A DNA stretch of 64,000 nucleotides from Phycisphaerae bacterium. Its GTDB lineage: Bacteria; Planctomycetota; Phycisphaerae; SM23-33. Below are positions 1 to 64,000 of this stretch, piece by piece. Under the pieces are notes generated by a model, which saw only the letters and a list, made by a program, of their open reading frames with translations, searched no databases and was not told the origin of the DNA. The stretch covers positions 1 through 64,000 of the forward strand of contig JAGXKT010000005.1 in NCBI GenBank assembly GCA_018335035.1, in the 5' to 3' direction. Within the stretch, counting starts at the first letter, position 1; each line of letters opens with the position of its first letter. The position numbers were made by a program, and so were the translations under genes.

Positions 1-90
1 CAGACCTTCAGCCAGGTGCCCGAACCGGCGACGATGACGCTTCTGGGCCTCGGCGGGCTGGGCGTGCTGCTGCGACGCCGCAGACGCTAA
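1..90 (+). CDS. PEP-CTERM sorting-domain protein, C-terminal fragment
   Basis: Only the last 29 residues are in the window; the gene begins to the left. They read as a short V-P-E-P-A motif, a hydrophobic segment rich in Leu and Gly, and a run of five Arg before the TAA at 88-90. This is the standard PEP-CTERM tripartite sorting tail (PEP motif, membrane helix, basic stop), which in other bacteria is recognised by an exosortase for processing and surface or extracellular-matrix export. Nothing can be said about the mature protein. A strong terminator follows within 25 bases. Confidence 0.85.
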   Translation, partial: QTFSQVPEPATMTLLGLGGLGVLLRRRRR

Positions 91-114
91 CCCACACGCT
101 GCCTTGAATTCATC

Positions 115-149
115 GGCGGCGGTCCGCTTCAGGACCGCCGCTTTGTTTT
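115..149 (+). terminator. Rho-independent terminator after PEP-CTERM gene
   Basis: A perfect GC-rich stem (about 116-125 paired with 132-141, loop 126-131) is followed by a T-rich run, CTTTGTTTT, at 141-149. It ends the PEP-CTERM gene and lies before the 3' end of the convergent permease gene. Confidence 0.9.
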
Positions 150-178
150 GCGCGGAGGGCGCCGGGGTACTGCCGCGG

Positions 179-1024
179 TTACGTCAACCACAGCGCCCGG
201 ACGGCCTGGAGCGTCAGGTGGCCCCCGGCCAGCGCCAACAGCCCATAGACCACGCCCGCGAACGACCGCTCGCCGATGCGATGGTGCAGCGTCACGCCGA
301 GCAACGCCCCGCCGATCACGGCCGGAATCAGCACGGCCGAGGACGCCAGCGAGCCGCCGTGGATCATCCCCAGCCCGACGTACGGGATGAGCTTGATCTG
401 GTTCGCCAGCCAGTAGAACAGCACCGTCGTGGCGACGTAGCGGCTCTTGCCGAGCTTCTGGGGCAGCAGGTACATCGCGGTGACGGGCCCGGCTGCGTGG
501 GCGAGCGTGGACGTCACGCCCGCAACGCCGCCGAAGCCCAGTCCGGTCGGACGCCCCGGACGATAGGCCTGCGTCGTGCGGCGCGCTGATCGCAGGAGCT
601 GCAACGCCACGAAACCCAGCGAAATCAGGCCGATCGCCAGCTTCAATGCCGCGCCCGTGGCCGCATGCGGCTTGCCGGCGTCCGGGCCGACATGGCGAAA
701 GCTCCACAGCAGCGCCGCCCCCGCCCCGATACCCACGACAGTGCCGGGCAACAGCAGCAAGACCTGACGCAGCTCCCACTGCCCGCGCCAATGGATGAGG
801 GCGACGTAGTCGCACAGAATCAGCAGCGGCAGCATAATGCCCGTCGCGGCGGCCGCATCGCCGCCGCAGGCGTAGATCATGATCGGTACGGCCAGCAGAC
901 CGACGCCGCTACCGAAGCCGGACTTGGCCATGCTGACCAGCGCCGCCGAGAGGCCGCCCAACGCGAGGAACACGGCCGCGTTGACGCCCGGATTGTCCAG
1001 AATGAATGCGGTTTGGGCAAACAT
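179..1024 (-). CDS. TauE/SafE-family membrane permease (anion or sulfite/organosulfonate exporter-like)
   Basis: A 281-residue polytopic inner-membrane protein of the TauE/SafE family, whose members move small anions such as sulfite, sulfonates or acetate derivatives; the substrate here is unknown. Hydrophobic helices alternate with short loops, with family-type Gly-rich segments (a KSGFGSGVGLLAVP stretch near the N-terminus and a GGVAGVTSTLAHAAGP stretch in the second half). The start is set at the ATG at 1024: it has an AGGA Shine-Dalgarno about nine bases upstream, and a consensus-like promoter lies at 1060-1088, so longer upstream starts would fall inside the promoter. It is a distant paralog of the permease at 5202-6104. 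It is transcribed alone, divergently from rpoD. Confidence 0.85.
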   Translation of the reverse strand: MFAQTAFILDNPGVNAAVFLALGGLSAALVSMAKSGFGSGVGLLAVPIMIYACGGDAAAATGIMLPLLILCDYVALIHWRGQWELRQVLLLLPGTVVGIGAGAALLWSFRHVGPDAGKPHAATGAALKLAIGLISLGFVALQLLRSARRTTQAYRPGRPTGLGFGGVAGVTSTLAHAAGPVTAMYLLPQKLGKSRYVATTVLFYWLANQIKLIPYVGLGMIHGGSLASSAVLIPAVIGGALLGVTLHHRIGERSFAGVVYGLLALAGGHLTLQAVRALWLT

Positions 1025-1059
1025 CCGGTAATGTCCTGTCGCATCGTCCGAAGGCCGTG

Positions 1060-1088
1060 ATGATACGGAGGCGTGCGGCAAATGTCGA
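1060..1088 (-). promoter_or_regulatory. Sigma70-type promoter of TauE/SafE permease
   Basis: Read on the minus strand, a TCGACA -35 (1083-1088) and TATCAT -10 (1060-1065) are separated by 17 bp. The predicted start of transcription is about 29 bases before the ATG at 1024. Confidence 0.65.
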
Positions 1089-1134
1089 ACCGCCGCTGGC
1101 GGAGAATCGCGTTGACAGGACTAGGTGCGTTGCG

Positions 1135-1163
1135 TTGACAGGTCAGCCGGCCCCTCCTAAAAT
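1135..1163 (+). promoter_or_regulatory. Consensus promoter of rpoD
   Basis: A perfect TTGACA (1135-1140), a 17-bp spacer and TAAAAT (1158-1163). A second perfect TTGACA sits at 1112-1117, exactly 17 bp before the first, which may be a duplicated -35 or coincidence. Predicted leader is about 45 nt before the ATG at 1214. Confidence 0.85.
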
Positions 1164-1213
1164 GGCGGGGTTCGGGCCAAGAAGCCGCCGAGGGACCAAC
1201 CCGGGAGCCGCAC

Positions 1214-2902
<1,689 letters not shown>

Positions 2903-3008
2903 CCGCTCGGGCGGCACTGCGAAAGTCACGGGGAGTTCCTGCCGATACGGAAAGCGACGGTGTCGGTACGTGGCCGACCCGACGGTTGACCGGCAAGAAG
3001 GCACGATC

Positions 3009-3899
3009 ATGGAATCGCCCCGCCCTCGCCCCTCGTTCGGCATGATTCTGTCGCTTCCCGTGTCGTTGGCGCTGATTGGCGCGTTTTTCCTGCCGTGGAT
3101 CGAGGTGTCGTGTGGCGCGATGGAGGCGCCATTCGCGGCCATGAACGAATTCGGGCCCGGACCGGGTGAGATACTCGATCTGCCCGGCGCGGACGAGCCC
3201 ATCGCCACCACCAGTGGGTGGCAGCTCGCTGAAGGCACACTCGAGCCGACCGGAGCATTGCCAGTCGATCCGGAGGCCAATGAAGGCGCAGACGATGCCG
3301 AGATCCCGCGGCCGCGGCGTTGGGTCTTCGCGGGGCTGGTCCTGCCGATACTGATGGCATTACTGTCGCTTCTTGGGCTCACCGGACATCTGACGCGCGC
3401 CGGATCGGGCAAAGGTGTGGCCGTGTTCGCTCTGGGCGGGCTGGCGTGCATGGTGGCCGTTTGGTCAGTGGACTACATCAGCGACGACATGGTCACCGCC
3501 ATGACGGAACGAATGGACGCGTCGGGCAACAAGCCCTGCCCCGTCACCGTCAAGCAGACGGAGGACGCGATCAGCGAATTCATCGCCACGCGGCACACGC
3601 CGTGGTTCTGGGCGACGATGGGCGCTTACGGGTTCACGGCGCTTCTGGGTTTGGGCGTTGCCGCCGGACCGGGGCAATCCAGGACGCCGACGCACTACCA
3701 CGTTGACACCTGGGCCGACGCCGAGCAACCGGAGAAGTACAAGGCCTCTTCGACGCCGCTGCCATCCGGAAGTCGCGCCCGTCAGCCGTCGTTCCGCACC
3801 TCGCCAGCGCAGGCCACCGGTGAGATGCGCACGCCGGCGCATCGCTGCGGCGACGAGCGGCAGTCAGACAGCGACTTGAGCTTCGGCGAAGATCTGTAG
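3009..3899 (+). CDS. Four-helix membrane protein of unknown function, paralog of 17038-17934
   Basis: A 296-residue hypothetical inner-membrane protein. An N-terminal helix contains a G-A-FFLPW motif, followed by an extracytoplasmic segment with SGWQLAEG, then three more predicted helices (about 115-140, 150-170 and 210-235) and a hydrophilic C-terminal tail. The FFLPW plus [AG]W[NQ]LAEG arrangement and overall topology are shared with the last gene of the Tad operon (17038-17934), so the two appear to be diverged paralogs. I do not recognise the family. The start ATG is chosen because AAGAAGG lies about seven bases upstream and the first helix follows; the frame is open further upstream but overlaps rpoD. 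Confidence 0.7.
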   Translation: MESPRPRPSFGMILSLPVSLALIGAFFLPWIEVSCGAMEAPFAAMNEFGPGPGEILDLPGADEPIATTSGWQLAEGTLEPTGALPVDPEANEGADDAEIPRPRRWVFAGLVLPILMALLSLLGLTGHLTRAGSGKGVAVFALGGLACMVAVWSVDYISDDMVTAMTERMDASGNKPCPVTVKQTEDAISEFIATRHTPWFWATMGAYGFTALLGLGVAAGPGQSRTPTHYHVDTWADAEQPEKYKASSTPLPSGSRARQPSFRTSPAQATGEMRTPAHRCGDERQSDSDLSFGEDL

Positions 3900-3931
3900 C
3901 GTCGTAGCGAGGAACAAAGTGCTTCCCGCGC

Positions 3932-3961
3932 TTGCCTGAGCCGTCGGGCGGCGGCTACAGT
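3932..3961 (+). promoter_or_regulatory. Promoter of radical SAM gene, leaderless arrangement
   Basis: TTGCCT (3932-3937), 18 bp, TACAGT (3956-3961). Exactly six bases separate the -10 from the ATG at 3968, so the predicted transcript would begin at the start codon. Confidence 0.55.
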
Positions 3962-3967
3962 AACATG

Positions 3968-5005
3968 ATGAAGCCGCCGGCGCTGAATCCGACTGGCAAG
4001 AAGTGGCGGCTCTTCCGCGCCTGGTGCGGAGGGCATCCTGTCTGGTGCTCCTGGCAGGTGACGTATCGCTGCAATTTCCGCTGCCGCTTCTGCGGATACT
4101 GGCACGATGCCCTCGGGCGACAGCCCGAACCGTCACCAAGCGCCTACGCCGAAGGATCGGTCAAACTGGCCTCGTTCGGCACGCTGCTGATCTCGCTGGC
4201 CGGCGGCGAGCCGATGCTGCGAACCGACCTGCCGGAGATTGTCCGCGTCGTCGGCCGGCATCACTTCCCGTTCGTGACGACCAACGGGTGGTTCGTCACG
4301 CCCGACAGCGCCGCCGAGTTGATGCGCGCCGGCGTCTGGGGCGTCTCGGTGAGCATCGACTACGCCGACGCAGACCGCCACGATGCGCGCCGCGGCATGG
4401 TCGGCGCATGGCAGCAGGCGTGGCGCGCCGTCGAACTGCTGTCGGCCGCGCGCGTGCACCGCTGGCAACGGGTCAACGTCTTGTCCGTGCTGATGGATGA
4501 CAACATCGACCACATGGAGCCGCTCGTGGCGATGGCGGCCGAGCGGGGCGCGTATTTCATGGTCCAGCCGTACGGCATGCGCAAGACCGGGGCGGCCGGC
4601 TATGCGCATCACGACGGCGCGGTGGCGCCGCGCTTGCTGGCGCTGCGCCGGCGCTGGGCAAACTTCCTGTCCAACCCGTGGTACCTCCGGCAATTCGACC
4701 GGTTTCTCAACGACGGCGTTCCCGGCTGTCGTGCGGGGCGTTCCTTCTTCAACATCGATTCAACCGGCGATGTCGCCCTGTGCGTCGAGCAGAAGGACCG
4801 CCCGGTGGCCAACCTGTTCCGGGACGACGTAGCCACGATCCGCCGACGACTGACCCGAGCGGCCCGGACGAATACCTGTCGCGACTGCTGGTACAACTGC
4901 CGCGGCGAGATTGAATCTCTCTACCGCCCCGACGGGCTGGCCGCTTCGCTGCCGACGCTGCTGCTGGATCGCGGCGCCGCGCGAACGCGCCCGAAATCAC
5001 TTTGA
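3968..5005 (+). CDS. Radical SAM protein with SPASM-like C-terminus
   Basis: A 345-residue radical S-adenosylmethionine enzyme. The [4Fe-4S] cluster motif CxxxCxxC is at Cys35, Cys39 and Cys42 (YRCNFRCRFC), followed by the SAM-binding GGEP-type segment (SLAGGEPMLR). The C-terminal part carries further cysteines (PGCRAG, LCVEQ, CRDCWYNC) like the auxiliary-cluster SPASM/Twitch region of MoaA/PqqE-type proteins. The reaction and substrate are not identifiable; no peptide precursor or cofactor genes flank it. Two adjacent ATGs (3965, 3968) are possible starts; the second is preferred because a promoter -10 ends six bases before it, and there is no Shine-Dalgarno. Confidence 0.85.
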   Translation: MKPPALNPTGKKWRLFRAWCGGHPVWCSWQVTYRCNFRCRFCGYWHDALGRQPEPSPSAYAEGSVKLASFGTLLISLAGGEPMLRTDLPEIVRVVGRHHFPFVTTNGWFVTPDSAAELMRAGVWGVSVSIDYADADRHDARRGMVGAWQQAWRAVELLSAARVHRWQRVNVLSVLMDDNIDHMEPLVAMAAERGAYFMVQPYGMRKTGAAGYAHHDGAVAPRLLALRRRWANFLSNPWYLRQFDRFLNDGVPGCRAGRSFFNIDSTGDVALCVEQKDRPVANLFRDDVATIRRRLTRAARTNTCRDCWYNCRGEIESLYRPDGLAASLPTLLLDRGAARTRPKSL

Positions 5006-5017
5006 CGCTGCGGCGGC

Positions 5018-5046
5018 TTGCCTTCGCTGTGCCGATGCCCTAGCGT
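5018..5046 (+). promoter_or_regulatory. Promoter of small membrane protein / TauE-SafE pair
   Basis: TTGCCT (5018-5023), 17 bp, TAGCGT (5041-5046), about 27 bases before the ATG at 5074. Confidence 0.5.
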
Positions 5047-5073
5047 GTGGCTTTCCTCCGCGAGGTTCGCGCC

Positions 5074-5211
5074 ATGGGAACGCTGCTCAAGATCGCGCTG
5101 TACGTGCTGCTGCCACTGGTTTGGGGCGTTGGGGTTGAATATGCCTTCGCACGGCTGCGCCGGTGGCGCTATCGGCGCGCCATGATGCGAAAGGACACGC
5201 CGTGCACGTGA
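5074..5211 (+). CDS. Small single-helix membrane protein (45 aa)
   Basis: A short reading frame of 45 codons with an ATG preceded by CGAGG (six to seven bases upstream). The product has a hydrophobic N-terminal helix (LLKIALYVLLPLVWGVGV), then a strongly basic tail (RLRRWRYRRAMMRK). It overlaps the GTG start of the downstream TauE/SafE permease by ten bases, as expected for translational coupling, and a plausible promoter precedes it. It may be an accessory subunit or leader for the permease. No family is recognised. The coding call rests on the ribosome site, hydrophobic pattern and overlap, not on homology. Confidence 0.55.
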   Translation: MGTLLKIALYVLLPLVWGVGVEYAFARLRRWRYRRAMMRKDTPCT

Positions 5212-6104
5212 TCGGCCTGTCGATGGCATCGCTTCTGGAGCTGCCGCAGGCCGAATTGGCGAACGGCGGACCGCTGGTGGTGCTGCTGGTGGCGCTGGGG
5301 CTGGGCATCGGCACTCTGACCGGGCTGTTCGGCGTCGGCGGGGCCTTCCTGCTCAACCCCATCCTCATCATCGTCTTCGGCATGAGCGAAGCGACGGTCA
5401 TCGGAAGCTCGTTGAGCTTCACCATCGGCACCGGCGCCGGCGGCACGGCCCGCCACATGCGCCGCGGCAACGTGGAGTTCCGCAGCATGTTCATCATCGG
5501 CGTCGGAGCGATCGTCGGCGCCGTGCTCGGCGCGGATCTGCTCGTGTGGCTTCAGAAATCCCTCGGAGCCACAGCTTACGAGAGCACCATTCGCGCCTCG
5601 TATCTGGCCTTGCTGCTGCTGACGGCGTGGGTGACGTTTCGCGACCCGTCCGCGACGGCCAGCCGTCACAGCGTGCTCCAGCGAACGCCAATCCCCCCAC
5701 ACGTCAAGCTTCCGGCCGCGAAACTCGCCGGCGTGTCGGTTCCCGGCCTGGTCGGTGTCGGCGTGCTGATCGGACTGACAAAGGGGCTTCTGGGCATCGG
5801 CGGCGGCGTGCTGTTTATGCCGTTGCTGTTGCTGGTGGTGGGCTTGTCCGCCCACCAGGCCGTCGGTACCAGCTTGGGCGTGGTCCTGTTCAGTTCGGCC
5901 GCCGGCACGATCCAGCACGGACTGCACGACAATGTAAACCTGGTGATGGTGATGGCGTTGGTGGTGGGTAGTTCGGTCGGCGTTCAGGCCGGCGCGTGGA
6001 TGTGCGAGCGACTCGCCGCCCGCCGGCTGCGACGCTACTTCGCCGCGATCGCTTTTCTAGCGGCGGTCATGGTCGCCGCCGACCTGATCCGAAAGCTGAC
6101 CTAG
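5202..6104 (+). CDS. TauE/SafE-family membrane permease
   Basis: A 300-residue polytopic permease with the classical duplicated TauE/SafE layout. Repeat one has GLFGVGGAFLLNPIL and repeat two has GLLGIGGGVLFMPLLL, the Gly-rich signature helices that mark the transport core. Members export or import small anions (sulfite, sulfoacetate, taurine-derived compounds); the substrate is unknown. A GTG start at 5202 is chosen because AAAGGA ends six bases upstream, while a later ATG at 5223 lacks a ribosome site. It overlaps the preceding 45-codon gene and probably shares its transcript. The second TauE/SafE protein in the window, at 179-1024, is more divergent. Confidence 0.9.
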   Translation: MHVIGLSMASLLELPQAELANGGPLVVLLVALGLGIGTLTGLFGVGGAFLLNPILIIVFGMSEATVIGSSLSFTIGTGAGGTARHMRRGNVEFRSMFIIGVGAIVGAVLGADLLVWLQKSLGATAYESTIRASYLALLLLTAWVTFRDPSATASRHSVLQRTPIPPHVKLPAAKLAGVSVPGLVGVGVLIGLTKGLLGIGGGVLFMPLLLLVVGLSAHQAVGTSLGVVLFSSAAGTIQHGLHDNVNLVMVMALVVGSSVGVQAGAWMCERLAARRLRRYFAAIAFLAAVMVAADLIRKLT

Positions 6105-6112
6105 GTTTTCCG

Positions 6113-6141
6113 TTGACTGGGAGCTGTCTGCAGCGTAATTT
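6113..6141 (+). promoter_or_regulatory. Promoter of secreted hypothetical gene
   Basis: TTGACT (6113-6118), 17 bp, TAATTT (6136-6141), about 65 bases upstream of the ATG at 6208. Confidence 0.65.
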
Positions 6142-6207
6142 ATGGGCTGTTGGCGGGTTCAATCGGCCGACGGTGTCCCCGCGCCGTCCTCTGCAGGAGT
6201 ACAAGAC

Positions 6208-6867
6208 ATGAGACAGGCACTATACAGGGTCTTGGCGTCGGTGATACTGTTCGCGCTCGTCGGCGACAGCACAGGCGAGACGCCCCGCCCGTCGGTCCTC
6301 GAAGAGGACTGGCAGTTCGAGTTCAAGTTCAAGAACCTACAGCCGTTGCGCCTGAAAGTCGGTAGCGAGATCAAGCTGTACTGGTATTTGCGCTATACCG
6401 TTATGAACCGGACGGGCGCCGACCGCACGTTCACGCCGGAGTTCGTGCTTTACTCCGAAAGGGGCACACTGCTGAAGGCCGACGAGCACGTCCCGCCCGA
6501 CGCGTACCGAATCATCAAGAAACGGCACAACAACCCGCTGCTGCGACGCAACGCCGCGATGAACGGCAAGTTGCTTCAGGGCGAGGACAACGCCAAGCAC
6601 GGCGTGGCAATCTGGCCGGATTTCGACGCCGCGAGCGGTAGCGTAGATATCTTCATCGGCGGCCTCAGCGGCGAGAACAAGCAAATCGTGCTGCCGGTGC
6701 CCATCCGCAAGACGCTACGGACGGCCGAGGGCACCACGCGCGAGTCCGAAAAACGGACGATCGTGCTGTCCAAGACGCTGAACCTTCGGTTTGAGATCCC
6801 GGGTGAGGCGGCCGCCCGGCACCGCGTCACACCGAAGCTGACCGCTGCCAAGTGGGTGATGCGCTAG
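6208..6867 (+). CDS. Secreted hypothetical protein
   Basis: A 219-residue protein with an N-terminal signal peptide (MRQALYRVLASVILFALVG, cleavage likely shortly after). The rest is soluble, beta-rich in appearance, with a YWYLRYTVMNRTGADRTF segment typical of immunoglobulin-like or copper-binding-like folds, but I cannot name the family. The start ATG at 6208 has an AGGAG ribosome site (GCAGGAGTACAAG) and begins exactly at the signal peptide; an upstream ATG at 6142 is rejected. It has its own promoter and is followed by the rpmA promoter, so it is probably monocistronic. Confidence 0.7.
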   Translation: MRQALYRVLASVILFALVGDSTGETPRPSVLEEDWQFEFKFKNLQPLRLKVGSEIKLYWYLRYTVMNRTGADRTFTPEFVLYSERGTLLKADEHVPPDAYRIIKKRHNNPLLRRNAAMNGKLLQGEDNAKHGVAIWPDFDAASGSVDIFIGGLSGENKQIVLPVPIRKTLRTAEGTTRESEKRTIVLSKTLNLRFEIPGEAAARHRVTPKLTAAKWVMR

Positions 6868-6868
6868 G

Positions 6869-6897
6869 TTGACACAAGCCGCGCCGCTCAGTATCCT
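6869..6897 (+). promoter_or_regulatory. Promoter of rpmA
   Basis: Perfect TTGACA (6869-6874), 17 bp, TATCCT (6892-6897), beginning directly after the stop of the upstream gene. Predicted leader is about 30 nt. Confidence 0.8.
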
Positions 6898-6934
6898 AGA
6901 AGGTTCGACGCGTAGGCGGCAGGAGTAGGATTCC

Positions 6935-7168
6935 ATGGCACACAAGAAGGGACAGGGCTCAACCCGGAACGGACGCGACAGCCAGGGACAGCGTCGCGGC
7001 GTCAAGCGCTACGGCGGGCAATCCGTTCGCGCCGGGGGAATCATCATCCGCCAGTGCGGCACGCCGCTCAAACCGGGCGCCAATGTCGCCCGTGGCCGCG
7101 ACGACACCCTCTACGCGCTGAGCGAGGGCATGGTCACCTTCCGCGGCCGTTTCGTCGACGTGGTGTAG
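6935..7168 (+). CDS. rpmA: 50S ribosomal protein L27
   Basis: A 77-residue large-subunit ribosomal protein placed at the peptidyl-transferase centre. The N-terminus is canonical ([18 protein letters not shown]), followed by [17 protein letters not shown] and [12 protein letters not shown]. It is slightly short compared with the usual 84-94 residues, losing only the variable tail. In most bacteria rpmA follows rplU and precedes obg; here rplU is absent and a secreted protein gene separates rpmA from obgE. It has a strong promoter of its own. Confidence 0.97.
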
Positions 7169-7293
7169 TGGCGCTGCGGCCAACAGACGCCCGCGGCGCG
7201 GGCGCAATTCGCTCCAGTCGGCATCGCGTTGCCCGTCTTGTCCCGTGATGTCGCGGCACGGCATCGGCCCGGACAACCCAAGGAGACCGAGAA

Positions 7294-8940
7294 ATGCCTC
7301 CCTTGACATCCGCATCGCGCACAAGACTGCTTCTCGTTCTCGTGGCGGCCGGGGTCATCGTGGTCGTCTGCCCGCCTTCGCTCAGCGCCGCCGACGACGC
7401 GCGACTCATCATCCCGGCCGAGTTCGGCGACAGCACCACCACCATGTGGGCGCCCACGCTGGAATGGACGCTTCCCAACGACGACTCCTACGACGGCAAC
7501 CCGTTCGACCTCGTCGCGCGGGTGACGTTTACCCGCAAAGGTGGCGGAACCCGCGTCACCGAGATGTTCTACGCCGGCGACGATGCGTGGAAATTCCGCT
7601 TCACCGGCACGCGAACGGGCACGTGGACCTTCACCACGCAGGCCGACGGGAACAACGGCACGACGAACGACCCCGAGCTTCACGGCCGGGGCGGCACGAT
7701 CACCGTCAAACCGAACCCCAACGCCCGCATGACCGGCTTTCTGACGAGCCAGGGCACCAAGTACGCCGTGCAGGTCGGAAACGACGCCCACTTGGAGGGC
7801 TTTCGCTTCAACGCGTTCATGCACGGCAAGCTGGCCGAGGCATACGACATCGAGAAGGCCGACTTGTTCGAGCCACTGACGACGGACGCCGACCGCGCCC
7901 GGCTGCAAACCTACCTCGACACCTACGTGCGAGCCGTCGCCGAGCACGGCTGCAACGCGGTGTTCCAGGCCGTCCACTGCCGCTGGTTCGAGATGGACCC
8001 CGACAAGAGGGGCCACGACAGGTTGGATGATCGTTCCGACAACGCCAGTCCGGACCCACGCACCTTCGAGCGGTTGGAGATGCTGTGGGCGACAGCGCGA
8101 CAGCACGGGCTCCGCGTACACCTCTGGGCCTGGGGCGACGAGGCCCGCAAGTGGACGCCCATCGGCGTCGGCGGGCTCAACGGTGTTCCGGATCGCCGCC
8201 TCCAGCGCTACATCGCCGCGCGGCTGGGCCCCCTGCCCGGCTGGACCATGGGTTACGGCTTTGACCTGCAGGAATGGACCAAGGAAGAAGACCTCAGGAA
8301 GTGGGCCGCGTACCTGCACGAGCACTTCGGCTGGCAGCACATGCTCTGGGGACGCGGCCGCTCGAATGAGGAACTCGACGTCAAGAGCTACTCCGGATAT
8401 GGCGTCAAATCCTACGATCGGATCGTCAAGGACCTGGCTTCCGACCCGGACCGCCCCCACCTCTACGAGGAGCGCGACAGCTATCGCCGGCCGCGTGGCG
8501 GGCTGACCCAGGACGGGTCGCGCCGGTTCATGTGGAACCAGACGCTGGCCGGCGGCATAGGCGGCTTCTGGGGCCACTACAGCGGACGCCTCTACAAGGG
8601 CGAATACCCGAACCCCGAGCAATTTGCCTGCTGCCGCGAGTTCTGGCGTGGGCGGTTTCTGCTGGAAATGGAACGGGCCGAGGACCTGACCGACGGGCAC
8701 GCCCTGGCGACGCCGGACGGCAAGCACTACGCGTTCTACAAGCCCGACGCCGAGCGCATCACGCTGGACTTGTCCAAGGCGAGCGGCACGCTGCGCGCCG
8801 TGGCGGTGGACGCCACGAAGGCCTATCGCGAGATCGACCTCGGCCGGCTCAAGCCCGGCAAGCACACCTGGAAGGCGCCGCGCAAGAGCGACTGGGCGAT
8901 CGCCGTCGGCGTATTCCCTACCCGAGATGACGAGGACTAG
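7294..8940 (+). CDS. Secreted DUF5060-type protein, putative glycoside-hydrolase-like
   Basis: A 548-residue exported protein. Residues 1-32 form a signal peptide ending near SLSAAD. Residues of about 45-140 resemble the DUF5060 beta-sandwich (FDLVARVTFTRKGGGTRV, GTWTFTTQADG) found at the N-terminus of many planctomycete and Bacteroidetes glycoside-hydrolase-like proteins. The middle (about 150-470) resembles a TIM-barrel region with aromatic and acidic residues (HLWAWGDEARKW, MLWGRGRSNEELD, GFWGHYSG). The C-terminus (about 480-548) resembles the small putative collagen-binding beta-domain. Catalytic residues cannot be assigned with confidence. AAGGAG lies about ten bases before the ATG. It interrupts the usual rpmA-obg pairing. 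Confidence 0.75.
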   Translation: MPPLTSASRTRLLLVLVAAGVIVVVCPPSLSAADDARLIIPAEFGDSTTTMWAPTLEWTLPNDDSYDGNPFDLVARVTFTRKGGGTRVTEMFYAGDDAWKFRFTGTRTGTWTFTTQADGNNGTTNDPELHGRGGTITVKPNPNARMTGFLTSQGTKYAVQVGNDAHLEGFRFNAFMHGKLAEAYDIEKADLFEPLTTDADRARLQTYLDTYVRAVAEHGCNAVFQAVHCRWFEMDPDKRGHDRLDDRSDNASPDPRTFERLEMLWATARQHGLRVHLWAWGDEARKWTPIGVGGLNGVPDRRLQRYIAARLGPLPGWTMGYGFDLQEWTKEEDLRKWAAYLHEHFGWQHMLWGRGRSNEELDVKSYSGYGVKSYDRIVKDLASDPDRPHLYEERDSYRRPRGGLTQDGSRRFMWNQTLAGGIGGFWGHYSGRLYKGEYPNPEQFACCREFWRGRFLLEMERAEDLTDGHALATPDGKHYAFYKPDAERITLDLSKASGTLRAVAVDATKAYREIDLGRLKPGKHTWKAPRKSDWAIAVGVFPTRDDED

Positions 8941-8981
8941 CCGCGCCGACCGGCCAGCGGGCGAGCGGGCCGCGTGCACCC

Positions 8982-9968
8982 ATGTTCGTTGACGAAGCCC
9001 AGATCGTCGCCATCGCCGGAAACGGCGGCAACGGATGCGTGGCCTTCCGACGGGAGAAGTTCATCCCGCGCGGTGGGCCCAACGGCGGCGACGGCGGCAA
9101 CGGCGGCAGCGTGTTCGTGGTCGCCGACGAGGCGTACACGACGCTCCAACACCTGGCGGGCAAGCACCACTGGCGGGCGCAGCGCGGCGGACACGGCGAA
9201 GGCAGCAACCGTCACGGGCGCAACGGTCAGGACGTCCACGTCCGCGTACCGCCGGGGACGGTCATCCGCGACGCGATCACCAAGGTGACGCTCAAGGACC
9301 TCGCCGAGCCGGGCGCGTCGGTCTGCCTGGCCCGGGGCGGACGCGGCGGACGGGGAAACACCTTCTTCAAGAGCGCGACCAACCAGGCGCCGAGGAATGC
9401 CGAGCCCGGAGAGCCCGGAGAGCAGCGCACATGCGACCTGGAACTCAAGCTCGTCGCCGATGCCGGGCTCGTGGGCAAGCCCAACGCCGGAAAAAGCACA
9501 CTGCTGTCGCGGCTTTCGGCAGCCCGCCCGAAGGTCGCCGCCTACCCTTTCACGACGTTGGCGCCGTGCCTGGGCATCGTCGAGTTGGTCGATTTCCGGC
9601 GGTTCGTTCTGGCCGACATCCCCGGCCTGATCGCCGGCGCCCACGAGGGGGCGGGTCTGGGCGATGAGTTCCTCCGCCATATTGAGCGGACCCGCCTGCT
9701 GGTCCACGTGGTGGATATGTGTCCGCCGGACGGCGATCCGGTCGCCGCCTACCGGACCATCCGCGATGAATTGGCCGGCTACTCGCCCGTCCTGACCGAA
9801 CGTGAGGAGCTGGTGGTGGCCAATAAGATGGACCTGACGGGCAGCGACGCCGCGCTGGACCGTCTGCGACACGACGTTGGCGCTGACGTCATCGCAATCA
9901 GCGCCGTGACCGGCGCCGGGTTTGAGGCATTGACCGAGCGGATCTGGGCCGCACTTGCCTCCACGTGA
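8982..9968 (+). CDS. obgE: Obg-family GTPase (ribosome assembly)
   Basis: A 328-residue Obg/CgtA GTPase acting in 50S maturation and stress signalling. The glycine-rich Obg fold fills residues 1-155 (GNGGNGCVAFRREKF, PNGGDGGNGGSV, RGGRGGRGN). The G domain follows: P-loop GKPNAGKST, switch G2 TTL, DIPG for G3, NKMD for G4 and SAVTG for G5. The C-terminal OCT domain of some orthologs is missing, as in many bacteria. No strong ribosome site is visible before the ATG at 8982. It may be read through from rpmA and the DUF5060 gene. Confidence 0.96.
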   Translation: MFVDEAQIVAIAGNGGNGCVAFRREKFIPRGGPNGGDGGNGGSVFVVADEAYTTLQHLAGKHHWRAQRGGHGEGSNRHGRNGQDVHVRVPPGTVIRDAITKVTLKDLAEPGASVCLARGGRGGRGNTFFKSATNQAPRNAEPGEPGEQRTCDLELKLVADAGLVGKPNAGKSTLLSRLSAARPKVAAYPFTTLAPCLGIVELVDFRRFVLADIPGLIAGAHEGAGLGDEFLRHIERTRLLVHVVDMCPPDGDPVAAYRTIRDELAGYSPVLTEREELVVANKMDLTGSDAALDRLRHDVGADVIAISAVTGAGFEALTERIWAALAST

Positions 9969-9992
9969 GCAGCGCGGACAATGACATGCCCT

Positions 9993-10008
9993 GGCGCACC
10001 GGTGCGCC
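9993..10008. repeat. 16-bp perfect palindrome upstream of coaX
   Basis: The sequence GGCGCACCGGTGCGCC is a perfect inverted repeat with no loop, located 14 bases before the coaX ATG and next to its ribosome site. It could be an operator or simply GC-rich chance symmetry. Confidence 0.35.
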
Positions 10009-10022
10009 GCCGAAGGGACAAC

Positions 10023-10805
10023 ATGGTCACGCCCAATGAGATACCGCACGTGCTGGCCTGCGACGTGGGCAACGCCACCGTCGAGCTCGCCGCCGTCCAC
10101 GGGGAGCAGACCACGCCACCGACGCAACACCGCATCGGCGACTTGGGCGACCTCGGCGCATCACTGGCCGTGCTGTGGGAGCAAACGCCCGAACCCAAGA
10201 AGCTCGTCGCCAGCAGCGTCAACTCAACGGCGCTGAAGGCACTGGAAGCCGCCGCCGTCGAAGCCGCCGGCACCGCGCCGCTGGTGATCGGGCGCGATCT
10301 GCCGCGCCCTCTCGATACCGACCTCGCCGAGCCGGACAGCGTCGGAATCGACCGCCTGTGTGCGGCGGTAGCGGCCTACGACCGCATCGGTACCGCCTGC
10401 GTCGTGGCGGATTTCGGCACGGCCGCGACGATTGACTGCGTCAGCGACGCAGGCATCTTCCTTGGTGGCGCAATCCTGCCCGGGCTCGCGCTCGCCGCGC
10501 AATGCCTGACCGAACACACGGCCGACCTGCCGCACGTCACGCCGCGCGAAATATCGGGCACGTTCGGCCGTACCACGGAAGAGGCGATCCTCAGCGGGCT
10601 CCTCCGCGGCGCACGCGGCGCTCTGCGCGAACTCACCGAGGCCTATGCCACCGAACTGGGCCACTGGCCGGCCGTCATCGTCACCGGCGGTGACGCCCGT
10701 TTGGTCTGTCCGAACGCTTCACAAGGCGGGCTGGTTCAGGCAATCGTCGACGATCTGGTGTTGCGGGGCATCGCGTGTGCGTACTACCGAACACTGCTGC
10801 GATGA
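10023..10805 (+). CDS. coaX: Type III pantothenate kinase
   Basis: A 260-residue ASKHA-fold enzyme that phosphorylates pantothenate, the first step of coenzyme A synthesis. Family motifs are visible: DVGNATVEL for the phosphate-1 loop, VGIDRLCA for the GxDR pantothenate-site motif, DFGTAATID for the phosphate-2 loop, and GGAILPGLALAAQ. Length is near the usual 255. The ATG at 10023 is chosen because AAGGGA lies six to eight bases upstream; an upstream in-frame start adds 14 residues that precede the ribosome site. Its TGA overlaps the next gene's ATG (ATGA), implying coupling. Confidence 0.92.
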   Translation: MVTPNEIPHVLACDVGNATVELAAVHGEQTTPPTQHRIGDLGDLGASLAVLWEQTPEPKKLVASSVNSTALKALEAAAVEAAGTAPLVIGRDLPRPLDTDLAEPDSVGIDRLCAAVAAYDRIGTACVVADFGTAATIDCVSDAGIFLGGAILPGLALAAQCLTEHTADLPHVTPREISGTFGRTTEEAILSGLLRGARGALRELTEAYATELGHWPAVIVTGGDARLVCPNASQGGLVQAIVDDLVLRGIACAYYRTLLR

Positions 10806-11941
10806 TTCCGACCGCCCACGTCACTGTCGCTAGTCCACTGACGCCGCCCGGCCGCGGCGGCATCGGCGCGATCCACTTATCCGGCCCACGATGTGAGCGG
10901 ATTCTCGCGGCCGTGTTCCGCCCGCGCGTGCCCGCCGAGCGGTGCGGCGAGCTGGCGCTGGGGTGGCTGATCGACCCCGCCGACGGTGAAGCGATTGACC
11001 AGGTTCTCGTCGCGCGCGGCAAAAACGAGGCCGAGATCAACCTCCACGGCGGGCCGGCCGTCCAGACCGTAGCGCTGGAACTGCTGGCCGCATACGGCGC
11101 CGACGTCGCCGCCGCAGACGCCACGGAAGGTCTGGACGCCAGCCATCCGCAGTGGGACAATCCCGCCATCGGCCACGAGATGCTCCGCCATCTGCCGCAA
11201 GCAGGCAGCTTGCTCGCCGCCGTGGCGCTCAGCGCACAATGGGCCGGTGGGCTCAGCCGCCTCGCCCGCCACGTGCTGGAGACAGGTGCTTCCGAAACCA
11301 CTGCCACCGATCTGCGTGCGGCCGCGCGCGGCGTTGCCGCGATGCGGCGCCTTCTGGCGCCGACGGAGGTCGTCATCGCCGGGCCGCCCAACGCCGGCAA
11401 GTCTGCCCTGGCCAACGCGCTCGTCGGTCGACAGGTCAGCATCGTCCACAATCACGCGGGCACCACCCGCGACTGGGTCCGCAGTCCGGCCGTGATCGAC
11501 GGCGTTCTCATCGGCCTGACGGATACCGCCGGCCTGTGGAGTGCGCCCGAGAGAGAGAGCGTCGATGCCGAAGCGGTGCGGCGCGCCCGCGGCCGCGCCG
11601 AGCAGGCCGACCTGGTCCTGCTTGCCTCGCCCGGCGGGACAGCGCACGTGCCGGACTGGCTCGGCGACGATCCCGTCCTGCGTGTAGCGACCAAGGCCGA
11701 CGTCAGCGATGTAAGCCCGATGGCCGACGTGGCCGTTTCGGTACGGACGGGCGCCGGGCTGGATGCGCTGCGCAAGGCAGTCGTGGCCGCGTTGGGACTT
11801 GCGGCGTTCCAGCCAACCGACCCGGCCGCGTTCACGCAACGGCAACAGCGCCTGCTGGACCGCGCGGCCGAAGCGATAGAATGCGACGATCCGGACTCCG
11901 CTCACGCCGAACTGCAAGAGCTGCTTGACGGACCGCTCTAG
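10802..11941 (+). CDS. MnmE/TrmE-like GTPase lacking the C-terminal Cys motif
   Basis: A 379-residue relative of the tRNA-modification GTPase MnmE. The N-terminal TrmE-type domain is recognisable (TPPGRGGIGAIHLSGP, EINLHGGPA). The inserted G domain has GPPNAGKSAL (G1), TTRD (G2), DTAG (G3), TKAD (G4) and SVRTGAG (G5). True MnmE is about 450 residues and ends with a conserved C-x-G-K motif needed for U34 modification; this protein stops about 30 residues earlier, at a helical segment, without it. The alpha-helical domain is also shortened. It is either a diverged paralog with another role or a degenerate ortholog. The start is coupled to coaX by ATGA; the stop overlaps the convergent helicase stop in a shared CTAG. 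Confidence 0.8.
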   Translation: MIPTAHVTVASPLTPPGRGGIGAIHLSGPRCERILAAVFRPRVPAERCGELALGWLIDPADGEAIDQVLVARGKNEAEINLHGGPAVQTVALELLAAYGADVAAADATEGLDASHPQWDNPAIGHEMLRHLPQAGSLLAAVALSAQWAGGLSRLARHVLETGASETTATDLRAAARGVAAMRRLLAPTEVVIAGPPNAGKSALANALVGRQVSIVHNHAGTTRDWVRSPAVIDGVLIGLTDTAGLWSAPERESVDAEAVRRARGRAEQADLVLLASPGGTAHVPDWLGDDPVLRVATKADVSDVSPMADVAVSVRTGAGLDALRKAVVAALGLAAFQPTDPAAFTQRQQRLLDRAAEAIECDDPDSAHAELQELLDGPL

Positions 11942-14166
11942 AGCAGCTCCAACTCAACGTGACGGAGGACGATCTTCTTCGGACCGACATCGTCGAAAAC
12001 GATCTCGGCCCGCGTGTCCGGCCAACGCCGCTGGAGATGCATTACCGTTCCGAATCCGAATTTCGGGTGCTGCACCCGGCAGCCGGGCCCGAGGTACTGG
12101 TACTCCGGTGGCGGCTGTTCCGCCTCTTCGTCAGCCATCGCCTCGATGATCATCCGCTCCTCATCCGCAGCCGTTTGTGCGCCGCGCGCCACCTCGCCGG
12201 AGAAGAAGCCGCCACGGTGGCGCACGTTGAGCGGCCGCTGGGGCGTAGTCAGATCCTCGATGCGGACACCCTCGGCGCCCAGTTCGCTTAGGAAGCACGA
12301 TGCCGCGCACGGCTTGTTCTGCCCCCGCATCCGCCGGCGTCGCGCGCAGCTCAGTGTCAACTCGTCCTTGGCGCGCGTCATGCCCACGAACGTCAGCCGC
12401 CTCTCCTCCTCCACGTCGGACTCGCCCGCGTCGCTCGGTCCGAAATCGCGGCGGAACGGCAGAAGCCCGTCTTCGCAGCCGACGACGAAAACGGCCGGGA
12501 ACTCCAGCCCCTTGGCCGCATGGAGCGTCATCAGCGTCACCGCCCCGCCCGTGCCCTCAAAGTGGTCGAGGTCCGAAACGAGCGACACCTGGTAGAGATA
12601 GTCGCTCAACGTCCCGCCTGCCAGTTCGTCGAACTCCGCGGCCGTATTGATAACCTCCTCGACGTTGGCCCGTTGCTGGCGACGCTCTTCGTCCTCGGCG
12701 GATAGCGCCTCAGCGATTCCGCTGCGCCGGTACACGTCCTCGGCGATCTCGCGGACGGAGTGGTTCAGATTCCCTGCCAGCGCGTGCATCATCTCCGCGA
12801 AGCCGCGGACGCGCTTCGCCGCGGCGGCGCCCAAGTCGTCCGACTCGGCCTGCGCGGCGGCCTCCAGAAGTGAGACGCCCGTCGCGCCGGCACGTGCGGT
12901 CAATCGGCTCAGCGTGGTGTGTCCGATGCCCCGCGTCGGCGTGTTGATGATGCGCCGGCAGCTCAGATCGTCGGCCGGGTTCACCAGCAGCTTCATGTAC
13001 GCCAGGAGGTCCTTCACCTCGCGCCGGTTGAAGAATTCCACGCCCCGCGCCACGCGATAGGGAATCGACGCCCTAAACAGCGTCTCCTCCAACACGCGCG
13101 ACAAGCTGTTGACGCGATAAAACACGGCCATGTCGCCGTAATCCAGCCCGCGGCGCGCGGCGGCCTCAATCCGCTCGGCGACGGCCTGCGCCTCGGCCCG
13201 CCCGGTATCGCAATGCACGACGCGGACATCCGCCCCGCCGGTGCGGCTTGTCCAGAGGTCCTTGTGCTTTCGCCGGCGATTGTGGGAAATCAATTGTGAC
13301 GCCGCGGCCAGGATCGCCCGCGTGGATCGGTAATTCTCTTCGAGCCGAACCACGGTGGCATTGGGGTAGTCGGCCTCGAACTCTAGAATGTTGCGCACGT
13401 TGGCGCCCCGCCAGGCGTATATGCTCTGGTCCGGATCGCCGGTGGCGCAGATGTTCTCGTGATGGAGCGCGATGCCGTGAGCGATGATGTACTGGGCGTG
13501 GTTCGTGTCCTGGTACTCGTCGATCAGCACGTACCGATACCGTTCGCCGAGCAGGCGCCGCAACTCCGGCCGATCGCGCAACAACAGGGCCGTCTTGAGC
13601 AGAAGATCGTCGAAGTCCAGGGCGTTGTTGTCGCGTAGAAGTCGCTGATAGGCAGCGTAGGCCTCGGCGACCTGCTCGTCGCCAAACGAGGCCGCCTCCG
13701 CCGAGACCTCGGTCGGTGTCTTCAGCTCGTTCTTGGCGTTGGAGATGCGCGCGTGGGCAACGGAGGGGGTCAGCCGTCCGCCTTTGAGCCCGGCGGCCTC
13801 CAGCGCCTGGCGCATCAGGCGCAGTTGGTCGTCGCGATCGTAGATGCTGTAGCCGGCATCGAGCTGCGCCTCGGTTGCGAACTCGCGAAGCAGCCGCGCA
13901 CAGAGCGCGTGAAACGTGCCGATCGTCGCGCCCCGTGGCGTACCTAGCGCCGCAATGCGCTCGGACATCTCGCCGGCGGCCTTGTTCGTGAACGTCAGCG
14001 CCAGGATGTTCTGCGGCGCCACGCCACCGGCGATCAGGTGCACGACGCGCCGCGTGATGACGCGAGTCTTTCCCGAACCCGCCCCGGCCAGGACGAGCAA
14101 CGGACCGTCGCGATGGGCAACGGCCCGGCGTTGCGGTTCATTGAGGTCCGAAAGGATATCCAACAC
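11938..14166 (-). CDS. uvrD: UvrD/PcrA-type superfamily 1 DNA helicase
   Basis: A 742-residue ATP-dependent 3'-5' DNA helicase used in nucleotide-excision repair, mismatch repair and replication-fork clearance. Motifs in order: Q motif LNEPQRRAV, Walker A AGAGSGKT, TFTNKAA, Walker B region VLIDEYQDTN, GDPDQSIYAWRGA, EENYRST, TLHAAKGLEFP and VGMTRAKDEL. The C-terminus has a Tudor-like domain (VQHPKFGFGTV), typical of PcrA. The GTG at 14166 (or TTG at 14163) is chosen because the promoter -10 at 14191-14196 lies inside the longer frame and GGAG precedes it. It converges on the MnmE-like gene with four overlapping bases and diverges from the HTH/receiver gene. Confidence 0.95.
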   Translation of the reverse strand: MLDILSDLNEPQRRAVAHRDGPLLVLAGAGSGKTRVITRRVVHLIAGGVAPQNILALTFTNKAAGEMSERIAALGTPRGATIGTFHALCARLLREFATEAQLDAGYSIYDRDDQLRLMRQALEAAGLKGGRLTPSVAHARISNAKNELKTPTEVSAEAASFGDEQVAEAYAAYQRLLRDNNALDFDDLLLKTALLLRDRPELRRLLGERYRYVLIDEYQDTNHAQYIIAHGIALHHENICATGDPDQSIYAWRGANVRNILEFEADYPNATVVRLEENYRSTRAILAAASQLISHNRRRKHKDLWTSRTGGADVRVVHCDTGRAEAQAVAERIEAAARRGLDYGDMAVFYRVNSLSRVLEETLFRASIPYRVARGVEFFNRREVKDLLAYMKLLVNPADDLSCRRIINTPTRGIGHTTLSRLTARAGATGVSLLEAAAQAESDDLGAAAAKRVRGFAEMMHALAGNLNHSVREIAEDVYRRSGIAEALSAEDEERRQQRANVEEVINTAAEFDELAGGTLSDYLYQVSLVSDLDHFEGTGGAVTLMTLHAAKGLEFPAVFVVGCEDGLLPFRRDFGPSDAGESDVEEERRLTFVGMTRAKDELTLSCARRRRMRGQNKPCAASCFLSELGAEGVRIEDLTTPQRPLNVRHRGGFFSGEVARGAQTAADEERMIIEAMADEEAEQPPPEYQYLGPGCRVQHPKFGFGTVMHLQRRWPDTRAEIVFDDVGPKKIVLRHVELELL

Positions 14167-14190
14167 GGCGCTCCGTATGCGTGTGCGTTC

Positions 14191-14220
14191 ACTATACCGC
14201 CCGAGGCCGCCCACGTCCAA
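14191..14220 (-). promoter_or_regulatory. Promoter of uvrD
   Basis: On the minus strand, TTGGAC (14215-14220), 18 bp and TATAGT (14191-14196). The predicted leader is about 18 nt to the GTG at 14166, which rules out the upstream ATG at 14220. Confidence 0.65.
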
Positions 14221-14300
14221 ACCCGCCGCAACGCGAGGGCGGTTTTCGCTGACCGGCTGCTAAAGCGGCATCTCCAGCAGCCGATGTAAGGAACGGAACG

Positions 14301-14903
14301 ATGCCGGATGCCGACCAAGAACACCACCGCCGGGTACTGCACAAACCCGTCCTGACGACCGGGGAGGTCGCCCGCCTCTGCCACGTCGCGCCGCGGACCG
14401 TCAGCAAGTGGTTCGACAGTGGCCAGTTGCCCGGATACCGCATACCCGGAAGCGGCGACCGGCGTATCCCTCTGGCCCAGTTGATTACCTTCATGCGCGA
14501 TCATCGGATGCCCATGGACGGCATCGACGGTGGGACCTGTCGCGTGCTTCTGATCGATCACCATGCCGCCTGCGGCCTGGCCGAAGCCCTCAACGAAACG
14601 GGGCATTACGACGTGCAGATCGCCTCGACGGCGTTTGAGGCCGGGGCGATCGCGGAGCGTTTCCGCCCCCAGGTCATCGTTCTACACGTCACCGTTGGTG
14701 ACGGGCAAGCAGCGGAGGTGTGCCGCGCCATCAAGCACAACAAGGCGTTCGCCGGCGCCCACGTCATCGCCACGGGCACCGGCCTCAATGCCACGCGCTA
14801 CGAGTGGTTGCTCGACGAGGGGTTCGACGCCTGTCTGGAAAAGCCCTATTCGCCAAGCGAACTGATCGGAGCCATCGAGGTCGCCACCGATCTGAGTCGG
14901 TAA
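14301..14903 (+). CDS. HTH (excisionase/MerR-type) fused to a degenerate receiver domain
   Basis: A 200-residue predicted regulator. Residues 18-68 form a helix-turn-helix of the excisionase/MerR kind (LTTGEVARLCHVAPRTVSKWFDSGQLPGYRIPGS). Residues 79-197 have the outline of a CheY-like receiver, but the phospho-acceptor Asp is His129 (VIVLHV) and the acidic pair is Asp86-His87; the conserved Lys (Lys181 in EKPYS) is kept. It therefore probably does not accept phosphate in the usual way. The order, DNA-binding domain first, is the reverse of most response regulators. A GGAACGG sequence precedes the ATG. No partner kinase is adjacent; it is divergent from uvrD. Confidence 0.8.
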   Translation: MPDADQEHHRRVLHKPVLTTGEVARLCHVAPRTVSKWFDSGQLPGYRIPGSGDRRIPLAQLITFMRDHRMPMDGIDGGTCRVLLIDHHAACGLAEALNETGHYDVQIASTAFEAGAIAERFRPQVIVLHVTVGDGQAAEVCRAIKHNKAFAGAHVIATGTGLNATRYEWLLDEGFDACLEKPYSPSELIGAIEVATDLSR

Positions 14904-14938
14904 ACGCGGCCGAACGGATACGGGCCGACCCGGAGGGA

Positions 14939-14973
14939 GCCCGCAGGCCTGCGGCGATCCGCGCCTGCAGGGC
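14939..14973 (+). other. Imperfect hairpin in the 292-bp gap before the leu leader
   Basis: GCCCGCAGGC (14939-14948) can pair with GCCTGC-A-GGGC (14963-14973) with one bulged A. There is no T-run, so it is not a typical intrinsic terminator. The rest of 14904-15174 shows no gene. Confidence 0.3.
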
Positions 14974-15174
14974 TACGGGCGGCCCGCTCATTATGGGTGC
15001 AGCGGACGGAATGGGGCGGCCGGTTTACGCTGGTCGCCCTGTTCGTGCGCACGCGACGCCCGGTCGCAAAGACGCGGAAAGCGAACGTGACCATTTTCGC
15101 AGCGAGCCGTCGGCGCCGTCGGCCGACGACCCCGTCCCGGAAAAGTTTCTCTGGATTTCGCCCCCATCGGCCGA

Positions 15175-15182
15175 TATAGAAT
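15175..15182 (+). promoter_or_regulatory. Probable -10 of the leu transcript
   Basis: TATAGAAT at 15175-15182 contains two overlapping -10-like hexamers. The matching -35 is poor (TGGATT at 15152-15157, 17 bp away). If used, transcription starts at about 15187, only a few bases before the leader-peptide ATG at 15195. Confidence 0.45.
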
Positions 15183-15194
15183 GCAGGTGATCCC

Positions 15195-15257
15195 ATGACG
15201 ATCCGTCACCGTGACAGCTTGGGCTTGGCGCTACAGCTTGGGCTTCTGCTGCGCTGA
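15195..15257 (+). CDS. leuL: leu leader peptide (20 aa, attenuation control)
   Basis: A 20-codon frame with an AGGTGA ribosome-site-like sequence at 15185-15190 and a TGA at 15255-15257. Seven of its twenty residues are Leu (positions 9, 11, 13, 15, 17, 18, 19), encoded by TTG, TTG, CTA, CTT, CTT, CTG, CTG. TTG, CTA and CTT are likely uncommon codons in a GC-rich genome, which would make translation sensitive to leucyl-tRNA supply. It lies directly upstream of leuA and is followed by alternative hairpins and a T-run, the classical amino-acid attenuation layout. The product itself is expected to have no function beyond ribosome positioning. Confidence 0.88.
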   Translation: MTIRHRDSLGLALQLGLLLR

Positions 15258-15327
15258 CGGATCGCGGACCGAAGGTAATTGGCCACCGGCCCCGCGATTC
15301 TTGGATGTCGCGGGGTCGTTTTCGTTT
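15199..15327 (+). promoter_or_regulatory. Leucine-responsive transcription attenuator of leuA
   Basis: Four segments can pair in mutually exclusive ways. Segment 1 (15199-15208, CGATCCGTCA) pairs perfectly with segment 2 (15255-15264, TGACGGATCG). Segment 2 (15261-15267, ATCGCGG) pairs with segment 3 (15292-15298, CCGCGAT), forming an antiterminator. Segment 3 (15290-15297, CCCCGCGA) pairs with segment 4 (15308-15315, TCGCGGGG), followed by TCGTTTTCGTTT, forming the terminator. Ribosome stalling at the Leu codons between segments 1 and 2 would block 1:2, allow 2:3 and permit leuA transcription. Confidence 0.88.
15290..15327 (+). terminator. Attenuator terminator upstream of leuA
   Basis: An 8-bp GC-rich stem (15290-15297 with 15308-15315), a 10-nt loop and a T-rich tail at 15316-15327, all before the leuA start. 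It is the 3:4 structure of the attenuator. Confidence 0.85.
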
Positions 15328-15358
15328 GGCGGCAGGGCTGCCGCCGGGAGTGGACGCC

Positions 15359-17047
15359 ATGATTCAAAAGACCATACCCAAATACGCGCCGACGGCGGCG
15401 ATCGACCTGATGGACCGCCAATGGCCCGCGCGGCAGGTGACGCGCAGCCCGCAGTGGTGCTCGGTAGACCTGCGTGACGGCAACCAGGCGCTGCCCAATC
15501 CGCTCGACTCCGACGACAAGCTGGTGTACTTCGAACTGCTCAAGCGGATCGGCTTTCGCCACATCGAGGTGGCGTTCCCTTCGGGCAGCCAAGCCGACTT
15601 CGCCTTCACGCGGCGGCTGATCGACGAACGCCGTCTCGATGACGACATGTTCATCATGGTGCTGACACAGTGCCGAGATGCACTGATCGATCGGACGTTC
15701 GAGGCGATCGCCGGCGCCCCGCGAGCGATCGTGCACGCCTATTGCGCCGCCAGCGAACTGCACCGCCGGCAGGTGTTCGACACCTCGCGCGACCAGCTCC
15801 TGACGATGGTTCGACGCTCCGTGGAACAGATCCGCCACTTGGCCGACGCCGCCGACGGCGACATTCGGCTGGAATTCAGCCCGGAGGAATTCACGGACAC
15901 GGACATGACGTTCTCACTGGAGCTTTGCCAGGCCGCGTTTGACGCCTGGGGCCGGGCCACGCCCGACAAGCCGGTGATTCTCAACCTGCCCGCCACGGTC
16001 GAGCGCCGCCCGCCCAACCAGTACGCCGACATGATCGAGTGGTTCTGCCGGAACTTCCCGAATCGCAACGAGGTGACGATCTCGGTGCATTCGCATAACG
16101 ACCAGGGCATGGCCGTGGCGGCGACGGAACTGACGCTGCTTGCCGGCGCCGACCGCGTCGAGGGGGCCTTGTTCGGGCACGGCGAGCGCACGGGCAATGT
16201 GGACCTGGTCACGGTGGCGAACAACCTGCGATCGCGCGGGGTCGAGACGGGCCTGGACTTCTCGAATCTTCCCGAGATCGCCGAGACAATCCAGCGGCTG
16301 ACGGGGATGCCGATCGCGCCGCGCCAACCGTACGCGGGGGAATACGTGTTCACGGCGTTTTCGGGCTCGCACCAGGACGCCATCCGCAAGGGGTTCAACC
16401 GCCTCGACGAGGCGCCGGCCAAGTTCGCCGCCGGGTGGAAGGTCCCCTACCTGCACATTGATCCCACGGACCTCGGGCGCAAGTACGAGGGGCTGATCCG
16501 CATCAACGCCCAGTCGGGTAAAGGCGGAGCGGCGTGGGTGCTGGAGCGGGACTTCGAGCTGGAGCCGCCGCGCGCCATGCAGACGGAGATCGGCGCCGCC
16601 GTCCAGCGGTACAGTGACAAGGTCAGCCGTGAGGTCACCGCCACCGAGGTGTACAAGGTTTTTCACAAGGAATTCGTCACGCCCGACGGGCCATACGAGT
16701 TAATCGGTTACTGGCCCCGGCCGGACGATACCAACCCCACGGAGATACACGGTGAGGTCCGTGCGCGGATCAACGGCGTGGAGAAGCAGGCGGGCGCCGA
16801 CGGCAACGGGCCGGTGTCGGCCTTCGTTCACGCAATGCAGGCGCTCGGCGCCGAGCCGTTCAGCGTGGATGACTATCACGAGCAGGCCGTCGGACGCGGC
16901 GCCGATGCGCGAGCGGTCGCCTACGTACCGCTGAAATTCGACACCGGCGAGGTGCTCTTCGGGGTGGGGATGGACACGAATATCGATCAGGCGGCCGTGC
17001 GGGCGATCATCGCAGGGCTCAATCGCAGAGCCCGGCGTCAGGACTGA
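15359..17047 (+). CDS. leuA: 2-isopropylmalate synthase (LeuA, type 2)
   Basis: A 562-residue enzyme that condenses acetyl-CoA with 2-oxoisovalerate, the committed step of leucine synthesis. The TIM-barrel shows the metal-binding and catalytic segments SVDLRDGNQAL near residue 40, HSHNDQGMAV and GHGERTGNVDL; a linker and a C-terminal LeuA allosteric dimer domain follow, the site of leucine feedback in the family. Length and the YVFTAFSGSHQDAI segment fit the longer type 2 class. The ATG at 15359 lies after the attenuator. No leuCD or leuB follows; its stop overlaps the convergent membrane-protein gene by ten bases. Confidence 0.96.
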   Translation: MIQKTIPKYAPTAAIDLMDRQWPARQVTRSPQWCSVDLRDGNQALPNPLDSDDKLVYFELLKRIGFRHIEVAFPSGSQADFAFTRRLIDERRLDDDMFIMVLTQCRDALIDRTFEAIAGAPRAIVHAYCAASELHRRQVFDTSRDQLLTMVRRSVEQIRHLADAADGDIRLEFSPEEFTDTDMTFSLELCQAAFDAWGRATPDKPVILNLPATVERRPPNQYADMIEWFCRNFPNRNEVTISVHSHNDQGMAVAATELTLLAGADRVEGALFGHGERTGNVDLVTVANNLRSRGVETGLDFSNLPEIAETIQRLTGMPIAPRQPYAGEYVFTAFSGSHQDAIRKGFNRLDEAPAKFAAGWKVPYLHIDPTDLGRKYEGLIRINAQSGKGGAAWVLERDFELEPPRAMQTEIGAAVQRYSDKVSREVTATEVYKVFHKEFVTPDGPYELIGYWPRPDDTNPTEIHGEVRARINGVEKQAGADGNGPVSAFVHAMQALGAEPFSVDDYHEQAVGRGADARAVAYVPLKFDTGEVLFGVGMDTNIDQAAVRAIIAGLNRRARRQD

Positions 17048-17934
17048 TTTTCGTCCGCCGTTTCGACACGGTCCGTCGCGTCGGCCTCATGTTGGACGCG
17101 GTCGGCCCGGCTCTCGGTCTCCGCCGACGGCGGGCAGCGCCGCTGGCCCATGGCGATCATGCCGCAAACCACGACCATCGCGTACATGCCGATCGACAGC
17201 CACAGCGTCGCCAACGGCGTCGAGGCAACCCCATCGCGAAGTTCCTGACGGAGCAGAGTGTACTGTTGCGTGCCCTGCTCCAGTCGTCGCTGTTGATATT
17301 GCTCCCATTCATCGCGCGAGATCGTTCCCGCAGCGGGCGCCCGTGTGTTCTCCGGCCGCGTGGCCGGCTGCGTCGCCGCTCGCGTAGCTGGCGCTGTGGT
17401 CACAAGACCGGGCGGCGGTTCCTGCGAAGTCAACGCCTCCTGGATGCGATTCCATCGCTCATCGAGCCGTTTCGTCTCGGCGTCTGCGTAGCCCGCGAAG
17501 TCCACGTTCATGGCTGTGACACACAGGAACATCCCCCCCAGCGCCACGACCGCCAGAATGCGACCACTCAGTGCCGCCGAGATCTTGCGCGCCAACCCGG
17601 CAATACAGACGCCAAGAAGCACGACGGGCACGACGAGACCCAAGCCGAACCAGGCCCGCGGCGCAATTGCCTCGTCGATCCACTTGCGACGCGCCGTGAC
17701 GTTCGCATCAGCGCCCATAAGACGTCCAGGTAGGCCTCCGGGCTGTTCGTGCAGCACAACTTTGCCCTCAGCCAGGTTCCAGGCGCTGGCATCGCCGATC
17801 CGGTCGCGGATGCCCTCGTGAATGTCGACGCCGCGCAGGGAGACCCACGGCAGGAAGAACCCGACCAGCAGCAGGACCGTCAGCGGAACGATTGCAGCCA
17901 GGGCGTAAGACGGCAGATCAACGCGGCGGGGCAT
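17038..17934 (-). CDS. Four-helix membrane protein at the end of the Tad operon
   Basis: A 298-residue inner-membrane protein of unknown function and a paralog of the product at 3009-3899. The first helix contains GFFLPW, followed by an extracytoplasmic AWNLAEG segment, two central helices (about 110-165) and a long coiled-coil-like, Gln-rich linker (about 180-255) before a last helix. A TTT spacer and AAAGGA precede the ATG at 17934; an earlier in-frame start overlaps the upstream FHA gene. It is the last gene on the Tad transcript, 43 bases after the FHA gene, and it overlaps leuA at its 3' end. Confidence 0.7.
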   Translation of the reverse strand: MPRRVDLPSYALAAIVPLTVLLLVGFFLPWVSLRGVDIHEGIRDRIGDASAWNLAEGKVVLHEQPGGLPGRLMGADANVTARRKWIDEAIAPRAWFGLGLVVPVVLLGVCIAGLARKISAALSGRILAVVALGGMFLCVTAMNVDFAGYADAETKRLDERWNRIQEALTSQEPPPGLVTTAPATRAATQPATRPENTRAPAAGTISRDEWEQYQQRRLEQGTQQYTLLRQELRDGVASTPLATLWLSIGMYAMVVVCGMIAMGQRRCPPSAETESRADRVQHEADATDRVETADENQS

Positions 17935-17977
17935 AAACGTCCTTTCAGCTTGGCGAAGGCCGCTATGAGATCGTCTC

Positions 17978-19036
17978 TCAGTTCTCACGGCTCATGTGTC
18001 GGTTGATGTAGGCGCGGTGGGCCTTGACGTTCTCGACGAACGCATAGGCGGGGTCGTTCGGATCGTGCTCTGGAACGGTCACGAGAAGTTCGCCGAAGGC
18101 CTCGTGCGCCTCCTCCCAGAGGTGCTGGCGTTCGAGATACCACGCATTGGTGTAGCGATTGAAGACGCGGTCGATCAGTTCCTCCTCGGCGCTTGTGAGA
18201 TGGTCACTGTCCAGCACCGTGGGCGGACTCTGTCGCCCGCTGTACGCCTGTGCCAGCTTGTAGGCCTTGACGCAGCGATACAAGCTGTCCGGGGCGGCGT
18301 GGCGGTCGGCGTAATATCGCCGGGCCTTCTTGAGTTGATTTCTCGCCATCGCCGTATGCAACGCCTCGCGGCGCGGTGCCGTCAGCGCGTCCTCGATCTG
18401 CTCCTTGCTGAGCACAGCAGGCCGCCCGCCGGAATCGATGGAATTGTCGCCGCTGCTTGTCGACAACCAAAGCACCAGAGCCAGCACGCCCAGGAGATAG
18501 ACGGCCGTAAATACAAGATATCGCCGGCGCTTGCGGCTGCGCTGCTGCTGATCGACGTGGTCCAGGCGCTTCGTTTCAGGACCTTCCGGCTCGGGCGGCG
18601 GCGTCTTCGGCGGCTCGCCACCGCTCTCGGCCGGCGCCGTCGGCGGCGGGGGCGGGCTCTGCGCATCCTGCTCGGTCAACTGCCCATCGAGATGGTACGC
18701 CTGAAGGGCGGCCTGCGGATCGTCTCCCGGCGCGACGTACAGGATCTCCGTAGAGACGCCAATGCCGAGCAAGTCGCCGGTTTCAAGCAGCACCTGCTTC
18801 TTGCGCTTGTACTTCTTGCCGTTGATTCGGATCGGGCGGCTCGAGAGATTCTCGACGACCCACCCTTCCGGCATCAGCGTGAATTGCATTTGCCGCCGAG
18901 AGACGTACTGCTCGCTGGCCTGTATATCGGTCTCGTCCGAACGGCCCAAAACAGCCTTGTCGCCCATGATTACGGCGCGCCGTCCGCGTTGCGGGCCAGT
19001 AAGGAATACGAGTTCGGGAGCAGCGGATGCAGCCAT
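17978..19036 (-). CDS. FHA-domain membrane protein of the Tad operon
   Basis: A 352-residue protein. A forkhead-associated domain at about residues 5-85 (AVLGRSDETDIQ, VSRRQMQF, ENLSSRPIRINGK) binds phosphothreonine peptides in the family. A Pro-rich linker and a basic RKRRRY stretch lead to one transmembrane helix at about 180-200, and the C-terminal part is alpha-helical and outside the cytoplasm. The start ATG at 19036 overlaps the tadC stop as TGATG, indicating translational coupling. It is a candidate reader of phosphorylation by the kinase encoded in the same operon. Confidence 0.85.
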   Translation of the reverse strand: MAASAAPELVFLTGPQRGRRAVIMGDKAVLGRSDETDIQASEQYVSRRQMQFTLMPEGWVVENLSSRPIRINGKKYKRKKQVLLETGDLLGIGVSTEILYVAPGDDPQAALQAYHLDGQLTEQDAQSPPPPPTAPAESGGEPPKTPPPEPEGPETKRLDHVDQQQRSRKRRRYLVFTAVYLLGVLALVLWLSTSSGDNSIDSGGRPAVLSKEQIEDALTAPRREALHTAMARNQLKKARRYYADRHAAPDSLYRCVKAYKLAQAYSGRQSPPTVLDSDHLTSAEEELIDRVFNRYTNAWYLERQHLWEEAHEAFGELLVTVPEHDPNDPAYAFVENVKAHRAYINRHMSREN

Positions 19037-20055
19037 CAGAACATCCCTCCGCGGACGATCTTGAGGATCATCGGACCGAGCACGGCCAACAGGCAAGCCA
19101 TCATGATCAGCAGCGTAGGAAAAAGGACTTTGACACTGGCCCCGGCGGCCTTGTTCTCCGCCTCCGCGGAACGCTGGTCGCGCAGCAGCGAGGCCTCGTC
19201 GTGCATAACGTCACCCAACGGGGTACCGAGCTGTTCGGCCTGGATGACGCTGGCAACGATGTTCTGAAGGGCTTCGATCGGCAGGCGCGCGCTGAGATTC
19301 TGCAACGCCTGGCGGCGCGTGGCGCCGAGTTCCATCTCGGCCAGGACCGTACCCAACTCCGCGTTGAACGGATCGTCCGGGTCCTCATGGACCACGGTTT
19401 CCATCGCCTCGGTAAATGTGGCGCCTGCGCCCATGGCCAGAGCGATCAGGTCCAGCGAGTACGGCACACGTTTGGATATCTCCCGCAAGCGCTTTCTGGA
19501 GCGGCTTCGAAGCTGAAAAAGCGCCAGGCCGACACCGGCCACCACACCGAGAATCAGCACGGGAATGCTGAGTTGTCCGTAGATGATGAGCACGATAAGT
19601 ACGAACCCGCCCCCGGCGGCCAGCCCGGTCGCCATCGTCACGGCCAGATACTCCTCCGGCGTGTAATACTGGCGATTGCCTTCCGTGACCAATGTGCGAC
19701 GAAGCCAATCCTTCAGACGCGGAACCGCCAAACGGTGCGACAGCGAGAGCAGCACCATCATGAACGGGCGCAGGTACGGATGCTCAAAAGCAGTCCTGCG
19801 GTCAGTGTGCCCCGTTGCCAGGGCAACCTCGCGCTGAGGCGAGAGCTGTACACGTCCGGTTTGCGAGAAGACCGCCATCACAAGCATGGTCGTGGCCAGC
19901 CCCATCACGGACGTCAGCGCAGCATCCATCCATTCCCCCACGAAAAACCACGACGCCGCGCCGGCGACCAGCCAGAACGGCACAGCCGCCGTCAGCACCA
20001 GCCGCGGGGCGGAGCGACCGCCTACAGATCGACTGCCATGATCTTGCGAATCCAT
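19036..20055 (-). CDS. tadC: Type II secretion F-family protein, TadC-like
   Basis: A 339-residue inner-membrane platform protein. Two N-terminal helices (about 20-65), then helices at about 140-175, the conserved T2SSF cytoplasmic helical bundle (PYSLDLIALAMGAGATFTEAME, LGTPLGDVM) at 200-300 and a C-terminal helix. TadC pairs with TadB to form the platform that transmits motor motion to the pilin. It overlaps tadB's 3' end by 34 bases and the FHA gene by one base, the tight packing seen through this operon. Confidence 0.9.
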   Translation of the reverse strand: MDSQDHGSRSVGGRSAPRLVLTAAVPFWLVAGAASWFFVGEWMDAALTSVMGLATTMLVMAVFSQTGRVQLSPQREVALATGHTDRRTAFEHPYLRPFMMVLLSLSHRLAVPRLKDWLRRTLVTEGNRQYYTPEEYLAVTMATGLAAGGGFVLIVLIIYGQLSIPVLILGVVAGVGLALFQLRSRSRKRLREISKRVPYSLDLIALAMGAGATFTEAMETVVHEDPDDPFNAELGTVLAEMELGATRRQALQNLSARLPIEALQNIVASVIQAEQLGTPLGDVMHDEASLLRDQRSAEAENKAAGASVKVLFPTLLIMMACLLAVLGPMILKIVRGGMF

Positions 20056-20897
20056 AGGAATCCCAGAATCGTGAGGACGGCAATGGCGACCAGAACGACC
20101 TTGCCAAGACTGTCCGTGAAGAGCATCTCAACGGCCTGACGGCTGATGAGCAGCCAGATCATGCCCAGCAGAACCGGCGGCATGGCGCCCAGGGCCATTG
20201 CCGTGTAGCGCCCCTGAGCGGTCAGGGCATTGAGACGCCTGTGGAGATGCTCGATCTCGCGAATGCTGGCGGCAATACGGTCCAGCGTCTCGCCCAGATC
20301 GCCGCCTCGCTGGCGGTGGGTCAGCAACGCCGCGAACAGAAGACGATAGCGCTGCGAGCCGATACGATCAGCGGCGTTGCGCATCGCCTCATCAAGCGAC
20401 ATGCCGTACTCGTACTCATGCAGCAGGTGAGCGAATTCCTGGCGCAGGGGGCGGGGGCCTTCATTGGCGACCAGTTCCATCGATTGGACCAGGTTCAGCC
20501 CTGCCCGCACGCCGGAGCCCACCGTACGGATGCCGCCGACGAGCTGCTCCTCCAACTGTCGCAGCCGTCGGCGACGCAACCACCACAACAACCATCGTGG
20601 CGACAAGGCCGCCAGGGCGCCGAAAACCACCAGTCCGAAAAGGCCGAACAGCCAGAGGTAGCCCAGAAACATCGCCACCGCCACGGCGACGAGCCACAGG
20701 ATCGTCATCATGCGCGGATTGACATCCAACAGCAGCGCGCCGCGCAGCACGCGGTTGAACTGCGCCTCCTGCGCGGCGATGGCACCGATCAACGGCCGGG
20801 CGCCCAACCACACCGCACCAATCACCCCGACCAGCAACGCAAGCGTGGGGACGAGGTGCTCGCCAACCAAATCGACTTGAACCTTGGCCACGACCAT
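20022..20897 (-). CDS. tadB: Type II secretion F-family protein, TadB-like
   Basis: A 291-residue platform protein with an N-terminal helix at about 15-35, two helices at 60-100, the T2SSF domain (VRAGLNLVQSMELVANEG, QRGGDLGETLDRIAASIRE) and two C-terminal helices. Together with TadC it forms the inner-membrane core of the Tad/Flp machine. The ATG at 20897 is chosen because it overlaps the upstream ATPase stop as TGATG; a GTG one codon earlier is possible. Confidence 0.9.
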   Translation of the reverse strand: MVVAKVQVDLVGEHLVPTLALLVGVIGAVWLGARPLIGAIAAQEAQFNRVLRGALLLDVNPRMMTILWLVAVAVAMFLGYLWLFGLFGLVVFGALAALSPRWLLWWLRRRRLRQLEEQLVGGIRTVGSGVRAGLNLVQSMELVANEGPRPLRQEFAHLLHEYEYGMSLDEAMRNAADRIGSQRYRLLFAALLTHRQRGGDLGETLDRIAASIREIEHLHRRLNALTAQGRYTAMALGAMPPVLLGMIWLLISRQAVEMLFTDSLGKVVLVAIAVLTILGFLWIRKIMAVDL

Positions 20898-22774
20898 CAC
20901 GTAAACGCCTCCACACCCAGGAGCCCCTGCTCGATGAGATCCTCGGCGAAGCTCGGAACGTAACCCGTATGACGAAGCGTGGCCTGCTTCCGCGACTGGC
21001 CGTATATGCTGCGAAGCACGAAGCAGTCCTCGGTGATGATCCGTCCGGTTTCAGGATCGATGCTGAGGATTTCGCTGATGTGCGTAATGCGCCGCCGTCC
21101 GTCGGGCATGCGTGCGATTTGCACGATCAGGTCCAGCGCCGAGACGATTTGCTCGCGAATCGCCCGGATGGGCATCTCCACGGCCATCAGGACCATCATC
21201 TCCAGGCGCGTCATCGTGTCAGCAGGACTGTTGGCGTGAATCGTTGTCAGCGAGCCGTCGTGCCCGGTGTTCATGGCCTGGAGCATGTCGAACGCCTCCG
21301 GCCCGCGCACCTCGCCGACGAGAAGCCGGTCCGGCCGCATCCGCAGGGCATTACGCACCAGGTCCCGGATGGTGTACGCCCCCTTGCCCTCGATGTTCGC
21401 GGGGCGCGTTTCCAGCGAGGCCAGGTGCTCCTGCGGAAGCTGAAGCTCGGCCGAGTCCTCGATGGTAACGATGCGTTCGGAACCGGGGATGAAGTTGCCA
21501 AGCACGTTAAGTGTCGTCGTCTTCCCGGAGCCGGTTCCGCCGGAGACAATGAGATTCTGCCGACCCAGGATGCAGGCTTGGAGGAAGTCGGCCGTCGACT
21601 CGGTCAGCGTGCCGCGCTCGATGAGGTCGTCGATGGTAAACGGGATGCGGGCGAACTTCCGGATCGTCAGCGTCGGCCCGGACAAGCTCAGCGGATTGAT
21701 GATCGCGTTGACGCGCGACCCATCCGGAAGGCGCGCGTCGACCAGCGGCGTCGAACGGTCGATGCGTCGCCCGATGGGCGTGATGATCCGTTCAATGATG
21801 CTGTGGACGATTTCGTCGGAGAAGAAACTGCGGCCTGTGTTCTGGATGACGCCGTCCTTCTCAATGTAGATCTTGTCCTTGCCGACCACCATGATCTCGT
21901 TGATGTTCGGCATCTCCAGAAGGTCCTGAAGCGGTCCGTAGCCGAGGACGATATCCTCGATGTCCTTCGAGAGCATTCTGCGGACGATGTAATCCCGCAG
22001 TTCGGGCGTCAATTGCGGAGCGATGCGCTTGACCTGCTCAGACCAGTCCGCTTCCACCGTTGCCACATCGTCCTTCAGCGTGTGCGGGCGTAGTTGAAGG
22101 GAGAAGAAGCTGAGCACGTTGCTGACAAACCGCGTGATCTGTTCCTCGTGCCGCGGCTCAAGCACGTCGGAGTCCTCGAAGCCGTAGCTGTAGAGGAGCT
22201 TACCCGCAGCCCGGCGCGAAATCTCCGTTACCACACCGCGCCACAGATACTCGCGGATGAGGTGCTCGGCCATCTGGTCGTCGACCTTGTCGATATGCTC
22301 GGAGACGATATCCGCAAGCTGACGCTTGATGACCGCGACATACTGCTCGTCCGCGCCGCCCACCTTCCCGGTCACGCGAAGGTTCATCCGATCAAGCAGT
22401 TCGCGATGAACGGCCTCCTCCAGCGCGTTGACGCGCCGCCGCGGCGTCGCGCCACCCCGCGCGCCGCCGACGCGCCGCGCCGCCGGCTCCATCATGTACA
22501 CGCTGAATTCGCCGATGCGAATCTCGTCGCCGAAATCAATCTTCTGCCGCTGATGGCGCCCCAGACGGCGGTTGGCGACAAGCGTTTCGTTCATGCCGAG
22601 CGATTCGACGTAGTAGCTGCCGTTCTCGCTGAAGATGCGAGCGTGCTGCCGCGATACAAACGGACTGCGCAACGCGACGTCGTTGCTCTCCTCGCGGCCG
22701 ATTGAGACAGGTCCATCGCCAACCGGCACCACATCGCGCTGGTCGCTGTATTGGTTGTAGACCCAGATCTCCAC
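20897..22774 (-). CDS. tadA: FHA-fused TadA/CpaF-family secretion ATPase
   Basis: A 625-residue fusion. Residues 1-95 form an FHA domain ([33 protein letters not shown]), normally a phosphothreonine reader. Residues of about 120-600 are a CpaF/TadA-type hexameric ATPase: an N-terminal domain ([20 protein letters not shown]), Walker [11 protein letters not shown] near 410, Asp box [10 protein letters not shown], Walker B region [13 protein letters not shown] and His box [11 protein letters not shown]. It powers pilin polymerisation or secretion through TadB/TadC. The FHA fusion to the motor implies direct phosphorylation-dependent control. A second ATPase without FHA is encoded at 32278-33414. 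Confidence 0.92.
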
Positions 22775-22819
22775 GCGCTGTCCTCTGCCTGCCGCCGGTT
22801 CAGCCGTATCGGCCGCGCT

Positions 22820-23584
22820 CTAGCGACTGTCGAACGCCTCTGTAAACTCCCTGGCGAACCCGCCGGCATCGTCGCCGTAGTCGGCGTCGGGGTGGCTGCT
22901 GACCAGATGCACACTCAGGCCCAATCCCTCGGCGATGTCCTGGCGAAGGTTCTCCCATCGCATGGCGTCGTCCGGGTCGAGTTCGATGGTGATCTTGCCG
23001 CGCCCCCTGATGCTGAAGGTCCGACGCGAATCCGACTGCGTCTCCGGCGGGACGACGCGCACCGCACTGAACACCTTGGTCCGCTTGACACCCTCGTCGC
23101 CGATGTAAAACGGAGCGATCACGTCCACACGATCCCCGTAATTCACAGCGTCGGGAACGTTCTGCGCTTCCACCGATAAGGGAACGGCCTTCTTCTTGGG
23201 GTCGATCCACTGAGACGGACGGTCGCCCGCCGTCTCGGAAATGTGCTCGTAGCGGATGTACTCATTGGCCCTGACGTCCGCAAGAAGCTCTTCCTGCTCG
23301 TAGTCGTCCGCCTCCTCCCGATTCTGCAGACGGATGAACGGCCCCAGCCCCTGGCCGTACTTTCGCGGGATCGGCTCGATCATGATGCCCCCGCCGAGCT
23401 CCTGGCTGATCTGTGTGCCCGCATCCAGATCATCCGTCGCCTTGAGCAAGTAGATCAGGTCGCCCTTGCCCGCCTCACGGATGCGCTTGACATGCACGTT
23501 GTACACGATAGCCACCAGCAGACCCAGCCCCAGGGCGATCAGCAGTAACTTGGTGTTACGTACGACTGGTGTTTTCTCCGCCAT
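22820..23584 (-). CDS. CpaB/RcpC-like SAF-domain pilus assembly protein
   Basis: A 254-residue protein with an N-terminal signal-anchor helix (about 10-30) and a periplasmic SAF/CpaB-like region (LLKATDDLDAGTQIS, KAVPLSVEAQNVPDAVNYGDRVDVIAPF), the hallmark of RcpC/CpaB proteins of Tad systems, thought to help organise the periplasmic channel and bind peptidoglycan. The ATG at 23584 starts four bases after the preceding stop. No CpaC/RcpA secretin is encoded next to it, although the two are usually adjacent. Confidence 0.82.
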   Translation of the reverse strand: MAEKTPVVRNTKLLLIALGLGLLVAIVYNVHVKRIREAGKGDLIYLLKATDDLDAGTQISQELGGGIMIEPIPRKYGQGLGPFIRLQNREEADDYEQEELLADVRANEYIRYEHISETAGDRPSQWIDPKKKAVPLSVEAQNVPDAVNYGDRVDVIAPFYIGDEGVKRTKVFSAVRVVPPETQSDSRRTFSIRGRGKITIELDPDDAMRWENLRQDIAEGLGLSVHLVSSHPDADYGDDAGGFAREFTEAFDSR

Positions 23585-23588
23585 GCGC

Positions 23589-24194
23589 TCAGTCCTCTCT
23601 GTCCTGCCCGCCCACCGGCGGCGCGGACAACTCCGTGACGGTCACATTCATCTTCGCCTTTTCCGCCGTCGGACGCAAGATCACGGTGACGTCCCGCGAC
23701 CCGTCCGTGAAGACCAGCGTGCGACGATTCCGATGGACGACGTCGCTTCGCGCCTCGAAGCCGCTTTCGGAAAGCACACTTCTGTAGTGCACGGCGACCG
23801 CCTCGGCATCGCCCGGCACGTCATAGCCGGCCGCGTGAATCATGCACCCCCGACCCGGCGCCATGCGGTACGCATAGCGCCGGGTGGCGCCGCGCGGCGG
23901 CGCAAGCGCCGCCGGGTCGGCGTCGACCACACGCACCTCATTGGCCAACGCGTCCAAGGCGAACGGCCTGCGGGACGCCGCGGCACCGGCCCGAGATTCC
24001 GGCAGGCCTCGGTTGCGTCGCTTCGCGTATCGCAACACCGACGGAAACGGACGGGCGTGACGACGCTTTTCGGCACGGTCGCTGAGAAACACGCTCACCT
24101 GCCAGGCGGCGAACGCGCCCACGATCAGCAGCGCCGCGTACAACGCAGCATGGCAGGCGATCCTACGACGATTCCAACGCGAGGGGGTGCTCAT
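23589..24194 (-). CDS. Membrane-anchored hypothetical protein of the Tad operon
   Basis: A 201-residue protein with one N-terminal helix (about 12-35) after a basic start, an Arg-rich linker, and a C-terminal domain of alternating polar and hydrophobic residues (VTVILRPTAEKAKMNVTVTEL). I do not recognise a family. Position between tadE-like and cpaB-like genes, with four- to twenty-base spacing, argues that it is a structural or accessory Tad protein. AGGA lies eight bases before the ATG at 24194. Confidence 0.65.
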   Translation of the reverse strand: MSTPSRWNRRRIACHAALYAALLIVGAFAAWQVSVFLSDRAEKRRHARPFPSVLRYAKRRNRGLPESRAGAAASRRPFALDALANEVRVVDADPAALAPPRGATRRYAYRMAPGRGCMIHAAGYDVPGDAEAVAVHYRSVLSESGFEARSDVVHRNRRTLVFTDGSRDVTVILRPTAEKAKMNVTVTELSAPPVGGQDRED

Positions 24195-24215
24195 TCTGTG
24201 CATCCTGGCCGGCGG

Positions 24216-24851
24216 CTACCATGTTGTGTCGTAGAGGTGACGCAACACATCGCCCAACCGATTTGACGGCGAATCCAACCTGCGTAACCTCTCGTCCAGC
24301 GTGTCCAAGAAGGATTCTCGTACGGCGGATTCGCAGGCGGCCTCGTCGCGTCGCCATTCGCGCCCCTCGCGCACGTGACGATTGACGATGCCCTCGACCA
24401 TCAGGCGATTCCATAAGGGGATGTCCGACGGAAACTGCGCCCGAACGCGGGCCGAAAGGTCGCGTGGAAGGCGATCCTGCATAAGGCGGCTCGAATACCC
24501 CCGCCCCTCGCTGCTGTATCGCCCGGTGAATGCGATCAAGTCTTGGACCGTCTCGTCGCCCGGCCCGCGCGCGTGCCGGATGCCGACTTCGCCGGCCTTG
24601 TCCGCGAAGAAGCGTTCATTCAGAGCGGCCGGCCTGCAGCGCCCCGCACCGCGGATTTCTCGCCACGCCGCGTAGCGGTCAGACATGACAACGTGCTGAT
24701 GGTGCATCATGGCCCAGCCGAACATCCATGTCGCCAGCAGCACAAACAGCAGAAGCGGCAGCGACATGATGAACTCGACAACGGCCGTGCCCCGGCGCCG
24801 CCGGCGCCACGACAAGCAAGAACAACATGTTGGCGGGGTTCCACGTCGCAT
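24216..24851 (-). CDS. TadE-like minor pseudopilin
   Basis: A 211-residue protein with the TadE signature after a basic leader: RRRRGTAVVEFIMSLPLLLFVLLATWM, where the Glu five residues after Gly is characteristic of pilin-like cleavage sites. The rest is periplasmic. TadE/TadF proteins are processed by the prepilin peptidase and act as minor pilins. Its ATG lies three bases after the upstream stop. Confidence 0.82.
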   Translation of the reverse strand: MRRGTPPTCCSCLSWRRRRRGTAVVEFIMSLPLLLFVLLATWMFGWAMMHHQHVVMSDRYAAWREIRGAGRCRPAALNERFFADKAGEVGIRHARGPGDETVQDLIAFTGRYSSEGRGYSSRLMQDRLPRDLSARVRAQFPSDIPLWNRLMVEGIVNRHVREGREWRRDEAACESAVRESFLDTLDERLRRLDSPSNRLGDVLRHLYDTTW

Positions 24852-24854
24852 TCG

Positions 24855-27029
24855 TCAGTGCGTCAAATACATCTCGGTCAGCACGCCGTCCAATCGGCGC
24901 ATGTAGTCGCGTATGGCCTCGGCCTCCGCCGTGTTTATCATACTATCCGGTCTCTCAGTGTGCACCAGACCTTCGTGCAGCCGATTTGCCCACCGGCCCC
25001 ACTGCCGCACCGGCGTCAGTTGCACCTGCCAGTCCTGAGTCCACAGGTCCCAGCTTTGATTATTGAACACCTTCGCCTGCGAAACGGTGACCATGGATTC
25101 AAGGGGATTGTCCGAGGCAAATCGCGGCTGCCAGAACGGCTCGGGGCCGTCGTCCTTGACGACGCCGAGCACGCTGAAGTACGCCCGACGCGCGCCGACG
25201 TCCGGATCGGGGCCGTATCCTTCGCGCGCCGTGTCGGTCAGAAGCATCGGCGCGGGCACCTGGTCGTCGGAATCCCAGTTGCACGGGTTGGTGATGACCG
25301 TATCGCCGCCACAGTCCAGCCCGCCGAAGATGAAGTACCACTCGAAGTAGACCGGCCACTCGTCGACAACCTCCCCGTCGGGGCTGAGACGCTGGCGAAT
25401 ACCCTCGGCCGTGAACTTGAACATCGGCAGGTCCCCGACCTGCTCCATCTCCGAGACGTCGGGTTGGTTCCCGAAGAAACGCCTGCGGAGGTCTTCCGGC
25501 GCGACCCAGCCGCCCAGGTCCCGCGCGACGGGGTCATGCAGATTGTCGCTGGTGACACGGCGGTTCGGCCCGTCGCCTTCGTAGATGATCTCGAGGTAGT
25601 AGTACTTCGTATAAGACTTCCTGATGGTCGGATCGTCGCCGTAATCACGCGCCGTGGGCAGGTCAGTCACCCACCACGGCCGATGCAAGGTCTTCAGTGT
25701 GTCCACTGACGCGGCGAACATGTACTCGAGCTTCGTGTCGCTGATCTTCTCGTAGTACTCGCGGAAGCGGCAGTCGCGCAACCGATGCGATGCCAGATCC
25801 TTGATCCATTTGGTAGCCCAGAAATAGGGGCCGAAGGTCGTGTAACCGTGGGGAATCGTCGTATGGGGGCGCCAGGTATGCACGCCTCCGCGACGAGCAC
25901 CGCGATGCCGCGAGGCGCCGCGCCCGGCACGTCCGCCGCGTGCCGATGGGCCCTGGATGCGCCACCCCTCGCGGGGCGAGACCCGGCGGGTTCGCGGCGG
26001 GCCCGTCGGCACGCGAACGCCCCAGACCCGCCGCCAGCCGCGGCGACTCCAGTTCGTGCGCCGGCGGTACCAGACCGGCGGGTCGAACAGCCGCGCCCAC
26101 GGCCCCAGGCGATGGGGCCAGGCGTAGTTTGGAATGCTGCCACCAATGTCAGACGTGTTCTGCTCGCGCGCCTTCTGCTTCCTGAGATCAACGCGGAGTC
26201 GTTTGCGCAGGACCGGTTCGAAGTCCTGCAGTTCGCCGCGCTCAGCGGGCATTTCCGGCATGACCGGAACGAGCAGCGCCACCTGTGCGCCGTTATCTTC
26301 GCCGAAACGGACGGCATTGGACTGCGCCAGCGTTCCGGCCGAGTCGACCGTGGCCTGATTGAACTCGTCGAGGACCCGCGCCGCCCGCCACAGCTTGCCG
26401 TGGGGCTCCCCGTGCGCGGCATCGCGAACGGACCACGTGGTGATCCCGGCCCAGTCGATCACACCGCCTTCGCTGCGGCTGCGGAACGGCGCCAGAAGCT
26501 CGCGCTGCTCGCGCAGGCGCTTCAACAGCGACTCGACCCCCTTGCGAACCTTCTGCTTCGTCCCGGCGTCCAGGTCGGGCACCGGCCGGCTGAGTTGATC
26601 GGCGATTTCGTCGAGCCCCCCACCGGGTGCACGGGGCGCCTCCGGATAGGCGTCATCGCCGATCCAGTCATTCAATTCTCCGAACGCCATGTTCGCCGAC
26701 TGGGGGATCGCATCGAGCGAGGGGACGAGGGCGACCATGCGGCTCTGGGTGACATTGTTCATCGCCACGACGTTGAAGCTGCGCGCCAACCAGCCGCCGC
26801 CGCTGACCGCCACGGCGTCGGCGGCGTTTTGCATCTCCACGCGGCGGCTGACCTGAGCGCCGGCGTTATACACATAGAACACCAACCCCACCAGCAACCC
26901 CGCAGCCAGCAGGACGATCACCAACACCTGTCCGCTTCGCCTGGCGCGCCGCCGCGCCCAACCCGGTGCTATCGGCGCCTGTGCGGATCGTGCGATCGCT
27001 GCGACGGACCTTGTCTGCCGCCGGCACAC
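24855..27029 (-). CDS. TadG-like pilus-assembly protein
   Basis: A 724-residue protein with an N-terminal TadG-type helix (RRSGQVLVIVLLAAGLLVGLVFYVYN) followed by RRVEMQNAADAVAVSGG, the standard junction in Flp pilus-assembly TadG/TadE-like proteins. The long remainder is extracytoplasmic. Residues of about 315-385 are an unusual Arg/Gly/Pro-rich insert that interrupts an otherwise Trp/Tyr-rich domain. It starts five bases after the kinase stop. Confidence 0.8.
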   Translation of the reverse strand: MCRRQTRSVAAIARSAQAPIAPGWARRRARRSGQVLVIVLLAAGLLVGLVFYVYNAGAQVSRRVEMQNAADAVAVSGGGWLARSFNVVAMNNVTQSRMVALVPSLDAIPQSANMAFGELNDWIGDDAYPEAPRAPGGGLDEIADQLSRPVPDLDAGTKQKVRKGVESLLKRLREQRELLAPFRSRSEGGVIDWAGITTWSVRDAAHGEPHGKLWRAARVLDEFNQATVDSAGTLAQSNAVRFGEDNGAQVALLVPVMPEMPAERGELQDFEPVLRKRLRVDLRKQKAREQNTSDIGGSIPNYAWPHRLGPWARLFDPPVWYRRRTNWSRRGWRRVWGVRVPTGPPRTRRVSPREGWRIQGPSARGGRAGRGASRHRGARRGGVHTWRPHTTIPHGYTTFGPYFWATKWIKDLASHRLRDCRFREYYEKISDTKLEYMFAASVDTLKTLHRPWWVTDLPTARDYGDDPTIRKSYTKYYYLEIIYEGDGPNRRVTSDNLHDPVARDLGGWVAPEDLRRRFFGNQPDVSEMEQVGDLPMFKFTAEGIRQRLSPDGEVVDEWPVYFEWYFIFGGLDCGGDTVITNPCNWDSDDQVPAPMLLTDTAREGYGPDPDVGARRAYFSVLGVVKDDGPEPFWQPRFASDNPLESMVTVSQAKVFNNQSWDLWTQDWQVQLTPVRQWGRWANRLHEGLVHTERPDSMINTAEAEAIRDYMRRLDGVLTEMYLTH

Positions 27030-27034
27030 TGCGA

Positions 27035-30000
27035 TTACTCCTGATCCTGCATGCCACGCTCGGCCTCGGCAATCAACTCATCGGCGCGCTGCTTCTGGAC
27101 GTCGGTTACGGCGTGTCTGCGAGCATTCCTGAAATACGCCCGCGCCGAGACGAAGTCCTCCGCCGCCAGGCGCTTCTGGCCCTTCTCCAGCCACTCGTAG
27201 TAGATCGCTTGTTCGAGTCCTCTGCGCGCCTCCGCCGCTCGCTTGGAGTCCTCGGGGTATAGTTCAGCGGCCTCCTGGAAGGCCATGCGGGCGTCGTACC
27301 ACTCGCGCTGCTGTAAGGCCTGCTGGCCCTTGGTGAGCAGTCTTTTGAACTGCAGTTGCCTGCGAACACCAGCAATGCGCCTGTCGAGATAGTCCTGCGC
27401 CGACGGGCGCATCTCCTTGAGTTGTTCGTATTTCGCGAGCGCCTCGGCCAGCTTGCCGGCGTCGACGAGCTGCTCGGCTTCGGCACGACCCACGCGGTAT
27501 CGGCATTCCGCGATTCTCTCCGAGACAAAGCGATCCTCGCGAATCTCGGCGGCCTGCCGAAACTTCTCCAGGGCCTCCGACCATTTCTTCGCCTTGGCGA
27601 GACTTTCCCCTTCATCGACAAGGCCGGCCCACGCGATGTTGCCCTCAACCTCTCCTTTTGCCGCGCGAGCCATTCGGGCGATGTCCTCCGGCGGGTCCTG
27701 CGCCAGGACCGACTCCAGAATCGACAAGGCCCTGACGTTGTTCCCCTTGGCCTTGAGCTCCGCCGCCTTCTCGACCCGGGCGCGCAGCGTCGCGCGACGT
27801 AGCCGCTGCTTCAGCGCGTCCACCTGCTCGGGCGCGACTTGCCCGGCCAGCGAGACGGCCTTGTCCAGCCAATTCCTGGCCGCCACCCAGTCGCCTTCGT
27901 TCTCGGCAACCCTGGCGGCCTTTGTCGCGTCGGCAAGGGCCTGGGTCTTCTGCATATTCGCCGCGGCCTGCTTGACATCCGTCTCCGCCCTGACGATTGC
28001 CGCACCGAGCTTGTCGAACGTCTCGTCACGGTACGTCTTCAACTCGCGCGTATACTCCGGACCGAGCATGGAGGCCGCCTCACGCGGAACGACCCAGTCG
28101 TGAACGTCCTCGCGCAGGCGCTTGGCCTTCTCGATGTCCTGTTCGCGGGCTGCGTCGATGTTGCCGGCGTTGGCGCGCTCAACGGCACGCGCCAAATGCC
28201 GCTGGGCGGTCTGGAACATCCCGTCCAACTGGCTCTTCAATTCGTCGCGCCGCTGTTGACGTTCGCGTTGCTGCTTGCCGGCCAGCGCCTCTTGCACGTC
28301 TTCTCTCGCCTTCCGTACGCTGTCGCTGAACTCGCCGGCGGCCTGCTCGGTGCCGGGGGGCGGCGGCTTCAAAAGATCCAGCATCTCGGTCGCCTGGAAC
28401 ACCACGTCGTCCCGCGCGAGCACCAAAATGTCCTGTCGCCGGGCAGGCGGTGCGGTGGGCGAAAGTTCGCGCAGATTCTTCTTCGCCCACTCCAGGGCCT
28501 CGTCGGCCTTGTCGACAAGGTCCGGCCATCTGCCTTCCGGGTATGCGTCCCGCGCTTTGGATATCAGCGTCTGCTGCGTGCGAACCACCAGGTCGACCGG
28601 ATTGTCCGGCGCCCCTTCGCCAATGGCAGCACGGGCCGCATCCAGTTCATCGCCGGCCGCCAGAATCGCCTGCCCAAGTGCCAAAAGCGTCGCGAACTTT
28701 CGGCTTTCGATGCGGTGACTCTCGAGACTGTCGATCTCATCCCGCTTGGTGCGGACCCACTCCTGGAGTTCCTCCGGCCAGTCGTCGTCCGACCATTCGC
28801 GCTGGATGGTGCTGACGGCCTTTTCGGCCTGCTGCTGCTTGCTGACCGCCCGGTCCCATTGACCGTCAAGCACGGCCGTGTATGCTTCTGACAGTCGCAG
28901 AAGCACCCTGGCCCGTGCGGCCCAGTGCGACGGCGGCGATCGGTTGATCACCTGCTCAAGTCCGTCAATCGCCTTGGCGAACTCTTGCCGATCGTGCGGG
29001 GGCAAGGCCTCGTCGTACTGCGCCTTGGCCGTCTCGAAAAGCGACTGCACCTGGCGCCGTCGCTCTGCGGCCCGAATTTGCTGAAAGACCAGCGCCGTTA
29101 CGCTGGCGATCAACACGAGTCCCCCGATCGCGCCGGCGAGAATCAGTTTCTTGCGGCGTGTGAGCTTCTTGCGCGGAATCGGCGCCGTGGCCGGGCCTTC
29201 ACCCTCGTCGGGCGCAGTGTGCGCCGCGGCGTCCGTGTCGTTCGCAGCCGAGGCGGCGTCCGCCCGTTCGGCGCCGCCCGCATCGCCGCGATCCGGGCGT
29301 TCGGTCGGGGGAGCCGGCGACGCCTGCTGCCCTGTCGCGACCTTTGCAGCCGCCGGAGACGCTGCGCCCTCGCGAGTGCGGGACGAGAAGCTCTGCTTGA
29401 TGGTCCGCCCGAGTTGCTCCATGCTCTCGAAGCGCTCGTCGACGTTCTTAGCCGTCATGCCCGCGACGATCTCGCTCAGGGAAACCGGCACACCGGGATT
29501 GACCTCGTGAGCCGGCGGGGCGTGCACGGACATGTTGCCGTGCCACTTCATCCACCGCAGGACCTCGCTCTGCGGGTCGCGCACGACGTCGGCGAAGATC
29601 TCGTTGAACTTCTCCCGGCCCAAGAGCATCTCGTAGGTGATGAAACCCAACGAGTAGATATCCGCGCGGGCGTCGACCGCCTGGCCTTCGAACAACTCCG
29701 GGGCCATGTACTTTGTCGTGCCCATGCGCATGGAGGCCTGGTCGGCACGGCTGGCCGCCACGCCGAAGTCCATGAGCTTCGCGTGAAGGCCCTCGGTAAC
29801 GATGATGTTGGCCGGCTTAATGTCTCGATGGATGATGCCCGCCGCGTGCACGCTGTGCAGCGCCGCGGCAAGCCGCCAGAGCAGCCGCAGGACCGCCCCG
29901 GGCTCGACAGGCCCGCCGCTTTCGGCCAGAACGGCCTCCAGCGTCCGCCCCTCGACGTATTCCATTACGATGAACAGCCCGCGCTCGTCCTCGACCAACT

Positions 30001-30265
30001 CATAAATGGTGACGATGGCGGGTTGCTCGGCGCCGAGCTTCGCGAGCGTCTTGGCCTCCTCGCGAAAGCGCGTCAGAAACTCGGGATCGGCCGCCAAATG
30101 CGAGGATACCTGCTTGACGGCGACGAAGCGGTCCAGCAACGGATCGCGGCATTTGTAGACGATGGCCTGACCACCCATGCCGAGGCGTTCGACCACCTCG
30201 TACTTGCCGATCTTCGACCCCGGCTGCAACCCCACCTCATCCGAATGTTCGCGTTTGTCACCCAT
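27035..30265 (-). CDS. Transmembrane Ser/Thr protein kinase with long helical sensor region
   Basis: A 1076-residue Hanks-type kinase. The kinase domain spans about residues 20-295: glycine loop LGMGGQAIVY, catalytic Lys51 (VAVK), HRDIKPAN (His146-Asp148), DFG at 166-168 and APE at 188-190. An Ala/Pro/acidic linker and a KKLTRRKK stop precede one transmembrane helix at about 372-394. The remaining 680 residues are extracytoplasmic, highly charged and helical, with TPR-like and coiled-coil repeats. It sits inside the Tad operon between TadE-like and TadG-like genes, with gaps of 5 and 34 bases, so it is likely to phosphorylate partners of the machine, including ligands of the two FHA proteins. 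Confidence 0.93.
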   Translation of the reverse strand: MGDKREHSDEVGLQPGSKIGKYEVVERLGMGGQAIVYKCRDPLLDRFVAVKQVSSHLAADPEFLTRFREEAKTLAKLGAEQPAIVTIYELVEDERGLFIVMEYVEGRTLEAVLAESGGPVEPGAVLRLLWRLAAALHSVHAAGIIHRDIKPANIIVTEGLHAKLMDFGVAASRADQASMRMGTTKYMAPELFEGQAVDARADIYSLGFITYEMLLGREKFNEIFADVVRDPQSEVLRWMKWHGNMSVHAPPAHEVNPGVPVSLSEIVAGMTAKNVDERFESMEQLGRTIKQSFSSRTREGAASPAAAKVATGQQASPAPPTERPDRGDAGGAERADAASAANDTDAAAHTAPDEGEGPATAPIPRKKLTRRKKLILAGAIGGLVLIASVTALVFQQIRAAERRRQVQSLFETAKAQYDEALPPHDRQEFAKAIDGLEQVINRSPPSHWAARARVLLRLSEAYTAVLDGQWDRAVSKQQQAEKAVSTIQREWSDDDWPEELQEWVRTKRDEIDSLESHRIESRKFATLLALGQAILAAGDELDAARAAIGEGAPDNPVDLVVRTQQTLISKARDAYPEGRWPDLVDKADEALEWAKKNLRELSPTAPPARRQDILVLARDDVVFQATEMLDLLKPPPPGTEQAAGEFSDSVRKAREDVQEALAGKQQRERQQRRDELKSQLDGMFQTAQRHLARAVERANAGNIDAAREQDIEKAKRLREDVHDWVVPREAASMLGPEYTRELKTYRDETFDKLGAAIVRAETDVKQAAANMQKTQALADATKAARVAENEGDWVAARNWLDKAVSLAGQVAPEQVDALKQRLRRATLRARVEKAAELKAKGNNVRALSILESVLAQDPPEDIARMARAAKGEVEGNIAWAGLVDEGESLAKAKKWSEALEKFRQAAEIREDRFVSERIAECRYRVGRAEAEQLVDAGKLAEALAKYEQLKEMRPSAQDYLDRRIAGVRRQLQFKRLLTKGQQALQQREWYDARMAFQEAAELYPEDSKRAAEARRGLEQAIYYEWLEKGQKRLAAEDFVSARAYFRNARRHAVTDVQKQRADELIAEAERGMQDQE

Positions 30266-30299
30266 CGTTTCCCGTGAATCCGTACGCCCGCGCAGGCGA

Positions 30300-31268
30300 C
30301 TACCGCCCGCCCAGATCCTCGTAAGATTCCATCTCCACGAAATCCTGCACGCCTTCGTTCGTCAGCGTGCACGTCGTCTCGACAACCGTGCCGTACTCGC
30401 CCGAAGCCCCCGCCAGCTCCGTTCCGCCGTCGAACATCTGGGCGAACAGCCAGTTGGCATAAGGGACGGACAAGTAGATCGTATGTTCCACGCGGACGCT
30501 GACGTCCTCGTTGGCGTTGTACGTCAGGCCGTTGGCAGGCGGAGAGATCGCCACGGCCGTGTGGTCCTGCGCGTACGCAAGCTTCCGGTCGAGGCGGCGG
30601 CTGACCCAGTGAGGCGTCTGCTGCCCGTACCGGCTGAAGAACGTCTCCAGCCCCTCCTGCAGTGCGGCATTGCCGGACGGAAACGCCTCGCCGGCAGCCG
30701 CAACGGGCAATGCCGCCCAGACCGCCGCCCGCCAGACGCGCCGGGCCTTCCACGATTCGCCGCGATAGGCCGAGTAATGCGTGTCCCAAATCACGTTCTG
30801 CGGCTCGTCCGAGGGGTCCGGCCCGTGCGTAGGATCCACAGGCCGCGGGCCGTCCGGCATCGCCACGATCGCCGTCCGCGCCCCGCAATAAGCTGCGTAA
30901 TGAACGCACAAGTTGGCCCGCATGAGTAACATCGACTGGAACATAACCAATCCCAGGACGATCGCCAGCGGCATCACGAGGGCGAACTCGACCATCGCCG
31001 AGCCGCTGTCGGCGTCGAGGCGGGCGCTGCGACCGACGGTGCGAAGGACGCCGCCCAGCAGACCCAGCCCCACGAGACAGGCCGCGAAGAGCGCCAGACA
31101 CCAAAGCGAGAGGGGGCTGACAAGCCCACGGGCCAGCCAGTCGCCTGACGCGGGGTTGATCAGGCGACGCCCAACCAGGGCGGCGCCGATTGCGACCGCC
31201 ACAGCAGCGCACGCAACGATCCCTGCTATGCGTCGTCGCGCCGGCGATCTCGCCCTTGTCGCGTCCAT
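30300..31268 (-). CDS. TadE-like pilus-assembly protein with extra N-terminal helices
   Basis: A 322-residue protein with two hydrophobic segments (about 15-40 and 55-80), followed by a TadE-type helix (DSGSAMVEFALVMPLAIVLGLVMFQSMLL). The usual TadE prepilin-like motif is therefore preceded by about 90 extra residues. The C-terminal 190 residues are periplasmic. The ATG at 31268 is preferred because AGGGA lies eight bases upstream and it follows the peptidase stop by four bases; a TTG at 31283 would overlap that gene. Confidence 0.75.
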   Translation of the reverse strand: MDATRARSPARRRIAGIVACAAVAVAIGAALVGRRLINPASGDWLARGLVSPLSLWCLALFAACLVGLGLLGGVLRTVGRSARLDADSGSAMVEFALVMPLAIVLGLVMFQSMLLMRANLCVHYAAYCGARTAIVAMPDGPRPVDPTHGPDPSDEPQNVIWDTHYSAYRGESWKARRVWRAAVWAALPVAAAGEAFPSGNAALQEGLETFFSRYGQQTPHWVSRRLDRKLAYAQDHTAVAISPPANGLTYNANEDVSVRVEHTIYLSVPYANWLFAQMFDGGTELAGASGEYGTVVETTCTLTNEGVQDFVEMESYEDLGGR

Positions 31269-31272
31269 CGTC

Positions 31273-31860
31273 TCATCCCTCAACGGCCCGTTGCAGCAGA
31301 GGTCTACCCCAGATCAGCCACTCGCCCAGCGTCACGACCCACCCGATCAGCAGCGCCAATCCCAACGGGATTTTCGGGCTCTCGTCGGTCGTCGGGTCGG
31401 CCGCCTTATGCGGGGTCAAACTCACGTATACGTATCGTCCGAGTCGCGCCAGCGTGCTCCGGAGGATGCCGCGATGCAGCATCACCCCCACCGCCATGAC
31501 CGCCGCCGCCAGGAATCCCCAGAACATCGTGCCCAAGGCGAACTGCCAACCCGTCAGGGCGCCGATGGCGATCATCAGCTTGGCGTCGCCGCCGCCGATG
31601 CCGCCGGCCAACCAGGCCAGAAGCATCGTCGCGCCGAGCGCAGCTCCGGTCAGGGCTCCCAGAAGGCCCAGCCCGTAGTCCCCCCCGCCCAGTTGTCCTG
31701 CCAGCGTATGACCGATGAGGCCGACAGCAATTCCCGGGTAGGTCACGACGTTGTAGATACGCCCGGAACGGACATCGGTAACGCCCGCGCTGCCGGCCAC
31801 CACCGCCGCAACGGCGACGTACCAGTACTGTGCGATCACACCCACGCTCTGTGCTATCAC
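31273..31860 (-). CDS. TadV/CpaA-type prepilin peptidase
   Basis: A 195-residue integral membrane aspartyl protease that cleaves Flp and TadE-type prepilins. The first catalytic Asp lies in TDVRSGRIYN and the second in GGGDAKL, both family-defining. Five to six hydrophobic helices are visible. The GTG at 31860 overlaps the upstream pilin's TGA as GTGA. Its presence next to two Flp-like pilin genes supports local processing of those pilins. Confidence 0.9.
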   Translation of the reverse strand: MIAQSVGVIAQYWYVAVAAVVAGSAGVTDVRSGRIYNVVTYPGIAVGLIGHTLAGQLGGGDYGLGLLGALTGAALGATMLLAWLAGGIGGGDAKLMIAIGALTGWQFALGTMFWGFLAAAVMAVGVMLHRGILRSTLARLGRYVYVSLTPHKAADPTTDESPKIPLGLALLIGWVVTLGEWLIWGRPLLQRAVEG

Positions 31861-32048
31861 GGGCCCGTGTCGCCGGCTATCCGGTCCCACCAGTCGCGAA
31901 CCCGAGTCCATAGCTCGTCCCGGAAGATCAACGCCACGGCGACGAGTGGCAAGGCGATAAACGCCACCAGCAGTATATACTCGATGGTATCGATGCCCTG
32001 CTCATCACGGTGTAGTCGCCCAAGGATCTGTCGCAATCGTCGAAGCAT
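31857..32048 (-). CDS. Flp-type pilin-like protein
   Basis: A 63-residue protein with a short basic leader, then the Flp-like processing region DEQGIDTIEYILLVAFIALPLVAVALIF: Gly, Glu five residues later, Tyr next, then a hydrophobic helix. The TadV peptidase is expected to cleave after the Gly. The ATG at 32048 gives a leader of normal length (about 17 residues); an upstream ATG at 32105 forms a TGATG overlap with the preceding pilin gene and would give an 82-residue form, so the start is uncertain. Confidence 0.75.
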   Translation of the reverse strand: MLRRLRQILGRLHRDEQGIDTIEYILLVAFIALPLVAVALIFRDELWTRVRDWWDRIAGDTGP

Positions 32049-32104
32049 CGTCACTCGTGCCTTTCTCCGCCATAGTGTGCAAGCAAGCCGTTTCCGTTCT
32101 CGCA

Positions 32105-32281
32105 TCACGGAAACGGAAGCGTTTCGAGAAACGTCACCATACGGTAGTCCGCCGCTATGACGTCAAGAACCATCATGAATACCCAGAACAGCGGCAAGCC
32201 GATCGCGGCCAACACCAGTGCCCACTCAACAGTCGTCGCACCGTCCTGTGCTGTGTGCAACTGCCGCCGCAGGGATCTCAT
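32105..32281 (-). CDS. Flp-type pilin-like protein (58 aa)
   Basis: A 58-codon frame between the second TadA gene and the other pilin. The product has a basic leader, then QDGATTVEWALVLAAIGLPL, where Gly and Glu occupy the Flp-type processing positions (a Trp replaces the usual Tyr after Glu), and a hydrophobic helix. The ATG at 32281 overlaps the upstream TGA as ATGA, and the stop can couple to a downstream ATG as TGATG. Its size, motif and location identify it as a prepilin; which of the two is the major subunit cannot be decided. Confidence 0.8.
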   Translation of the reverse strand: MRSLRRQLHTAQDGATTVEWALVLAAIGLPLFWVFMMVLDVIAADYRMVTFLETLPFP

Positions 32282-33414
32282 CGTGTCGGCGCCTCCGGCT
32301 CGGCATCCGGCTCAAAGACTTCGCGTGTCAACTGCCACTGATCGCGCAGGACGCGCATCTTCGGCTCGTCCGTGAAGGCGGACCCGGTGCCCGTCCACGT
32401 CAGCGTGCCGTGGTCGATGCCGTCGCCCGCTTCCTCGCTCAACTCGTAGCGGAACATGTCCCGGAGGACGTAATGCCCATCGTCGTCAAGCGGGAGCACC
32501 TCGGCCAGTTGTGTCAGCCCGCGGCGCCCATCGGGGAAGCGGGTCACCTGGATTATAACATCAATCGCCGACGCAATCTGCGCCCGCAACGCGTGCAGGG
32601 GCAAATCCACCTTGCTCATCATCGCGAGCGTCTCCAGGCGGGTCATGGCGTCCGTGGGCGTGTGAGCATGAAGCGTGGACATGCTTCCGGCGTGCCCCGA
32701 GGTCATCGCCTGGATCATGTCCAGCGCCTCGCCGCCGCGCACCTCGCCGATGATCACCCGGTCCGGACGCAGGCGCAGCGCCGAACGGAACAGTTCCGTA
32801 ATCGTCACCTCGCCACGCCCCCACCGGTCCGGGTGCCGCGCCTCCAGCGATACCACGTGGTTCTGCTGAAGATCCAGTTCGGCCGAATCCTCAATCACGA
32901 CAATCCGCTGATGGGACGGAATGAAGGCCGACATCGCGTTGAGCAGGCAGGTCTTTCCGCTGCTGGTGCCGCCGGCGATGAGGATGTTCTTCTCCGCAAG
33001 CACGCACAGGCGGATGTATTCCATCACTTGCGACGTCCACGAGCCGAGTGTCAACAGGTGCTCGGCGTCGAAGGTCACGCGGGCGAACTTGCGGATCGTC
33101 ATACACGTGCCGCCGCGCGACAGCGGCGCCAGAACGACATGCACGCGGCTGCCGTCCGGCAGGCGCGAGTCCGCCAGCGGGTGCTCCGGCGTCAACCGCT
33201 TGCCCGTGTACTGCAGAACGTTGTTCACGGCCGCGATCAGCGAGGCGTCGTCCGCGAACCGGGCGTCCGTCTTCTCCAGCTTCCCCGCCCGCTCCACGTA
33301 GATTTCCCGGTGATTGTTGACCAACACCTCCGAGACGCCGGGGTCCGCCAGCAGAGGCATCACCGGCGCCAGGAAGTGCTCGACCGTCTTCTCGAAGATA
33401 TTCGTCCGTTCCAT
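32278..33414 (-). CDS. Second TadA/CpaF-family ATPase
   Basis: A 378-residue ATPase of the same family as 20897-22774 but without FHA or the long N-terminal domain. It has NEVLVNN-type start (VSEVLVNNHREIYVE), Walker A GGTSSGKT, EDSAELDLQQ, VIIGEVRGGEALD and GHAGSMSTLHAHTPTDA. It is the first gene of the coupled Tad run and directly precedes the pilins. It may be a retraction or alternative motor, or act with the other ATPase. GGGA precedes the ATG at 33414; no convincing promoter was found in the 110 bases upstream. Confidence 0.9.
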   Translation of the reverse strand: MERTNIFEKTVEHFLAPVMPLLADPGVSEVLVNNHREIYVERAGKLEKTDARFADDASLIAAVNNVLQYTGKRLTPEHPLADSRLPDGSRVHVVLAPLSRGGTCMTIRKFARVTFDAEHLLTLGSWTSQVMEYIRLCVLAEKNILIAGGTSSGKTCLLNAMSAFIPSHQRIVVIEDSAELDLQQNHVVSLEARHPDRWGRGEVTITELFRSALRLRPDRVIIGEVRGGEALDMIQAMTSGHAGSMSTLHAHTPTDAMTRLETLAMMSKVDLPLHALRAQIASAIDVIIQVTRFPDGRRGLTQLAEVLPLDDDGHYVLRDMFRYELSEEAGDGIDHGTLTWTGTGSAFTDEPKMRVLRDQWQLTREVFEPDAEPEAPTR

Positions 33415-33467
33415 GGCTCATCCCGCGGCCGTTCGCCGCGTGCCCCGCGGTATTCATTGAACACCGC

Positions 33468-33518
33468 CCGAAGCCGCAGGAGGCACGGATTTACGTCACT
33501 TCCTGCGACGGGCTTCGG
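33468..33518 (-). other. Bulged inverted repeat between HEAT gene and Tad operon
   Basis: Seven plus seven base pairs (33468-33474 with 33512-33518, and 33475-33481 with 33501-33507) with a four-base bulge and 19-base loop, starting seven bases past the HEAT gene stop. No T-run follows in either direction, so it is more likely an RNA stability or processing element than an intrinsic terminator. Confidence 0.4.
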
Positions 33519-33524
33519 TCGGAA

Positions 33525-35720
33525 TCAAGCCCCCCGGTATGCAGTCGGCAACTGCCCCGTGCGTGCCCCCGCCGGCTGGGTGCTGCCGTCCGCTTCGGCG
33601 AGGCGGTTGCGGGCCTTTGTGCGCAGCTTCTTCAAGGCCACGAGCTGCTCGACGGTCAGCCGAGGCGCCAGCTTCGTAATGCAGGCATCGGTCACAGCGG
33701 CGACAGACTGCCAGTCGTTGTCCTCCACGTAGGCATCCAGGCGTTGGCGCAGCTGTCCGTAGGCGCGGGCGAAGGCCTCCTCGTCGGGCTGGTCCAGCAT
33801 GGCGCCGACGGCCGAGCCCGCATCGCTTGCGCACAAGGCGTCCAACCAGGCAACCCAGACGTCCTTCGCCTCGTCGCTGTCCGCGGCCTCCAACTGCTCA
33901 TACGCCCGCCGAAGCTGCTTGGCGGCCTCGGCGTGCCGCTCCGCCGCACGCAACGCCGCAGCCAGTTCGCGCAACACGCCGGGCACCTCCCGACCGTCGG
34001 TTTGCGTGAGCTTCTCGGCGCGGGCGGTCAACACGCGAATTCGCCAGTCGCGCAATTGCGGGCGACCGACCATCCGTTCGGCAAGGCGCCCCAGCGCATC
34101 GGCATCGGCCCGCTCGATAATGCGCATGGCTTCGTCGTTCGCCTGCTGGCGAACGCCGGCATCGGCTTCGGCCTCCGGGAACGTCTGTTGGATGATGGTC
34201 CGGACGTACGTCGTTCCGTCCAGTGCACCCAGAGCGACGATTGCCGCACGGCGAATGCCGCGGTCGGCATCTTTGACCAGGGGCACGAGCGCCTCGGCCG
34301 CCGCGGGCTTGCCCAGCTTGCCCAGTCCGTGGACGGCCGCCAGACGCACAACCGCCGAGCGGTTCGTCAAGGCCTCCCTTAGCACGGGCAGGAACCTCTT
34401 GCTTCCGACGGCGCCCATTGCCCGCAGAAGCGCTTCGCGTGCGGCCGCCACGTCGGGCGTGTCGCCATCGGCGGCAGCATAGCGTTTCAGCAGCAACTCA
34501 ACAGCTCGGGCACGCAGCGCATCATCGATGCCATTTTGGTCCACAGTCTTTTCCAGCGCCGTCGCCGCGGCAGCCGCCAGGCCGCTCTGTTCGGACGCCA
34601 ACTCGTCCAGCACAGCCGGCAGGGCCTCCGGAAGTCGCGCGTGCGCCAATGCCTTCAGCAATGCCTGGCGCACCTCGGGGACGGACTCGGTCTCAAGCCG
34701 GGCCAGCAACGCCGCACCGGCCTCCGCGCCGGCCAGCTTGACCGCCAACGCCGCGGCGCGGCTGCGAACCAGCGCGCTTGGATCGTCCAGGAGTTGTCGC
34801 GCTTTGTCCTGAAGCGGCTTGCCGACCTTCTCGCGCCGGGCCAGCGAGGCGTCCAGAAGCTTCAGTCCGACGGCGCGCACTTCGGCCAGCGGGTCATCCA
34901 AGTACTCAGCCAATCGGGCGTCACGCTTCTCCGCGGGTGTGGCGTCGTAGAGCTTTTCGGTCGCCTCGACCAGACGCGAACGCAGCTGCGCGTTTTCGTC
35001 CTCCAGCTCCCGGCTGCGCTTGGCGATCTTCTCGGCCCATTCCTTGAGCATCTCGGAAAGCGGCTTGCGTTGATTCTGCCGCCACCAGAATCGCCACTGC
35101 TGCGGGCTGTACCCGTAGATCTTCGTCAGCTTGGGCAGCGTCTCCAGCGCCGCGGCGGCGACCTCGGCATCTTCGGCGCCGAGCAGCTCCACCAGTGCGC
35201 CAACGACACGCTTGTCCAGCACGCCGTCCAAGGCGCGCATCGTATCCAGACGTACGGCACGGTCCCGCTCACCGTCGCGCATCACGGCGATCATCCGCTC
35301 GATCACCCCGTCGTCGCGATAGGTCAACAGCGCCTCGCCCGCCGCCGCGCGAACCTCCGGCTCCGGACCGGCGAGCATGGCCATCAGCGGCTCGATAAAT
35401 TCCTTACGCGCCCCGTCGCCGGCGGCAATCGCCTTGGCAATGGCGATCTTGGCCGGCTGATGATCCTCGGCCGTCAGCAAGCCCAGCAGCGCCTCCGTCG
35501 CCTGAGGATACGAGCGGCTGAGCAGTAGATTCGCCGCCTGCTGGCGGATGCGAGCCGGCGTCTCGGCGGCGGAGAGTTGCTCGGTCCAGATCTTTAATTC
35601 CTGCTGTTGAACGGAACTCAATCCGGACGGTGACGTCTGCCCCAGGAGCATCAAAAGCATCAGCCCCCCGAGTATCCCCCCGGCCGGAACACGTCGACTT
35701 TTCAGGTTCACCCGGAGCAT
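33525..35720 (-). CDS. Exported HEAT-repeat protein
   Basis: A 731-residue protein with an N-terminal signal peptide (GGILGGLMLLMLLGQTSPSG) followed by many HEAT-like helical repeats (VRAAAGEALLTY, VRSRAAALAVKL, VRLAAVHGLGKLG, IRRAAIVALGAL) and a coiled-coil stretch near 215-250. HEAT solenoids are protein-binding scaffolds; the ligand is unknown. The ATG at 35720 is chosen because the promoter -10 (35746-35751) covers the upstream ATG at 35750. It precedes the Tad operon on the same strand, 110 bases away, and may be functionally linked, but this is inference. Confidence 0.75.
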   Translation of the reverse strand: MLRVNLKSRRVPAGGILGGLMLLMLLGQTSPSGLSSVQQQELKIWTEQLSAAETPARIRQQAANLLLSRSYPQATEALLGLLTAEDHQPAKIAIAKAIAAGDGARKEFIEPLMAMLAGPEPEVRAAAGEALLTYRDDGVIERMIAVMRDGERDRAVRLDTMRALDGVLDKRVVGALVELLGAEDAEVAAAALETLPKLTKIYGYSPQQWRFWWRQNQRKPLSEMLKEWAEKIAKRSRELEDENAQLRSRLVEATEKLYDATPAEKRDARLAEYLDDPLAEVRAVGLKLLDASLARREKVGKPLQDKARQLLDDPSALVRSRAAALAVKLAGAEAGAALLARLETESVPEVRQALLKALAHARLPEALPAVLDELASEQSGLAAAAATALEKTVDQNGIDDALRARAVELLLKRYAAADGDTPDVAAAREALLRAMGAVGSKRFLPVLREALTNRSAVVRLAAVHGLGKLGKPAAAEALVPLVKDADRGIRRAAIVALGALDGTTYVRTIIQQTFPEAEADAGVRQQANDEAMRIIERADADALGRLAERMVGRPQLRDWRIRVLTARAEKLTQTDGREVPGVLRELAAALRAAERHAEAAKQLRRAYEQLEAADSDEAKDVWVAWLDALCASDAGSAVGAMLDQPDEEAFARAYGQLRQRLDAYVEDNDWQSVAAVTDACITKLAPRLTVEQLVALKKLRTKARNRLAEADGSTQPAGARTGQLPTAYRGA

Positions 35721-35745
35721 CCTCAATGGTTTCGGGACAGTAACC

Positions 35746-35775
35746 ACCATACCGTTTTATCGGCCGGCAAGTCAA
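35746..35775 (-). promoter_or_regulatory. Promoter of HEAT-repeat gene
   Basis: On the minus strand, TTGACT (35770-35775), 18 bp, TATGGT (35746-35751). It overlaps the ATG at 35750 and so supports translation from 35720. Confidence 0.6.
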
Positions 35776-35863
35776 ACGTGCGCCAAGCCATTTACGTCAG
35801 ATATCACCTGTTCCCCGCGATGATCCGCCCGTCCGGTCCGCTGACCGCCGCCCGCCCGCACCG

Positions 35864-35891
35864 TTGCATCCGCTGGAGTACCTGCTAGGAT
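35864..35891 (+). promoter_or_regulatory. Possible purM promoter
   Basis: TTGCAT (35864-35869), 16 bp, TAGGAT (35886-35891), ending six bases before the purM ATG. The AGGA within the -10 could instead be the ribosome site, so the reading is ambiguous. Confidence 0.4.
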
Positions 35892-35897
35892 GCCTCC

Positions 35898-36977
35898 ATG
35901 GCCGACGCGCCGCACAAGTCCGTAACCTATCACGACGCCGGCGTGGACATCGACGCCGCCGACGCCATGGTCCATCGCATCCGCCCACTGGTCGAGCGGA
36001 CGTACGATCCGCGCGTGGTGGACAACTTCGACGGCTTCGCCGGCGCGTTCCGCATGGACTTCTCCGAGACGCTGCTGAAGCGTAACTACCGCGACCCGTA
36101 CCTCGTCGCCTGCACTGATGGCGTGGGCACCAAGCTGAAGGTCGCCTTCCGCGCCCGTCGGCTCGATACGGTCGGCATCGACCTGGTCGCAATGAACGTC
36201 AACGACCTGATCTGCTGCGGCGCCGAGCCGCTGTTCTTTCTGGACTACGTCGCGGTGGGCAAGCTGGACGGCGATCGCATGACGGAGATCGTCCGAGGCA
36301 TCACCGACGGGTGCGTCGAAGCGGGCGTGGCGCTGCTCGGCGGCGAGACGGCCGAGATGCCCGACCTGTACAAGCCGCGCCAGTTCGACTTGGCGGGCTT
36401 CGCCGTGGGCGTCGTCGAGCGGCGACGCGTCATCGACGGAGCCGACGTTGAGCCCGGCGACGTGGCGATCGGTCTGGCGGCGTCCGGACTGCACTCCAAC
36501 GGCTACGGTTTGGCGCGGAAGGTTCTACTGGGCCGCAAGGGCACGCGCCTGAACGGCAAGCCGCCCGAGCTGGGCGGTGCCACGCTGGGCGAGGAACTGC
36601 TGCGCCCCACGCGCATCTACGTCCGCCCCGTTCTGGCCGTGCTGGGCAATTACCGCGTCAAGAAGCCCGTCAAGGCGATGGCCCACATCACCGGCGGCGG
36701 GCTGGTGGGCAACCTGCCGCGCGTGCTGCCCGAGGGCGTGACCGTCCGCGTCAAGCGTGACTCCTGGCCGGTGCCGCCGATCTTTGAGATGATCGCCTCG
36801 GCCGGTCCTGTTGACCAGATCGAGATGATGCGCGTGTTCAACATGGGCATCGGCTTCGTGATGATCGTCTCAAAGCATTTTGCCGAGCCGATCATGAACC
36901 GTCTCCGCCGCAGCGGACAGCGCTGCTGGCCCATCGGCAAGGTCGTCAAGGGCGGTCCGGAACTGACCTGGGCCTGA
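35898..36977 (+). CDS. purM: Phosphoribosylformylglycinamidine cyclo-ligase (AIR synthetase)
   Basis: A 359-residue purine-biosynthesis enzyme that closes FGAM to AIR using ATP. Family segments are clear: VTYHDAGVDIDA, VACTDGVGTKLKVAF, GIDLVAMNVNDLICCGAEPLFFLDY, LLGGETAEMP, GLAASGLHSNGYGLAR and AHITGGGLVGNLPRVLP. Length is normal. No other pur gene is nearby, although purN often follows. It is divergent from the HEAT-repeat gene across a 177-base gap. Confidence 0.97.
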   Translation: MADAPHKSVTYHDAGVDIDAADAMVHRIRPLVERTYDPRVVDNFDGFAGAFRMDFSETLLKRNYRDPYLVACTDGVGTKLKVAFRARRLDTVGIDLVAMNVNDLICCGAEPLFFLDYVAVGKLDGDRMTEIVRGITDGCVEAGVALLGGETAEMPDLYKPRQFDLAGFAVGVVERRRVIDGADVEPGDVAIGLAASGLHSNGYGLARKVLLGRKGTRLNGKPPELGGATLGEELLRPTRIYVRPVLAVLGNYRVKKPVKAMAHITGGGLVGNLPRVLPEGVTVRVKRDSWPVPPIFEMIASAGPVDQIEMMRVFNMGIGFVMIVSKHFAEPIMNRLRRSGQRCWPIGKVVKGGPELTWA

Positions 36978-37077
36978 CGCCGCAGCGCCGGGCGTCCTGC
37001 GACGCGTGCCTCGCCCCACGCACGTAACCCAGGTCCGACCAAGGTAGCACGCGTGGAAGCTCGCCCGCACAACACGT

Positions 37078-37758
37078 TTGAGCGGTCGAGAGCATCGTGG
37101 CCGCCGCCCAGGGGCCTACCGTATCCGTGCCCTGCGTCGCGGCGACCGGAAAGCGGGCCGCCGGGTTTGCGCTTCCTGCGCGTGGCTGGGCGGGGCCGAC
37201 CCGACACACACACTGGACGCGGAGATCTGGGCGGAGTTCTGGACGCGATACTTCACCGAATGCGAACCACAGCATACCTGGGTGGTCGAGCGCGACGATT
37301 CCGTTGTCGGCTACCTGACCGGAACGACGAACGCCGCACGCGTGGATCGCTACATGCCACGTCTGATCCCCTCGATCGTGGGGCGTGCGGTTCGCGTACG
37401 TCTGCTCCGCCGGCCGGAACAACGGGCGATGGTCTGCGGCATGCTTACCAGCTTGGTGCGCGGCGAGTTGCCCGTGCCGCCGGCCGTGCGACGTGCGACG
37501 CCGGCAACGTTCCACGTCAATCTGCTCCCCGAGAGCCGTGGGCGCGGGTTGGGCGCCGCGCTGATTCGCACGTTCCCGGATCGCATGCGGCAACTCGGCG
37601 TGCCCGGCGTGCACGTGCAGATCATGAGCCCCAACGCGGCCGCGATCCGATGTGTCCGGCGTTTTGGGGTCCGCTCGGCGTGCGTGCGGCGTCTGACGGC
37701 CTACGCCAACGTGGACCCGCAGCCGATTGACGTGCACACGCTTGCACTGGTATTGTGA
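37078..37758 (+). CDS. GNAT-family N-acetyltransferase
   Basis: A 226-residue acetyltransferase-like protein. The N-terminal YRIRALRRGDRKAGRRV resembles GNAT beta1-alpha1, and the acetyl-CoA-binding motif is at FHVNLLPESRGRGLGAALI (R-G-R-G-L-G), followed by VHVQIMSPNAAAIRCVRRFGV, the usual late Asn and Phe/Tyr segment. The substrate is unknown. The only start-like codon consistent with this frame is a TTG at 37078, since a stop lies at 37045; the true start is therefore uncertain. It precedes rbsK by 27 bases. Confidence 0.75.
   Translation: MSGREHRGRRPGAYRIRALRRGDRKAGRRVCASCAWLGGADPTHTLDAEIWAEFWTRYFTECEPQHTWVVERDDSVVGYLTGTTNAARVDRYMPRLIPSIVGRAVRVRLLRRPEQRAMVCGMLTSLVRGELPVPPAVRRATPATFHVNLLPESRGRGLGAALIRTFPDRMRQLGVPGVHVQIMSPNAAAIRCVRRFGVRSACVRRLTAYANVDPQPIDVHTLALVL
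37727..37756 (+). promoter_or_regulatory. Promoter of rbsK inside the end of the GNAT gene
   Basis: TTGACG (37727-37732), 18 bp, TATTGT (37751-37756), about 30 bases before the GTG at 37786. Confidence 0.5.
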
Positions 37759-37785
37759 CGGTCCGCCCCGTACGCGGGAGTTCAC

Positions 37786-38727
37786 GTGCCGGACCAGCCG
37801 AACATCCTCGTTGTCGGATCGGTCAACATGGATCTGGTCGTGCGCTGCGCGGCCATGCCCGCGCCGGGCGAGACGGTCCTGGGCGATGCGTTCTGCACGT
37901 CGCCCGGCGGCAAGGGCGCCAACCAGGCCGTCGCCGCCGCCCGCCTGGGGGCCCGGTGCACGCTGATCGGCCGCGTCGGCGACGACGCGTTCGGGCGGGA
38001 ACTGTTGGACAACCTGACGAGCGAGGACGTTGACTGTGAGCATGTGCTGCCGACGCCCGAGGCACGGACCGGCGCGGCCACGATCGTCGTCGACGGCAAC
38101 GGCGACAACGCGATCGTCGTCGCTGGCGGCGCCAACCGCTCCGTCACGCCGGATGACCTGTTCACGCGGGCAGAGCTGTTCGCCGCCGCTGATGTCGTCT
38201 TGCTCCAACTCGAGCTTACACTGCCGACCGTCCGCGCCGCGATTGACCTTGCGCGGCGCCACGGCTGCCGGACCGTTCTCGACCCGGCGCCGGCGCCCTG
38301 CCGGCCCGCCCCCGGCCTGTATGACGTGGACGTTCTGACACCCAACGCCCAGGAGGCCGAAGCGCTGACAGGCGTTCCCACCGGCGACCAGCGCGCCAAC
38401 AAGAACGTCGCCTCCGAACTGATCGCCCTCGGCGCCAAGGCCGTCGCGCTCAAGCTCGCCGGCCGCGGCTCGCTGGTCGTCTGTGCCGACGGCGAGATGG
38501 CTCGGCTGGGCGCCTACAAGGTCACCGTCACGGACACCACCGCCGCAGGAGACGCCTTCACGGCCGCCCTGGGCGTGTCGCTGGCGCGCGGCAGCACGTT
38601 GCGCGTCGCCGCGCGATACGCCAACGCCGCCGGCGCCCTGGCTTGCACGCGCATCGGGGCCCAGGCGGCCATGCCGACCGCCGACGAAGTCGCGATGCTC
38701 ATGGCCGACCAGACCCCGGAGCCATGA
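37786..38727 (+). CDS. rbsK: Ribokinase-like PfkB-family sugar kinase
   Basis: A 313-residue PfkB-family carbohydrate kinase best matching ribokinase, which makes ribose 5-phosphate. It has the N-terminal signature VVGSVNMDLVVRC, GGKGANQAVAAARLGA, and the C-terminal catalytic motif DTTAAGDAFTAALG with the catalytic Asp. DPAPAP and TPNAQEAEALTG also fit ribokinases. The GTG at 37786 follows GGGAG by about six bases. No ribose transporter is adjacent. Confidence 0.88.
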   Translation: MPDQPNILVVGSVNMDLVVRCAAMPAPGETVLGDAFCTSPGGKGANQAVAAARLGARCTLIGRVGDDAFGRELLDNLTSEDVDCEHVLPTPEARTGAATIVVDGNGDNAIVVAGGANRSVTPDDLFTRAELFAAADVVLLQLELTLPTVRAAIDLARRHGCRTVLDPAPAPCRPAPGLYDVDVLTPNAQEAEALTGVPTGDQRANKNVASELIALGAKAVALKLAGRGSLVVCADGEMARLGAYKVTVTDTTAAGDAFTAALGVSLARGSTLRVAARYANAAGALACTRIGAQAAMPTADEVAMLMADQTPEP

Positions 38728-38870
38728 CGGCGGATCGAAGGTCCACGAGCTTCCTGCGATGCCACAGTGCCCCAGAGATGCGACAGGAGGCACGATTGCC
38801 TCGGACGCCGGGAGGCAGCAGGCGACGCACGCATCGCTCGCATCGGCCGCGGCAAAGGGGACCCGGCGAT

Positions 38871-39194
38871 CTAGGCCTCGTCGAAGCGGACCCCTACGGC
38901 CAGGTGCCCGGTGCGGACCATCGCGATACGATCCACGCGGACGATCGTCGCCGGAAGCTCCTGATTGGCCAAGCTGGCGAACTCGGGGCGATAAACGCCG
39001 TCGACGCGCAACCGGATGGGCTGGCCTGGTCGAACAGGCGTCGCAGCGGGGACGTGAAGCTTCACCCCTCCGGCCGAGACGTCCACACAGCGCGCCGGAA
39101 ACTGTCGGTGACTCGGGCCGTGATGGAACGTGACGCTCGTCGCCAGCGGGTGCCTCCGGTGACGGCGCCGCTCGATGGTCCGCCCGTCGGGCAT
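38871..39194 (-). CDS. Stand-alone PilZ-domain protein
   Basis: A 107-residue protein consisting of one PilZ domain. The c-di-GMP-binding signature is present: an RxxxR-type N-terminal motif (ERRRHRRHPL) and the D-x-S-x-x-G motif (DVSAGGVKL), with the C-terminal GVRF strand. It is expected to bind cyclic di-GMP and alter a partner protein, commonly in motility, secretion or exopolysaccharide control. An AGGA site precedes the ATG, and a TTCACG-18-GATAGT promoter (39225-39254, minus strand) is plausible. It is divergent from pfkA. Confidence 0.88.
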   Translation of the reverse strand: MPDGRTIERRRHRRHPLATSVTFHHGPSHRQFPARCVDVSAGGVKLHVPAATPVRPGQPIRLRVDGVYRPEFASLANQELPATIVRVDRIAMVRTGHLAVGVRFDEA

Positions 39195-39224
39195 TTACGG
39201 TTTCCTCGCGAGGCCTCTGTCAGT

Positions 39225-39254
39225 ACTATCGGAACAATCGGCCAGAATCGTGAA
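39225..39254 (-). promoter_or_regulatory. Possible promoter of PilZ gene
   Basis: On the minus strand, TTCACG (39249-39254), 18 bp, GATAGT (39225-39230), about 30 bases before the ATG at 39194. Confidence 0.4.
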
Positions 39255-39276
39255 CGTATAGCGGCAAAGGCAAACC

Positions 39277-40428
39277 ATGAGCGAACAGCCCCGACGCATC
39301 GGCATTCTCACCGGCGGCGGCGACTGTCCCGGGCTTAACGCCGTGATCCGGGCGGTCGCCAAGGCGGCGCTGGCCGGGGGGTTGGAGGTCCTCGGCATCG
39401 AGGACGGCTACCTCGGGCTGATCGAGGACCGCATCCGCCCGCTGAGCTATGCGGACGTCAGCGGCATCCTGACCCGTGGCGGAACCATTCTCGGGTCCAA
39501 CAATCGCGCCAACCCCTCCGACTACGCCGTCCCGGACGGTTCTGGCGGCTGGGTGCGGCGCGACGTGCGCGACCAGGTCGTCGAGAACTATCACGACGCG
39601 GGACTCGACGTCCTCGTCGTCATCGGCGGCGACGGCACCATGAGCGGCGCCGCCAAGCTTATCGAACGCGGGCTCAACATCGTCGGTGTGCCTAAAACCA
39701 TCGACAATGACCTGTGGGCGACGGAAATCACCTTCGGGCACGACACGGCCGTCGCCACGGCCACCGACGCCCTCGACAAGATCCACACCACCGCTTCCAG
39801 CCACCATCGCGTTATGGTCATGGAATTGATGGGCCGCAACGCCGGCTGGCTGACGCTCCGCGCGGCGATGGCATCGGGCACGGACGTGATCCTCATCCCG
39901 GAAATCCCCTTCCGCATGGAGGTGGTGGCCGAGAAATGCCTCGCTCGCAGCCGCAAGGGCAAGGGCTTCACCATCGTCGCCGTCGGCGAAGGCGCCGCGG
40001 CGGTCGGTGGCGAGCAGACCGTCGATAAGGTCATCGAGACCTCGCCCGAGCCGGTCCGCCTGGGCGGCGTCTCGCACCATGTCGCCGACGCCATCGAGAA
40101 GATCACCGGGCTGGAGAGCCGCGCCATGATCCTCGGACACGTGCAGCGAGGCGGCTCGCCGACAGCCCGCGACCGCGTGCTGGCGACGGCGTTCGGCTAT
40201 CATGCCTTCGAGTTGCTCGTCGCCGGCCGCTTCGGACACGTCGTCGTCGAGCAGGCCGGAGCGATCACGTCCGTGCCCATCGCCGAGGTGGCCGACCGCG
40301 TGCGCACCGTGCCGCCGGACGATCCGTTGATCGCCGCCGCACGCGCGACCGGCGCGTGCTTCGGCGATGAGACCGAATGCCTCGATACGCCGCACAACCG
40401 CCCGGACGCACAACCAAGCGCGACATAG
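39277..40428 (+). CDS. pfkA: 6-phosphofructokinase (group III, predicted ATP-dependent)
   Basis: A 383-residue PfkA-family enzyme phosphorylating fructose 6-phosphate in glycolysis. Motifs: GILTGGGDCPGLNAVIR for the phosphate-binding loop, GGDGTMSGA, PKTIDNDLWATEITFGHDTA, MELMGRNAGWL, IPEIPF and GHVQRGGSPTARDR. The residue matching E. coli position 104 is Gly (GGDG), as in ATP enzymes, while position 124 is Lys (PKTIDND), as in pyrophosphate enzymes. That combination is known from actinobacterial ATP-PFKs, so ATP use is predicted. An AAAGG site precedes the ATG. Confidence 0.93.
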   Translation: MSEQPRRIGILTGGGDCPGLNAVIRAVAKAALAGGLEVLGIEDGYLGLIEDRIRPLSYADVSGILTRGGTILGSNNRANPSDYAVPDGSGGWVRRDVRDQVVENYHDAGLDVLVVIGGDGTMSGAAKLIERGLNIVGVPKTIDNDLWATEITFGHDTAVATATDALDKIHTTASSHHRVMVMELMGRNAGWLTLRAAMASGTDVILIPEIPFRMEVVAEKCLARSRKGKGFTIVAVGEGAAAVGGEQTVDKVIETSPEPVRLGGVSHHVADAIEKITGLESRAMILGHVQRGGSPTARDRVLATAFGYHAFELLVAGRFGHVVVEQAGAITSVPIAEVADRVRTVPPDDPLIAAARATGACFGDETECLDTPHNRPDAQPSAT

Positions 40429-40444
40429 CGCAAGCACGCAAACC

Positions 40445-41911
40445 ATGCCACGCTATACCCCGCATCGGCGCCGTCCGTCGCACCGCCCGCCCGGGCTCGG
40501 TCGGCTGGCGGTCATTGCGGCGGCGTGTTTTCTGGTCTCGGCGCCCGTCCACGGCGACGAACTCGCCAAGCGCATCGCGTCGCTCGTCGACACTTACGAG
40601 CAGCACAGCGCCGGCGCCGCAGCCGTGTCGGTCGTCGGGCTGGGCGACGGGCCGCACGTGGCCATCCGCGCCGACCGCACGAGCATCCCCGCCAGCAACC
40701 AGAAGCTCCTGACGACGGCGTTCATCTTCGCACGCTTCGGGCCGACCTACCGGTTCTGCACGGATGTCTACCTTCGCGGCGACGACCTGGTGATCGTCGG
40801 CGGGTACGACCCGCTTCTGGGCGACCCGGTGCTGGCCGACAACAGCGATCAAAGCATCTATGCCGACCTGGACGCCTGGGCCGCCGCCGTCGCTAAGGCG
40901 ACCGACCGCACGTTGCGCGGCGACATCATACTGAGCGGCCCGGCGCCGGCCGGACCGGCGCGACCCCGCGACTGGCCCGCCGATCAGCTCCAGCGCGACT
41001 ACGCCGCACCGGCCGGTCCGCTGAACTTCCACAACAACTGCATCGCCGTGTCATTCGCAGCCGACGCCGACCGCCCGGCGCCGCGCCTCAGCCCCCGCAG
41101 CCGCTATATCCGCGTGGTCAACAAGGTCCGTATCGGGCGGCGGAATCTGTGGCGGATGAGCACCAGCGAAGACGACGCCACCGTCACGCTACATGGTACG
41201 GTCACCGGCAAGAAGACCTGGCCGCTGCACGTCGCGATCGACCGTCCGGCGCTGCTTCTGGGGCGCGTGCTGGCCGAGCGTCTGGCGAAAGCAGGTGTAG
41301 CGTTCGACGGCGATATTCGCCGCAGCGACCCGCTCAACGCCGACACCGCCGACATGATGCACCTTCACCGCACGGCCACATCCCTGGCGCTGGTCTGCCA
41401 GCGCGTCAATAAGCGTAGCATCAACATGGCCGCCGAATGCATGCTGCTGGCGGCGGGCGACGGCACGTGGGCCGGCAGCGCCCAACGCATGACGCAAACG
41501 CTCATCGAGACATACGGCCTGGCCGAGGCCGACGTCCGCGCCGCCGACGGCAGCGGCCTGTCGCGTCGGAATCGCGTTACGCCGCGAGCCGTAACGGCGA
41601 TTCTGGCCGCGCTGTCACGTGGACCCGGCGGCGCGGTGCTGCTGGAATCGCTTCCGACCGCCGGCGTGGACGGTACACTGCGCAAGCGCCTCGGCGAGCC
41701 GGGCGTCCGCGGCCGCATCCGCGCCAAAACGGGCTACATTCGTGGCGTCTCTTGCCTCAGCGGATACGTTCTCGACGACGAATCCGTTCCGCGCATCGCC
41801 TTCAGCGTGATGGTCAACGGCATCAAACCGGGCAAGGCATGGAAGGCCAAGAATCTGCAGGACGCGATCTGCCGCGCGCTGATCCGACACCTCAATGCGG
41901 GCGGACGGTAG
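40445..41911 (+). CDS. dacB: D-alanyl-D-alanine carboxypeptidase/endopeptidase (PBP4 family)
   Basis: A 488-residue exported class C penicillin-binding protein that trims or cleaves peptidoglycan peptides. An Arg-rich N-terminus and signal peptide (LAVIAAACFLVSAPVHG) lead to the three catalytic motifs: S-x-x-K in PASNQKLLT, S-x-N in KRSINMAAE and K-T-G in RAKTGYIRG; the family segment ADGSGLSRRNRVTPRA is also present. Presence of this enzyme agrees with the peptidoglycan wall now accepted for planctomycetes. It starts 16 bases after pfkA and may share its transcript. Confidence 0.92.
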   Translation: MPRYTPHRRRPSHRPPGLGRLAVIAAACFLVSAPVHGDELAKRIASLVDTYEQHSAGAAAVSVVGLGDGPHVAIRADRTSIPASNQKLLTTAFIFARFGPTYRFCTDVYLRGDDLVIVGGYDPLLGDPVLADNSDQSIYADLDAWAAAVAKATDRTLRGDIILSGPAPAGPARPRDWPADQLQRDYAAPAGPLNFHNNCIAVSFAADADRPAPRLSPRSRYIRVVNKVRIGRRNLWRMSTSEDDATVTLHGTVTGKKTWPLHVAIDRPALLLGRVLAERLAKAGVAFDGDIRRSDPLNADTADMMHLHRTATSLALVCQRVNKRSINMAAECMLLAAGDGTWAGSAQRMTQTLIETYGLAEADVRAADGSGLSRRNRVTPRAVTAILAALSRGPGGAVLLESLPTAGVDGTLRKRLGEPGVRGRIRAKTGYIRGVSCLSGYVLDDESVPRIAFSVMVNGIKPGKAWKAKNLQDAICRALIRHLNAGGR

Positions 41912-41969
41912 GCCGGGCGCCCCCTGGAACAGCCATTCCGCGCCCCGACCTCCGAACTCCGATCTCACA

Positions 41970-42965
41970 TCACCACGCCTGGAGTTCGCCGACGATTTCC
42001 TCGACGAGGTCTTTGATGGTGACGATGCCGACATGGCGGCCGTTTCGGACGGCGACGGCCTGGTGCGCCCGTGCCCGCTGCATCCGCCACAAGGCCTCCG
42101 TGACGGCCGTATCGCTTGAAATGCACAGCGGCTCGACGGCCTGTTGGGCCGGCGGTACCGGCTCGGCCGCCATGAGCGTCGCATACGCGTCGCAGATTCC
42201 AACGACCTGGCGTGTCTGGTCCAGCAGCGGGACACGGGAGTAGTCTTGCTGGGCGATCAGCCGACGCAACCGCTCGCGGTCGGCGTCGGCCGGAAGCCAC
42301 GACACGCGGCTCATCGGCACCATCACGTCGACCAGCGTCACCTCGTTGATGTGCGCGATCCGGTCGGCCATGACCGACTGAAACTGTGTCAGCGCGCCGG
42401 CGGCTCGGCCTTCGGCGACCAGCGCCGCCAGCCCGACCGGCGCCAACAGTTCTCCACCGGCTCGGCGCCGCCCGGTTACCCACGCCAAAAAGCGCCCCAC
42501 GCCGCGGATGACCCACGAGACGCCGGTGAGTTTGAACAGCACGTCGCTGACGCGCAGCAGCCAGACGAACCGATACACCGCCGGCGCCCCGCGCCGCTGA
42601 AAGACCGCCTTCGGCACGCTTTCGGTCAGCACAAACAGTGTCGGCGTCGCCACGGCCAGCGTCAGCCACTCGGCCTGTCGCCCGTAGCCGGCCAGGATAA
42701 ACATCGCCGTGATGCAGAACGTGTCTACGTATCGCGCCACGTTGACGCCCACCAGCAGCACGGCCAGGATGTTGGGCGCATGGCTTAGCAGCCGTTGGAG
42801 TCGCTGCGCCGGTCCGTGCCCGCTGTCGGCGTGCAATTCCAGGCGCAACTTGTTCGTCACGTAGACGCCCGTCTCCAGACCGCTGAATAGCGCGTCGAAG
42901 CACATCGCCGCGACCATCACGATCGGCCAGACCAGCCAGCTTGTCCAGTCCGCCAGCGCAATCAT
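41970..42965 (-). CDS. CNNM/CorC-type (DUF21 plus CBS) membrane protein
   Basis: A 331-residue relative of the CorC/HlyC-type cation transport proteins. The N-terminal DUF21 membrane domain (about 1-150) includes LFSGLETGVYVTNKLRLEL and the TESVPKAVFQRRG motif. Two CBS domains follow (VMVPMSRVSWLP and the RHVGIVTIKDLVEEIVGEL segment). The family is linked to magnesium or cobalt efflux. No C-terminal CorC_HlyC domain is present, unlike its neighbour. The ATG at 42965 overlaps the preceding stop as ATGA, so both genes are coupled. Confidence 0.85.
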   Translation of the reverse strand: MIALADWTSWLVWPIVMVAAMCFDALFSGLETGVYVTNKLRLELHADSGHGPAQRLQRLLSHAPNILAVLLVGVNVARYVDTFCITAMFILAGYGRQAEWLTLAVATPTLFVLTESVPKAVFQRRGAPAVYRFVWLLRVSDVLFKLTGVSWVIRGVGRFLAWVTGRRRAGGELLAPVGLAALVAEGRAAGALTQFQSVMADRIAHINEVTLVDVMVPMSRVSWLPADADRERLRRLIAQQDYSRVPLLDQTRQVVGICDAYATLMAAEPVPPAQQAVEPLCISSDTAVTEALWRMQRARAHQAVAVRNGRHVGIVTIKDLVEEIVGELQAW

Positions 42966-44230
42966 TGCGGCGCCTCCAGAAGCTCCACGCGGAGCTTGTC
43001 GATCCGCCGGCCGCACATTGAATCCACCGTGAACCGCAGGTTGCGATACGTCGTCACGTCGCCGGCTTGCGGAATCCGCCCCAGCAGTGATGTGACGAAG
43101 CCGCCGACCGTACTGACGCGATGGGCCGACAGGTCGATCGCGAACGCGTCGGCCCACTCGTGAATGCCCAGCTCGGCGTCAATGACGTACTGGCGGTCGG
43201 ACAGCTCGGTTACGGCCGGTCCCTCGCGGCGATCCTGCGGATCGGGGATGTCCCCGACGATCTCCTCCAAGGCGTCTTCCATTGTCACCAGACCGGCGGT
43301 GCCGCCGTACTCATCGACGACGATCGCCAACTGCGCCCCGCGCTCGCGCAGTTGTCGCAACAGGTGCTCGACCGTCGCCGTCTCCGGAACGAACGGCACC
43401 TTGCCGATCAGCTCGCGCAGGGGCGCGTCCGGATGCAGCAGCACCCGCCGAGCGTGGATCGTGCCGATGACGCGGTCCGGACCGTCTTCGTAGACCGGCA
43501 CGCGCCGCAGGCCCGTGCGTCGCAGCAGCGCGACAAGCTCCTCGCGCGTGCCGTCAGCGTCGAAGGCCACCATGTCCACCCGCGGGACCATGATGTCGGT
43601 GACGCGCAGGTCCGTCAGCTCGACGATTTCCTGAAGCATGACCGTCACGTCGCGATCGACGATGCCCCGCTTGGCCGACAGGTCGAGCACGGCCGCCAGT
43701 TCAGACGGCGTGATGCAGGTTCGCACGGTCGGCCGGGGCGCGATGACCGTGACCAACGGCGAGACGAACGCCCGCTCAAGCACCCACACCAAGGGCGCCA
43801 GCGCGCGCTGGACCGCCGCTAGCGGCACGCACGTCACCAGCGACCAGCGTTCGCTGCCCGCCGCCGCCAGCATCTTCGGCGTGACCTCGCCGAGGAGGAT
43901 CAAGACCGCCAGAAGCACCACCGGCGTCGCCGCCACGACCCACGCCGAGGCGCCGACATCCTTCAGCGCGAAGATCACCGTCGCCGAGACGCCCGCGTAG
44001 GCGACGTTGACCAGCATGTTGCCCAGCAAGAGCGTGTACAGAAGCGACCGCGGGCGCCGCAGCAGCGCCACGACCAGCGCCCCGGCGCGGTGGGCTCGTC
44101 CCAGACGGTGCACCTGCCCTCGCGTGAGGTTAAACAGCGCCGTTTCCGTACCGCTGAAAAAGCCCGACCCCACGGCCAGCAGGCCCAGCAGCGCGAGGCG
44201 CCACGCGTGTGCGGCCAATGGGGCGATCAT
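42962..44230 (-). CDS. CNNM/CorC-type (DUF21, CBS, CorC_HlyC) membrane protein
   Basis: A 422-residue protein with the full three-part architecture: DUF21 membrane domain (about 10-170; GSGFFSGTETALFNL, LGEVTPKMLAA), a CBS pair (TDIMVPRVDMVAF, VDEYGGTAGLVTMEDALEEIVGDI) and a C-terminal CorC_HlyC domain (YVIDAELGIHEWADAF, TVGGFVTSLLGRIPQAGD). Members are implicated in magnesium or heavy-metal export. It is coupled to the shorter paralog downstream, suggesting a heteromeric transporter. Confidence 0.9.
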   Translation of the reverse strand: MIAPLAAHAWRLALLGLLAVGSGFFSGTETALFNLTRGQVHRLGRAHRAGALVVALLRRPRSLLYTLLLGNMLVNVAYAGVSATVIFALKDVGASAWVVAATPVVLLAVLILLGEVTPKMLAAAGSERWSLVTCVPLAAVQRALAPLVWVLERAFVSPLVTVIAPRPTVRTCITPSELAAVLDLSAKRGIVDRDVTVMLQEIVELTDLRVTDIMVPRVDMVAFDADGTREELVALLRRTGLRRVPVYEDGPDRVIGTIHARRVLLHPDAPLRELIGKVPFVPETATVEHLLRQLRERGAQLAIVVDEYGGTAGLVTMEDALEEIVGDIPDPQDRREGPAVTELSDRQYVIDAELGIHEWADAFAIDLSAHRVSTVGGFVTSLLGRIPQAGDVTTYRNLRFTVDSMCGRRIDKLRVELLEAPQ

Positions 44231-44335
44231 CGGCAGGCCCCTCCGCCAGCACGCACGGTCTCCGGCGGCAGCGGATCGTCGGATTGTGGGCCCTCGTCGT
44301 CCATCGAAGGGGCGGATTATACCCGCCGCCTCCCG

Positions 44336-45013
44336 TCAAAGCCATTGCTGTGAAAGCAGCGTCAGATTGTCGTGCCCGCAGACAACCACGTCGGCCACCT
44401 CGACCAGGTCTCGCAGCGCTCCGGCGGCCGCGCTCACGTCGCCGACACCGTCCCAGACCTGCCCGGCCAACAGGTGCTCCGACGTCACGGCCGCGTCACC
44501 GGCGACGACGACCGTCATCCGCGGATCGGCCAGCAACAGCCCCGCCGAGCCCGGCGAGGCCCCGGCCAGCGGAAAGAGCTGCACCTGTTCGGTCAGTTTG
44601 TCCGGCGCCGGCTCGAACCGCTGCAACAGCGTCAAATCGGCCTGTACGTCGCGCACCTGCTCGGGGTTGAGCCGCCCGGCCGAGTCCGCCAGCCCCTCCA
44701 GGTGGTGTCGATACGTCTCCAGCTCAGTCTCATGCGTCCACCAACGGGCGTCGCTCAGCGCCTCCAGTGCGCGGCGATGTACCGGCCGGAGCGTCGTGCA
44801 GAACACATCCGTCACGTCGGCCAGTCGTCCGCCCGTCCGCTCGCCGAAGCGTGCCTCCAGCGCCGCGGTCGGCAGGGACGGGTCGACGAGAATGGCCCGA
44901 TCGCCGTCGCGGACAAGCGTTGTCGTCGCGTGCGCCGTGCGCGCCGCCGTCGACTCACCCCACAGGCGATTGCGGCTTAATGTCCCGATGCTGATGATCC
45001 TGTATTCAACCAT
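44336..45013 (-). CDS. Metallo-beta-lactamase-fold protein with degenerate metal site
   Basis: A 225-residue protein with the overall MBL order (VRDGDRAILVDPSLP, TDVFCTT, VVAGDAAVTSEHL, VVVCGHDNL). The HxHxDH motif that holds zinc is replaced: the segment TTLRPVHR aligns with the usual THLHPDHT, so only the last His remains. The later Asp (GDAA) and His (GHDN) are retained. Normal two-metal catalysis is therefore unlikely; it may be a one-metal or binding-only member. GAGG lies six bases before the ATG at 45013. It follows miaA by 83 bases. Confidence 0.75.
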   Translation of the reverse strand: MVEYRIISIGTLSRNRLWGESTAARTAHATTTLVRDGDRAILVDPSLPTAALEARFGERTGGRLADVTDVFCTTLRPVHRRALEALSDARWWTHETELETYRHHLEGLADSAGRLNPEQVRDVQADLTLLQRFEPAPDKLTEQVQLFPLAGASPGSAGLLLADPRMTVVVAGDAAVTSEHLLAGQVWDGVGDVSAAAGALRDLVEVADVVVCGHDNLTLLSQQWL

Positions 45014-45096
45014 AAGTCGCCTCACTGTCTCGCGTACGTTACCAAGACCCTCAACCTGCGATCTGCAAACGCCCACGGCGAACGTCGAACAAGGCC

Positions 45097-46038
45097 TCAC
45101 AACGCCATTCGCTTGACAATCCGCTGGGCCACAGCATCCGGCGTCTCATCCTGCCTGATGTTGAGCCACGTCATGTCGCGCCAGCGCCGCTGCCACGTGC
45201 GTTGCCGCTTGGCCAAGCGGCGCGTGTGGATCTTGATACGCTCGCAGGCGGCGTCCAGCGAGAACCACCCGCGGAGGTGATCGATCATCTCGGCGTATCC
45301 GACGGCCTGAGCCGCTTGCGGCGCCAGCCCGGCCGGCTCGTCCAGCAGCGCCGCCACCTCGTCTCGCAGGCCCGAATCGACCATATGCTCGGCGCGGCGG
45401 TTGATCCGCCCGTGCAGGTCCGCTCGCTCGCGCCGCAGGCCGATGAAAACGCAGTCATACCGGCGCACGCGGCCCCACTGGCGCTGCAATTCGCTGATCG
45501 GCCGGCCCGTCGTGCGATAGACCTCCAAGGCGCGAAGGATCCGCTTTTCGTCGTTCGGGTGGATGCGTTCGGCCGCAGCGGCGTCCACCTGAGCCAACTC
45601 CGCATGCAGCACGTCTGAGCCCTCGATCCGCGCCCGACGGCGCAGCGCGGCGCGAAGCTCCGGCTCCGCCGACGGACCGGGGAACAATCCCTCGCTCAGC
45701 GCCTTGATGTACAAGTTGGTCCCCCCCACCGCCAACGGCACGTCCCCGGCGGCAGCGATCCGCTTAATCGCCGCGTCCGCGTGCTCAACGTACTCAGCCA
45801 CGGAGAAATGCGCGCCGGGCTCGACCAGGTCGATGCCGTGATGCGGCACCTGCGCCTGTGCCTCCGCCGACGGTTTGGCCGTGCCGATGTCCATCCGCCG
45901 GTAGACCTTCATCGAATCGACACTGAGAATTTGCGCGCCGCCGTCGCGGCCGGGGCCGGCCAGCCGCTTTGCCAGCGCCCGGGACACCGCCCCTTTCCCG
46001 CAGGCCGTCGGGCCCATGATGAAGACTACACGCTGCAT
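45097..46038 (-). CDS. miaA: tRNA dimethylallyltransferase
   Basis: A 313-residue enzyme that adds a dimethylallyl group to A37 of tRNAs reading U-starting codons. Motifs: P-loop GPTACGKGAVSRAL, SVDSMKVYRRMDIGTAKPS, HHGIDLVEP, VGGTNLYIKAL and the late AVGYAEMIDHL. The ATG at 46038 is preceded by a promoter whose -10 ends exactly six bases upstream, with no ribosome site, so the message is probably leaderless; an upstream in-frame start would lie within that promoter. It is divergent from alaS. Confidence 0.95.
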   Translation of the reverse strand: MQRVVFIMGPTACGKGAVSRALAKRLAGPGRDGGAQILSVDSMKVYRRMDIGTAKPSAEAQAQVPHHGIDLVEPGAHFSVAEYVEHADAAIKRIAAAGDVPLAVGGTNLYIKALSEGLFPGPSAEPELRAALRRRARIEGSDVLHAELAQVDAAAAERIHPNDEKRILRALEVYRTTGRPISELQRQWGRVRRYDCVFIGLRRERADLHGRINRRAEHMVDSGLRDEVAALLDEPAGLAPQAAQAVGYAEMIDHLRGWFSLDAACERIKIHTRRLAKRQRTWQRRWRDMTWLNIRQDETPDAVAQRIVKRMAL

Positions 46039-46044
46039 GCGGCG

Positions 46045-46074
46045 ATTGTCCACACGCGCCGCTGCGGCTGTCAA
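46045..46074 (-). promoter_or_regulatory. Leaderless-type promoter of miaA
   Basis: On the minus strand, TTGACA (46069-46074), 18 bp, GACAAT (46045-46050), then six bases and the ATG at 46038. Confidence 0.7.
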
Positions 46075-46119
46075 GCGGTCCGGCATCCGCCGGATCGCCC
46101 ACGTGTAACATTAACGCCC

Positions 46120-46148
46120 TTGGCGGTTTGCGGCAACGCCGGTACAAT
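46120..46148 (+). promoter_or_regulatory. Promoter of alaS
   Basis: TTGGCG (46120-46125), 17 bp, TACAAT (46143-46148). The predicted leader is about 85 nt to the ATG at 46241. Confidence 0.65.
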
Positions 46149-46240
46149 TAGTGGTCTTTCGCCGCGTCGGGCGGCGCCCCATGCGGGCGACGGCATCGAC
46201 GGGTTGCACGCGCCCGGGCGGCGGGTACACTGAGGCCACC

Positions 46241-49084
46241 ATGACACGCCAGAAAAAGGCCAAACAGCACGGCGGCCATACGGCCCGTATGGGCTCGCAG
46301 GGGCAGGCGCCGGTCCACACGGCCGACGACATCCGCCGCGAGTTCATCGCGTTTTTCGAGCAGCGCGAGCATGCGTTCGTGCCCTCGGCGCCGCTGCTGC
46401 CCGCCCAGGACCCGACGCTGCTGTTCACCAACGCGGGGATGAACCAGTTCAAGGACATATTCCTGGGGCGCGAGAGCCGCGACTACACCCGCGCCGCCAA
46501 CAGCCAGAAGTGCATCCGCGCCGGCGGAAAGCACAACGACCTCGAAGACGTCGGGCGCGATACCTATCACCACACGTTCTTCGAGATGCTCGGCAACTGG
46601 AGCTTCGGCGATTACTTCAAGCGCGAGGCGATCCAGTGGGCCTGGGAGCTGCTGACCGAGGTCTGGAAGCTCCCCAAGGACCGCCTGCACGCGACGGTGT
46701 TCGGCGGGGACCCGGCCGCCGGACTCGAGCCGGACACCGAGGCCGAGCGGCTCTGGACGAAGGTCACCGACATCAACCCGTCGCACGTCACCCACGGCGA
46801 CAAGAAGGACAACTTCTGGGAGATGGGCGAGACCGGACCCTGCGGGCCGTGCAGCGAAATTCACATCGACCTGACCGACGACGGCTCCGGCGCCGAGTTG
46901 GTCAACGCCGACGACCCGCGCGTGATCGAAATCTGGAACCTCGTGTTCATCCAGTTCAACCGCGACGCCGAAGGCAACCTGTCCGCCCTGCCGGCCTGCC
47001 ACGTGGACACCGGGATGGGCCTGGAGCGGATCGCGGCCGTGCTGCAAGGCAAGCACAGCAACTACGCCACCGACCTGTTCCGCCCGTTGATCGAGAAGAT
47101 CGAGACGCTGACCCCCCACCAGTACGGCTGGTCCACGGTCAAGGACGGGCCGGGCCGCTTTGATACCGCCAACGTGGACGACACCGGCGACGTGGCCTGC
47201 CGGGTCATCGCCGACCACGCGCGGACGCTGACGTTCGCCATCGCCGACGGCGTGCTGCCGAGCAACGAGGGGCGGGGGTATGTCCTGCGGCGGATTCTGC
47301 GTCGCGCCGCCCGCTACGGCCGGCAGTATCTCGGCATCGAGGGCCCCTTCCTCTGCAACCTCGTCCCGACGGTCGTCGAGATGATGGGCGAGTTCTTCGG
47401 CGAACTGAAAGACCGCCGCGAGTACGTCGTCGAGACGATCCGCGAGGAGGAGGAATCCTTCGGGCGGACGCTCGACCGCGGCATCGAACTGTTCGAGAAG
47501 GAGGCCGCGAAGCTCACCGAGCGGCAGCAGACGCAACTGCCCGGCGAGGTCGCCTTCGACCTCTACGCCACGTACGGGTTCCCGGTGGATCTGACACAGC
47601 TCATGGCGGCCGAGCGCGGGCTTTCGGTGGACATGGCCGGCTTCGACGCGGCGATGGCGCGGCACCGGGAGTTGAGCGCCGGCGAGGACACGTTCAAGGC
47701 GGCGGACGTGCCCGACCTGCCCGCCACCGACGATTCGGGCAAGTATTCGCTGGAGCCGATCGAGGCGACGGTCCTCGGATGGGTGCAGGATGGGACATAC
47801 ATCGGAAACGATGGACGCGGGCAAGATGCCCGCGATACACACGGGCGAGACGCCCGTGCCACGAATGCGCACCGCGCGCTGGAAAGAGGCGACGAGGCGG
47901 CCGTGGTGCTGGATCGCACGAACTTCTACGCCGAGCAGGGCGGGCAGGTCGGCGATGCAGGCCACCTGCGGGGCGATGGCGTGGTTTTCGCCGTGCGGGA
48001 CACCCAGCCGGCGGGCGGCGGCGTTCTGCACGTCGGCGCGGTCGAGAGCGGCACGCTGCGCATCGGGCAAACCGTCCGCTGCGAGGTGGACCCCTCCCGC
48101 CGCGACACGATGCGCAACCACACCGCGACGCACCTGCTGAACTGGGCGTTGCGGGAGGTGCTGGGCGACCACGTCGAGCAAGCTGGCAGCGTCGTGGCGC
48201 CGGACCGCCTGCGGTTCGACTTCACCCACACTCAGGCGCTGTCGGACGACGAGTTGGACCGCGTCGCGGAACTGGTCAACGAGCGCATCCTGGCCGACGA
48301 GCCGGTCTTCGCACAGGAAATGCCTCTGGCCGAGGCGCGGAAGATCGCCGGCGTCCGGGCGGTCTTCGGCGAGAAGTACCCCGACCCGGTGCGTGTGCTG
48401 GCCGTCGGCGTCGACGACCCGACTCAGGCGGGGCGCGAAACGCCCGTGGAGTTCTGCGGCGGCACGCACGTAACGCGAACGGCGCAGATCGGGCTGTTCA
48501 CGCTGCTGGGCCAGGAGGCCGTCGCCAAGGGCGTCCGGCGCGTCACGGGCGCGACCGGCAGGGCGGCGCTGGAGCACATCCGCCGCAACGAGCGGGCGCT
48601 GCGGGAGGCGTCGCAGGCGCTGCGGACGGCGCCGGAGGAGATCGCCGAGCGTGCCGTCGCCATGCAGAAGGAGCTCAAGCAGCTCCGCAAGGCCGGACCG
48701 AAGGCGAAAAAGGCCGCCGCGGCGAACTTCGCGCCGGAGGTGGTCGCCACGAGCGAGCACGGCGAGGTCCGCGTCGGGCAGGTGGACCATTGCGACCAGG
48801 CGGCCGCCCGGCAGCTCTGCGATCAGCAGCGTCAGGCCGGCGCCGCGGCCGTCATGGTCGGCGGCACCGACGGCAAGAAGGTCATGCTCGTGGCGATGGT
48901 GGACGAGCAGCTCGCCGCGTCCGGCGCGTTACGGGCCGACGAGTGGGTCCGCGCCGCGGCGGAGGTCGTCGGCGGAGGCGGCGGGGGCAAGCCGCAGCTC
49001 GCCCAGGCCGGCGGCAAGCAGCCGGACAAGCTGCCCGACGCCCTCAAACGCGCCGGCGCCGTCGCGGCCGAGACGCTGGGCTAG
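46241..49084 (+). CDS. alaS: Alanyl-tRNA synthetase with repeat-derived insert
   Basis: A 947-residue class II synthetase that charges and proofreads tRNA-Ala. The catalytic core starts with DDIRREFIAFFEQREH and contains TLLFTNAGMNQFKDIFLG, CIRAGGKHNDLEDVG and GPCGPCSEIH. The editing domain has the zinc ligands HTATH and CGGTH, followed by a C-Ala region ending in a Gly-rich linker and helix. Two sections are odd: an N-terminal extension of about 27 residues, and an insert near residues 525-545 (GNDGRGQDARDTHGRDARAT) encoded by a dispersed palindromic repeat. GAGG lies five bases before the ATG at 46241. It has its own promoter. Confidence 0.97.
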   Translation: MTRQKKAKQHGGHTARMGSQGQAPVHTADDIRREFIAFFEQREHAFVPSAPLLPAQDPTLLFTNAGMNQFKDIFLGRESRDYTRAANSQKCIRAGGKHNDLEDVGRDTYHHTFFEMLGNWSFGDYFKREAIQWAWELLTEVWKLPKDRLHATVFGGDPAAGLEPDTEAERLWTKVTDINPSHVTHGDKKDNFWEMGETGPCGPCSEIHIDLTDDGSGAELVNADDPRVIEIWNLVFIQFNRDAEGNLSALPACHVDTGMGLERIAAVLQGKHSNYATDLFRPLIEKIETLTPHQYGWSTVKDGPGRFDTANVDDTGDVACRVIADHARTLTFAIADGVLPSNEGRGYVLRRILRRAARYGRQYLGIEGPFLCNLVPTVVEMMGEFFGELKDRREYVVETIREEEESFGRTLDRGIELFEKEAAKLTERQQTQLPGEVAFDLYATYGFPVDLTQLMAAERGLSVDMAGFDAAMARHRELSAGEDTFKAADVPDLPATDDSGKYSLEPIEATVLGWVQDGTYIGNDGRGQDARDTHGRDARATNAHRALERGDEAAVVLDRTNFYAEQGGQVGDAGHLRGDGVVFAVRDTQPAGGGVLHVGAVESGTLRIGQTVRCEVDPSRRDTMRNHTATHLLNWALREVLGDHVEQAGSVVAPDRLRFDFTHTQALSDDELDRVAELVNERILADEPVFAQEMPLAEARKIAGVRAVFGEKYPDPVRVLAVGVDDPTQAGRETPVEFCGGTHVTRTAQIGLFTLLGQEAVAKGVRRVTGATGRAALEHIRRNERALREASQALRTAPEEIAERAVAMQKELKQLRKAGPKAKKAAAANFAPEVVATSEHGEVRVGQVDHCDQAAARQLCDQQRQAGAAAVMVGGTDGKKVMLVAMVDEQLAASGALRADEWVRAAAEVVGGGGGGKPQLAQAGGKQPDKLPDALKRAGAVAAETLG
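46271..46301. repeat. Possible repeat fragment in the alaS 5' extension
   Basis: The coding sequence for GGHTARMGSQG contains a near-palindrome around CCATACGGCCCGTATGG and shares CCGTATGGGC-CGC with the repeat copy at 49139-49163. It probably represents a further fragment of the dispersed element, though the match is short. Confidence 0.4.
47811..47865. repeat. Dispersed palindromic repeat inserted in frame in alaS
   Basis: Two tandem hairpins of the same design: GCGGGCA-AGA-TGCCCGC (47817-47833) and ACGGGCG-AGA-CGCCCGT (47841-47857). The 35 bases at 47829-47863 are identical to 49158-49192 downstream. The translated frame gives the DTHGRDARAT peptide seen widely as a repeat artefact in PVC-group and related genomes. 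Its length is a multiple of three here and leaves alaS open. Confidence 0.88.
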
Positions 49085-49107
49085 TGCGGTCGCGAGCGGA
49101 TGCGACG

Positions 49108-49200
49108 GTCCCGGGCAAGATGTCGAAGATCTCGTACGAGCCGTATGGCCGTATGGGCCCGCGATACACACGGGCGAGACGCCCGTGCCACGCGCGTGCG
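49108..49200. repeat. Dispersed palindromic repeat downstream of alaS
   Basis: Contains GGGCAAGATGTCGAAGAT (from about 49113), an inverted GCCGTATGGCCGTATGGGC block and the 35-base core at 49158-49192 that is identical to 47829-47863 in alaS. The 265-base gap between alaS and rpmF holds only this repeat and the rpmF promoter. Confidence 0.85.
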
Positions 49201-49236
49201 AGATGGTCGTGCCACGGCGGGCGGACGTGTTTGTGG

Positions 49237-49265
49237 TTGACAAGCTTGGAATGGGTTTCTAGGTT
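49237..49265 (+). promoter_or_regulatory. Promoter of rpmF-plsX-fabHD
   Basis: TTGACA (49237-49242), 17 bp, TAGGTT (49260-49265), about 80 bases before the rpmF ATG. Confidence 0.65.
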
Positions 49266-49349
49266 TCGCTGAATCCACGCGGGTTCGGAGCGTCGCGGCC
49301 TCCGGACGATGCGAAGCAGTCGCGCCGCGGACAAGAAAGTGTGATCACG

Positions 49350-49535
49350 ATGGTTCCAAAGCAGAAAACGTCACGCAGCCGGACGCGTAAACGGCGGGCG
49401 CATCACGCGCTGCGTCCCGTGAACTACGCCGGGTGCCTGCGGTGCAACTCGCCGAAGCTTCCGCACGCGGCCTGCGATAACTGCGGGTACGTCCGTCCGG
49501 GCCTGAGCGTCAAGGTCGAGAAAGAGGAGTCCTGA
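49350..49535 (+). CDS. rpmF: 50S ribosomal protein L32
   Basis: A 61-residue zinc-ribbon ribosomal protein: VPKQKTSRSRTRKRRAHHAL at the N-terminus and two CxxC pairs (CLRCNSPKLPHAACDNCGYV). It is followed after three bases by plsX, the well-known rpmF-plsX-fab linkage of bacteria. The ATG at 49350 matches the family's N-terminus; a GTG three codons earlier is also in frame. Confidence 0.95.
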   Translation: MVPKQKTSRSRTRKRRAHHALRPVNYAGCLRCNSPKLPHAACDNCGYVRPGLSVKVEKEES

Positions 49536-49538
49536 CGG

Positions 49539-50549
49539 ATGCGGGTGGGCATCGACGCGATGGGGGGCGATCAGGCCCCCGCGCCGCAGGTTCAAGGCGC
49601 CCTGGCGGCTCGCGAGCTTCTGGGCGCCGAGGATCGGATCGTGCTGGTCGGGCGCGAAGAACCGATCCGGCGGCTGCTCGATGACGCCGACGGTGACTGG
49701 TCCGAGCGGATCGAGATCCGCCACGCCCCGGACGTCATCGGCATGGACGACCCGCCGGTCGAGACGCTCCGCGCCCGCCCGGGCAGTTCCGTAGCCGTCA
49801 TGATCGAGATGCACCGTGACGGCGAGCTGGACGCGTGCATCTCGGCGGGCAATACGGGCGCCTTCGTGGCCGCGGCGCAGATGCGTCTGCGCCGCCTGCG
49901 GGGCGTGCACCGCCCGGGCATCGCGATCATCACGCCCACCTACCGCGGGCCCGTCGCGGTCTGCGACGTCGGCGCGAACGTCAACTGCCGCCCGAAGCAC
50001 CTGTATCAATACGCAGTGATGGCGTCGGAGTACGTCAAGGCCGTCGCGGGCATCGCCGAGCCGCGCGTGGCGCTGCTCAGCATCGGTGAGGAGGACGCCA
50101 AGGGCAACGAGCTTGTCCGCGGGGCCCACGAGATGCTCCGGGACGATCCGCACATCCACTTCGTCGGCAACGTCGAGAGCCGCGACCTGTTCGGCGGCGT
50201 CTGCGACGTGCTCGCCTGCGAGGGCTTCGTCGGCAACGTCGTGCTCAAATTGATGGAAGGCATGGCCGAGAGCGTCATCGAGGCGATCCTCTCCGAGCTG
50301 TCGGCCTCCATGCCGGACCAGGTCACGATGATCCGCGCCGCCGCCGGCGAGATTCTCGCCAAGTACGACTTCAACGAGTACGGCGGCGCGCCACTGCTGG
50401 GCGTGGCGGGCATTTGCATCATCGCCCACGGCGCCAGCAACGAACGGGGCATCATGAATGCCGTCCGCGTGGCCGGCAACTTCGCTACCGGCGGGGTCAA
50501 CGAACGCATCGTCGAGTTACTCGCCGCGGGGCAAGGAACCGCCCCATGA
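49539..50549 (+). CDS. plsX: Phosphate acyltransferase PlsX
   Basis: A 336-residue enzyme converting acyl-ACP to acyl-phosphate for phospholipid synthesis. Family segments: RVGIDAMGGDQAPAPQV, RARPGSSVAVMIEMHRDGELDACISAGNTGAFVAAA, RPGIAIITPT, CDVGANVNCRPKHLYQYA, LLSIGEEDAKGNEL, VGNVESRDLFGG and CEGFVGNVVLK. Length is normal. Its TGA overlaps the fabH ATG as ATGA. Confidence 0.96.
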   Translation: MRVGIDAMGGDQAPAPQVQGALAARELLGAEDRIVLVGREEPIRRLLDDADGDWSERIEIRHAPDVIGMDDPPVETLRARPGSSVAVMIEMHRDGELDACISAGNTGAFVAAAQMRLRRLRGVHRPGIAIITPTYRGPVAVCDVGANVNCRPKHLYQYAVMASEYVKAVAGIAEPRVALLSIGEEDAKGNELVRGAHEMLRDDPHIHFVGNVESRDLFGGVCDVLACEGFVGNVVLKLMEGMAESVIEAILSELSASMPDQVTMIRAAAGEILAKYDFNEYGGAPLLGVAGICIIAHGASNERGIMNAVRVAGNFATGGVNERIVELLAAGQGTAP

Positions 50550-51538
50550 GCCGGAACATACGTGCGGCCGTGACCGGGCTGGGAATCGCCCTGCCCGATC
50601 GGGTCATGACCAACGCCGATTTCGAGAAGATCGTCGAGACCTCCGACGAGTGGATCACCCAGCGTACGGGGATCAAGACGCGCCACATCGCCTCCGAGGG
50701 CGAATCCACCGCCACACTGGCCGCCGCCGCCGCCCAACGGGCGATCGACGACGCCGGAATCGCCCCGGCGGACCTCGACCTCATCATCTGCGCGACGATC
50801 ACGCCGGACATGACCTGCCCGTCGACGGCGTGCTTCATCCAGGAAGCCATCGGCGCCACGGACGTCGCCGCGATGGACCTGTCGGCTGCATGCAGTGGGT
50901 TCCTCTACGGGCTGTCCATCGCCAGCAAGTTCATCGAAACGGGCATGTATCGCAACGTCCTCGTGCTCGGCGCCGAGACGCTCAGCCGCTTCACCGACTA
51001 CACGGACCGCTCGAGCTGCGTGATCTTCGGCGACGGCGCCGGCGCCGTGGTGCTCAGCGCCACCGACAAGCCGGGACGCGGCATCCGCTACAGCGTCATG
51101 CACGCCGACGGAACCGGCTGGGACCTGATTCACGTGCCCTCCGGCGGCTCGCGCAGCCCTGCCACGCACGAAACGGTCGACGCGCACGGGCACTTCCTCA
51201 AGATGCGCGGGCGGGACGTGTACAAGTTCGCCGTCGAGAAGATGCAGTGGCTCCTCGGCGATTGCATGAACGCTTGCGACCTGACGCCGGACGACGTTGA
51301 CCTGGTGATCCCCCACCAAGTCAACATTCGCATCATCCGCTCGGCGACGGAGAAGTACGGCTTTCCCATGGACAAGGTCTACGTCAACATCGACCGCTAC
51401 GGAAATACCTCGGCCGGGTCGATCCCCCTGGCGATGGGCGACGCGCGTCGGGAAGGCAAGATCGGTCCCGGCTCGACGCTGATGCTGGTCGCCTTCGGTG
51501 CCGGGTTGACGTGGGCGGGAGTGGTACTGGACCTATGA
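50546..51538 (+). CDS. fabH: 3-oxoacyl-ACP synthase III
   Basis: A 330-residue condensing enzyme that joins acetyl-CoA and malonyl-ACP to start fatty-acid synthesis. The catalytic triad is visible: Cys in DLSAACSGF, His in VIPHQVN and Asn in RYGNTSAGS. DEWITQRTGIKTRHIA is the usual N-terminal signature. AAGGAA precedes the start. It is coupled on both sides by ATGA overlaps with plsX and fabD. Confidence 0.96.
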   Translation: MSRNIRAAVTGLGIALPDRVMTNADFEKIVETSDEWITQRTGIKTRHIASEGESTATLAAAAAQRAIDDAGIAPADLDLIICATITPDMTCPSTACFIQEAIGATDVAAMDLSAACSGFLYGLSIASKFIETGMYRNVLVLGAETLSRFTDYTDRSSCVIFGDGAGAVVLSATDKPGRGIRYSVMHADGTGWDLIHVPSGGSRSPATHETVDAHGHFLKMRGRDVYKFAVEKMQWLLGDCMNACDLTPDDVDLVIPHQVNIRIIRSATEKYGFPMDKVYVNIDRYGNTSAGSIPLAMGDARREGKIGPGSTLMLVAFGAGLTWAGVVLDL

Positions 51539-52563
51539 CAGACGCCGCCAAGGACATCGCGTTCGTCTTTCCCGGCCAGGGCGCCCAGCACGTGGGCATG
51601 GGCCGGGACGTCTACGAGGCCCTGGCGCCGGCTCGGGCGGTCTTCGACCGTGCCGAGCAGGTCACCGGGCTGGAACTCACGAAGCTCTGCTTCGAAGGCC
51701 CGGGCGAGCAACTCAGCCGTACCGACGTCGCCCAGCCGGCGATCTTCACCGTCTCGGCAGCGATGTTGGCGTCACTGGGCGGCCAACTGGACCCGCCGCG
51801 GGTGGCGGCGCTGAAGCCACGGTGGATGGCGGGACTCAGCTTGGGTGAGTACACGGCGTTGTTCGCGGCCGGCATGATCGACTTCGACAGCGCACTGAAG
51901 CTGGTCACGCTCCGCGGGCGGGCCATGCAAGACGCCGCGACGGGCTCGCCCGGCGGGATGGTTGCGGTGATGGGGCTGGACGAGGGCCCCGCCGAGCAGC
52001 TTTGCCGCGCCGCGGCCGAGGGGCAGGAGCTGACGTGCGCGAACTTCAACTGCCCCGGACAGATCGTGCTGTCCGGCGAGCGGGCCGCCTGCGAGCGAGC
52101 GGCCGAGATGAGCGAGCAGTTCGGCGCCAAGGGCGCGAAGCTGCTGGACGTGGCCGGGGCGTTCCACAGCGGTTTCATGGCCCCGGCGGCCGATGAGCTG
52201 GCAAAGGCGCTGGCGGCGGTGAGCTTCCGCGCCCCGCAGGCGGGGCCCGAGATCGCCCGGGACGCGCCCGCCGCGCCGCAGGTCGCCCAGCAGTTCGCCG
52301 ACGTGGACGCGGCGGTCATCGCCAACGTCGACGCCCGCCCCTACGCGGACGCCGGTGAGGTTCCGGGAAAGCTGTTGCGGCAGTTGACGTCACCGATTCG
52401 CTGGCAACAATCGATGGCCTTCGCCGTGGAGCAGGGCGCGCGGCGATTCTACGAGATCGGTCCGGGCAAGGTCCTCCGCGGACTGCTGCGGCGAATTGAC
52501 AGAAACGTTGAGTGCACTTGCGTCAACGGTCTGGATGCGGTAGAGAAGCTCACCGCGGAATAG
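51535..52563 (+). CDS. fabD: Malonyl-CoA:ACP transacylase
   Basis: A 342-residue enzyme that loads malonyl groups onto ACP. The start FVFPGQGAQHVGMG, catalytic Ser in GLSLGEYTAL, GMVAVMGL and the catalytic His in AGAFHSGFM are all present. About 25 residues (REIARDAPAAPQV-like region near 235-255) form an Ala/Pro-rich loop longer than in E. coli FabD. The ATG overlaps fabH's stop. Confidence 0.95.
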   Translation: MTDAAKDIAFVFPGQGAQHVGMGRDVYEALAPARAVFDRAEQVTGLELTKLCFEGPGEQLSRTDVAQPAIFTVSAAMLASLGGQLDPPRVAALKPRWMAGLSLGEYTALFAAGMIDFDSALKLVTLRGRAMQDAATGSPGGMVAVMGLDEGPAEQLCRAAAEGQELTCANFNCPGQIVLSGERAACERAAEMSEQFGAKGAKLLDVAGAFHSGFMAPAADELAKALAAVSFRAPQAGPEIARDAPAAPQVAQQFADVDAAVIANVDARPYADAGEVPGKLLRQLTSPIRWQQSMAFAVEQGARRFYEIGPGKVLRGLLRRIDRNVECTCVNGLDAVEKLTAE

Positions 52564-52650
52564 CGCAGCGCGACGCCGGCGCGACGGACGCGACCGGCGA
52601 TCCGCAGGACGCGACTCGCCGCTGGCGACGGACACAACAAGAGCGAGAAC

Positions 52651-53391
52651 ATGGCTGAAAACGAGAAAGTCGCAATCGTCACCGGAGCCGCCCGCGGCAT
52701 CGGGCGGGAAATCGCCCGCGAACTGCTGTCGATGGGCATGACCGTCGTGGCCGTCGACCTCAAGGATGACTTGCTGGCCGAATTGCCCGCGGCGCTGGAC
52801 GCCCCGGGCGAGAAGCTCGACTGCCGCACGATGGACGTGACCGACAGCGAGGGATTCACCGGCTTGATTGACGCCGTCGCCGAGCAGTACGGGCGGCTGG
52901 ACGTGCTGGTCAACAATGCCGGCATCACGCGGGACGGTCTGTTGATGCGGATGGAAGACGCCGACTGGGAGGCGGTGGTGAAGGTCAACCTGACCAGCGC
53001 GTTCATCGGCACGCGTGCCGTGGCCAGGCACATGCTTCGCGGGCGTAGCGGCTCGATCATCAACATGACCAGCTACTCCGGACTGGAAGGCAACCGCGGG
53101 CAGGCGAACTACTCGGCCAGCAAGGCCGGCATGGTCGGATTGACCAAGACGACGGCCAAGGAGCTGGCGTCCAAGAACGTCCGCTGCAACGCGGTGGCGC
53201 CGGGCTTCATCAAGACGGAGATGACCGACGCCCTGCCCCAGCAGGCCAAGGACGTGGCGCTGTCGCTGATTCCGCTCAAGCGGATGGGCGCGCCGGAAGA
53301 TGTCGCCCGGGCGGTGGCGTTCCTGGCCTCGGACGCGTCGGCGTACATCACCGCGCAGGTTCTGAGCGTCGACGGCGGGATGCACACGTAG
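52651..53391 (+). CDS. fabG: 3-oxoacyl-ACP reductase
   Basis: A 246-residue short-chain dehydrogenase reducing 3-oxoacyl-ACP with NADPH. Cofactor motif TGAARGIG, LVNNAGITRDGLLMRM, catalytic Ser in IINMTSYSG and YSASKAG with the catalytic Tyr and Lys, then APGFIKTEMT and the C-terminal VDGGMHT. An 87-base gap without a recognised promoter separates it from fabD. Confidence 0.96.
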   Translation: MAENEKVAIVTGAARGIGREIARELLSMGMTVVAVDLKDDLLAELPAALDAPGEKLDCRTMDVTDSEGFTGLIDAVAEQYGRLDVLVNNAGITRDGLLMRMEDADWEAVVKVNLTSAFIGTRAVARHMLRGRSGSIINMTSYSGLEGNRGQANYSASKAGMVGLTKTTAKELASKNVRCNAVAPGFIKTEMTDALPQQAKDVALSLIPLKRMGAPEDVARAVAFLASDASAYITAQVLSVDGGMHT

Positions 53392-53396
53392 GCCGG

Positions 53397-53425
53397 TTGC
53401 ATGCCGGGTTCGTGATCGATATAGT
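53397..53425 (+). promoter_or_regulatory. Promoter of acpP
   Basis: TTGCAT (53397-53402), 17 bp, TATAGT (53420-53425), about 70 bases before the GTG at 53503, giving acpP-fabF an independent start within the fatty-acid cluster. Confidence 0.65.
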
Positions 53426-53502
53426 ACCTCGCCCGTCCCCGCCGTTCGGACGACGGAGCGAACAAGACGCCGTTAAACGGGCCCCTGGTTGGAGAGTGTG
53501 AA

Positions 53503-53748
53503 GTGGCAGACGAAACAGAACAGAAGGTCATCGAGATCGTGGCGGAGCAGATGGGCGTGGACAAGAGCGAGATCACGCGTGAGACCTCGTTCGTCAACGA
53601 CCTCAATGCCGATTCGCTGGACACGGTGGAATTGGTCATGGAGTTCGAGGATGAGTTCGAACTGAGCATCCCGGACGAAGAGGCCGAGAAGATCCAGACC
53701 GTCGGACAGGCGATCGACTACATCAAAGAGCACGCCAACAAGGGCTGA
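53503..53748 (+). CDS. acpP: Acyl carrier protein
   Basis: An 81-residue acidic carrier whose Ser in the [12 protein letters not shown] motif receives 4'-phosphopantetheine. The [16 protein letters not shown] and [18 protein letters not shown] segments complete the four-helix family pattern. A GTG start is preceded by GGAGA. It lies 18 bases before fabF, the standard acpP-fabF pair. Confidence 0.97.
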
Positions 53749-53766
53749 GCCCGCGAGGTCGCAGTG

Positions 53767-55020
53767 ATGTCCGAACGCCGCCGCGTGGTCGTAACCGGTC
53801 TGGGCACGGTGAATTCGCTGGGCCACCGGGTCGCGGAGTTCTGGGAGAATCTCCTGTCCTGCAAGAGCGGGATTCGCCCGATTGCGCGATTCGACGCCAG
53901 CCCCTACGCCTCGCAGATCGGCGGGGAAGTACAGGGCTGGTCCGGCGTCCAGAGCGACCAGATCGACGCGCGCGAGAACAAGCGGATGGACCGCTTCGCG
54001 CAGTTTGCGGTCAGTTCCGCCATCGAGGCCGTCGACGATAGCGGCATCGCGTTCACCGACGCCAACCGAAACCGTTGCGGCGTGCTCGTCGGCAGCGGCA
54101 TCGGCGGGCTGGAGGAACTGGAGAACCAGCACCTGCGCCTGCTCAACAAAGGCGCTCGCTTCGTCAGTCCGTTCACCGTCCCCAAGCTGATGGTCAACGC
54201 CGCCAGCGGCAACATCTCCATCATCTGGCAGCTTCGGGGTCCCAACTCGGCGACGGCTACCGCCTGCGCCTCGGCCGGCAACGCCATCGGCGAGGCCATA
54301 CGCATCATCCAGCGCAACGAGGCGGACGTGATGATTACCGGCGGGTCCGAGGCCGCCCTGACGCCCATCGGGCTGGCGAGCTTCTGCGCGCTGAAGGGCC
54401 TGTCCACGCGAAACGACGAGCCACACACCGCCAGCCGCCCCTGGGACGCCGGACGCGACGGCTTCCTGCTCAGCGAGGGCGCCGGCATCATCGTCATCGA
54501 GGCCCTGGACCACGCCCGCCAGCGCAGCGCGGACATTTACGCTGAGTTGATCGGCTACGGCTGCAGCGGCGACGGGTATCATATCTCCGCGCCCGACCCG
54601 GACGGCGACGGCGCCGTGCTGGCAATCAACCATGCCCTCCAGGACGCTCAAGTCGCCCCCGACGAGGTCGACTACGTCAACGCACACGGAACCAGCACCG
54701 TCCTCGGCGACCTGGCCGAGACGGTCGCGATGAAAAAGTGCTTCGGCGATCACGCGTACAAGCTGGCCGTATCGTCCACGAAAAGCTCCACGGGACACCT
54801 GCTGGGCGCCTCGGCCGGCGTGGAAATCGTCGCAACGACCAAGGCACTGCACGAGGGCATCCTGCCGGCGACGCTGAACCTCAATGAGCCGGACGAGAAC
54901 TGCGACCTCGACTACGTGCCGCTGACCCCCCGCCAGACGCAGGTCTCCGTGGCATTGTCCAACAGCTTCGGCTTCGGCGGACACAACGCCTGCCTGCTGT
55001 TGCGACGCTTCACCGGCTGA
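53767..55020 (+). CDS. fabF: 3-oxoacyl-ACP synthase II
   Basis: A 417-residue elongating condensing enzyme. The catalytic Cys lies in TACASAGNAIGEA, and His residues lie in NAHGTST and SSTGHLLGASAG; the C-terminus has NSFGFGGHNACLL. The ATG at 53767 is preferred over the GTG one codon earlier because GAGG is eight bases upstream. It completes a chromosomal set plsX-fabH-fabD-fabG-acpP-fabF; fabZ and fabI are not in the window. Confidence 0.96.
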   Translation: MSERRRVVVTGLGTVNSLGHRVAEFWENLLSCKSGIRPIARFDASPYASQIGGEVQGWSGVQSDQIDARENKRMDRFAQFAVSSAIEAVDDSGIAFTDANRNRCGVLVGSGIGGLEELENQHLRLLNKGARFVSPFTVPKLMVNAASGNISIIWQLRGPNSATATACASAGNAIGEAIRIIQRNEADVMITGGSEAALTPIGLASFCALKGLSTRNDEPHTASRPWDAGRDGFLLSEGAGIIVIEALDHARQRSADIYAELIGYGCSGDGYHISAPDPDGDGAVLAINHALQDAQVAPDEVDYVNAHGTSTVLGDLAETVAMKKCFGDHAYKLAVSSTKSSTGHLLGASAGVEIVATTKALHEGILPATLNLNEPDENCDLDYVPLTPRQTQVSVALSNSFGFGGHNACLLLRRFTG

Positions 55021-55083
55021 CCGTTGCGCCCGTACGGCGCGCGGGCATCGCAACGACCGGGCGGGGGTTGCTCGAGGACGCCT

Positions 55084-55112
55084 TTGACCCCACCGTCGCC
55101 GGCCGGGATAAT
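55084..55112 (+). promoter_or_regulatory. Leaderless-type promoter of membrane-protein gene
   Basis: TTGACC (55084-55089), 17 bp, GATAAT (55107-55112), with the ATG at 55121 eight bases after the -10 and no ribosome site. Confidence 0.6.
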
Positions 55113-55120
55113 GCGTCCCC

Positions 55121-55960
55121 ATGGCGAGTCCGTTCGACCAGAACCCCGATCCGTCCGACTTGTTGCACACGGACCCGTTTCTCGACCCTGACGCGTTGGA
55201 CGAGCAGGACGGCCGCCCGCTACGGCCCATGCCGGCCGCTTCGCCGCGCGAGGCCGCCGCGTGGTTGCGGCGCCTGGCGATCGGCGCGTGGGGGTATCTC
55301 GCGTTGATGCCGGTTGTCGTGGTCGGCATGGTCGCCGAGTGGATGCTCGGCGTGGCGCACCCGGCCGCGGCGTATGGCACTCGTCCCTTCACAGCCGTTA
55401 TTGCACTCGCGGCCGCGTGGCTTCTGACGATGAACGAACCGAAGAGTCGCGGCTGGATGCGGCTGCGGCGCTGGGTCGTTCGCCTCGGGGCCATGCTCGA
55501 GCTGACGACGTGGTACCTGTACCTCGCCATCGCCGGTGCGGCACCGGTGCACCAGCAGATCAATCCCTACACGCTCGCAGCCGTCTATCTCGGCGCCAAG
55601 CTGACCGGCGGGCTGTGTCTCCTGGTGGAACTGTCTTACCTGCGTGCCCTGGCGCGACGGCTTGGTGACGTCGTGCTTCGCAAGAACTTCACCGTGCTGT
55701 TGTGGACGATCGGCATTCTAACCGCCCTGGGCTTCGGGCTGATCCATCTCTGGAATTGGCCAACGGAGGTAGCAAACATCGTCGACGCAGCGCGCGAGGC
55801 GCATTCACAACCGCATGTGCCGCCGGGCATGCGGGACATTGCCTTTCCGTTGGGTCTCATAGCGGCGCTGAGCAGCTACTTCGGCTGGCTGATGTGGCGA
55901 CTGGGTCGCCGTATGCGCGACGCGGCCGCGGCGTTGGAACCGCGCGCCGCCCGGCCGTAA
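55121..55960 (+). CDS. Polytopic membrane protein of unknown function
   Basis: A 279-residue inner-membrane protein. An acidic, Pro/Asp-rich cytoplasmic start of about 45 residues is followed by predicted helices at roughly 53-78, 85-103, 120-140, 150-172, 186-208 and 238-258. I recognise no family. It has its own promoter arranged for a leaderless message and is followed by a dispersed repeat. Confidence 0.65.
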   Translation: MASPFDQNPDPSDLLHTDPFLDPDALDEQDGRPLRPMPAASPREAAAWLRRLAIGAWGYLALMPVVVVGMVAEWMLGVAHPAAAYGTRPFTAVIALAAAWLLTMNEPKSRGWMRLRRWVVRLGAMLELTTWYLYLAIAGAAPVHQQINPYTLAAVYLGAKLTGGLCLLVELSYLRALARRLGDVVLRKNFTVLLWTIGILTALGFGLIHLWNWPTEVANIVDAAREAHSQPHVPPGMRDIAFPLGLIAALSSYFGWLMWRLGRRMRDAAAALEPRAARP

Positions 55961-55965
55961 AACCA

Positions 55966-56100
55966 TAGCGCCCGCGCCATACGCGGACGAGACGTCGAAG
56001 ACCCGTACGGCGTTGTGCTGCACGTGGGCGAGACGTCGAAGATATCGTACAACTTCGCGAGAGTCGCGCGACCGTATGACCGTACGGGCCCATGCCACGA
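55966..56100. repeat. Dispersed repeat, composite copy
   Basis: Contains two copies of a GACGAGACGTCGAAGA/GGGCGAGACGTCGAAGA unit (about 55985 and 56026) followed by CCGTATGACCGTACGGGCC, matching parts of the element at 49108-49200. A short run of GAGTCAAC-like units at 56118-56156 follows. No gene is evident in 55961-56202. Confidence 0.7.
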
Positions 56101-56190
56101 CTGGCTCATAGTCGGCGAGTCAACGAGGTGACGAGTCAACGGGGCGGCGAGTCACTGGGCTGCCGGGTCGCAACGCGGCGCCGGTCGCGG

Positions 56191-56196
56191 TATAAC
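56191..56196 (+). promoter_or_regulatory. -10 element of CCA-adding enzyme gene, leaderless-type
   Basis: TATAAC exactly six bases before the ATG at 56203; the -35 (TCGCAA at 56168-56173, 17 bp away) is weak. No Shine-Dalgarno sequence is present. Confidence 0.45.
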
Positions 56197-56202
56197 GGGC
56201 GC

Positions 56203-57426
56203 ATGGCTCGTCCCGCCACGAAACAAACCGCCCTGTGGGTGATTCGCCGCCTGCGCAAAGCGGGCTTCCAGGGCCTGCTGGCCGGCGGATGCGTCCGCGA
56301 CATGCTGCTCGGGCGGCGCAGCGCAGACTACGACGTCGCCACCGACGCCACGCCGCAGCAGGTCCGCCGTCTGTTCGACCACGTATTGCTGGTCGGGGCC
56401 AAGTTCGGCGTGGCGATGGTCCTCCATGGCGGGCGGCGGGTCGAAGTGACCACCTTCCGAAGCGATCTGTCCTACTCGGACGGGCGCCATCCGGACGGCG
56501 TGCGGTACGGCTCGCCGCGCGAGGACGCCCTGCGGCGCGATTTCACCATCAACGGCATGTTCTACGACCCCCTCGCGGAGAGCGTCATCGACCACGTCGG
56601 CGGGCGGGCCGACCTCGCCCGCCGCCTCGTGCGGACCATCGGCTCGCCCGACGAACGTTTCGACGAGGACTACCTGCGCATGCTGCGCGCCGTGCGGTTC
56701 GCCGTGCGGCTGGGCTTCCACCTGGATGACGCCACGGCCGCGGCCATCGAACGTCACGCCGCGAAAATCACCGTCATCAGCGGCGAACGCATTTTCGACG
56801 AGTTGTGCAAGATGCTCTCGGACCGCACTGCCGGCGACGCGCTGGCGATGCTGGATCGGCTTCGGCTGGCGCGGACAGTCCTGGGCGAGCTGTTCGTCGG
56901 CGAGCCGGTCTGGCCGGTCGCCGTCGCCCGCGTGCGTGCCGTGGCGCGCCGGCGGGATGCCTCCCTGGCGCTGGCGGCGCTGCTGCTCGACATGCCGCTG
57001 GCAGCCATCCGCCGCATCGCCCGTCGCTGGGGCGCGCCGAACCGCCTGCGGGGCGAGCTCTGCTGGCTGGCGGACCATCGCGGCGGCTGGCGGACAGCGG
57101 CCGAGATGCCACTGTGCGACCTCAAGCGGCTGATGTACCATGAGCGTTTCGACGATCTCCGGCGGCTGTGGCGGTTCGAGGAGCGCCGCGCGACCGGTCG
57201 GCAGACTAAGTGCCGCCGCATCGCGCGCCGCGTCAACGCCATCGGCCCCGACCGCATCGCCCCCCCGCCGCTACTGACCGGGGACGACCTCAGGCAAATG
57301 GGCATGCAACAGGGACCGCGTCTCGGACGGGTGCTCAAACGCGTCTACGACGCCCAGCTCGACGAGACCATCCACACCCGCGCCGACGCCGAACGCCTGG
57401 CCGAAACGCTGGTCGCCAAACCGTAA
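56203..57426 (+). CDS. CCA tRNA nucleotidyltransferase / poly(A) polymerase family protein
   Basis: A 407-residue class II nucleotidyltransferase. The head domain has FQGLLAGGCVRDMLLGRRSADYDVATDATPQQV, with the catalytic G-G-x-V-R-D and D-x-D carboxylates; then RRDFTINGMFYDP, RTIGSPDERFDEDYLRMLRAVRFA and the neck helix HAAKITVISGERIFDEL. In bacteria such proteins either add CCA to tRNA or polyadenylate RNA; sequence inspection does not separate these. The C-terminal body is Arg-rich. The start fits a leaderless transcript. Confidence 0.85.
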   Translation: MARPATKQTALWVIRRLRKAGFQGLLAGGCVRDMLLGRRSADYDVATDATPQQVRRLFDHVLLVGAKFGVAMVLHGGRRVEVTTFRSDLSYSDGRHPDGVRYGSPREDALRRDFTINGMFYDPLAESVIDHVGGRADLARRLVRTIGSPDERFDEDYLRMLRAVRFAVRLGFHLDDATAAAIERHAAKITVISGERIFDELCKMLSDRTAGDALAMLDRLRLARTVLGELFVGEPVWPVAVARVRAVARRRDASLALAALLLDMPLAAIRRIARRWGAPNRLRGELCWLADHRGGWRTAAEMPLCDLKRLMYHERFDDLRRLWRFEERRATGRQTKCRRIARRVNAIGPDRIAPPPLLTGDDLRQMGMQQGPRLGRVLKRVYDAQLDETIHTRADAERLAETLVAKP

Positions 57427-57443
57427 ATCGTGGGAGAACGTCC

Positions 57444-58088
57444 ATGACTGCACGCCGTCGCAACGTCATGCGGGTCGCCGCCGTAGTCGCCGTCGCAGTC
57501 GCCGTCGCAGTCGCCGTCGTGGTGTACGGCCCGCGGGCGGGTCGGCGCATGAAGCGCCCTGCCCCGCCGCGCGAGGCGGCGCCGTTGGTCGAGCCCGGCG
57601 ACCCGCCGCCGGGGCCGCTACCGGAGCTGGACGCGCCGTCCGTCCTGGTCGAGAAGCGCGCCCGCCGGCTGACCGTCTTCGACGGGGAACGGCCGGTGAA
57701 GCGCTATCGCGTCGCCCTGGGTTCGGGACGCGGCGACAAGCAGCGCGAGGGCGACGGCTGTACGCCAGAAGGGACGTTCTACATCTGCCATCATAATCCG
57801 CAGTCCAGCTACCACCTGTCGATGGGGCTGAGCTACCCGAACGCCGAGGACGCCCGCCGGGGGCTGCGCGACGAGCTGATCTCACGATCACAGCACGACG
57901 CGATCGTCTCGGCGATCCGGCGACGCACGAGGCCGCCGTGGAACACCGAACTCGGCGGGGAAATCATGATTCACGGACACGGCGCCGGGCGCGACTGGAC
58001 GGCCGGCTGCGTGGCGCTGTCCAACGCGGACGTCGAGGAACTCTACCACGCCCTGCCGGACAGTACCGAGGTGCGGATCGTACCGTGA
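57444..58088 (+). CDS. L,D-transpeptidase (YkuD family) with Val-Ala repeat anchor
   Basis: A 214-residue membrane-anchored enzyme predicted to form 3-3 peptidoglycan crosslinks or attach proteins. The YkuD domain runs from about residue 65, with the catalytic block MIHGHGAGRDWTAGCVALSN containing His and Cys. The N-terminal helix is made largely of repeated Val-Ala pairs encoded by a 12-bp tandem repeat at 57486-57521. GGGAGA precedes the ATG at 57444, 17 bases after the CCA-adding gene. With the PBP4 homolog it argues for a peptidoglycan wall. Confidence 0.85.
   Translation: MTARRRNVMRVAAVVAVAVAVAVAVVVYGPRAGRRMKRPAPPREAAPLVEPGDPPPGPLPELDAPSVLVEKRARRLTVFDGERPVKRYRVALGSGRGDKQREGDGCTPEGTFYICHHNPQSSYHLSMGLSYPNAEDARRGLRDELISRSQHDAIVSAIRRRTRPPWNTELGGEIMIHGHGAGRDWTAGCVALSNADVEELYHALPDSTEVRIVP
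57486..57521 (+). repeat. 12-bp tandem repeat encoding Val-Ala pairs
   Basis: Nearly three copies of GTCGCCGTCGCA, in frame, inside the signal-anchor helix of the L,D-transpeptidase. Confidence 0.8.
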
Positions 58089-58168
58089 TGCCGGACGAAA
58101 GCGCCTTAGGCCCTGTAGCCCGCCGAATCGGGGCCGTATACTACGCCGAGGGCAAAAGGCGGTTTACG

Positions 58169-60499
58169 ATGGACGCGCGAACGGGCACATCACGCCGAAT
58201 GCGGGCGGCTGCGGCCGTGCTGGCCGCTGTGGGCGCGGCGGCGGTCGCCGGCGCCGCCGACGGACGTGCGACCCGACCAGACGCCGCGCAGATCGATCGC
58301 GCGGTTCGGCGTGGGCTGGACTATCTCTGGTCGATCCGAACGGACGAGGGCGCCTGGCCGTCCCCCTACGCGCGCCAGCATCCCGGCGGCATTGAGGCGC
58401 TGGCGGCTTATACCGCCTTGCGAGCCGGCGAACCCGCCGACCGCCCGGAACTCGTCGCCACCTTCAAGCGGCTGATGGACGTCTGGCCGCAAACGGTCTA
58501 CGCCCGCGCGATTCGCGTGATGGTCCTGTCACGGCTGGATGCCGAGCAGGTCGGCGATACACTCCGCAAGGACGTCGCCTGGCTGGCGCAGGTTCAGCAG
58601 GACGCCGGCGGCTGGGGCTATGGACCGGGGCATGCCGTGACGCGCCAGCGCCGCGCGTGGACGGACAATTCCAACACGCAACTGGCTCTTCTGGCGTTGT
58701 CGGACGTGCCCGACCGCGCCGGGGCGGGCGCTCCCGCCTGGAAGCGGGCGCGCGCCGCGTGGCTGGCGGCGCAGAACGACGACGGCGGCTGGGGTTACAC
58801 CTCCCCGCGCAGCGCCCTGCATCTCAAGGCCAGCAGCTACGGCTCGATGACAGCCGCCGGTGTGGCGACCACGCTGTTGCTGTCGTGGCGCGCCGGACCC
58901 TCCGGCGATCCCGACGCCCGCCGGGCGGTCCAGCGGGCCGTGGCCTGGCTGGATGACCACCCGCCCGTCCACCAACCGGACGCCGACGCCCTGCTGACCC
59001 GCAACCCGGGATGGCTATGGGGCCAAGGCGATAACTGGTCGCCTTACTGGCTGTATGCCGTGACGCGCGCCGCCGACGCGGCCGGGCTGCGCACGCTGGG
59101 CGGGCGCGATTGGTACGCGGAGTTGACTCGCCGGCTCGTGGCGACCCAGCAGGACGACGGCGCGTGGCGCGGCGCCGGGCAGGAAGGCAAACCGGCTCCC
59201 GTGGCCACGTGCTTCGCCCTGCTTGCGCTGGCGCAGGCACGTCGCGGCGTGCTGCTGAACAAGATCGTAATTGTCGGCGCCGACGGTGCCGGCAACCCGC
59301 ATTGGCGCGACGCGGCCGCGATGGTCCGCTGGTGCCGCCGCGAGGCCGATCGCCCCGCCACCTGGCAGCAGATTCCCATCGGTGCCAGCGCGGATGTGCT
59401 GGCGGAGGCCCCGCTGCTATACCTCGCACCAGCGGCCGACGCGTCCCTGCCGACGTCCCTGGCCAACGCAATGGAGCACTACCTCCGCCGAGGGGGAACG
59501 GTCATCGTTGCGGCGGCCGACGGAGACGGCGATTGCCTCGATCGCACACGCACGTACGTCAAGCGGCTCTGCCCGGACTACAGCGCCAAGCCGCTGACGA
59601 CCGAGCATCCCGTTTTCACCGTGCGCTTCAAGATTGCCGAGGACCGGCGGGCGAAGGGACTGGCGCTCGGCGACGGCTGCCGCACGCGCGTGTTCGTGCT
59701 GTCACCGGGCGTCGCCGCTCAGTGGGACGCCGGCCCGTCTGCCAAGACCCGCCCCGCCTTCGAGTTGCTTGCCAATATCGTGCAATATGGCACCGGCGGC
59801 TGGCAAGCCGCCCAGAGGCGCCGCACCCGCCGCCCGAAGCCGTCACCGAAGACGATCCGCGACATCCCCATCGCCCGCGTCCGCCACGGTGGCGACTGGA
59901 AGACCAACCCCCGCGCCGTACCGCAGCTCAGCGAGACGCTCGCGCGGTCGGTCAGCGTCGCCCTGCGCGAGGTCGAACCGGGCAGTCCGGCACCCATCTG
60001 GTGGCTGACCGGCTCGACCGGGCCGGAACTGATCGCCGCCCAGCGGGGAGCGATCCAGCGGTACATCGCCAACGGCGGCACGCTGCTGGTCGACCCGACC
60101 GCGGGAGGCAAGGACTTCTTCGAGACGGCCAGGAGCGAGTTGGAGGGCATCTTCGGCGCCGGGTCGCTACAACGCATCGACCCGAGCCATCCGCTCGTCC
60201 GCGGGACCTTCGCCGGCGGGGCCGGCAGCAACCTCGCGGAGGTGCGCTACCTGCCCGCCGCGGCCGTCCGACGCGGCGGTGATGTCGGACCGCCCGAGCT
60301 GTGGGGCATCACCCGCAACGGACGCCTCGCCGTCATCCTCAGCCGCTACGGGCTCGCCTGGCCCATCGAAAACGTGGACAACCCCTGGGGCTCATGCGGA
60401 TACACCTGCGCCGGACTGATCCCGGACGATGCCCGCCGACTGGCCGCAAACGCCGTCCTCTACGCCCTGACCCAGGGCAACCTCTCCGCCGCACCCTAA
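58169..60499 (+). CDS. Exported prenyltransferase-like toroid plus duplicated DUF4159-like protein
   Basis: A 776-residue exported protein. After a signal peptide (RAAAAVLAAVGAAAVAGA), residues of about 30-355 show alpha/alpha-toroid repeats of the prenyltransferase/squalene-cyclase type with QW-like motifs (QQDAGGWGYG, QNDDGGWGY, QQDDGAWRG). No cyclase DxDD acid motif is seen, so terpene cyclisation is not implied. Two consecutive DUF4159-like (glutamine amidotransferase-fold) segments follow, around 370-560 (YLRRGGTVIVAAADGDGD) and 620-770 (YIANGGTLLVDPTAGGKDFF). Function is unknown. The ATG at 58169 has AAAAGG upstream; an ATG at 58088 gives a longer, less signal-like start. The stop is inside the transposase-flanking palindrome. 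Confidence 0.8.
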   Translation: MDARTGTSRRMRAAAAVLAAVGAAAVAGAADGRATRPDAAQIDRAVRRGLDYLWSIRTDEGAWPSPYARQHPGGIEALAAYTALRAGEPADRPELVATFKRLMDVWPQTVYARAIRVMVLSRLDAEQVGDTLRKDVAWLAQVQQDAGGWGYGPGHAVTRQRRAWTDNSNTQLALLALSDVPDRAGAGAPAWKRARAAWLAAQNDDGGWGYTSPRSALHLKASSYGSMTAAGVATTLLLSWRAGPSGDPDARRAVQRAVAWLDDHPPVHQPDADALLTRNPGWLWGQGDNWSPYWLYAVTRAADAAGLRTLGGRDWYAELTRRLVATQQDDGAWRGAGQEGKPAPVATCFALLALAQARRGVLLNKIVIVGADGAGNPHWRDAAAMVRWCRREADRPATWQQIPIGASADVLAEAPLLYLAPAADASLPTSLANAMEHYLRRGGTVIVAAADGDGDCLDRTRTYVKRLCPDYSAKPLTTEHPVFTVRFKIAEDRRAKGLALGDGCRTRVFVLSPGVAAQWDAGPSAKTRPAFELLANIVQYGTGGWQAAQRRRTRRPKPSPKTIRDIPIARVRHGGDWKTNPRAVPQLSETLARSVSVALREVEPGSPAPIWWLTGSTGPELIAAQRGAIQRYIANGGTLLVDPTAGGKDFFETARSELEGIFGAGSLQRIDPSHPLVRGTFAGGAGSNLAEVRYLPAAAVRRGGDVGPPELWGITRNGRLAVILSRYGLAWPIENVDNPWGSCGYTCAGLIPDDARRLAANAVLYALTQGNLSAAP

Positions 60500-60556
60500 A
60501 TAGGGACAGTCACCATTTTTACACTTCAAAAAAATGGTGACTGTCCCTATTTAGGG
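60494..60556. repeat. Left palindrome flanking REP-associated transposase
   Basis: A long near-perfect inverted repeat: CCCTAAATAGGGACAGTCAC on one arm and its complement on the other, with an A/T-rich centre. It contains the stop codons of both convergent genes (TAA at 60497-60499 and, on the minus strand, TAG at 60547-60549) and its T/A runs make it a likely bidirectional terminator. Confidence 0.92.
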
Positions 60557-61206
60557 CGGCCACGGGGGCGCGTACGGAGGCGACGGCCGAGGCGGGTCTC
60601 CAGCTTGCTGATGAACCTATCGCTGGCAAGCGGCCGGCCCGTCACCGTAGCGCGGCGGAGTTTGTCCGCGTCGTCGCCGTCCTGCTGCAAGGCATCGCGC
60701 CAGTCACCATCGGGCGGAAGCCGTTCTGCCCATGCGGCCAAGTCCAGCAAGCCCGTCGCATCGCTGCCGATGACATGAGCGGCCGCGCTCGACCACGGAT
60801 ACTGCCAAGCGGTGCGCACGACCTTCGCTCGAGCGGGATTACGTTCAACATACGCCACGGCCGTCCAGAAGTGCTCGTCGTCCAGGGGACACGAGTAGAA
60901 GCGATTCTGCCAGAGGTGACCACTACGCCCGTGGACTTCGTTGACGTACTGCGTATAGCGCCAGTGGGTCCGGCCGACGGCGCGAGCCAGCGCGTCGGCA
61001 TCGCCCGGCGTGGCAACGAGGTGAACGTGATTCGTCATAAGGCAGTAGGCATCGATGGCGAGACCAAAGCGCTGACACTGCACACGCAAAACGTCGAGGT
61101 ACACGCGACGATCATCATCGACAAAGAAGACGTCCTGGCGGTTGTTGCCGCGCTGCGTAACGTGATGCGGACACCCCGGAATGACCACCCTTGCGACACG
61201 TGGCAT
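60547..61206 (-). mobile_element. REP-associated tyrosine transposase (RAYT, IS200-like Y1 family)
   Basis: A 219-residue HUH/Y1 transposase-like protein. N-terminal MPRVARVVIPGCPHHVTQRGNN is diagnostic of RAYT/TnpA-REP proteins; the metal-binding HUH motif is in MTNHVHLVA and the catalytic Tyr in YVERNPARAKVV. The C-terminal tail is basic. RAYTs process single-stranded DNA at short palindromes and are thought to spread REP/REPIN sequences; many are domesticated. The start ATG at 61206 matches the family N-terminus. It is flanked by two copies of the same palindrome, one containing its stop codon, so gene plus palindromes (60494-61278) form a unit. Confidence 0.92.
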
Positions 61207-61222
61207 GTGACAAGCGTACCAG

Positions 61223-61278
61223 AAAATAGGGACAGTCACCATTTTTTGACGTGTAAAAATGGTGACTGTCCCTATTTT
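61223..61278. repeat. Right palindrome flanking REP-associated transposase
   Basis: The same AAATAGGGACAGTCACCATT arm and its complement as the left copy, with a slightly different centre (TTTTTTGACGTGTAAAAA). It lies 17 bases upstream of the transposase ATG and six bases past the ilvE stop. Confidence 0.92.
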
Positions 61279-61283
61279 CGCAG

Positions 61284-62147
61284 CTACCAATCGCCGGAGG
61301 CGATGTAGTCACGGAAGGCGGACAGCAGTTTCTGCGTCACGGGCCCGGGTTTGCCGCCGCCGATGGTGTGCCCGTCCACCTTGGTCACGGCGATGACCTC
61401 CGCGGCCGTGCCGGTCAGGAAGCACTCGTCGGCCGCGTAGAGCTGCTCGACGGTGATGTCCGCCTCGGCCAGCGGGATGCCGGCCCGGCGGGCGAGGTCC
61501 ATCACCACACCGCGCGTGATGCCCACGAGGATGCTCGCGCCCGGCGGGGGCGTGGTGACCGCCCCGTCGGAGACGATGAAGAGGTTGTCCCCGGTGCACT
61601 CGGCGACGGTACCGGCCTCGTTGAGCATGATGGCCTCGGCGACGCCGGCGTCGATCGCCTCGATCTTGGCGAGGATGTTGTTGAGGTAATTCAGCGACTT
61701 GACGACCGAGGGAATCACCCGCCCCGAACGCCGGACCGTCTTGGCGATGATGACGGCCATGCCGTCGCGGTACATCTCGTCGGGGTACAGGGCGATCTGG
61801 TCGGCGATGATGAACGTATTCGGCTCGGCGCACTTGAACGGGTGCAGCCCGAGCGTGCCCGCTCCGCGGGTAACGACCAGGCGGATGTACCCGCCGGCGT
61901 CGATGCCGTTGGCCGCGAGCGTCTCGACCATCGCGTCGGTCAGTTCCTGCTTGGTGTAGGGGATCGCCAGGCGAAGATGCCGGGCCGAGTCGTAGAGCCG
62001 GTCGACGTGGGCCTGGCACTGAAAGACGCGCCCGTTGTACACACGGATGCCCTCGAAGACGCCGTCGCCGTACAGCAGACCGTGATCCCAGACGCCGACC
62101 CTGGCGTCGTCCGCATCGACAAGCTGACCGTTGAACCAGACTTTCAT
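61284..62147 (-). CDS. ilvE: Branched-chain amino acid aminotransferase
   Basis: A 287-residue PLP-dependent fold-type IV aminotransferase for Leu, Ile and Val. Motifs: GLLYGDGVFEGIRVYNG, the PLP-binding Lys in SVVKSLNYLNNILAK, EAIMLNEAGTVAECTGDNLFIV and LTGTAAEVIAVTKVDG. It could also be a D-amino-acid or aminodeoxychorismate-lyase-type relative, but VKSLNYLNN favours IlvE. GAGGA lies six bases before the ATG at 62147, and a TTGTCC-17-TATGAT promoter precedes it. Confidence 0.92.
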   Translation of the reverse strand: MKVWFNGQLVDADDARVGVWDHGLLYGDGVFEGIRVYNGRVFQCQAHVDRLYDSARHLRLAIPYTKQELTDAMVETLAANGIDAGGYIRLVVTRGAGTLGLHPFKCAEPNTFIIADQIALYPDEMYRDGMAVIIAKTVRRSGRVIPSVVKSLNYLNNILAKIEAIDAGVAEAIMLNEAGTVAECTGDNLFIVSDGAVTTPPPGASILVGITRGVVMDLARRAGIPLAEADITVEQLYAADECFLTGTAAEVIAVTKVDGHTIGGGKPGPVTQKLLSAFRDYIASGDW

Positions 62148-62174
62148 GGGAGTCCTCGCCTCGCGTCGCGCCTC

Positions 62175-62203
62175 ATCATACGTCGGGCCGCCCGGTCGGA
62201 CAA
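62175..62203 (-). promoter_or_regulatory. Promoter of ilvE
   Basis: On the minus strand, TTGTCC (62198-62203), 17 bp, TATGAT (62175-62180), about 27 bases before the ATG at 62147. Confidence 0.6.
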
Positions 62204-63039
62204 CCGTCGGTGGGCCTCGCGAAGGCCGCGAAGGCGTCGGCATAGGCGCCCGGGGTGCCGGTGTCCAGCACGTCGCCCGCCACGCGGCACAGCAGCACCT
62301 CGCCGCGGCCGCAGAGGCGCCGCTCAGCTTCGGTCAGCTCGATTTCGCCGTCGGCGCCCTCGGCGCTCAGGTCGCGCAGGGCGTCGAAGATCGCCGGCGT
62401 GAAGGCGTAGATGCCCGCGTGGGCGAGGTAGCGGTCCGCCCCCAGCCCCGGCGTGACCAGCTCGCGCTGCGCCGTCGCGGCATCGGGCTTCTCGATCAGC
62501 GCCGTGCAACGATAGACGCCGCCCGCGGCCGGGTCGCCCAGCGGCTCGCCGGCAGCGACGCCGCAGCGCTCCAGCGCCTCAGGGCCGATCACCTGCATGC
62601 CGATCATCACGTCCGGCGCGTGGGCGTCCATCGCGGCGAGCACCTGAGCGGTGCAGCTCGATCGCCCGGCGGCGCGGCGGACGTGGTCGCCCAGCAGGAC
62701 GCAGACGGGTTCGTCGCCGGCGAACTCGGCCGCCTCAAGCACGGCGTCGCCGAGTCCGCGAGGTTGCGACTGCTCGATGCAAACGATGTCGCGGGGCAGG
62801 TCCGCGTCGCCGGCGGCGGCCTGGAGATACGCCTCCAGTGCGGCCCGCTGCCCCGGCGAGACGACCAGAGCCGCATGCGTGATGCCGCCGGCGGCCGCCT
62901 CGGCGAGAATCCAATGAATGACCGCCCGCAGGCGTCCGTCCGCGTCCACCAGCGGCAGCAGCGCCTTAGGCGTCGCGGCGGACCACGGGCGAAGCCGCGT
63001 GGCGCGCCCGGCGATCGGGATGACGGCACGCGTGATCAC
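62176..63039 (-). CDS. GalU-like sugar-phosphate nucleotidyltransferase
   Basis: A 287-residue nucleotidyltransferase of the UTP-glucose-1-phosphate/NDP-sugar pyrophosphorylase fold, making activated sugars for surface polysaccharide. The signature loop is VIPIAGRATRLRPWSAATPKALLPLVD; VCVLLGDH and ALIEKPDAATA follow. The loop reads GRATRL rather than the common GxGTRL. Sugar and nucleotide specificity cannot be fixed. The GTG at 63039 lies seven bases after a promoter -10, so a leaderless message is possible. Confidence 0.8.
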   Translation of the reverse strand: MITRAVIPIAGRATRLRPWSAATPKALLPLVDADGRLRAVIHWILAEAAAGGITHAALVVSPGQRAALEAYLQAAAGDADLPRDIVCIEQSQPRGLGDAVLEAAEFAGDEPVCVLLGDHVRRAAGRSSCTAQVLAAMDAHAPDVMIGMQVIGPEALERCGVAAGEPLGDPAAGGVYRCTALIEKPDAATAQRELVTPGLGADRYLAHAGIYAFTPAIFDALRDLSAEGADGEIELTEAERRLCGRGEVLLCRVAGDVLDTGTPGAYADAFAAFARPTDGCPTGRPDV

Positions 63040-63046
63040 GCTGGAC

Positions 63047-63076
63047 GTTGTACCCGCTGCCAGCGGCGCTTACAAT
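63047..63076. promoter_or_regulatory. Symmetric bidirectional promoter between nucleotidyltransferase and acylphosphatase
   Basis: On the plus strand TTGTAC (63048-63053), 17 bp, TACAAT (63071-63076). On the minus strand TTGTAA (63070-63075), 17 bp, TACAAC (63047-63052). Each -35 hexamer overlaps the opposite -10, so one 30-bp segment can serve both directions. Confidence 0.65.
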
Positions 63077-63094
63077 TCCCGGCAGAGGCGATTT

Positions 63095-63370
63095 ATGGCG
63101 CCCGAGCGGCGAGACATCTGGTTTTCGGGCACGGTCCAGGGCGTGGGGTTCCGCTATACGGCGTGTCGCGTGGCCGGTCGGCATGATGTGACCGGCTACG
63201 TTCGCAACCTGCCTGACGGACGCGTGGAATGCATCGTCGAAGGCGAACACGGCGAGATCGACGATTTCGTGACCGACCTGTCCGAGGCGATGCGAGGTTA
63301 CATCCGCGATCGCGACGAGCAGCACGGGACGGCCGAGGGGCAATTCAGCGGCTTCGGAGTCCGACGGTGA
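63095..63370 (+). CDS. Acylphosphatase
   Basis: A 91-residue enzyme that hydrolyses acyl phosphates. The active-site pattern is present: GTVQGVGFRYTACRVA with the phosphate-binding Arg, and GYVRNLPDGRVECIVEG with the catalytic Asn. AGAGGCG precedes the ATG. It overlaps the following CDF gene as GTGA. Confidence 0.93.
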   Translation: MAPERRDIWFSGTVQGVGFRYTACRVAGRHDVTGYVRNLPDGRVECIVEGEHGEIDDFVTDLSEAMRGYIRDRDEQHGTAEGQFSGFGVRR

Positions 63371-64000
63371 GCGAACGCCATGAGACGGGCGCATCGCGGC
63401 ACACGAGCGAATCAGTGGTCGGTTGGCTCGGCGCGGTGGTCGACGGGGCGTTGACGGCGCTGAAGCTGACGGTCGGTGCCGCAGCCGGCAGCCATGCGCT
63501 GGTCGCCGACGGACTGCACAGCGCGTCGGACCTGGTCACGGACGCGGCCGTTCTGGCCGGGCTGCGCGTGTCGCGCCAGCCGGCCGACAGCGACCACCCC
63601 TACGGGCATCGTCGCATCAGCACGCTCGTGGGGCTTTTCATCGGCGTGGTGCTGTTCGCCGCCGGCGTGTGGATCGCCTACAACGCGTTGCTCGCCTTGC
63701 GCGCAGAGGAGGAGGGGGTCAGTAGCTCGCTGGCGTTTTACGTGGCGTTGGGGGCCGTGCCGATTAAGGAGGCGCTCTACCACATCACGCATCGGGTCGG
63801 GCGGTGCGCCGGCGACGTGTCGCTCCAGGCAAACGCCTGGCACCACCGCAGCGACGCATTGAGTTCGGCGGCGGCCGCGGCAGGACTGGCGGCGGTGACT
63901 TTCGGCGGGCCGGAATGGGCCTTCGTCGATGCGGTCACGGCGCTGGTGCTGGCGGCGTTTCTGCTTCTGGTGGCCGTGCGGCTGGTCCATCGTAGCGGCT
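63367..64000 (+). CDS. Cation diffusion facilitator family transporter, 3' truncated by window
   Basis: The first 211 residues of a CDF metal efflux protein (zinc, iron or manganese class). Metal-binding HxxxD-type motifs occur in ALVADGLHSASD and WHHRSDALSS, with DHPYGHRR between, and four hydrophobic helices are visible before the window ends. The GTG at 63367 overlaps the acylphosphatase stop. The C-terminal cytoplasmic domain lies outside the window. Confidence 0.9.
   Translation, partial: MSERHETGASRHTSESVVGWLGAVVDGALTALKLTVGAAAGSHALVADGLHSASDLVTDAAVLAGLRVSRQPADSDHPYGHRRISTLVGLFIGVVLFAAGVWIAYNALLALRAEEEGVSSSLAFYVALGAVPIKEALYHITHRVGRCAGDVSLQANAWHHRSDALSSAAAAAGLAAVTFGGPEWAFVDAVTALVLAAFLLLVAVRLVHRSG

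Follow-up and report, generated by a model that had tools for sequence, protein, structure and literature searches.

Known leaders of leucine genes

The closest described counterpart of the leader analyzed here is the enterobacterial leu attenuator (leuL of E. coli and Salmonella; Rfam Leu_leader, RF00512). It joins a Leu-rich leader peptide with rare CUA control codons, mutually exclusive 1:2, 2:3 and 3:4 pairings and an intrinsic terminator, and its target is leuA. The Salmonella attenuator uses CUA, and a change of CUA to CUG lowered its sensitivity (Carter et al. 1986, as cited in PMC1183508). The enterobacterial trp and his attenuators follow the same logic: region 2 becomes free when the ribosome stalls at the control codons and is hidden once the ribosome reaches the stop, and superattenuation occurs when there is no translation (PMC1183508). 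In Streptomyces, leuS attenuators carry a Leu leader peptide with an antiterminator and a terminator before the gene (Seliverstov et al. 2005, PMC1262725). Actinobacterial leuA leaders form a pseudoknot, the "LEU element", for which classical attenuation was deemed unlikely (PMC1262725). In the attenuation and leader-peptide literature, taken in its open-access part so that priority is not established, we found no description of an attenuator for Planctomycetes or Planctomycetota; the closest work on the group is a survey of leader-gene distances (PMC4833913).

The leader described here precedes leuA in a Phycisphaerae contig, of which 64,000 nt were analyzed (the window). It is real and conserved and almost certainly a leucine attenuator, ordinary in mechanism and undescribed in its setting.

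Anatomy of the leuA leader

The sequence, read directly, contains an ORF of 20 sense codons, 7 of them Leu (ATG ACG ATC CGT CAC CGT GAC AGC TTG GGC TTG GCG CTA CAG CTT GGG CTT CTG CTG CGC TGA), and is thus rich in codons for the amino acid that the pathway produces. This agrees with the initial annotation, which had counted seven Leu codons in a 20-codon leader, five of them TTG, CTA or CTT, upstream of leuA. No Leu-dense short ORF of this kind arose in 1000 shuffles of the upstream region. The features are listed in Table 1.

Table 1. Features of the leuA leader in the window
Feature	Position	Strand	Remarks
-10 promoter-like element TATAGAAT (TATAGA or TAGAAT)	15175-15182	+	context CCGATA(TA)AT conserved
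Leader ORF MTIRHRDSLGLALQLGLLLR (then stop)	15195-15257	+	7 Leu codons; homologues at ~38 other loci
Region 1, 5' arm of 1:2	15199-15208	+	overlaps leader codons 2-5
Leu control codons TTG15219, TTG15225, CTA15231, CTT15237, CTT15243, CTG15246, CTG15249	15219-15251	+	
Region 2, pairing with region 1 or region 3	15255-15267	+	stop codon inside
Region 3, antiterminator 3' arm and terminator 5' arm	15288-15300	+	2:3 and 3:4 covariation
Region 4, terminator 3' arm	15308-15317	+	terminator scan: stem 15287-15318
U-run GTTTTCGTTT of intrinsic terminator	15318-15327	+	terminator scan
leuA, 2-isopropylmalate synthase, type 2 (yeast/actinobacterial type)	15359-17047	+	NCBIfam

Three mutually exclusive pairings can be drawn, with an intrinsic terminator at 3:4. 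The 1:2 helix joins CGATCCGTCA (15199-15208) to TGACGGATCG (15255-15264) by 10 perfect bp. The core of 2:3 is ATCGCGG (15261-15267) with CCGCGAT (15292-15298), 7 bp; it extends to 9 bp including one G-U (15259-15267 with 15292-15300). The core of 3:4 is CCCCGCGA (15290-15297) with TCGCGGGG (15308-15315), 8 bp; it extends to 10 bp including one G-U (15288-15297 with 15308-15317), and the U-run follows. The core helices are those proposed earlier (10, 7 and 8 bp plus T-run), and two of them can be lengthened. The computed fold of the leader region has z = -3.6; computed without a ribosome, 1:2 and 3:4 both form.

The leuA gene starts at an ATG at 15359, with GGGAG 8 nt 5' of it. Its product matches PRK03739 (E 5.7e-209) and leuA_yeast (1.9e-191) in NCBIfam, and its best named relative is the LeuA2 of a Sedimentisphaerales MAG (Phycisphaerae, Planctomycetota; 65% identity). 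The gene is solitary, the next one being on the opposite strand, and has no second full-length copy in the genome. The ribosome-binding site of leuA is separated from the terminator by an extra G+C-rich hairpin (GGCGGC...GCCGCC, 15328-15346), which is not obvious in relatives, e.g. L005. Elsewhere in the window, 10775-11938 encodes a short MnmE/TrmE-like GTPase (388 aa, TrmE_N plus GTPase domain) whose ORF overlaps the end of a type III pantothenate kinase gene.

The -10 element puts the predicted transcription start ~5-8 nt before the leader ATG; the stretch named in the initial annotation begins at 15175, in this -10 region. A consensus scan upstream of the leader found no full sigma-70 promoter, the -35 being weak. 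The same motif, as CCGATATAAT/CCGATAAT, is found 5' of most of the 38 homologous leaders, many of which have a purine-rich ribosome-binding site. Their predicted 5' UTRs measure 0-28 nt (median 12). A leader starting about eight bases from the mRNA 5' end, as had been suggested, is therefore plausible as a prediction; judged by these predicted starts, the short 5' end is neither peculiar within the leader family nor a fixed feature of it.

Comparison with described systems

The leader works like the enterobacterial Leu_leader but is not a member of that family by covariance model. No Rfam family matched it, at gathering scores or up to E 10, the enterobacterial Leu_leader and the T-box included; the two listed hits are chance matches far below the family cut-offs. 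Relative to the enterobacterial leu attenuator, region 1 here corresponds to codons 2-5, the stop codon falls within region 2, and the loop of 1:2 carries the Leu codons; the leuA is a solitary type 2 gene, and related leaders also serve leuS. In trpL, region 1 contains the control codons, whereas here it precedes them, and the amino acid is another one.

The initial annotation had placed the best descriptions of the design in Proteobacteria and Actinobacteria. The enterobacterial leu leader is indeed a good precedent; the actinobacterial comparison is looser, given the LEU pseudoknot (PMC1262725). The Streptomyces leuS attenuators resemble in architecture the leaders found before leuS in eight relatives, but the leuS of the window's own genome lacks such a leader. 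The LEU element shares the Leu-rich upstream ORF before leuA, but the computed fold here shows neither its pseudoknot nor its base stem onto the Shine-Dalgarno box, and the LEU element has no terminator.

Conservation and covariation

Type 2 leuA (leuA2) is present in 14 of the family's 34 other genomes, and a homologous leader stands before nearly all of these genes whose upstream DNA is available. Examples of the homologous peptides are MIRQPNSLSLLLLLGLLLR, MIRRNDSLGLALLLALLLR and MVRRINNLPALLLLGLLLR, each ended by a stop. A covariance model built on 13 leuA2 leaders of the family found further leaders in the same order. T-runs follow the hairpin in the homologues, weaker ones in L007, L008 and L010. 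Outside the order, the model found nothing convincing in the class: its matches there reach E 7.5e-8 at best and were not counted, since they look like chance GC-rich hairpins, many with a length of 70-95 nt and several on both strands.

Covariation was examined in 28 distinct homologues, cut to the four regions, after four reverse-strand or partial model matches to the terminators of L007-L010 had been dropped. All three helices came through this check, which the initial annotation had called for, with 94-95% of cells paired and double changes in each. In 3:4, 95.3% of cells are paired, with eight doubly changed pairs (25 cells; 0/500 shuffles); in 2:3, 95.2%, with three doubly changed pairs (5 cells; 0/500 shuffles); and in 1:2, 93.9%, with 3 doubly changed pairs (3 cells), a count reached in 5/500 shuffles. 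These shuffle figures overstate significance and are not probabilities, since the homologues are related. The covariation of 2:3 is the least biased, because the model behind the alignment includes 1:2 and 3:4 without 2:3. When partners were slid by 1-3 columns, pairing fell to 13-55%.

The 1:2 helix varies little, and its first nine pairs are retained in nearly all 28 homologues. In L013, region 2 has A in place of G, and the partners in region 1 and region 3 have both gone from C to T; L072 and L059 have A-U instead of G-C as the central pair of 1:2. The leuA2 leader L015 has a diverged peptide (MTTQCTNLRRLSLLGLLSPLNGLVL, then stop) and other helix sequences, and retains all three pairings, two of them of 6 and 8 bp and the third a terminator stem of ~10 bp that includes one G-U.

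The Leu control codons

Conservation of Leu codons before leuA in relatives and the rarity of the control codons had both been put forward as checks, and both were borne out. Where Leu is the majority residue, 77 of the 116 codons that differ from the commonest one are themselves Leu codons, so that Leu is kept through synonymous codons. CTA is the rarest Leu codon, making up 1.7% of the Leu codons in 44 window ORFs; usage was taken from these ORFs and from the genes next to leaders. Among 283 leader Leu codons CTA accounts for 17.0%, against 1.0% in the adjoining genes (odds ratio 21, Fisher p 4e-29), and CTC is depleted (6% vs 31%). Of the 23 ungapped leaders, 12 have CTA and 5 have TTA as codon 12 (13 in the window). 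Taken alone, the window leader has a weak codon bias, with 5 of 7 Leu codons other than CTG or CTC (P 0.016).

Ribosome positions and proposed mechanism

The geometry was modeled on the assumption that the ribosome footprint extends 15 nt to each side of the P site. Of 38 leaders, 25 have their first Leu at codon 8; the window leader, with one additional codon, has it at codon 9. A modeled ribosome at this codon covers 15201-15231, and with it 8 of the 10 region 1 nucleotides. Whichever Leu codon the ribosome occupies, 6-9 of the 9 nt of the 2:3 arm are free; at the stop codon, where 15237-15267 is covered, none is. Under this footprint region 2 is thus hidden by a ribosome at the stop and free when the ribosome is at the control codons. 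A stall at Leu codons 3-7 leaves region 1 uncovered, and exclusion of 1:2 would then rely on the intervening ribosome. With region 3 out and region 4 not yet made, the antiterminator reaches ~-22 kcal/mol, nested hairpin included; once region 4 is out, the terminator is favored at most stall positions (~-27 kcal/mol). As the terminator is the more stable at equilibrium, antitermination has to come about kinetically, in line with the standard model.

Very probably, then, the leuA leader senses charged leucyl-tRNA and controls leuA by ribosome-mediated transcription attenuation. From the observed anatomy, conservation, covariation, codon bias and geometry we infer the following course of transcription start, pausing, stalling, termination in the cell and response to leucine. 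RNA polymerase would start just 5' of 15195 and a ribosome would load immediately on the leader ORF. When Leu-tRNA is plentiful, the ribosome would reach the stop at 15255 and hide region 2, 3:4 would form, and transcription would end at the U-run. When Leu-tRNA is scarce, the ribosome would stall within the Leu run, in the first place at codon 9 and at the rare CTA codon 13. The stalled ribosome would cover region 1 or keep it apart, and region 2 would be free to pair with region 3 before region 4 emerges, so that transcription continues into leuA. If no ribosome loads, 1:2 and the terminator would form (superattenuation).

Leucyl-tRNA-sensitive control of leuA had been proposed at the outset. 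Helix covariation, Leu-codon conservation, CTA enrichment and geometry support it. The attenuator reading also fits the biology, because the leader family precedes, besides leuA2, only type 1 leuA (leuA1) and leuS, plus one methyltransferase gene.

Alternative explanations

It is improbable that the short ORF acts by translational coupling, by reinitiation or through Rho, with the hairpin as an ordinary terminator or a spacer. Work that spans many phyla, Planctomycetes among them, has proposed reinitiation for leader genes close to structural genes, but over distances of 10-11 nt (PMC4833913); here 101 nt separate the leader stop from the leuA start. Neither reinitiation nor Rho needs 2:3 together with 3:4, yet both helices are conserved, covary and share region 3. 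The hairpin followed by a U-run also argues against this reading.

An actinobacterial-type LEU element, with its pseudoknot, would suit the enzyme, which is of the actinobacterial/yeast LeuA type, and that element likewise comes with a Leu-rich upstream ORF (PMC1262725). It is nevertheless very unlikely: the computed fold pairs the Leu codons inside the 1:2 hairpin and not with the leuA ribosome-binding site, an intrinsic terminator is present and conserved, and the same leader family also stands before leuA type 1 and leuS. That a random ORF came to lie before a terminator in a GC-rich intergenic region is hardly credible, even though folding comes readily to GC-rich sequence. The three-helix arrangement appeared in 0/3000 dinucleotide shuffles of 15188-15327 and, in a scan of both strands, is unique to the leuA leader in the 64-kb window; chance is refuted by conservation in most genomes of the family.

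Genes behind the leader family

The leader family is followed by leuA2 at 16 loci, leuA1 at 13, leuS at 8, a methyltransferase gene at one and a contig end at one. Examples of the labels were confirmed by NCBIfam (leuA_bact, leuS_bact), and the remaining leuS labels come from the N-terminal sequence; labels are uncertain at L055 (contig end), L052 (first codons alone visible) and L072. In L064 and L072 a SAM-dependent methyltransferase-like gene lies directly behind the leader; leuA1 comes next in L064, the one leuA1 locus of the 13 with this arrangement, and L072 has no leuA within 2.9 kb. In some genomes leuA and leuS each have a leader of their own. In the window's own genome, inspection of leuS and ilvB revealed no comparable leader.

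There is about an even chance that one ancestral leucine-attenuator cassette has been reused in the order, the same leader RNA controlling leuA1, a non-orthologous leuA2 that replaced leuA1 in other genomes, and leuS. The leader tree does not tell whether the leuS leaders had one origin. In genome G004, the leuA1 and leuS leaders (L073 ~1022-1199 and L053 ~971-1142) share a near-identical in-frame insert, LSSLRSRSS.FGGVGLLR, with a hairpin; it may stem from gene conversion, from recent copying or from two insertions of a repeat.

Other leaders in the genome and the phylum

A second candidate in the same genome, outside the window, precedes cimA (citramalate synthase; G000:C52, L002 ~2450-2720, minus strand). 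Its leader, MRLSQTRTLCETATAVGVECVCQDGRPGGCPAIAIIAVVAPRVP, ends in ...AIAIIAVVAPRVP and a stop. The 2:3 pairing is TGCCTTAGGGC/GCCCTGAGGCA (11 bp with one G-U) and the 3:4 terminator GGCCCTGAGG/CCTCAGGGCC (10 bp), followed by a T-run. Other genomes of the order likewise have related Ile/Val leaders (RAGII...VP, then stop) and terminators in front of cimA, and in a class relative (L131) the Ile-codon-rich cimA leader MNIQNIIISIIINIGGD, closed by a stop, has a strong terminator after it.

Elsewhere in the phylum, a Leu-rich short ORF (ATG-started, with 6 or more Leu in 12 residues) stands in 7 of 28 leuA1 upstream regions, where shuffles would lead one to expect 0.15. Such ORFs before leuA type 1 in other families, unlike the window leader in sequence, are those of L094, L098, L100, L103, L107, L114, L116 and L120; clear terminators are also found at L094, L098 and L107. 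Going by these ORFs, the leucine leader device looks common rather than exceptional in the phylum. This qualifies the initial annotation, which had called the mechanism apparently not commonly described in Planctomycetota.

Implications

Ribosome-mediated amino-acid attenuation is extended, with covariation, to a group for which no description was found, and enterobacterial design rules (CUA control codons, footprint-sized spacing) recur in it. If the cassette reading is true, the sensor would predate the enzyme that it now precedes, and the regulon would have grown through copying of the leader. That enzymes of two types follow one conserved leader, which also stands before leuS, offers a usable case of regulatory RNA evolution. 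Since attenuation needs a ribosome close behind RNA polymerase, the leader is also indirect evidence for transcription-translation coupling, which matters if the cells are planctomycetes with complex internal membranes.
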